This document shows positions 1-21,421 of a DNA stretch of 21,421 bases, piece by piece. Every line of letters begins with the position of its first letter. Position 1 is the first letter of the stretch. Origin of the DNA: a virus. The notes under the pieces were generated by a model. The model did no database searches. It was not told the DNA's origin and saw nothing but the letters and a program-made list of their open reading frames with translations. The stretch spans positions 1 through 21,421 of the IMG/VR virus record IMGVR_UViG_3300047546_000514; one strand, 5' to 3'. The translations under genes were made by a program, and so were the position numbers.

Positions 1-1
1 T

Positions 2-769
2 AGAGCGCTATCTAACGTTGACTTTCTTGTTGTCGCTGGTGGCGGTGGAGGTGGAGTTGGAGAAAACTCAAACCAAGCACAAGGCGGTGGTGGTGGAGGT
101 GCTGGTGGTCTTCGGTCTTCAGTCACTGCAACTGGTGGTGGAGGTTCATTAGAATCTAAACTTTCTCTTTCTGCGCAAGCCTATACAGTTACAGTTGGCG
201 CTGGTGGCGCTGGGTCAAGCAACACTGTTTCTAATGGAACTAATGGAGGAACTAGTTCGTTCTCTACAATTAGTTCAACAGGCGGTGGCGGTGGTGCAGG
301 TAAAGACGCTAATGGAAGCGCTGGTGGTTCTGGCGGAGGCGGTGGCGCTGGTCCAAACAATGGTCAGTCAGGCGGTTCTGGTACATCTAACCAAGGTTAT
401 GGTGGAGGTAATGGTAGACGGGATGCACGCTCTGGTGGTGGCGGCGGCGCAGGCGCAGCAGGACAAAATGGTTCAGATACAAGTGGTCCTCCAGATAATG
501 GAAATGGTATGGGCGGCAACGGTGGTGCAGGCGTTTCAGTAGCAATTACTGGTTCTTCTGTCGCTTACGCTGGCGGAGGCGGTGGTGGTTCTTTGTATGT
601 TGCTGGAACAGGTGGAAACGGCGGTGGAGGTAGTGGAAACGCTGGTGGTGGAAATCCAACATCTGGAACAGCCAATAGAGGCGGTGGCGGTGGTGGTAGT
701 TGCTATGCAGCAGTTGCTAGTGGTGCCACTGGTGGTTCTGGTATCGTCATTATTAGGTACCCAGCATAG
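2..769 (+). CDS. Glycine-rich tail fibre/adhesin, C-terminal part (5' end outside window)
   Basis: Open in frame from the first bases of the window to TAG at 767-769, so at least 255 residues with the start lying upstream. It begins with the hydrophobic entry motif DFLVVAGGGGGVG, alternates Gly runs with short Asn/Ser/Thr-rich segments (YTVTVGAGGAG, SSFSTISSTGGGGG), and ends with the signature GGSGIVIIRYPA. This architecture is the Gly-rich domain common at phage fibre tips. The S16 gp38-type adhesin, built of packed polyglycine-II helices with exposed variable loops, is the structural precedent I know. Two further copies of the domain occur in the 1076-3160 gene. A role in host surface binding is inferred from the family. 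Several Met-initiated ORFs in other frames here are shadows of the GGN-rich sequence. Confidence 0.8.
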   Translation, partial: RALSNVDFLVVAGGGGGGVGENSNQAQGGGGGGAGGLRSSVTATGGGGSLESKLSLSAQAYTVTVGAGGAGSSNTVSNGTNGGTSSFSTISSTGGGGGAGKDANGSAGGSGGGGGAGPNNGQSGGSGTSNQGYGGGNGRRDARSGGGGGAGAAGQNGSDTSGPPDNGNGMGGNGGAGVSVAITGSSVAYAGGGGGGSLYVAGTGGNGGGGSGNAGGGNPTSGTANRGGGGGGSCYAAVASGATGGSGIVIIRYPA

Positions 770-779
770 GAGGATGTAG

Positions 780-1079
780 ATGGCACATTTCGCTAGAGTA
801 GAAAACGGCATTGTTACTGAAGTACTTGTCGTACCTGATTCACAAGAACATCGTGGGCACGAATATCTTTCTATGGATGTAGGCTTAGGTGGTATGTGGT
901 ACAAGACCTCATACAACACTTATGGGGGCGTTCATAAACTTGGTGGAACTCCTTACCGCAAAAACTATGCGGGAATTGGATACACTTTCGATAAGAACCG
1001 TAATGCATTTATTCCGCCCAAACCAGATGGTAACTGGGTACTAAATGAACAGACTTGCCTATGGGAGGAAAGTAATTGA
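780..1079 (+). CDS. MAHF-family phage structural protein, short form
   Basis: 99 aa. AGGAGG (768-773) overlaps the stop of the preceding gene and is well placed for ATG 780. The protein opens MAHFARVENGIVTEV and carries YKTSYNTYGGVH, RKNYAGIGYTFD, AFIPPKPDGNWVLNEQTCLWEE. I recognise this as a small family widespread in marine and cyanobacterial myoviruses, where it sits beside fibre genes; its function is unknown to me. A paralogue lies at 3381-3755. This copy stops right after the LWEE motif, so it lacks the usual continuation (PVPYPNDG and a final YSWNEETLAWEE-like segment) that the paralogue keeps. It overlaps the next gene by 4 nt. Association with the fibre is inferred from gene position only. 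Confidence 0.75.
   Translation: MAHFARVENGIVTEVLVVPDSQEHRGHEYLSMDVGLGGMWYKTSYNTYGGVHKLGGTPYRKNYAGIGYTFDKNRNAFIPPKPDGNWVLNEQTCLWEESN
1064..1078 (+). promoter_or_regulatory. Shine-Dalgarno deciding a TTG start
   Basis: GGAGG at 1064-1068 lies 7 nt before TTG 1076-1078, which overlaps the TGA (1077-1079) of the MAHF gene. No ATG or GTG in this frame gives a better-placed start, so the large fibre gene most likely initiates at TTG by translational coupling. Confidence 0.7.
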
Positions 1080-3160
1080 GTATCCGTAGAGCGCAAGATG
1101 AACGTATAGAAGGCACTCCAGATGGCAATACCGCCATAGTGGAGATTTCTGACGTTCCTGATGCTCCGACTATTGGTACGGTATCAGTAACTAATACAAC
1201 GACTGTATCTGTTCCTTTTACTGCCGCTGCTACTGGCGGTACTCCTACTTCTTATACCGTAACGGCAACTCCTACAGTTGGTGACATTTCAACTAATGCT
1301 GGAACAACTTCTCCTAGAACTGTTACTGGAACATTTGCCGCTAATACTGCATATACATTTACTATCAGGGGCGTTAATTCAACTGGTACTGGCCCTGTGT
1401 CATCTACTAGCAATACAGTTACTCCACTTTCTGGTTTAAGTATTGATTTCATAGTTGTTGCTGGAGGCGGCGGTTCTGGCGGTGTTGCTGGTGGCGGTGG
1501 AGGTGCTGGAGGTTGTCGTTCTTCTGTTAGCGTAACAGGTGGAGGTGGAAGTCCAGAATCTGCTTTACTTTTAAATACGTCTTTAAACTATCCTGTTGTT
1601 ATTGGTGCTGGCGGTTCTCGTGGAACATACAATTCTGCTGAATATCAAAGTAATGGAGGTAATTCAGTTTTTGCCTCAATCACTTCTCTTGGTGGTGGTT
1701 ATAGTAGTGGTGAGTCTGCAGGCGTATCAGCCGACGGAGGCTCAGGTGGCGGTGGCGGTTATTTAAACAACGGTATTGGTACATCTGGTCAAGGATATAA
1801 TGGTGGTACGGGAAGAAATCCTAATGGAGAACCTTACGGAAAGGGCGGCGGTGGTGGTGCTGGCGCGGCAGGTGGTAATGCGTCAGGAAATAGCGCAGGT
1901 AACGGCGGAAATGGTATCTACAATAACCTGACTAATTCGACTTCTTCAGGTCAAAATGTTGGTGGAAACTACTACGTAGCAGGTGGCGGTGGTGGTGGTA
2001 TTTATTACACAATCTTTGGTGGCAGTGCAACAAATGTTGGAACTGGCGGTTTAGGCGGCGGTGCTAATGGTGCGCAAGGTGGAAATGCTGGAACTGCTGG
2101 CACTGCTAATACTGGCGGTGGCGCAGGTGGTCCAGGTTCTAATGGTTCTAACTTGCCTGACGGCGCGGCAGGTGGTTCAGGAATAGTTATTTTGCGTTAT
2201 TCAGGTTCGCAAGCCGCAACAGGTGGAACTGTTTCTTCAACTGGCGGCTACACTTATCACAAGTTTACTTCTAGCGGAACTTTTTCTCCTACGGGTTCAA
2301 CAACATCTGCCAAAGCAACGGGTGGAACTATTTCAACAGACCAAACATATTGGTATCACACATTTACATCATCAGGCACATTTACACCAAGTTCAACTAT
2401 TACTTGTGATTACCTAGTAGTTGCTGGTGGAGGTGGCGGTGCGCCGCAAGTGGGTGGTGGTGGCGGTGCTGGTGGATTACGGGCACAGACATCTGTTTCA
2501 TTCACAAACGGAACCCCATACACGATTACCGTTGGTGCTGGCGGTGCGTATAGAAGTGGTACGCAAGTAGATGGAAACTCTGGAAATAACTCATCTATTA
2601 GTGGTAGTGGATTTAGTACGTTTTCAACGACAGGTGGCGGTGGTGGTGGTCGACACGGAGCAACTGCAGGTGCTGGTTTAAGTGGTGGTTCTGGTGGCGG
2701 TGGCGGTGGTGGTAACTCAGGAGTCCCTTCTGGAGGTAGCGGAAACGCTGGTAGTTATTCTCCAGTAGAAGGTTATGCTGGAGGTGCTGGTGCTGGAGGT
2801 GGCTCTTATCAATACTATGCTGGCGGTGGTGGTGGTGCTGGAGGAACAGGTTCTGCTGGTCAGCAACTGGCAAACACTGGTGGAGCAGGCACAAACACAT
2901 ACAACTCTATAAACTTCTCCTCTTGGCTAACCGTTACTAGTATGGGAGTTTCAGGCTATCTAGCGGGTGGCGGTGGAGGTTGCGCTAACTCTTCAGGTAC
3001 TGGTGGCGGAGCAGGAGGTTCAGGTGGCGGTGGTGCAGGTGGAGATAACACAGTTCCATCAGACGTAGGAAGAATTAACACTGGAAGCGGTGGTGGTGGA
3101 GGTCGTAATGGCGGCGCTGCTGGTGGTTCGGGACTTGTTATTATCAGGTATGCGGTTTAA
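1076..3160 (+). CDS. Large glycine-rich tail fibre with FnIII domain and two Gly-rich adhesin domains
   Basis: 694 aa from a TTG start. Order: short N-terminus (1-26); a fibronectin type III-like domain (about 27-118; VPDAPTIGTVSV ... TAYTFTIRGVNSTGTGPVSSTSNTVTPL); Gly-rich domain A (about 124-376, DFIVVAGGGG to SGIVILRYS); a tandem linker with two copies of an ATGGT...FTSSGTF motif (about 381-444); Gly-rich domain B (445-694, DYLVVAGGGG to SGLVIIRYAV). Both Gly-rich domains start and end with the same signatures as the protein ending at 769. I infer a receptor-binding fibre or adhesin displayed on the virion. FnIII modules are common accessory surface-binding domains in phage structural proteins. 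The gene lies in an adhesin cassette upstream of the connector genes rather than beyond the baseplate, so capsid decoration cannot be excluded. Confidence 0.8.
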   Translation: MSIRRAQDERIEGTPDGNTAIVEISDVPDAPTIGTVSVTNTTTVSVPFTAAATGGTPTSYTVTATPTVGDISTNAGTTSPRTVTGTFAANTAYTFTIRGVNSTGTGPVSSTSNTVTPLSGLSIDFIVVAGGGGSGGVAGGGGGAGGCRSSVSVTGGGGSPESALLLNTSLNYPVVIGAGGSRGTYNSAEYQSNGGNSVFASITSLGGGYSSGESAGVSADGGSGGGGGYLNNGIGTSGQGYNGGTGRNPNGEPYGKGGGGGAGAAGGNASGNSAGNGGNGIYNNLTNSTSSGQNVGGNYYVAGGGGGGIYYTIFGGSATNVGTGGLGGGANGAQGGNAGTAGTANTGGGAGGPGSNGSNLPDGAAGGSGIVILRYSGSQAATGGTVSSTGGYTYHKFTSSGTFSPTGSTTSAKATGGTISTDQTYWYHTFTSSGTFTPSSTITCDYLVVAGGGGGAPQVGGGGGAGGLRAQTSVSFTNGTPYTITVGAGGAYRSGTQVDGNSGNNSSISGSGFSTFSTTGGGGGGRHGATAGAGLSGGSGGGGGGGNSGVPSGGSGNAGSYSPVEGYAGGAGAGGGSYQYYAGGGGGAGGTGSAGQQLANTGGAGTNTYNSINFSSWLTVTSMGVSGYLAGGGGGCANSSGTGGGAGGSGGGGAGGDNTVPSDVGRINTGSGGGGGRNGGAAGGSGLVIIRYAV
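2216..2407 (+). repeat. Tandem ATGGT...FTSSGTF linker repeat
   Basis: Two copies of about 33 codons joining the two Gly-rich domains. The first begins at residue 381 (ATGGTVSSTGGYTYHKFTSS) and the second at residue 414 (ATGGTISTDQTYWYHTFTSS). Each ends in FTSSGTF followed by Ser/Thr/Pro. In known proteins this motif typically precedes a Gly-rich domain, so the extra copy may mark where a domain was lost or where modules recombine. Confidence 0.7.
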
Positions 3161-3171
3161 GGAGAATACAA

Positions 3172-3378
3172 ATGACAAAAAATAACGCTATCAAATCGGT
3201 AAAAGAACAGAAAAAAATGAAACAAATGTTTTCTTATCAAGTCACTATGGTTGTGCACGTAGTTGATGACGATGTGCTTTCAGCCAAAGCACAACTTGAT
3301 GAAAAAGGCGGAATTGTCACTAAGCGTGATGTAGAATTACTGAACTCAACACCTCTTTATGGAGAAAAGGAAGAATAA
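3172..3378 (+). CDS. Small conserved-looking phage protein, unknown function
   Basis: 68 aa; ATG 3172 is preceded by AAGGAGA (3159-3165), which overlaps the stop of the fibre gene. A basic N-terminus (KSVKEQKKMKQ) is followed by a probable beta strand (MFSYQVTMVVHVV), then DDDVLSAKAQLDEKGGIVTKRDVELL. The pattern suggests a small alpha/beta fold of the kind many marine phages carry beside fibre genes. No signal peptide, membrane segment or catalytic motif is visible. It sits between the fibre and the second MAHF gene, two nt from the latter. I cannot assign a function. Confidence 0.7.
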   Translation: MTKNNAIKSVKEQKKMKQMFSYQVTMVVHVVDDDVLSAKAQLDEKGGIVTKRDVELLNSTPLYGEKEE

Positions 3379-3380
3379 TA

Positions 3381-3755
3381 ATGGCCCATTTTGCAAAGGT
3401 AGAAAATGGAATAGTCACTCAGGTCATTGTTGCCGATAGCGTTGTTTGGTGTGAAGAAAACTTGGGTGGAGAATGGGTTCAAACTTCTTACAATACTTTT
3501 GGCGGTGTCCATGCAAACGGTAAAATTGCACTACATAAAAATTATGCTGGTATTGGTGATAACTTTGATGGTGTTGGGTTTTATGCCCCACAACCTTATC
3601 CATCATGGACACTAAATAAAGACTCTTATCTATGGGAAGCCCCAGTACCTTATCCTAATGACGGATATCTACACCCTAACTATGGAGGAACAGGTACAGG
3701 AGTAATGTATTCGTGGAATGAAGAAACCTTAGCCTGGGAAGAACTCGCCCCTTAA
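3381..3755 (+). CDS. MAHF-family phage structural protein, full-length form
   Basis: 124 aa, ATG directly after TAATA of the preceding gene with AAAGGAAG upstream (about 3366-3373). The N-terminus MAHFAKVENGIVTQVIV is closely similar to the 780-1079 product, followed by WVQTSYNTFGGVH, HKNYAGIGDNFD and PYPSWTLNKDSYLWEAPVPYP. Unlike the shorter paralogue, it continues into PNYGGTGTGVMYSWNEETLAWEELAP, the expected family C-terminus. The two paralogues flank the large fibre gene, giving a repeated fibre/MAHF layout. Function is unknown; a fibre-associated or virion role is inferred from context. The DNA of the two copies differs at many third positions, so they are not a recent duplication. Confidence 0.75.
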   Translation: MAHFAKVENGIVTQVIVADSVVWCEENLGGEWVQTSYNTFGGVHANGKIALHKNYAGIGDNFDGVGFYAPQPYPSWTLNKDSYLWEAPVPYPNDGYLHPNYGGTGTGVMYSWNEETLAWEELAP

Positions 3756-3793
3756 TACTTTCTTTCCAGTAAAAATAAAGGATAATCCATCCT

Positions 3794-4327
3794 ATGCGTG
3801 GTTCTAAAGTACAGGGTAGATTCAAAATAGACTTCGAAACGATGTCTATGGATGAAGGCATGATTGATGAACTACGCGACCCTGTCGGAACTGTAGTCGA
3901 CTGGTGGACTTGGAACCCAACAGAATTTGCCGATAATTACGAAGACTTTATTGACCCAATCTACGACGTAAGTAATCAAACTGATACTAAGGGTCGTCGT
4001 TGGGATGAGCCATTCAAGTTGCCAGTTATTTTGGCGCAACAAATACGTGGTCAAAACGTAATGAATGAACGAGGTTTTTATACCATTGATACTTTGCGCC
4101 TTGTAGTTGCTGTAGACGATGTCAACAGACTTCTTCCAGCAATGATAAGCAGCCCTACAGACCACATCAAGGACCGCATCATCTTCCAGAACCACGTGTT
4201 CACACCTATGCGAGTAAACCCACGTGGCAGGTACAAGGAACGCTATTCCGTTGTTACCATTGACTGTACTCAAGTCAATGCTGAAGAGTTAGTAAATGAC
4301 CCACAGTTTCAGCAATACGCAGAATAA
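3794..4327 (+). CDS. Putative head-tail connector (stopper-like) protein
   Basis: 177 aa; AAAGGA (about 3777-3782) lies upstream of ATG 3794. The acidic, Trp-rich N-terminal part (VVDWWTWNPTEFADNYEDFIDPIYD) is followed by a predicted beta-rich part ending DRIIFQNHVFTPMRVNPRGR, KERYSVVTIDCTQVNAEELV and DPQFQQYAE. That last pattern (a strand covering a surface quantity, an RGR turn, then a YxVVTIDxxQV strand) resembles head-completion/stopper beta-barrel proteins. The type-1 neck order stopper, gp10-like, terminator, sheath would fit if the small genes after it are an insertion. No family-level motif is diagnostic, so a different minor virion protein is possible. Confidence 0.4.
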   Translation: MRGSKVQGRFKIDFETMSMDEGMIDELRDPVGTVVDWWTWNPTEFADNYEDFIDPIYDVSNQTDTKGRRWDEPFKLPVILAQQIRGQNVMNERGFYTIDTLRLVVAVDDVNRLLPAMISSPTDHIKDRIIFQNHVFTPMRVNPRGRYKERYSVVTIDCTQVNAEELVNDPQFQQYAE

Positions 4328-4336
4328 GGAGCCCTC

Positions 4337-4480
4337 ATGTCCTTTGAGCCAGAAATAGACCCAGACCTCTTTGATGAGGATTTTGTTGAGGAAATTGACC
4401 ATGAATTCGACATGGCTGAAGACTATGATGACCATGCTTGGGATGAAGAAGAACTAGCAGAAGAGGAAGATAATGGCTAA
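4337..4480 (+). CDS. Highly acidic 47-aa protein
   Basis: A short gene from ATG 4337 (AAGGAG upstream at about 4326-4331) to TAA 4478-4480. Of 47 residues, 24 are Asp or Glu and none is Lys or Arg (MSFEPEIDPDLFDEDFVEEI...DHAWDEEELAEEEDNG). It is the first gene of a tightly coupled train; its last eight bases, ATGGCTAA, also hold the start of the next gene. Every following gene in the train encodes a strongly basic, Lys-rich or Cys/Lys-rich product. Function is unknown. The charge contrast suggests, as inference only, an antagonist, chaperone or DNA-mimic partner of the basic peptides. Confidence 0.65.
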   Translation: MSFEPEIDPDLFDEDFVEEIDHEFDMAEDYDDHAWDEEELAEEEDNG

Positions 4481-4649
4481 AGCAACATCAAAGCAAAAAG
4501 GTAAAGTTGAAAAGGTCATGCGTGAATACAAGTCTGGCAAGTTAAAGTCAGGCAAGAAGGGTCCAGGAAAAGGACCAGTAGTTAAGTCACGTAAGCAGGC
4601 CGTTGCTATCGCTATGAGCGAAGCGGGAATGTCTAAAAAGAAGAAGTAA
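4473..4649 (+). CDS. DUF6496-like Lys-rich small protein
   Basis: 58 aa (MAKATSKQKGKVEKVMREYK..., ending GMSKKKK). The arrangement KQKxKVEKVMxEYKxGKLKSG followed by VVKSRKQAVAIAMSEAG is what I recognise as the DUF6496 family, found in many phages and bacteria with no established role. The start overlaps the preceding stop in ATGGCTAA, and the purine-rich AGAGGAAG (about 4462-4469) inside the upstream gene serves as Shine-Dalgarno. The end overlaps the next gene by one base (TAATG). The strong positive charge suggests nucleic-acid contact, which is inference. Confidence 0.7.
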   Translation: MAKATSKQKGKVEKVMREYKSGKLKSGKKGPGKGPVVKSRKQAVAIAMSEAGMSKKKK

Positions 4650-4831
4650 TGCGCCGTAAAAAATCACCTGGTGCTCGTGCAGGAAAAGCACCTCAGAAAC
4701 AGGTTCGTACAACTCTTACAGAGGGTAAGTACGAGTCAGGTGGAGCCAAGTTGCGCAAAAAGCGTGGCGGCTATGTTCGTAAGCCAAAACCTCCTATCCG
4801 TTACACACATCGTAAGAAGGTTGTGCCGTGA
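4649..4831 (+). CDS. Basic 60-aa protein, unknown
   Basis: Starts in a TAATG junction (TAA 4647-4649, ATG 4649-4651) and ends in a GTGA junction with the next gene. The product is Lys/Arg/Gly/Pro-rich (MRRKKSPGARAGKAPQKQVR ... GGAKLRKKRGGYVRKPKPP ... YTHRKKVVP) with hardly any acidic residues and no hydrophobic core, so it is probably disordered or folds on nucleic acid. It resembles ribosomal-protein or histone-like tails in composition only. Translation is presumably coupled to the upstream gene, because only a weak AAGAAG precedes the start. Confidence 0.65.
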   Translation: MRRKKSPGARAGKAPQKQVRTTLTEGKYESGGAKLRKKRGGYVRKPKPPIRYTHRKKVVP

Positions 4832-5058
4832 AAAAAGAAAAGTCAAAGACCATCAAGGTTCAGGGTATTAAGCACACCGTCAAGAAGAACAAGAAGGGCG
4901 ATGTGGTTGTTGACCACGAGGCTAAAGCCAAGGCTGGAAAATGGGACAAGATTAACCTGACCAAAAAGGGTGGGTCTAAGACAATTAAGCAGGGTGTCAA
5001 GGCCGTCAAGGACTGGCATAAAGATAATCCTCATAAAAAGGAAAAGAAGAATGGCTAA
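4828..5058 (+). CDS. Lys-rich 76-aa protein, unknown
   Basis: GTG start within GTGA at the end of the previous gene; AAGAAGG (about 4814-4820) is the likely ribosome-binding site. The product begins MKKEKSKTIKVQGIKHTVKK, contains GDVVVDHEAKAKAGKWDKINLTKKGG and ends KQGVKAVKDWHKDNPHKK followed by KEKKNG. The central VVVDHEAKA and KTIKQGVKAVKDW segments could form a small alpha/beta core between basic tails. Its 3' end repeats the junction used at 4473: ATGGCTAA supplies the C-terminal NG-stop of this gene and the MAK start of the next. Confidence 0.65.
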   Translation: MKKEKSKTIKVQGIKHTVKKNKKGDVVVDHEAKAKAGKWDKINLTKKGGSKTIKQGVKAVKDWHKDNPHKKEKKNG

Positions 5059-5200
5059 AAAGTCTGACCCATGCTGGGACGGTTACGTTCAGGTTGGCAT
5101 GAAGATGAAGAATGGTCGTAAAGTACCCAACTGTGTTCCAGACCGTTCAGGTCGAAACAAAATTGCAAAGCCGACAAAACAGAAAGCAGGTAAGAAATAA
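5051..5200 (+). CDS. CWDGY...PNC-motif 49-aa phage protein
   Basis: ATG 5051 is chosen over an upstream in-frame ATG at 4970, because a longer version would run deep through the preceding gene while 5051 has AAAAAGGAAAAGAAG just before it. The 49-aa product is MAKKSDPCWDGYVQVGMKMK, NGRKVPNCVPDRSG and a basic tail. The motif DPCWDGY...G.K...G.KVPNCVP recurs in phage proteins, both free-standing and as a C-terminal tag on virion proteins. Cys8 and Cys28 are the conserved pair. The function is not known to me. It ends in a TAATG junction. Confidence 0.7.
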   Translation: MAKKSDPCWDGYVQVGMKMKNGRKVPNCVPDRSGRNKIAKPTKQKAGKK

Positions 5201-5319
5201 TGTGCAGCACTTGTGGATGTATGAAACCAAAAGATAAGCACGGTGAGAAGACTCTAGCCGCTGCAAACAAGAAGTATGCAAAGAAGAAGGACGACAAGAA
5301 GAAGAAGGGCAAGAAATAA
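5200..5319 (+). CDS. CxxCxC Lys-rich 39-aa peptide
   Basis: Starts in TAATG (5198-5202) and ends in TAATG (5317-5321). The product begins MCSTCGCMKPKDKHGEKTLA and ends in an uninterrupted basic tail (KKDDKKKKGKK). The N-terminal Cys2, Cys5 and Cys7 could bind a metal or an Fe-S cluster, although a single cluster of three Cys would need a fourth ligand or oligomerisation. Too short for homology-free assignment. The regular gene spacing and the preserved reading frame between coupled junctions argue that it is real. Confidence 0.6.
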   Translation: MCSTCGCMKPKDKHGEKTLAAANKKYAKKKDDKKKKGKK

Positions 5320-5381
5320 TGGCTCTCTCTTGCAAAATGAAGAATTGCAAGTGCTCCTGCAAAGTTTGCAAAGGAAAATAA
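5319..5381 (+). CDS. 20-aa Cys-rich micropeptide
   Basis: A very short ORF, MALSCKMKNCKCSCKVCKGK, from the TAATG junction at 5317-5321 to TAA 5379-5381, directly adjoining ATG 5382. Five of 20 residues are Cys (positions 5, 10, 12, 14, 17) and six are Lys. The preceding AAGAAGAAGGGC gives a plausible ribosome-binding site. It looks metallothionein-like in spacing, but that is composition only. It is supported mainly by exact packing between two coupled genes with no spare bases; without it there would be a 62-nt gap. Confidence 0.5.
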   Translation: MALSCKMKNCKCSCKVCKGK

Positions 5382-5582
5382 ATGAAAAGCCTATCTCCTA
5401 AGCAGAAGAAGATTGCTGCCCTTGCTGGTAACAAGAACAAGATTGATGCTGCTGATTTGGCAACTTTGCGTGCTGGTAAGCAAGGCAAGGCCGCTGCTGA
5501 TAAGAACAGGCCTCAAATCAAGAAGGCTGTTGCACAGGCGAAGGGTAAGAAGCAAGCAATGCCAAGAAAGCGTGGTATGTAA
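5382..5582 (+). CDS. Lys/Ala-rich 66-aa small phage protein
   Basis: ATG 5382 directly follows the preceding TAA; AAAGGAAA (about 5370-5377) is a usable Shine-Dalgarno. The product opens MKSLSPKQKKIAALAGNKNK and continues IDAADLATLRAGKQGKAAAD and a basic tail ending MPRKRGM. The N-terminal LSPKQKKIAALAG and DAADLATLRAGK look like two short helices, a pattern I have seen in small phage structural-region ORFs. No function is known. It ends in TAATG with the next gene. Confidence 0.65.
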   Translation: MKSLSPKQKKIAALAGNKNKIDAADLATLRAGKQGKAAADKNRPQIKKAVAQAKGKKQAMPRKRGM

Positions 5583-5866
5583 TGAAGAAGCCACCTATGA
5601 AGGGCAAGTACACCAAGAAGTCTGATGAAAAGATGGACTCTTATTTGACCAAGAAGGCTGGACTCGACAAGGAAGAAAAAGAAGAGTTCGAAAAGAAGGA
5701 TAAAGCCCACGGCAAAAAGAAGAAGCCAAAGACTCTTCAAGAAGATGTCAAAGTTGATAAGAAGATTATCAAGGGCATAAAGAAGAAAGAAAAGGCCCAC
5801 GAAAAGAAGGAAGGCAAGAAGGGCGAAAAAGCCGAAGAAAAGCGGGAGAAGAAAGAAAAGAAGTAA
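5582..5866 (+). CDS. Lys/Glu-rich 94-aa protein ending the small-gene train
   Basis: Starts in TAATG and ends at TAA 5864-5866, seven bases before a strong terminator stem. The first part, MKKPPMKGKYTKKSDEKMDS followed by YLTKKAGL, is a plausible conserved motif. The rest is an alternating Lys/Glu stretch (KEEKEEFEKKDKAHGKKKK, DKKIIKGIKKKEKAHEKKEG) predicted to be a charged single helix or disordered. Related phage ORFs with KKSDEKMDxYLTKKAG motifs exist to my knowledge without assigned function. An antisense ORF at 5513-5869 is a shadow of the AAG-rich codons. Confidence 0.65.
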   Translation: MKKPPMKGKYTKKSDEKMDSYLTKKAGLDKEEKEEFEKKDKAHGKKKKPKTLQEDVKVDKKIIKGIKKKEKAHEKKEGKKGEKAEEKREKKEKK

Positions 5867-5872
5867 CAAGTT

Positions 5873-5900
5873 AGGCCCCTCAAGCAGGGGCCTTTCTTCT
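5873..5900 (+). terminator. Intrinsic terminator after the small-gene train
   Basis: AGGCCCC (5873-5879) pairs with GGGGCCT (5887-5893) around the loop TCAAGCA, followed by TTTCTTCT (5893-5900). The GC-rich seven-pair stem plus T-rich tail fits a rho-independent terminator. It closes the 4337-5866 gene train and separates it from the connector and tail genes that follow. Confidence 0.85.
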
Positions 5901-5907
5901 ATCCTAG

Positions 5908-5961
5908 CCTTATCGGAAATCCGTGCGGACTCCGTGTAGCACCCACTACTTGCGATAAAGG
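5908..5961 (+). promoter_or_regulatory. Possible structured leader (three-way junction) before the 57-aa gene
   Basis: CCTTATCG (5908-5915) can pair with CGATAAAGG (5953-5961, one bulged A). Enclosed are a hairpin around TCC-GTGC-GGA (5920-5929) and one with GTAG/CTAC (5936-5939 with 5946-5949). The closing strand runs into AAAGGGG (5957-5963), the ribosome-binding site of the ATG at 5970, so folding could hide it. Found by eye, with no folding energy computed. The 103-nt region is otherwise non-coding, and no convincing -35/-10 pair stood out. Confidence 0.3.
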
Positions 5962-5969
5962 GGATTTAA

Positions 5970-6143
5970 ATGGCTTGGAAGCCTTGGTATGAACGTGCTG
6001 CCGAAATGAACGGCAAAGAAGTTGAAGAGTTCATGCGTGGCATCTTTGGTTGGAAACCAAAAGATAAACGCCCAATCATTACTGGTCTTGTCGCAGGCTA
6101 CGTTGGTGGCAAAGTCGCTGCGAAGGCTAGTAAGAAGAAGTGA
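5970..6143 (+). CDS. 57-aa protein with Gly-rich hydrophobic segment, unknown
   Basis: ATG 5970 is preceded by AAAGGGG (5957-5963). The product opens MAWKPWYERAAEMNGKEVEE as an amphipathic N-terminal half. It continues FMRGIFGWKPKDKRP, a short hydrophobic run IITGLVAGYVGGKVAA (residues 36-51) with a GxxxGxxG glycine-zipper pattern, and a basic end KASKKK. The hydrophobic run is just short of a standard transmembrane helix but could insert or pack in a membrane. The gene overlaps the next one by 4 nt (GTGA) and is the first gene after the terminator, so it may lead the connector/tail transcript. Confidence 0.6.
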   Translation: MAWKPWYERAAEMNGKEVEEFMRGIFGWKPKDKRPIITGLVAGYVGGKVAAKASKKK

Positions 6144-6457
6144 ATAGACACACAGTACATAGCGCCCTGAATAAAGCCAGTCAAGAAACGACTAGGCTTC
6201 TTTCCGCACACCTGCGCACGGAAGCCCGCAAGAGTGGCTGGTCAGATGACATTGTTCGCTCTATGCATGTCACTTATGACAAGGACGGCTTTAAGACCCA
6301 CGTGAGCAAGGCTCACCATGACCGTGCTCTTGATTTTGAATATGGCACCCCTGATTCTCAACCTACTGCTGCAGTTCGACGTTTCAATAATCGCACAGCA
6401 GAGGCTCAACATTTCCTTGTGAACCGTCTCTACAAGCACCTTGAGGACTCACTATGA
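6140..6457 (+). CDS. HK97 gp10-like neck/tail-completion protein (putative)
   Basis: 105 aa from GTG 6140 within a GTGA overlap. The N-terminal helix (MNRHTVHSALNKASQETTRLLSAHLR) is followed by SGWSDDIVRSMHVTYDKDGFKTHV and then DFEYGTPDSQPTAAVRRFNNR. A long helix, then strands, then a conserved (L/F)EYGTxxxxPxAxxR element is typical of the HK97 gp10-like family at the head-tail interface. Position between a stopper candidate and a terminator candidate, just upstream of the sheath, fits that role. It ends in ATGA with the next gene. Confidence 0.55.
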   Translation: MNRHTVHSALNKASQETTRLLSAHLRTEARKSGWSDDIVRSMHVTYDKDGFKTHVSKAHHDRALDFEYGTPDSQPTAAVRRFNNRTAEAQHFLVNRLYKHLEDSL

Positions 6458-7155
6458 GTTTCCTACTTGCTGAAGACGAAGCCCTACGTGACTTACTTGT
6501 AGGAATGACTGTTACTGACCAAAAGCAAAATGGTGCACGTAATGTTGGTGTGTGGTTTGGGCAACCTGACCAAGAGTTACGTGAGCAGAAGTACCCCTAC
6601 ATCACCATAGACATGATTGATATTGCTGAAGATTTCACACGTGCAATGCGTGGCAAGGTTAGACCAGCCTACATTCAAAATCCAACTAATATGGTAGATG
6701 CAGCACAAGGTGTTCAACAGGTTACGTTTGATACAACCGAACATGCTTGGGAAATTGACTATCCAATTCCAGTTAATCTTGATTATCAAATCACTACATA
6801 CTCTCGTCAACCACGTCATGACCGTCAAATTTTGGCGCAGTTGCTATACACAAAGATTCCACTTCGATACGCTGTCCTTTTGACGGGTCCAAATACCGTC
6901 TATGGCACGCATCGTCGTTTGGATGTTCTGGACGTTTCTAAACGAGATGTTTCAGAGAATGGAAAGCGTTTATTTGTAAACGCAATCACTGTGCGTATCT
7001 CATCCGAGATTGCACGAGAAACCTTCACCAAACTCTACAAGGCGCAAGAACTCACTATCACAGGTGTCACTGATAGCGATGGTAATACTGACGGAAGTCA
7101 GGTTATTGGTCGTGGTCAGTTCACTAAAATTGACTCAATTATAACGGCACCATAA
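6454..7155 (+). CDS. Putative tail terminator/neck protein
   Basis: 233 aa starting in the ATGA overlap with the gp10-like gene. It contains LREQKYPYITIDMIDIAEDF, a middle HAWEIDYPIPVNLDYQITTYS followed by RQPRHDRQILAQLLYTKIP, and a beta-rich end. The sequence element 'P.itidmidi...' then 'ipvnLdyqi.tySr.prhdr.i...l' fits the alpha/beta tail-terminator fold (lambda gpU or T4 gp15 role), in which the domain caps the tail tube and joins it to the head. The immediate downstream neighbour is the sheath gene. Assignment relies on context and pattern, since I recognise no unique signature. Confidence 0.45.
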   Translation: MSFLLAEDEALRDLLVGMTVTDQKQNGARNVGVWFGQPDQELREQKYPYITIDMIDIAEDFTRAMRGKVRPAYIQNPTNMVDAAQGVQQVTFDTTEHAWEIDYPIPVNLDYQITTYSRQPRHDRQILAQLLYTKIPLRYAVLLTGPNTVYGTHRRLDVLDVSKRDVSENGKRLFVNAITVRISSEIARETFTKLYKAQELTITGVTDSDGNTDGSQVIGRGQFTKIDSIITAP

Positions 7156-7185
7156 GGAACCCATACAACTTAGTTAGGAGAAATC

Positions 7186-8697
7186 ATGGCATATAGCCGC
7201 CCAGGTGTTTACATCACAGAACGCCTATTACCAGCAACACTTCCGCAAGGACCAAGTGCTGATGCTGCTGGTGCAGTAGTTGCGCCTTTTGCACAGGGCC
7301 CAGAAACGGTAACCCGTGTAACTTCTTGGTATGACTTTACCAAGTACTTTGGTGGATACAACGCTTCCTATCCAGCGACATTCCAGGTAGCAGCATTCTT
7401 CCAAAACGGTGGACGTGAACTCTATGTTCGTCGTCTACTTGCTTCCAACGCTGTTAAAGCCGATACCGACCTAGTCGATAGCGGTAGCGCAGCACAAGTT
7501 AACGTTCAATCAAAGAACGCAGGAACAGATGGAAACAATCTCCGTGCTGTTCTTTCAGCAGGTCAAGTTTCAGGAACCTACACACTTACTCTGTACAAAG
7601 AATCTGGTGTAGCAAACGATATTACTGATGACATTCTGCTTGAGCGTTATGAGAACATCGTATTTGATGATTCAGCCTCTAGTGATTACGGTCCAACAGT
7701 AATCAACGTAGTGTCTCCAAATATCACCGTAACAGTTGATTCAGGATATGCAGGTCAGTCATTGACTTCTGCAACTTATCCACTCACAGGTGGTTCAAAT
7801 GGTACTGCAACAGCATCTACCGATTACACAAACTACAAGGCAAGCGGTTCTTCAGTATTTGAAGGATTTTCAAATCTTGAGCGTCCTCTTGTTATGTTCC
7901 TTCCAGTTGTCAACGCGCTTGCTTCTGGAACAACTGCAGTATTTGATGCAGCCACGTCATGGGCAGAAGATAACAACGGATTTGTTGTTGCAGACACAGA
8001 CCCAGATTTGACTGTAGCAAACGCAGTAAGTGCTGCTGCTGCACTTGCAGATACAAGTTTTGCAGCCGTGTATTACCCACACTATTTCATTGCTGACCCA
8101 CTAGGACGTGGCGCTGGTGCGCTTCGTAAGATTGGTCCATCAGGCGCCATTGCAGGCATTTACCTATCTAATGACGCATCTCGTGGTGTATTCAAGGCTC
8201 CAGCAGGTGTCGGTGTTCAACTTCAAGGCGCAGTTGTTATGGAGAGAACTTTCACATCAACCGAACTTGATACGATGAACGCAAGCACATCTCCAGTCAA
8301 CGCTATTCGTGCTCTTCCTGGTGCAGGTATCTGCGTCATGGGCGCACGTACACTCAAGCAAGATGGAACAGCAAACAAGTACGTAAATATGCGTCGTTCG
8401 CTTATCTACATCCGCAAGCAACTAAAGAACCTCACAGAGTTTGCAATCTTTGAAAACAACGATGAAAAACTATGGGCTGCGTTGCGCACTGTAATCTCCT
8501 CATTCTTGGTTGAATACAAGAATCAGGGCGGTCTACGTGGTGCAACAAACGCTGACGCGTTCTTTATCAAGTGCGATGGAGAAAACAACACCGCACAATC
8601 AATTGCAAACGGAGAGGTACGCATCCAAGTGGGTGTTGCACTCCAGTATCCAGCAGAATTCGTTGTCATTGACCTAAGTCAAAAGACTGCGAATTAA
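7186..8697 (+). CDS. Tail sheath protein
   Basis: 503 aa; AGGAG (7176-7180) precedes ATG 7186. The N-terminal RPGVYITERLLP, the signature FFQNGGRELYVRRLL at about residues 70-84, and the C-terminal domain (RRSLIYIRKQLKNLTEFAIFENN ... WAALRTVISSFLVEYKNQGG ... GEVRIQVGVALQYPAEFVVI) are classical for contractile-tail sheath subunits. A central insertion rich in Thr/Ser/Gly (about residues 95-240) probably forms the exposed protease-resistant domain. The subunit polymerises around the tail tube and contracts on infection. Length is in the normal range. The tube gene follows immediately, as usual. Confidence 0.95.
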   Translation: MAYSRPGVYITERLLPATLPQGPSADAAGAVVAPFAQGPETVTRVTSWYDFTKYFGGYNASYPATFQVAAFFQNGGRELYVRRLLASNAVKADTDLVDSGSAAQVNVQSKNAGTDGNNLRAVLSAGQVSGTYTLTLYKESGVANDITDDILLERYENIVFDDSASSDYGPTVINVVSPNITVTVDSGYAGQSLTSATYPLTGGSNGTATASTDYTNYKASGSSVFEGFSNLERPLVMFLPVVNALASGTTAVFDAATSWAEDNNGFVVADTDPDLTVANAVSAAAALADTSFAAVYYPHYFIADPLGRGAGALRKIGPSGAIAGIYLSNDASRGVFKAPAGVGVQLQGAVVMERTFTSTELDTMNASTSPVNAIRALPGAGICVMGARTLKQDGTANKYVNMRRSLIYIRKQLKNLTEFAIFENNDEKLWAALRTVISSFLVEYKNQGGLRGATNADAFFIKCDGENNTAQSIANGEVRIQVGVALQYPAEFVVIDLSQKTAN

Positions 8698-8717
8698 TTC
8701 GAAGGAGAATGAAATAA

Positions 8718-9350
8718 ATGCCAACAATCATCAATAACCGCTCGACACTGGTAACCGACCCGTTACGTAACTTTCGGTTCCTTGTCCAGTTCAAACCTCT
8801 AACGGGATTCCCAGGAACACTGGGCGGAACGTTACGCAGCGGAGCCGTAAACAACATTGCTTTTGGGTTTACCTCCGTATCAGGTCTGTCAGTAACAACA
8901 GACTCGATTCCTTATCGTGAAGGCGGATACAACACGACCGTTCACCAGATTCCTGGACAAACAACATTCACCCCGCTCACATTGCAGCGTGGTGTAATGC
9001 TTGGAACAAACCAGAACTGGGAATGGATGCGCCTCTTGTTTGCAACAGTTGCAGCAGGGGGTAGCACACGTGGAGTTGAAGAAAACTTCCGTTGCAACAT
9101 CGAAATCTCTGTACTTTCACATCCAATTCCTGCTGCAGGTGCAGGAGACCCAAATGCACAGGCTACTGACCATGTAGCAAAGCGCATTGAGGTCTACAAC
9201 GCATGGCCTACCTCTGTGGCATACTCAGACCTCAACGCTGGTGACAACGCTCTCCTAGTAGAACAAGTCACCTTCGTACACGAAGGCTTTGATGTCAATT
9301 GGGCAACTAGCCTTGCAACATCAGGACAAGCACCAGACTTCGCAGACTAA
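8718..9350 (+). CDS. Tail tube protein (T4 gp19-like)
   Basis: 210 aa; AAGGAG (8702-8707) precedes ATG 8718. Features include DPLRNFRFLVQFKPLTGFPG, FGFTSVSGLSVTTDSIPYRE and a GGYNTTVHQIPGQTTFTPLTLQ block typical of gp19-like tube proteins (long beta-strands with the conserved EGG.n..v..ipG......tL.rG pattern). An insertion (TRGVEENFRC ... AAGAGDPNAQATDHVAKRIEV) makes it longer than T4 gp19. It forms the rigid inner tube inside the sheath. Adjacent to sheath and chaperone genes in the standard order. Confidence 0.9.
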   Translation: MPTIINNRSTLVTDPLRNFRFLVQFKPLTGFPGTLGGTLRSGAVNNIAFGFTSVSGLSVTTDSIPYREGGYNTTVHQIPGQTTFTPLTLQRGVMLGTNQNWEWMRLLFATVAAGGSTRGVEENFRCNIEISVLSHPIPAAGAGDPNAQATDHVAKRIEVYNAWPTSVAYSDLNAGDNALLVEQVTFVHEGFDVNWATSLATSGQAPDFAD

Positions 9351-9362
9351 CAAAGGACCATA

Positions 9363-10166
9363 ATGTCGAAAACCATTAGTGCAGCGGCTAATCCCGCATT
9401 GGCAAACCAAATGATTAATGAACTTGTGGATGAAAAGCCACAGCAAAAAGAAGTAAAGATTACTTCTCCTTCGAACAATCTCGTGACTCTCCCTGGTGGC
9501 TATCTAACAGCCACTGGGGAAGTCATTGATGAAGCAGAGGTAAGAGAACTCACTGGTGCAGACGAAGAAGCAATAGCAAAAGCCCCAAATGTGGGAAGAG
9601 CGCTATTAACCATTCTTCAAAGAGGAACAGTAAGAATTGGAGAAGAACGGGCTGACGAGAAGATACTTGAAGGTATCTTGTCTGCAGATAGAGACGTTCT
9701 TCTTCTTGCAATATTCAAAGCAACTTTTGGTAACACAGCAGTTGTTCCTGTTTACATGGATGGAGAGATGAAAGAGGTTGAAGTTGACCTCAATGCCGAC
9801 ATTCCAATCAAAATGTTGTCAGATAAAGTAAATGACCGTTACTTTACGGTTAAAGGCAAAAAGAACAACTACACAGTGCAATTACCAACGGGCAAGACTC
9901 ACAGAGAAATGATAAAGAACTCTGAAAAGTCGTCTGCTGAACTAACAACCATAATGTTAGAAGGCACTGTTACAGAGATAAACGGCGCACCAGTCTTAAG
10001 TAAATCCCAGGTACAAAATCTTGGCATCCAAGACCGCAAAATCATCATTGATGAAATCAATAAAAGACTTCCAGGGCCACAGTTTGACGATGTCACTGTG
10101 ACAGACCCTGATACAGGAAAAGAGGTAAGTGTTCCCGTTAATTTCGGGACCTTATTTCGCTTCTAA
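9363..10166 (+). CDS. Tail assembly chaperone-like protein (T4 gp26/gpG-like position)
   Basis: 267 aa; AAAGGA (9352-9357) precedes ATG 9363. An N-terminal disordered start leads into ITSPSNNLVTLPGGYLTATG, then ADEEAIAKAPNVGRALLTIL, RGTVRIG, and SADRDVLLLAIFKATFGNTA followed by VVPVYMDGEMKEVEVDL. The order (PS.g..v.lP, helical Asp/Glu segment, 'll..i.r', 'aDr..lll.i...tfG', then a beta hairpin and VEVDL) resembles the proteins between tube and tape measure in contractile phages, some annotated as T4 gp26-like baseplate or chaperone proteins. The usual Cys pair of the zinc-finger-like hairpin is not seen. The last 38 nt overlap an ORF in the +1 frame that may extend it by frameshift. Confidence 0.65.
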   Translation: MSKTISAAANPALANQMINELVDEKPQQKEVKITSPSNNLVTLPGGYLTATGEVIDEAEVRELTGADEEAIAKAPNVGRALLTILQRGTVRIGEERADEKILEGILSADRDVLLLAIFKATFGNTAVVPVYMDGEMKEVEVDLNADIPIKMLSDKVNDRYFTVKGKKNNYTVQLPTGKTHREMIKNSEKSSAELTTIMLEGTVTEINGAPVLSKSQVQNLGIQDRKIIIDEINKRLPGPQFDDVTVTDPDTGKEVSVPVNFGTLFRF

Positions 10167-10314
10167 TGTAGCGGATTACGACACTCTAGTTGCAGAGTGG
10201 GCGGCCCTTACAAGGTCTTTTAAAGGCTGGACTTTAACGGAGATAAAACAACTGTCTCCACGAGAACGCAAGAATTGGCTAGAAGTAGCCCGTTACGTCA
10301 GGGAAAGGGATTGA
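10129..10314 (+). CDS. Out-of-frame tail chaperone extension (candidate frameshift product)
   Basis: The +1 frame relative to the chaperone is open from 10129 (just after TAA 10126-10128) to TGA 10312-10314. After the overlap it encodes ASNVADYDTLVAEWAALTRS, FKGWTLTEIKQLSPRERKNW and LEVARYVRERD. The only in-frame candidate start is GTG 10129, with AGAGG ending about 3 nt before it, which is too close, and it lies within the upstream gene. Tail chaperone pairs before the tape measure are classically made by frameshift, and 'lsprErknWle.aryv' looks like a small helical T-type domain. I therefore read this as the extension part of a G/GT-like pair, with independent initiation as the alternative. 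Confidence 0.55.
   Translation: MFPLISGPYFASNVADYDTLVAEWAALTRSFKGWTLTEIKQLSPRERKNWLEVARYVRERD
10131..10166 (+). other. Candidate +1 programmed frameshift window
   Basis: A switch from the chaperone frame to the downstream ORF must occur between the stop at 10126-10128 (+1 frame) and the stop at 10164-10166 (0 frame). Candidate slips keeping tRNA pairing are TTT-C at 10155-10158 (Phe codon UUU to UUC, three codons before the stop), CCC-G at 10134-10137 (Pro) and GGG-A at 10146-10149 (Gly). A -2 shift reaches the same frame, but I see no repeat that would favour it. Confidence 0.4.
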
Positions 10315-10315
10315 T

Positions 10316-12829
10316 ATGGCAGATAATAAAATGCTATCCAATGTCCGTGAACTGACAACTGCCGTAGGTCAACTACAGCAAAAAATAGATGCTCTATACA
10401 ACTCATTAGATAAGTTATCAAATAAAGCAACAGAAGCACTTGGTGGTGCTCAAGGTGTACTTCAATCTGGTGGACAGATAGGTGTTGGTCAAGGTTCAAC
10501 CACCATGAACCTTGGAACTGACGCAGCCAAGTTCTCTGCTGCACCAACAGGCGCTGGTGGCAAGTTAATGCCATCAAGTCTTGGTAATTTTAGTTTTTCA
10601 TGGCAGTTTAAGCAGGCTCCAACTGAAGCATCACTGGTCACGTCACAATTTGGTGGAGGTGGCGGTGGTGGAGGTGGCGGAGGATTCTTCGACTCTCTTG
10701 GTTGGGGTCAATTTAAACGAGGATTTGGCGGTGCTGCAAAGTTTGGATTAGGAATTGCCGCTGGTATGTACGCGGCTGCTCCAGACATATCTCTTCTTGG
10801 ACAGCGCTCAATTGGTTTAGAGCAAGCGTTACGTTTGGGCACAGGAAATCGTGCCATGTTGAACCAACAACTAACTGGTGGATTACGAAACGCTATGTCC
10901 AGCGTTGGTTCCGATGCAATTGTTGCTCCAATTCTTGCAAGTCGTGGATTTATGCCAGGAACAGCCAACTACAGGATGATGGTTGGAGAAACTGCTGGAG
11001 CATTTAGATATCTTGGAATTGATAACGCCGCTGCTGCTTCTGCTCTTGCTAATTTGCGTTCTGCGCCAACAGGTGCATCGCTGTATAACCTTGGTATTAA
11101 CACATACGACGCTGCAAGCGGTAAGTTTAAATCAACTGGTCAAGTTGCAAAAGAGTTAATGAATGTTCTTACTGCAGGTAGAGGTGCAACTCCAGAACAG
11201 ATTGCAATAGGACTGCAGTCTGGCTCATTGTCAGGAACATTGCAAGACCTGTTTGGAACAGGCGCTGAAAAAGACATTATGCAGGTCGCATTAATGGACC
11301 TTGCAAAGGGACGAAATCCAGACCTTGCAATGCGTGGAGAAAAGAACCCAATTCCTGTTCTTGAGGGCGTTGGAAAAATGAATTACTCGCAGACCCGCGT
11401 GTACGAGGCTGCTGAAGACAGAATGATTGAAGGATTTAACAGGGCCGCAAAAGTTGTTGAAGCATTTAACACACAAATGGAGAAGATGGTTGGTCCGTTT
11501 GCAGAGACCAAAGGATTTATACAAGGTGTTGGTGGAACAAACGTTGGTGAAGGAATTGTAACAGGATTCCCGCTCATTGCTTCTGGCCTTAAAGACATGG
11601 TCAAATCACTGACTTCTATTGCAGGTTTGGCTGGAGTTGCTTCAGGTCTTGCCACAGTTGCTGCAGGGTTTGCAGCCTTTACAGAAATTATGGATGACAA
11701 ACCAAAACCACAAGGTGGAGGTTCATCTGGTTACGGTGCTTCATTTAATGCTCAAAGATTAGGTGGAAAAGGTGGCGGACTATACGCTGCTCCACAAGGT
11801 GCAATCACTGCAATGTTCGGCGCTCAAGACAACAGCCTTTGGGCATCTTCTGGTGGAAAACACACTGGTATGGATATTGCAATGCCTGTTGGAAGTCCTG
11901 TAGATGCCGCCATGGATGGTGTTGTTTCTAGTATTGACGCTGGTCCAGGATATGGAACGTCCCTTGTAATCAATCATGATAATGGATATCAAACAGTCTA
12001 TGGACATCTAAGTGAGCGTTTAGTAAATCTTGGAGACAGAGTAAGCAAAGGACAGCGAATTGCACGCTCTGGAGATTCAGGTAACTCAACTGGTCCTCAC
12101 CTACATTATGAAGTTCGCTTTGGCGAAAATAACCCAGTAGACCCTACCTCTTTAGACACTGCCTTTACAGGAAGTTCTATAAACCCAATTATTGCTGAAA
12201 AAATGGGCAATAAATTGATGGGTTATGGAGGAACTTCAGGCTCATCTTCAACAGGTACTTATGCAGGAGTTCTTGGTACTGGTAGCGAAAAGAAATGGGC
12301 TGCAAATCTTCTATCGAAACTTGGAGCGCCAACAACAGATGCAAATGTTAGCGCCTTAACAACTTGGGCAAGATATGAGGGCGGTCATTGGAATAACAGC
12401 GCTCACTACAACCCACTTAATACAACCTTAGATATGGGCGGAAACAAGTCCATTAATAAAGTTGGTGTAAAGCGCTACGGTTCATGGGAAGAGGGACTTG
12501 ACGCAACAGTTAAAACGCTTCTTGGTAATCGCTCATCAGAGCGTGGATATGCTGCTATTGTTGAAGCGCTAAGAGGAAACGCTGGTACATCGGCTGTTCT
12601 TGGTGCTGTTAACCAATCTGCGTGGGTTCATGGAGAGGGCAAGGCTAGCAACTACAACTTCCCACGTGGTGGAGGGTCTTCTAAGACTGCTCCTAGTGCT
12701 GATGCAAAAACAGTCAATATTACTGTTACCTTTAATCAAGCAGACGAGGCTTCAGCAATGAGATTTGCACGACAAGTACAGACGTATATTGATAGAGAGA
12801 ATAACAACTCAATGATAGGAAGCAACTAA
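10316..12829 (+). CDS. Tape measure protein with M23 endopeptidase and lysozyme-like domains
   Basis: 837 aa. Order: N-terminal coiled coil (about 1-40, MLSNVRELTTAVGQLQQKID); low-complexity part with an 11-Gly run (113-123); a long helical and hydrophobic tape region (about 125-490); an M23 domain (about 500-615); a lysozyme-like domain (about 660-780); and a C-terminal strand-helix typical of tape measures (VNITVTFNQADEASAMRFAR). In the M23 domain, His516 and Asp520 (HTGMD) and His597 (HLH) are the expected zinc ligands, with His564 (YGHL) and His595 as catalytic histidines, all present. In the second domain, WARYEGGHW carries Glu688, a likely catalytic acid, followed by NPLNTTLDMGG and YGSWEEGLDATVKTLL. 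The protein sets tail length and probably opens the peptidoglycan at entry. Frame and neighbours are unambiguous. Confidence 0.92.
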   Translation: MADNKMLSNVRELTTAVGQLQQKIDALYNSLDKLSNKATEALGGAQGVLQSGGQIGVGQGSTTMNLGTDAAKFSAAPTGAGGKLMPSSLGNFSFSWQFKQAPTEASLVTSQFGGGGGGGGGGGFFDSLGWGQFKRGFGGAAKFGLGIAAGMYAAAPDISLLGQRSIGLEQALRLGTGNRAMLNQQLTGGLRNAMSSVGSDAIVAPILASRGFMPGTANYRMMVGETAGAFRYLGIDNAAAASALANLRSAPTGASLYNLGINTYDAASGKFKSTGQVAKELMNVLTAGRGATPEQIAIGLQSGSLSGTLQDLFGTGAEKDIMQVALMDLAKGRNPDLAMRGEKNPIPVLEGVGKMNYSQTRVYEAAEDRMIEGFNRAAKVVEAFNTQMEKMVGPFAETKGFIQGVGGTNVGEGIVTGFPLIASGLKDMVKSLTSIAGLAGVASGLATVAAGFAAFTEIMDDKPKPQGGGSSGYGASFNAQRLGGKGGGLYAAPQGAITAMFGAQDNSLWASSGGKHTGMDIAMPVGSPVDAAMDGVVSSIDAGPGYGTSLVINHDNGYQTVYGHLSERLVNLGDRVSKGQRIARSGDSGNSTGPHLHYEVRFGENNPVDPTSLDTAFTGSSINPIIAEKMGNKLMGYGGTSGSSSTGTYAGVLGTGSEKKWAANLLSKLGAPTTDANVSALTTWARYEGGHWNNSAHYNPLNTTLDMGGNKSINKVGVKRYGSWEEGLDATVKTLLGNRSSERGYAAIVEALRGNAGTSAVLGAVNQSAWVHGEGKASNYNFPRGGGSSKTAPSADAKTVNITVTFNQADEASAMRFARQVQTYIDRENNNSMIGSN

Positions 12830-14271
12830 TGCCAGGTCCTTCTTATAACAATCCTCAACTTGAGTATCAACGCAATAAAAAGAATTATGAGGCTGAAAAA
12901 CAACGTCAAAAAACAGAGCGTGAAAAGTCTCAACTTGCTGCTGCAAATGCAAAGAAAGCCGCGTCGTTAAAAGACCAAATTTCTAAAAATAACAAAACAA
13001 TCAATGATTTAAGCACACTTATTCAAAACACTGAAGCAACCAAAGCAGGGTACGTAAGTACATATAACACTCTTTATAGGAATGCAGTCAGTCCTTCTGG
13101 TCCTGGTGGCGCAACAATAACTTCAGGAGAACAGAACGCTCTTAATGCTCAACAAGCACTTATAACAGGCAGAGAACAGGTAATTTCCACAGCAAAATCA
13201 GGTATCAAGGACTTGAAGAATAAGAACGATGCATTGACAAAGCAATTTAATCAAATTTACAACATTACTGCAGTTAAAAACTACAGTATCTCTGCAAACA
13301 AAACTCTCTCGTCTTCTAACTCATCAAGTAACCGAAGTTCTTCTTCGTCATCTAGTGTTGCTAGAAACGCTGAACAAGAACCTGTAAAACCCTCTAAAAC
13401 GTATAAGTACAATCTTCCTTTGATAAAAACAGCGAGGTTTTCTTCTTCAGCAACCTCTCCTCTAAAGTCTTCAATGGGAGACAATGATGGGTTTGTAGGT
13501 GCTCCAGGAGCAAGTACAAACGTAAACACGTATTGGAAAGGAGAGTCTCCTGGAAGAGGAGTTCTCCGTGTAAACAGAGACTGGATGAAGGCTATTCTAA
13601 ATGCGTCAGAAGATAAACTGACAGGAATAAAGCCAGGAGACTCTGACCCAATTACTGGTAGTGCTATCAAAGCCAAAAAACCTGACCCTCAACTTTATGG
13701 ATTTAGATTTCAATACAATCCAGAAAAAATACAAATGATTTATGACGTAAATGCAAACCTTCATCCAGGCGTTCTTGCGTCTGGAAAAGATATCTTCTTA
13801 CCTCTTACTCAAAGTAGCAGCGCTATCTCTTTAGACTTAGTGTTTAACCGTATGGAAGACATGAAGTACAGAAGCAATCCTCAAATGGCTATTCAACAAC
13901 AGGTTTACCATGGAAGTGGAGAAACCTCGTCTTTGTTAAAAGATGTTCAAGATATTCATGAAAAAGGAACAATGTATGACTTGGAGTACATGTTCAAAAC
14001 AATGAATGCTCCTATGGGAGAGTTCTGGTCTAGGTACAACGGAACTACTGCAGATATGGGATTTATTAGACCAACAATACTTGAACTACATCTTGGAAAT
14101 AGGCTTCGTTATCCAGTTCGTGTAATTAGCCTTGCAGTCGAACATAAGATATTTGACCCAAGAATGGTTCCAGTGTTTTCTATTGTAAGGATAACGTTTG
14201 CTAGATTTATTGAATACGAAACATCAAGACCTGCTGCTGACCCCTCAACAGTTAGTATGAGGGCACGATGA
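12829..14271 (+). CDS. CIS-tube/LysM-type baseplate adaptor with long coiled-coil N-terminus
   Basis: 480 aa starting one base before the tape-measure stop ends (TAATG). N-terminal about 150 residues are Lys/Gln/Asn-rich with heptad-like character (YQRNKKNYEAEKQRQKTERE, LKDQISKNNKTINDLSTLIQ), then a Ser-rich linker (about 161-175). The C-terminal part (about 290-480) begins YGFRFQYNPEKIQMIYDVNA and continues FLPLTQSSSAISLDLVFNRM ... PTILELHLGNRLRYPVRVIS. The opening F.YNPe.i and the terminal b-strand series match the contractile-injection-system tube-initiator/adaptor family that links the tube to the hub. The long N-terminus is unusual for that family and is probably specific to this phage group. 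Confidence 0.7.
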   Translation: MPGPSYNNPQLEYQRNKKNYEAEKQRQKTEREKSQLAAANAKKAASLKDQISKNNKTINDLSTLIQNTEATKAGYVSTYNTLYRNAVSPSGPGGATITSGEQNALNAQQALITGREQVISTAKSGIKDLKNKNDALTKQFNQIYNITAVKNYSISANKTLSSSNSSSNRSSSSSSSVARNAEQEPVKPSKTYKYNLPLIKTARFSSSATSPLKSSMGDNDGFVGAPGASTNVNTYWKGESPGRGVLRVNRDWMKAILNASEDKLTGIKPGDSDPITGSAIKAKKPDPQLYGFRFQYNPEKIQMIYDVNANLHPGVLASGKDIFLPLTQSSSAISLDLVFNRMEDMKYRSNPQMAIQQQVYHGSGETSSLLKDVQDIHEKGTMYDLEYMFKTMNAPMGEFWSRYNGTTADMGFIRPTILELHLGNRLRYPVRVISLAVEHKIFDPRMVPVFSIVRITFARFIEYETSRPAADPSTVSMRAR

Positions 14272-14543
14272 TTTACTTAGATAGCAGATATGCAGACGCT
14301 CGTCTTTACAGAGCATATGACGCACGTACTGGAAAATACCCTGTAACCGTCATGCGCATGTACCCTGTATACGAAACAAGTTTTCGTTATCACGAATGGA
14401 AAGAGACAGACCGTTTAGATGTGCTTGCTCAAACTTATTTAGGAAGTCCGTCTCTGTGGTGGCAGATTATGGATATAAACCCAGAATTAATTGACCCATT
14501 TAATATCCCTTATGGAACACAACTAAGGATTCCAAATGCCTAG
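14268..14543 (+). CDS. LysM-like baseplate adaptor (gp53/gpX-like)
   Basis: 91 aa starting in ATGA of the preceding gene. It contains YHEWKETDRLDVLAQTYLGS, then WWQIMDINPELIDPFNIPYG and TQLRIP. The D.ld.lA...lG.p.lWW.I...Np...dp..l..G..LrIP pattern is that of small LysM-containing baseplate proteins that strap the hub to the wedge (T4 gp53 and P2 gpX-like). Trp-Trp and the final GTQLRIP are diagnostic of the fold. It overlaps the hub gene by 8 nt. Confidence 0.8.
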   Translation: MIYLDSRYADARLYRAYDARTGKYPVTVMRMYPVYETSFRYHEWKETDRLDVLAQTYLGSPSLWWQIMDINPELIDPFNIPYGTQLRIPNA

Positions 14544-15783
14544 TCAATACGTTTTTGGCAATACCTTCAAAGTTGTGTATCCAGACTTTCCTGGGTTTCA
14601 AGAAAATCCTAGTAATATTAGGCTTATTCAAAAGGCTGGTCATCAAGATGTTGTTGAGTTACAGTACTACAGCGTTTCTACCTTTTATCAGACTGCTTTA
14701 AAACCTGGCTCTTTGATAAAGGTTGTGTGGTCTAATGGGAGTGTCAAAGGAAACTTTTTTGGTCAAGTTCTGAGTGTTAATCCTTCTAAAACTTTTGGTC
14801 AAAATAAACCCACAATGATTAAAGCCATAGGTACTGCTCTCTCATTGAAGCAAAATGAGTCAAAAATATGGAGTAACAAACGAGCGTCAGAAATAGTTCA
14901 AGAGATTGCTAAAAAGTTTAAATTAAAACCAATAGTTATTCCTACAAAGGCAATACTAACTCAAGAATCAATGGTTGGGCAAACTTATTGGCAAAAGTTA
15001 CGAGAATTAGCAGATAAATCTGGTTATGTATTTCACGTATTTGAAACAGAGTTGTACTTTTTACCTTTTGACACGATGATAAACAAATTTATGGGAAATA
15101 TTCCTGTTCTTTCTCTTGAAACAAACTACGGTAATGGATATGACAATCAAAACATGTCAACTCTTTTAGAGTTCAACTCAGAGAGTCAGTTGATTCCTCC
15201 TCAAATGAGACATTCAAATAGAACTAAAAAAGTTGTAGGAATTGACCCTCTTACAGGTAAGTTTTTCTCTCAAACAAAAGAACCTGGTAAAACAGGAAAG
15301 TCTTTAAGAAAAGCACCTAATGTCCAGTCATTCTCAGAGCATATGTATAACGTAACGGTAGGTAGTAAAACCCTTGCTGAAACCAGAGCAAAAGCGGCTG
15401 CGGAATTATCTAGGTTTAATGAGAGTGCTAAAGGTCAGGCTCAAGGAGACCCACGAGTAGCCCCATATAGGACTGTCCATATTACTGGTACAGGAGTAAA
15501 TACTGATGGTTTTTGGATTGTAAAGACTGCTGAACATTACATAACTCATGATGGACGTTACTTTGTGGACTTTACTTGTATGACAGATGGTTCTGGCAGC
15601 AATAAAGAGTCATCGTTTAGAAAAACTCCAAGAGAAGAAATGTCAGTAAGAAATGTGGCTTATGAGTTAGCCTCTGGTCTTCAAACAACTCCCTCTACAA
15701 CACAACTAAACGCCAAAAAGATGTTGATAAGTCAAGCAGATAATGGGGTTGAATTCAAACAAAGACGATGGGTAGGTAGATAA
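14536..15783 (+). CDS. Baseplate hub protein (gp27 / late control D-like)
   Basis: 415 aa; ATG 14536 overlaps the end of the LysM-like gene. Motifs include KASEIVQ-like NKRASEIVQEIAKKFKLKPI, TYWQKLRELADKSGYVFHVF at about residues 150-170 with the following ELYFLPFD, and late beta-domain KTLAETRAKAAAELSRFNES followed by TVHITGTGVNTDGFWIVKTA. This matches phage late-control gene D and T4 gp27 hub proteins, trimers that hold the spike and initiate the tube. The protein ends in a TAATG junction with the gp25-like gene. The spike is encoded separately at 17758. Confidence 0.85.
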   Translation: MPSQYVFGNTFKVVYPDFPGFQENPSNIRLIQKAGHQDVVELQYYSVSTFYQTALKPGSLIKVVWSNGSVKGNFFGQVLSVNPSKTFGQNKPTMIKAIGTALSLKQNESKIWSNKRASEIVQEIAKKFKLKPIVIPTKAILTQESMVGQTYWQKLRELADKSGYVFHVFETELYFLPFDTMINKFMGNIPVLSLETNYGNGYDNQNMSTLLEFNSESQLIPPQMRHSNRTKKVVGIDPLTGKFFSQTKEPGKTGKSLRKAPNVQSFSEHMYNVTVGSKTLAETRAKAAAELSRFNESAKGQAQGDPRVAPYRTVHITGTGVNTDGFWIVKTAEHYITHDGRYFVDFTCMTDGSGSNKESSFRKTPREEMSVRNVAYELASGLQTTPSTTQLNAKKMLISQADNGVEFKQRRWVGR

Positions 15784-16199
15784 TGGCAAATAAAGAACTA
15801 GCGCTTTCTCTTCCGTTCTCAGTAAATCCTTATGGGAGAATCTCAACTACAACGGAGCGCTCAAAGATATGGCAAGACCGCGTTAGGTCTGTCATTGGTA
15901 CCTTCTTAGGCGAACGTGTTATGCGCCCAAATTTTGGAGCAGATGTTGTAGACGCAGTTCACGAGACCTCTGAAGAAGCAGTTATCATTATTGAGACACA
16001 AGTACGACAAGCCTTTAATACCTACCTTCCAACCTTAACTTTGACAGACGTCGTTACTAACTACGACGAAAGCAGTGGAATAATGGAAGTAGAGGTCATC
16101 TACTCACTTCCAGAAGCGACGGTTGAGGATGTCTCAAGCACTACAATAGGTCTTGTAAGAATCGCAGGAAACTTACCACCACTTCAGGAGAAACTATGA
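15783..16199 (+). CDS. Baseplate wedge protein (gp25-like, GPW/gp25 family)
   Basis: 138 aa from a TAATG junction. It has LPFSVNPYGRISTTTERSKI, IGTFLGERVMRPNFGADVVD and a C-terminal AFNTYLPTLTLTDVVTNYDE followed by IMEVEVIYSLP, the standard gp25-like plan: an N-terminal strand, a helix, the GER.M.P.FG..v motif, and beta strands. In contractile tails, gp25 nucleates the sheath on the baseplate wedge. The end overlaps the gpJ-like gene by four bases (ATGA). Length and composition are typical. Confidence 0.9.
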   Translation: MANKELALSLPFSVNPYGRISTTTERSKIWQDRVRSVIGTFLGERVMRPNFGADVVDAVHETSEEAVIIIETQVRQAFNTYLPTLTLTDVVTNYDESSGIMEVEVIYSLPEATVEDVSSTTIGLVRIAGNLPPLQEKL

Positions 16200-17755
16200 C
16201 GATAACGCCAGCCTCTAATATCCCTGTATCGGTCGATTACACCAGCAAGGATTACTATTCGATTAGAGAAGAACTAATCCAAAGAATTCAAGACAGAATT
16301 CCAGATTGGAAAGCAAATGACCCCGCTGACTTTGGTGTTGCCTTGGTGGAGGCATTCTCCTACGTCTCAGACATTCTTTCTTACTACATTGACCGTAACG
16401 CTAATGAAGCGTTCATCACCACTGCAACGCAGCGTGATAGCGTACTAAACATTGCTCGTAACTACGGATACACACCTGCTGGATATCGTCAGGCTCTTGT
16501 TGAGGTCACCTTCTCTAATTCTTCTGGAACAGAGGTGACTCTTCCTGCAGGAACTGTCGTTTCTGGAGACATAGTTATTGACGATACTGTTAATACCATT
16601 TATTTCACCACGGTTGCTGAGGCAGTTGTAGCAGAACAAACAGGAAGCACACCAGGTGAAGCAACAGTAACTGCTTCTCATGGTCGTTCCGTAATCCTTG
16701 TATCAGATGATGCCACTACAAACGGAGAACTTATCGGTACATCTGATGGATTGCCAGCGATGACTTTTGAATTAGGTGAAACACCAGTTGTTGAAGACTC
16801 TGTTGAAGTCTATGTTCAAGACGGAGCAATCTTTGTTAAATGGACTGAAGTACAACACCTAACAGATTACGGTCCAAATGACCAAGTCTACTCAACTTCT
16901 CTTGATGAAAATGATGTAGTAACTATTAAATTTGGTGATGGAGTATCTGGAGCAATACCAACCCTATACTCAGAGATACGAGCAAAGTACACCGTTGGTG
17001 GTGGAAATGAAGGCAACGTAGACGCAACAACTTTGGATACTCTTGTTTACGTTCCTGGATTATCTGAAGTTCAAGTAACTGCATTACAAGCAGATATAAC
17101 ATTGACTAACGCAGAAGCAGCATTTGCTGGTGCTGACCCTGAGTCAACAGAACAAGTAAGAACTGCTGCTCCACTTACTCTGCGAGCAAACAACAGAGCA
17201 GTAAGTCTTAACGACTTTTCTACTTTGGCTCTTTCTGTAACAGGAATTGGAAAAGCGAACGCAACTGCGTCTGTTTGGTCTTCTGTCACTGTGTATATTG
17301 CTCCAACAAGAACAGCGACAGATATTGATGCTGCTCCTGGACTTGATGACTTGGGAAATCCAACAGCAGAATACACTCGTTTAAAAAATGATTTAGAAAC
17401 ATTTTATGAAGGAAAAACTCTTATTGGAACTACAGTTACAGTTTCCCCACCAGTTTACATAGACGTAAACGTAACTATTCAATACACAAAATTAAATCAA
17501 TACACAACAACAGAGATTGAAACATCAATTAAACAAAAAATGGTTACAGCATTTGGTTACTCAAATCTTTTCTTTGAAGAAACTATCAATGCTGGTGATA
17601 TTGAGTTCCAGTTATTGCAAATTCCTGGAATTCAAGTGGCTCGTGTAACTCAATTGTACAGAACTGGAGGAAGTCCTGCACTGACCACTCTTCAGGGAGA
17701 CCCAGATGAAATCTTCCGTTTCCAAGAAGGTAACTTAAGTATTGGTGAAATCTAG
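16196..17755 (+). CDS. Baseplate wedge protein (gpJ / gp6-like)
   Basis: 519 aa, ATG inside the ATGA overlap with the gp25-like gene. The N-terminal DYTSKDYYSIREELIQRIQD ... WKANDPADFGVALVEAFSYV ... YYIDRNANEAFITTATQRDS signature and the later FGDGVSGAIP and PLTLRANNRAVSLNDFSTLAL segments are classical for baseplate J-like proteins (T4 gp6). It forms the inner ring of the baseplate and dimerises around gp25-like subunits. The C-terminus (DIEFQLLQIPGIQVARVTQL) also matches the family. Confidence 0.92.
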   Translation: MTITPASNIPVSVDYTSKDYYSIREELIQRIQDRIPDWKANDPADFGVALVEAFSYVSDILSYYIDRNANEAFITTATQRDSVLNIARNYGYTPAGYRQALVEVTFSNSSGTEVTLPAGTVVSGDIVIDDTVNTIYFTTVAEAVVAEQTGSTPGEATVTASHGRSVILVSDDATTNGELIGTSDGLPAMTFELGETPVVEDSVEVYVQDGAIFVKWTEVQHLTDYGPNDQVYSTSLDENDVVTIKFGDGVSGAIPTLYSEIRAKYTVGGGNEGNVDATTLDTLVYVPGLSEVQVTALQADITLTNAEAAFAGADPESTEQVRTAAPLTLRANNRAVSLNDFSTLALSVTGIGKANATASVWSSVTVYIAPTRTATDIDAAPGLDDLGNPTAEYTRLKNDLETFYEGKTLIGTTVTVSPPVYIDVNVTIQYTKLNQYTTTEIETSIKQKMVTAFGYSNLFFEETINAGDIEFQLLQIPGIQVARVTQLYRTGGSPALTTLQGDPDEIFRFQEGNLSIGEI

Positions 17756-17757
17756 TA

Positions 17758-18459
17758 ATGGATTTTGAACGAAAACTACCTGGGATATATCGAGCAATTG
17801 TTCACGATAACAGAGACCCAAAAAAGTTACGACGACTTAAAGTTAAAGTAACTGCTACTGGTGAACAGATAACTAACTGGATATGGCCTGTTATATCTAC
17901 TAAACGTCCTCCCGCTATTGGTACAGGTGTTTATGTAATGTACATCGGTGGAGACCCAGAATATCCAGTATGGATTGGAGAGTTTGGAGAGGCTCCACAA
18001 GGCGTATTTGCTTATGGTTCTTGGTTTAGCACCGTTGACCAAACTGCTGCGTCTACAAGCACGCAATACATAATGACAGTAAATTCCACAGACTATTCTG
18101 AAGGAATATCTGTGGTTAATTCATCCAAGTTTACTGTGCAGGAACGCGGTACATACAATCTTCAATTCTCTGCCCAACTTCAACATCGAACAGGTGGAGG
18201 AGGAGGTCCTGGAGATAACATATGGATTTGGCTAAAAAAGAACGGCTCAAACGTAGCAAACTCAGCAACAAAACTTTACATACCAACAGGAAAGTATCAA
18301 GTGGCATCGTGGAATTTCTATTCAACAATGATGCCTGGAGATTACCTAGAGTTGGCGTGGTACGTAGACACGATTGATATAGCCATAGAAGCCAACGGAG
18401 CATCAGGTCCCTCACCAGCAGTGCCATCATTGATTGTGACCATGAACCAGATAGCCTGA
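17758..18459 (+). CDS. OB-fold tail spike fused to a C1q/TNF-like C-terminal domain
   Basis: 233 aa; AAGGTAAC lies upstream, and ATG 17758 is two nt after the preceding stop. Residues 1 to about 86 are an OB fold of the gp5/gpV N-terminal type (GIYRAIVHDNRDPKKLRRLK, VKVTATGEQITNWIWPV, GTGVYVMYIGGDPEYPVWIG). From residue 87 the sequence switches to a jelly-roll-like domain (WFSTVDQTAASTSTQYIMTV, GISVVNSSKFTVQERGTYNL, GDYLELAWYVDT) of the C1q/TNF-like type seen in phage and marine virion proteins. Thus the membrane-piercing beta-helix usual after the OB fold is replaced. I infer a hub-capping or receptor-binding spike. A 64-nt gap follows. Confidence 0.7.
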   Translation: MDFERKLPGIYRAIVHDNRDPKKLRRLKVKVTATGEQITNWIWPVISTKRPPAIGTGVYVMYIGGDPEYPVWIGEFGEAPQGVFAYGSWFSTVDQTAASTSTQYIMTVNSTDYSEGISVVNSSKFTVQERGTYNLQFSAQLQHRTGGGGGPGDNIWIWLKKNGSNVANSATKLYIPTGKYQVASWNFYSTMMPGDYLELAWYVDTIDIAIEANGASGPSPAVPSLIVTMNQIA

Positions 18460-18523
18460 GTTCAGCAGGTAAATAGGGGGCAAACCTAAGAAAATAGACC
18501 GATAGGTCTGAAAGGAAGTCAAC

Positions 18524-19060
18524 GTGACAGCATCGTATCCCTCATCGGTGAAGTCGTTTACCACCAAGGTAGACTTCACTGACACTGTTCTTGCGGCGCA
18601 CGTAAATGACCTTCAAGATGAAGTTAACTCCATTGAAGCCACGCTTGGGTCAAGCATTAAGACTGGCTCTGGATGGGTTGGTTCTCCTGACTTTGTAACC
18701 TCATCTTGGAATACAGTTAAAGACCGAATTACAAACTTAGAGTATGTAGCAAAAGTTGCCTACGATGGTCGTAACCCTACTGGAGGTACTACAGGTCAAG
18801 TTCTTGTAAAGAACTCTTCAACAAATTACGATTACTCTTGGACAACCTTTACAGGATTGCCAACTCAAACTGGTAACAACGGTTACTTTTTAACAACTAA
18901 TGGTTCTTCAGCGTCATGGGCCGCTATTAGTCAAGTTCCATCTCAAACTGGTAACAACGGCAAGTACTTAACCACAGACGGTTCTACTGCATCTTGGGCT
19001 ACAATTTCTACTCCAGAAACAGGTTCTGATAACTTTACATTGATGTTAATGGGAGCATAA
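18524..19060 (+). CDS. Short tail fibre with three QTGNNG-type repeats
   Basis: 178 aa from GTG 18524, with AAGGAAG (about 18512-18518) upstream; no better ATG exists in frame. The N-terminus (SVKSFTTKVDFTDTVLAAHV, NDLQDEVNSIEATLGSSI) is a recognisable fibre-attachment helix that occurs in many phages (adsorption-type small proteins). Residues 86-164 hold three related segments: TGGTTGQVLVKNSSTNYDYS, TGNNGYFLTTNGSSASWAAI, TGNNGKYLTTDGSTASWATI. Such repeats form the shaft or knob of trimeric fibres. The protein is shorter than typical fibres, so partners are expected (for example the downstream gene product). Confidence 0.7.
   Translation: MTASYPSSVKSFTTKVDFTDTVLAAHVNDLQDEVNSIEATLGSSIKTGSGWVGSPDFVTSSWNTVKDRITNLEYVAKVAYDGRNPTGGTTGQVLVKNSSTNYDYSWTTFTGLPTQTGNNGYFLTTNGSSASWAAISQVPSQTGNNGKYLTTDGSTASWATISTPETGSDNFTLMLMGA
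18860..19015 (+). repeat. Two 26-codon tandem fibre repeats
   Basis: Copies beginning at 18860 (residue 113) and 18938 (residue 139), 78 bp apart, share the string CTCAAACTGGTAACAACGG and encode P(T/S)QTGNNG(Y/K)(F/Y)LTT(N/D)GS(S/T)ASWA(A/T)IS. A more degenerate copy starts near 18779. Expansion or contraction by 78-bp steps is a possible source of fibre length variation. Confidence 0.75.
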
Positions 19061-19075
19061 GAAGGAGCCACACAC

Positions 19076-21043
19076 GTGGGTAACTACGGTAATTTCGTAT
19101 ACGGTGGTGGCAAGTATGGAGCAACTCCAAAACTTGCTTACTCTGTTGAGCCAATGTCTATTACAGTGCTCGACTATGACCGAACATTTGTTGAATGGCA
19201 AACACCATCTGGCGATTTTACACGTATCCGTTTAGTAAGAAGTCAGACAGGTTATCCAGAAAATGAAGAGGATGGCGTTATCGTATGGGAAGAATTTGCT
19301 ACTGAAGGTAACGTAACACGATACAACTTTGTTGACAGCGAAGATGCCACAGAACCAATCGTTGGCATTGATTCTGGTCGTCAAATTTATTATAGAATGT
19401 TTCTTTACATTGATACTGAGTACTGGGTTGTTGCTGGACAAGTTACAGACACTGTTCCATCAAACCACGAATCTCAAAGAAAACTTATGGATATCATTCC
19501 AAAAGTTTATACGAGCGATGTTCAAAGTCCTTTAGGTGTAACTGACCCAAGTTCTGATTTGTATAAATTTATAGATGGTATTTCTTTCACAGTAGACCAA
19601 TTACTAACGCAGGTAGACATACTAAAACCAAATCATGCATCTGAGGCTACCCCAGCATCACTTCTTCCGATAGAATTACTAAATTCTGGATTCACTACTG
19701 AACAGAATCTTCCCGTAAAATATCAAAAGAAAATTGGTAGAGATGCTTTGTTTCTCTACGCTAACAGAGGTTTAGAAAATGGTATAGGCGCATATGTAGA
19801 AGATTTAACTGGTTATGCTCCGATAGTATCTGTATCACCAAATCTAATGCTTACTGTCCAAGACTCTACTTTTTTAAACAGTATTGGAAACTGGCAAACT
19901 TCAACTACTACTCTAACTTCTGTAACTGAACAAGTTCCAAGTATAAATGAGTACACTATTGATGAAGATTACACAGGTAAAGCCATCGCTGCTTCTGGAA
20001 GTTCTTACATAACTCTTGGTGCAGATGACCCAATTAGAAAAGGAATTCCTTTAGGAATTGGTGGTGCCTTTACTTTTGGTTACAAGTACAAGTCTCCAAC
20101 AAGTGCTGGAAATGTAAGATTGACTGTAAAGTTTTATGACAAAGATGGAGTTGATTTAGCGGAAGACTTTGTAGGAACAGCACACGCTGCAAATAACACG
20201 TGGCAAACATCGTGGGAATCAACAGACTCTCCTGAAGATGCGGTTTATGCATCTTTAAAAATAACATTTAGTGCAGCAGGGACGTACTACTTAGACCAAG
20301 TCTATGTTGAGTATGGAGAAAACTTAGACCCTACCTCTTTCCAAGAGGCACGTGCTGCAACCATATTCTTAAGTCCAAATAAAACAAACTACATACAAAA
20401 CCCATCTTTTGAAGTCAACACAAACACATGGACCCTTACTGCTACATCAAGCACAACTGACACAGATGTAAAAGACAGTATTGGCGCTGGTGCATCTTCT
20501 TTAAAAATAAACTTAAATAGTGGAGCAGTTCTGGAAACAGACTCTGGCTCAATGCCAACTCTTGATAAGTATTACACACTTTCGTTTTGGGCAAAAGCAA
20601 GTGCTGCTGTAGATGTAGACGTTACCTTGACTCCAAATGATGATGGAACCCCAACCATTGGAGAAGAGACCGATACCTTTACCCTCTCTACAGATTGGAC
20701 ACGCTATACCTTAACCGCATATGTGGATGCTCAGGATGTTGATGGAGTTCTGACTTATACGGTAAATCTAAACTTCGACACCTCATCAGGAAACTATGTT
20801 TGGGTAGACGCCTTCCAGTTAGAGCAGAGTTTTAAGGCGACCGATTATTTTGATGGAAGTCTTTCTAGCCAATTCGGAGTTGTATGGGAAGGCACAGCCC
20901 ACGAGTCAAACTCCCATTGCTACGTGAACAAGGCAATCAAACTTCCTCGTCTATCTCAAACCATAGACGAATGGGTACCAGCAAACTGCTATTGGCGCCT
21001 TACAACCTATGCGGGAGTGGAGTACACCAAGTTATCGGTATAG
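19076..21043 (+). CDS. gpI-like baseplate protein with carbohydrate-binding-like modules
   Basis: 655 aa from GTG 19076, with AAGGAG (19062-19067) upstream. Residues 1-125 look like a beta-sandwich (FVYGGGKYGATP ... YDRTFVEWQTPSGDFTRIRL). Residues 138-250 are helical (MDIIPKVYTSD ... FIDGISFTVDQLLTQVDIL ... ANRGLENGIGAYVEDLTGYA), resembling tail protein I domains that attach the plate. Two CBM-type jelly rolls follow: about 256-405 (ending YYLDQVYVEYGE) and 438-590 (NYIQNPSFEVNTNTWT to VWVDAFQLEQSFKATDYFDG). The last part (VVWEGTAHESNSH) matches the tail of CBM-bearing fibre domains. I infer a wedge protein that carries sugar-binding modules, so it likely contributes to receptor binding. Confidence 0.65.
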   Translation: MGNYGNFVYGGGKYGATPKLAYSVEPMSITVLDYDRTFVEWQTPSGDFTRIRLVRSQTGYPENEEDGVIVWEEFATEGNVTRYNFVDSEDATEPIVGIDSGRQIYYRMFLYIDTEYWVVAGQVTDTVPSNHESQRKLMDIIPKVYTSDVQSPLGVTDPSSDLYKFIDGISFTVDQLLTQVDILKPNHASEATPASLLPIELLNSGFTTEQNLPVKYQKKIGRDALFLYANRGLENGIGAYVEDLTGYAPIVSVSPNLMLTVQDSTFLNSIGNWQTSTTTLTSVTEQVPSINEYTIDEDYTGKAIAASGSSYITLGADDPIRKGIPLGIGGAFTFGYKYKSPTSAGNVRLTVKFYDKDGVDLAEDFVGTAHAANNTWQTSWESTDSPEDAVYASLKITFSAAGTYYLDQVYVEYGENLDPTSFQEARAATIFLSPNKTNYIQNPSFEVNTNTWTLTATSSTTDTDVKDSIGAGASSLKINLNSGAVLETDSGSMPTLDKYYTLSFWAKASAAVDVDVTLTPNDDGTPTIGEETDTFTLSTDWTRYTLTAYVDAQDVDGVLTYTVNLNFDTSSGNYVWVDAFQLEQSFKATDYFDGSLSSQFGVVWEGTAHESNSHCYVNKAIKLPRLSQTIDEWVPANCYWRLTTYAGVEYTKLSV

Positions 21044-21054
21044 GATGTCCCTAT
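21040..21054 (+). promoter_or_regulatory. Hairpin over the start of the small membrane gene
   Basis: ATAGG (21040-21044) can pair with CCTAT (21050-21054) around the loop ATGTC. The stem includes the upstream stop codon and the first two bases of the start ATG (21053). It could limit initiation until ribosomes from the previous gene open it. Seen by eye only. Confidence 0.3.
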
Positions 21055-21328
21055 GACCGACCTACTTCTTGCAACAATCATCACAGGGTTTGCTGTCACC
21101 TACATTCTTGAACTGCTTGATTTAAGTATTCTTGGTGAGTTCATAGGCAAATCAAACATCAACGTATTCTTTGCTCTGCCCCTAAGTTTTGGCGGAATGT
21201 ATGTGTTTTATCAATTTGATAAATTGCTATTTGTAACAGTTCCTGCCGCAACATTTGTGTCCTTAATGCTAGGAAAGTACCTCAACAAACCAACCGTTGT
21301 TTCTCAGCAACGGCTACCACGACTATAG
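21053..21328 (+). CDS. Small membrane protein, possible holin
   Basis: 91 aa from ATG 21053. Two or three hydrophobic segments are visible: LLLATIITGFAVTYILELL (about 4-22), INVFFALPLSFGGMYVFYQF (about 36-55) and LLFVTVPAATFVSLMLG (about 58-74), then a polar basic tail KYLNKPTVVSQQRLPRL. Length, number of segments and a charged C-terminus are compatible with a holin, and it lies at the end of the tail module. No lysin gene is in view next to it, and no family motif is diagnostic, so it may be another phage membrane protein. Confidence 0.45.
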   Translation: MTDLLLATIITGFAVTYILELLDLSILGEFIGKSNINVFFALPLSFGGMYVFYQFDKLLFVTVPAATFVSLMLGKYLNKPTVVSQQRLPRL

Positions 21329-21335
21329 GAGCGCC

Positions 21336-21421
21336 ATGAAAAGAATCATTGTTCTGCCATTTAAAGATGCAGATGTAACAGATGGGCTTCGTAGGTTAAT
21401 CCAACTAAACCCTGGTACCAC
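21336..21421 (+). CDS. Start of an unidentified gene (truncated by window end)
   Basis: ATG 21336 is preceded by TAGGAG (about 21326-21331), which is well spaced and overlaps the membrane-protein stop. The visible 28 residues are MKRIIVLPFKDADVTDGLRR followed by LIQLNPGT. Reading is open to the last base. Too little to assign a family; the short strand-helix start looks like a soluble alpha/beta protein. Confidence 0.5.
   Translation, partial: MKRIIVLPFKDADVTDGLRRLIQLNPGT

Follow-up and report, generated by a model that had tools for sequence, protein, structure and literature searches.

The 21.4-kb viral fragment analysed here (the window, 21,421 nt; positions 1-21,421 of the IMG/VR record IMGVR_UViG_3300047546_000514) belongs to a lake-water virus and carries a train of nine very small open reading frames (ORFs) among its head and tail genes. 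The train and its flanks are laid out as follows, with inclusive ORF coordinates that count the stop codon:

3794-4327, + strand: conn1, a 177-aa head-tail connector-region protein, adjoining the train on its 5' side
4337-4480, + strand: acid, first gene of the train, 47 aa, net charge -24 (11 D, 13 E, no K, no R)
4473-4649, + strand: p2, a 58-aa DUF6496 protein, net +16, overlapping acid by 8 nt
4649-4831, + strand: p3, 60 aa, K/R-rich, net +19, with a GARAGK motif
4828-5058, + strand: p4, a 76-aa basic protein, net +17, with a KWDKINLTK motif and a GTG start
5051-5200, + strand: p5, 49 aa, net +11, with the CWDGY...VPNCVP motif
5200-5319, + strand: p6, 39 aa, MCxTCGCxKPKDKHG, net +11, three Cys
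5319-5381, + strand: p7, a 20-aa Cys/Lys peptide with five Cys, overlapping p6 by 1 nt and having counterparts in relatives
5382-5582, + strand: p8, a 66-aa basic protein
5582-5866, + strand: p9, 94 aa, Lys/Glu-rich, net +17
5873-5893, + strand: intrinsic terminator (hairpin) of the train
5914-5963, + strand: structured RNA with two hairpins, leader of the downstream operon
5970-6143, + strand: q57, a 57-aa basic protein, first gene past the RNA leader
6140-6457, + strand: q105, a neck protein without a library match, presumably HK97-gp10-like, judging by its EYGTP motif
6454-7155, + strand: protein in the tail-terminator position, 32% identical to the GiJojo tail terminator region

A sequence-only reading of this DNA had described nine chained ORFs at 4337-5866, one acidic and then eight basic, ended by a terminator, and all of this holds. 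From acid to p9 the intergenic distances are, in order, -8, -1, -4, -8, -1, -1, 0, and -1 nt. Together, the eight basic peptides (20-94 aa) contain 138 K and 19 R in 462 aa (30% lysine; net +113), and singly their net charges range from +6 to +19. The longest GG-containing Shine-Dalgarno match of the train (AAGGAG) belongs to acid; the internal starts are mostly preceded by the AAG/AAA-rich 3' end of the upstream gene, with AAAGGA in some cases, a pattern that, judged from the DNA, fits translational coupling.

The proposed placement in a connector block was borne out as well, with a head-tail gene upstream and, downstream, the gp10-like neck protein, the tail terminator position, and, farther on, sheath (PF17482) and tube (PF06841) genes. 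The contractile-tail genes are akin to those of Streptomyces myoviruses such as GiJojo; conn1, for which Pfam and PHROG gave no match, shares 28% identity with a GiJojo gene that immediately follows the capsid genes. The corresponding slot of GiJojo and BRock (tailspike, gp77, gp78) does not contain a train. WhiB genes occur in eight of ten related contigs, and because whiB is confined to the actinobacteria phylum (PMC6802176), the gene content points to actinobacteria as hosts of the window virus and its relatives.

To follow the train across relatives, we retrieved 80 loci from IMG/VR on the basis of a related sheath gene; 45 of these contain both flanking genes and allowed the slot to be tiled, yielding 34 distinct trains, which share ancestry, so that locus and train counts are not independent. 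The synteny that had been suggested as a check was found, the slot being syntenic in 45 viral contigs, with conn1 preceding the train in all 45 tiled loci. Pooled dN/dS values were 0.17 for acid, 0.09 for p2, 0.09 for p3, 0.15 for p5, 0.07 for p6, 0.12 for p7, 0.16 for p8 (four orthologs only), and 0.07 for p9, and p4, with synonymous sites saturated, had a pN/pS of 0.25. Purifying selection, as read from these substitution patterns, clearly acts on each frame. Chance ORFs are ruled out by the synteny and by the dN/dS of 0.07-0.17 wherever it was computable. In the 34 distinct trains, 181 of 303 junctions are 1-nt TAATG overlaps, 23 are 4-nt and 12 are 8-nt overlaps (216/303 combined), so that stop/start overlaps at successive genes, the mark of a translationally coupled operon, are kept in relatives. 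The stem of the terminator at 5873-5893 differs in sequence among relatives and its pairing is kept. Co-production, which had been concluded from the coupling in the window, is thus well supported by the strict coupling in 34 distinct trains and by one conserved terminator. The nine ORFs are real, co-selected, and translationally coupled genes in a head-tail block.

The make-up of the train varies. Each of the 34 trains holds 6-14 basic genes (mean 9), with p4 present in all 34, p3 in 26, the CWDGY motif in 19, DUF6321 (PF19846, 92.6 bits) in 15, and p6 in most relatives; the recurring families are DUF6496, DUF6321, the CWDGY...VPNCVP motif, and RKSLF/KKW-type modules. Modules are also fused and shuffled; in locus L035, for instance, MCxxCGC forms the head of proteins with p8-like or p9-like tails. 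The acidic gene is first and coupled in 34/34 close trains (net -11 to -24). In more distant lineages (connector ~33-43% and sheath ~30-50% identical) the same slot still holds basic genes, whereas the acidic gene is missing in 31/31 of these loci, and we therefore regard the basic modules as the constant part and the acidic gene as the addition of one branch. The idea of one acidic protein with many basic partners, which was at the core of the sequence-only reading, is not supported by this comparison (0/31 distant loci), and an obligate acidic-basic pair was rejected as a general rule on the basis of the same 31 relatives.

Strong conservation is seen in p4. Compared with loci L305 and L309, p4 is 88-90% identical at the amino acid level, whereas connector, tail terminator, and sheath are only 36-45% identical (sheath ~39%), with synonymous sites saturated in all genes compared; in contigs L300, L307, L310, and L314, where neither a connector nor a sheath gene is seen, p4 is still 90-96% identical. 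Going by these identities, p4-type genes would either be swapped between lineages or be held under far stronger constraint than the virion proteins. An invariant partner, for example DNA, would fit the slow change of p4.

In Pfam, p2 is a member of DUF6496 (PF20106; 48.3 bits, E 1.3e-12, gathering cut-off 24), a family itself without function, and no ORF of the window's train matched DUF6321 (PF19846; cut-off 28.5 bits), a family of unknown function that is absent from the window's own train and that train genes of many relatives match with 89-93 bits. The earlier statement that only the DUF6496-like protein matches a family is thus correct for Pfam within the window, but p5 has hits to eight PHROGs, all of unknown function (best 5.6e-10), and the relatives add DUF6321. 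Relatives of p8 give a weak EF-hand/dockerin-like loop at 12-18 bits, below the Pfam cut-offs (E 0.005-0.1). Structure models predict two helices for p2 (pLDDT 78) and a small alpha/beta fold for p4 (pLDDT 81). The p2 model had no significant structural match in the PDB, the p4 model none better than E 1.5 (VIA-align Z at most 2.9), and the clear matches of p4 in BFVD were unannotated phage proteins only; PDB sequence searches with CWDGY, DUF6496, DUF6321, and p4 returned nothing meaningful. With p2, p3, p4, and p6 as queries, tblastn found nothing in annotated phages, an absence that is weak evidence given the low-complexity filter. No relative of p4 could be confirmed in 84,980 genomes of bacteria and archaea, so that no cellular source was found, and our literature search found no mention of DUF6496 or DUF6321.

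The same modules are widespread outside the sheath-related loci, with DUF6321 in 497 phage records and the CWDGY...VPNCVP motif in 244, mostly within larger proteins. In the halovirus HSTV-1, gp13, which adjoins the capsid gene, carries this motif between a Peptidase_S78_2 (prohead protease) part and a weakly predicted coiled coil; gp13 is a 473-aa acidic fusion, in contrast to p5, a free 49-aa basic peptide. Since the CWDGY motif is also found in acidic halovirus proteins, it is not in itself a DNA-binding signature. It further occurs in Rhodobacter phage RcZahn gp18, between the capsid protease and major capsid protein genes, in an Actinomycetia phage protein near the portal, and, as CWxGY together with DUF6321, in an 880-aa protein (net +79) near the terminase genes of Synechococcus phage ACG-2014f. 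In T7-like marine phages, DUF6321 is a free small gene between the scaffold and capsid genes, namely in HTVC201P (gp30-32; net +14, +15, and +19) and in P-SCSP2, where five small ORFs, one with DUF6321, lie between scaffold and MCP. Both phages are cultured (HTVC201P on Pelagibacter, P-SCSP2 on Prochlorococcus).

Marine podoviruses also carry such genes in clusters (HTVC033P gp36-42, HTVC201P gp30-32, and MEP402 gp48-51), which resemble the train as largely overlapping runs of tiny genes with net charges of +14 to +24 and have the DUF6321, RKSLF, and KKW families in common with relatives of the window virus. They differ in belonging to unrelated morphotypes and hosts and in that no acidic first gene was seen, and we found no description of them as a unit in the literature. 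The HTVC033P cluster comprises seven genes in a train (net +15 to +22), that of MEP402 lies just upstream of the terminase, and some marine trains lie near lysis or terminase genes rather than capsid genes. One viral contig has RKSLF, KKW, another basic gene, and p4 in a row, a train directly followed by an acidic 369-aa gene (net -27) and a gene for a head-and-packaging structural protein. About 17 of 71 unrelated DUF6496 contigs have DUF6321, RKSLF, or KKW within a few kb, a raw count that includes some near-duplicates, and the commonest match among DUF6496 neighbours in unrelated contigs is SU10_adaptor, a head-tail adaptor (16/102). The basic genes are gained, lost, and fused as modules, and they recur beside head or packaging genes of unrelated aquatic phages.

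Virion proteomes of two cyanophages, S-CREM2 and S-SZBM1, were checked for module-bearing proteins. In S-CREM2, where 52 of 219 proteins were detected in virions, these include both gp137 (DUF6321) and gp160 (CWDGY) (PMC10665884); in S-SZBM1, with 30 of 218 detected, ORF 139 (CWDGY) was found and ORF 192 (DUF6321) is not listed (PMC9146016). Three of four module-bearing proteins were thus detected (nominal p = 0.02), a result that is only suggestive because this small test ignores the easier detection of large proteins. The detected cyanophage proteins are large and multidomain, and such data favour large or abundant proteins.

A precedent is offered by the internal head proteins of phage T4, which are basic, ~8-20 kDa in size, present in ~360 copies each, and DNA-binding at low salt, and one of which guards the DNA against restriction (PMC9026906). 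Like the train, IPI, IPII, and IPIII are a set of several small basic proteins; those of T4 are made late, bind DNA, and are packaged and ejected together with the DNA (PMC9026906). In size and charge (20-94 aa, net +6 to +19) the train products correspond to T4-type internal proteins. Inspection of the nine N-termini, however, did not reveal a shared, cleavable capsid-targeting leader of ~10 residues, and since this leader is missing, we do not class the train, which is known from its genes alone, with the T4 internal proteins. The train also differs in that its single coupled operon encodes proteins that are far more numerous and far shorter, in the lack of any sequence match, and in the strong conservation of p4 and p2, which T4 internal proteins do not share. 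By analogy, the train may nonetheless work like the T4 proteins. For illustration only, eight peptides at 360 copies each would amount to ~41,000 positive charges, about one-fifth of the phosphates of a 100-kb genome.

We propose that the train serves as a late operon unit for the joint synthesis of small lysine-rich proteins, which may be incorporated into the phage head during its assembly, or act on it, and would touch DNA by virtue of their positive charge. Most likely they would be encapsidated along with the genome and leave the head together with it, in the manner of the T4 internal head proteins, and could serve to compact the DNA, to neutralise its charge, or to protect it on entry. 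The first gene, acid, would then be an optional, lineage-specific partner that, speculatively, might shield the basic peptides before packaging. Our confidence in late, head-associated, DNA-contacting, and most likely packaged proteins of this kind is evenly balanced. Of the roles named by the sequence-only reading (nucleoprotein, virion-internal, or host-directed), a virion-internal or nucleoprotein role is the best supported, by module fusions, head-gene neighbours, and cyanophage virions, evidence that is indirect for the window's peptides.

The coupling and shared terminator would suit any co-produced set, including late-made nucleic-acid binders that act in the cell, outside the virion, on the nucleoid, on RNA or ribosomes, or by blocking nucleases or superinfection. 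The variable content among relatives (6-14 basic genes) resembles that of host-interaction genes, and the sets of HMO-2011-type phages and pelagiphages lie in accessory regions near lysozyme genes. We nevertheless consider such host-directed proteins unlikely, as the train sits between head and tail genes, modules are fused to prohead protease or scaffold-like proteins, module-bearing proteins were detected in virions, and the strong conservation of p4, p2, and p6 is unlike that of arms-race genes. A role confined to head assembly, in which the peptides would bind an acidic scaffold or capsid protein in the prohead, help to recruit DNA, and leave before maturation, agrees with the position of such genes in T7-like marine phages, between those for scaffold and capsid, and with the p4 train directly before the acidic 369-aa gene and a capsid-type gene. 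Such cofactors would not be expected among the proteins of the mature virion, where three of four module-bearing cyanophage ORFs were found; moreover, in the window's family the train comes after the head genes, flanked by connector and neck genes, and the conservation of p4 greatly exceeds that of the virion proteins it would have to fit, making this role rather improbable.

Charge balance and metal binding were considered as well. An acidic ORF acting as obligate chaperone, comparable to a histone and its histone chaperone, would explain why the acidic gene always comes first and is coupled in the close trains, but the distant relatives keep their basic genes without it and none was seen in the marine trains examined, so that we regard such a complex as very unlikely. 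Equally, the cysteines of p5, p6, and p7 might bind metal, with the lysine content incidental; CxxCxC (p6) and CxCxCxxC (p7) are conserved, and MCxxCGC N-terminal modules recur on other basic tails. Six of the nine genes, however, lack cysteine, and the common property is a net charge of +6 to +19, which leaves metal or redox micro-proteins a highly improbable explanation.

The packaged reading bears on a general view. In the textbook picture, the DNA of dsDNA phages is naked and neutralised by ions; if the peptides are packaged, a set of basic proteins accompanying the DNA would be widespread among dsDNA phages, against that picture. More tentatively, and on balance doubtfully, unrelated aquatic phages could share an exchangeable lysine-rich toolkit that coats the packaged genome, a phage chromatin of a dozen basic proteins per capsid, made up of DUF6496, DUF6321, CWDGY, RKSLF/KKW, and p4-type modules, deployed either as individual, coupled genes or within large proteins as domains. 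The modules occur in hundreds of phage records from the most abundant freshwater and marine bacteria (actinobacteria, SAR11, and picocyanobacteria), where they are still DUFs or unannotated, and genes so short are easily overlooked.

Between the terminator and q57 lies the 50-nt RNA leader, an element found only upstream of q57 homologs; Rfam gave no match to a known family in the window, this element included. Its two hairpins are supported by 43 distinct versions, with 90.5% of cells paired vs. 75.7% in shuffled alignments, 85 doubly changed cells vs. 27, and a covariation of 0.330 vs. 0.108 (0/500 shuffles), while slid structures reached at most 0.064. An invariant CCC loop is able to pair with the GGGG Shine-Dalgarno sequence six bases 5' of the start codon; because this pseudoknot is invariant, covariation is neutral on it. 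As far as base complementarity goes, the CCC-GGGG pairing could mask the Shine-Dalgarno site, and the element has the appearance of a leader that would control translation of the neck and tail operon.

The neck/tail operon of the window has a structured RNA leader, behind which the 57-aa basic protein q57 (5970-6143) is the first gene. At least 119 viral stretches carry a version of this structure, in every case with q57 homologs downstream. It has no Rfam family and is a candidate new cis-regulatory RNA, in which a pseudoknot masking the GGGG Shine-Dalgarno is possible in addition to the two hairpins.

Features in the window and in related viral loci (L-numbers)
Window 5914-5963: covarying RNA structure with two hairpins, leader of the neck/tail operon
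Window 1076-3160: glycine-rich tail/adhesin-like ORF, 694 aa
L013 5530-5676, L305 3353-3514, L335 3370-3543: p8-family proteins with the DxNxNGKLxxxDF loop
L073 5685-6149: endonuclease VII/HNH-like 154-aa ORF with nine cysteines, within the train
L335 3973-4266: HNH_3 protein, last in the train

The loop found in three relatives of p8, the 66-aa basic train protein, resembles an EF-hand/dockerin calcium site, below Pfam cut-offs; the window's own version is degenerate. The nuclease-like ORF of L073 has the look of a homing-gene insertion in the train of tiny chained genes.

Cytidylyltransferase/NMNAT-like proteins bear or adjoin CWDGY or DUF5824 modules in cyanophages OL473597 and OR473000 and Methylophilales phage MZ577098. 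Because this enzyme class has repeatedly been reported in cyanophage virions, the modules could be markers of enzymes that are carried in the virion. One relative has no DUF6321 in its train; there the terminase large subunit instead stands between a DUF6321 gene and a basic gene of RKSLF-like type (L009 record, G001, 63522-63800; L375 10569-10862).

Two small paralogs with the N-terminus MAHFA(R/K)VENGIVT (780-1079 and 3381-3755) bracket the glycine-rich ORF, and similar proteins lie upstream of the head-tail connector gene in relatives.
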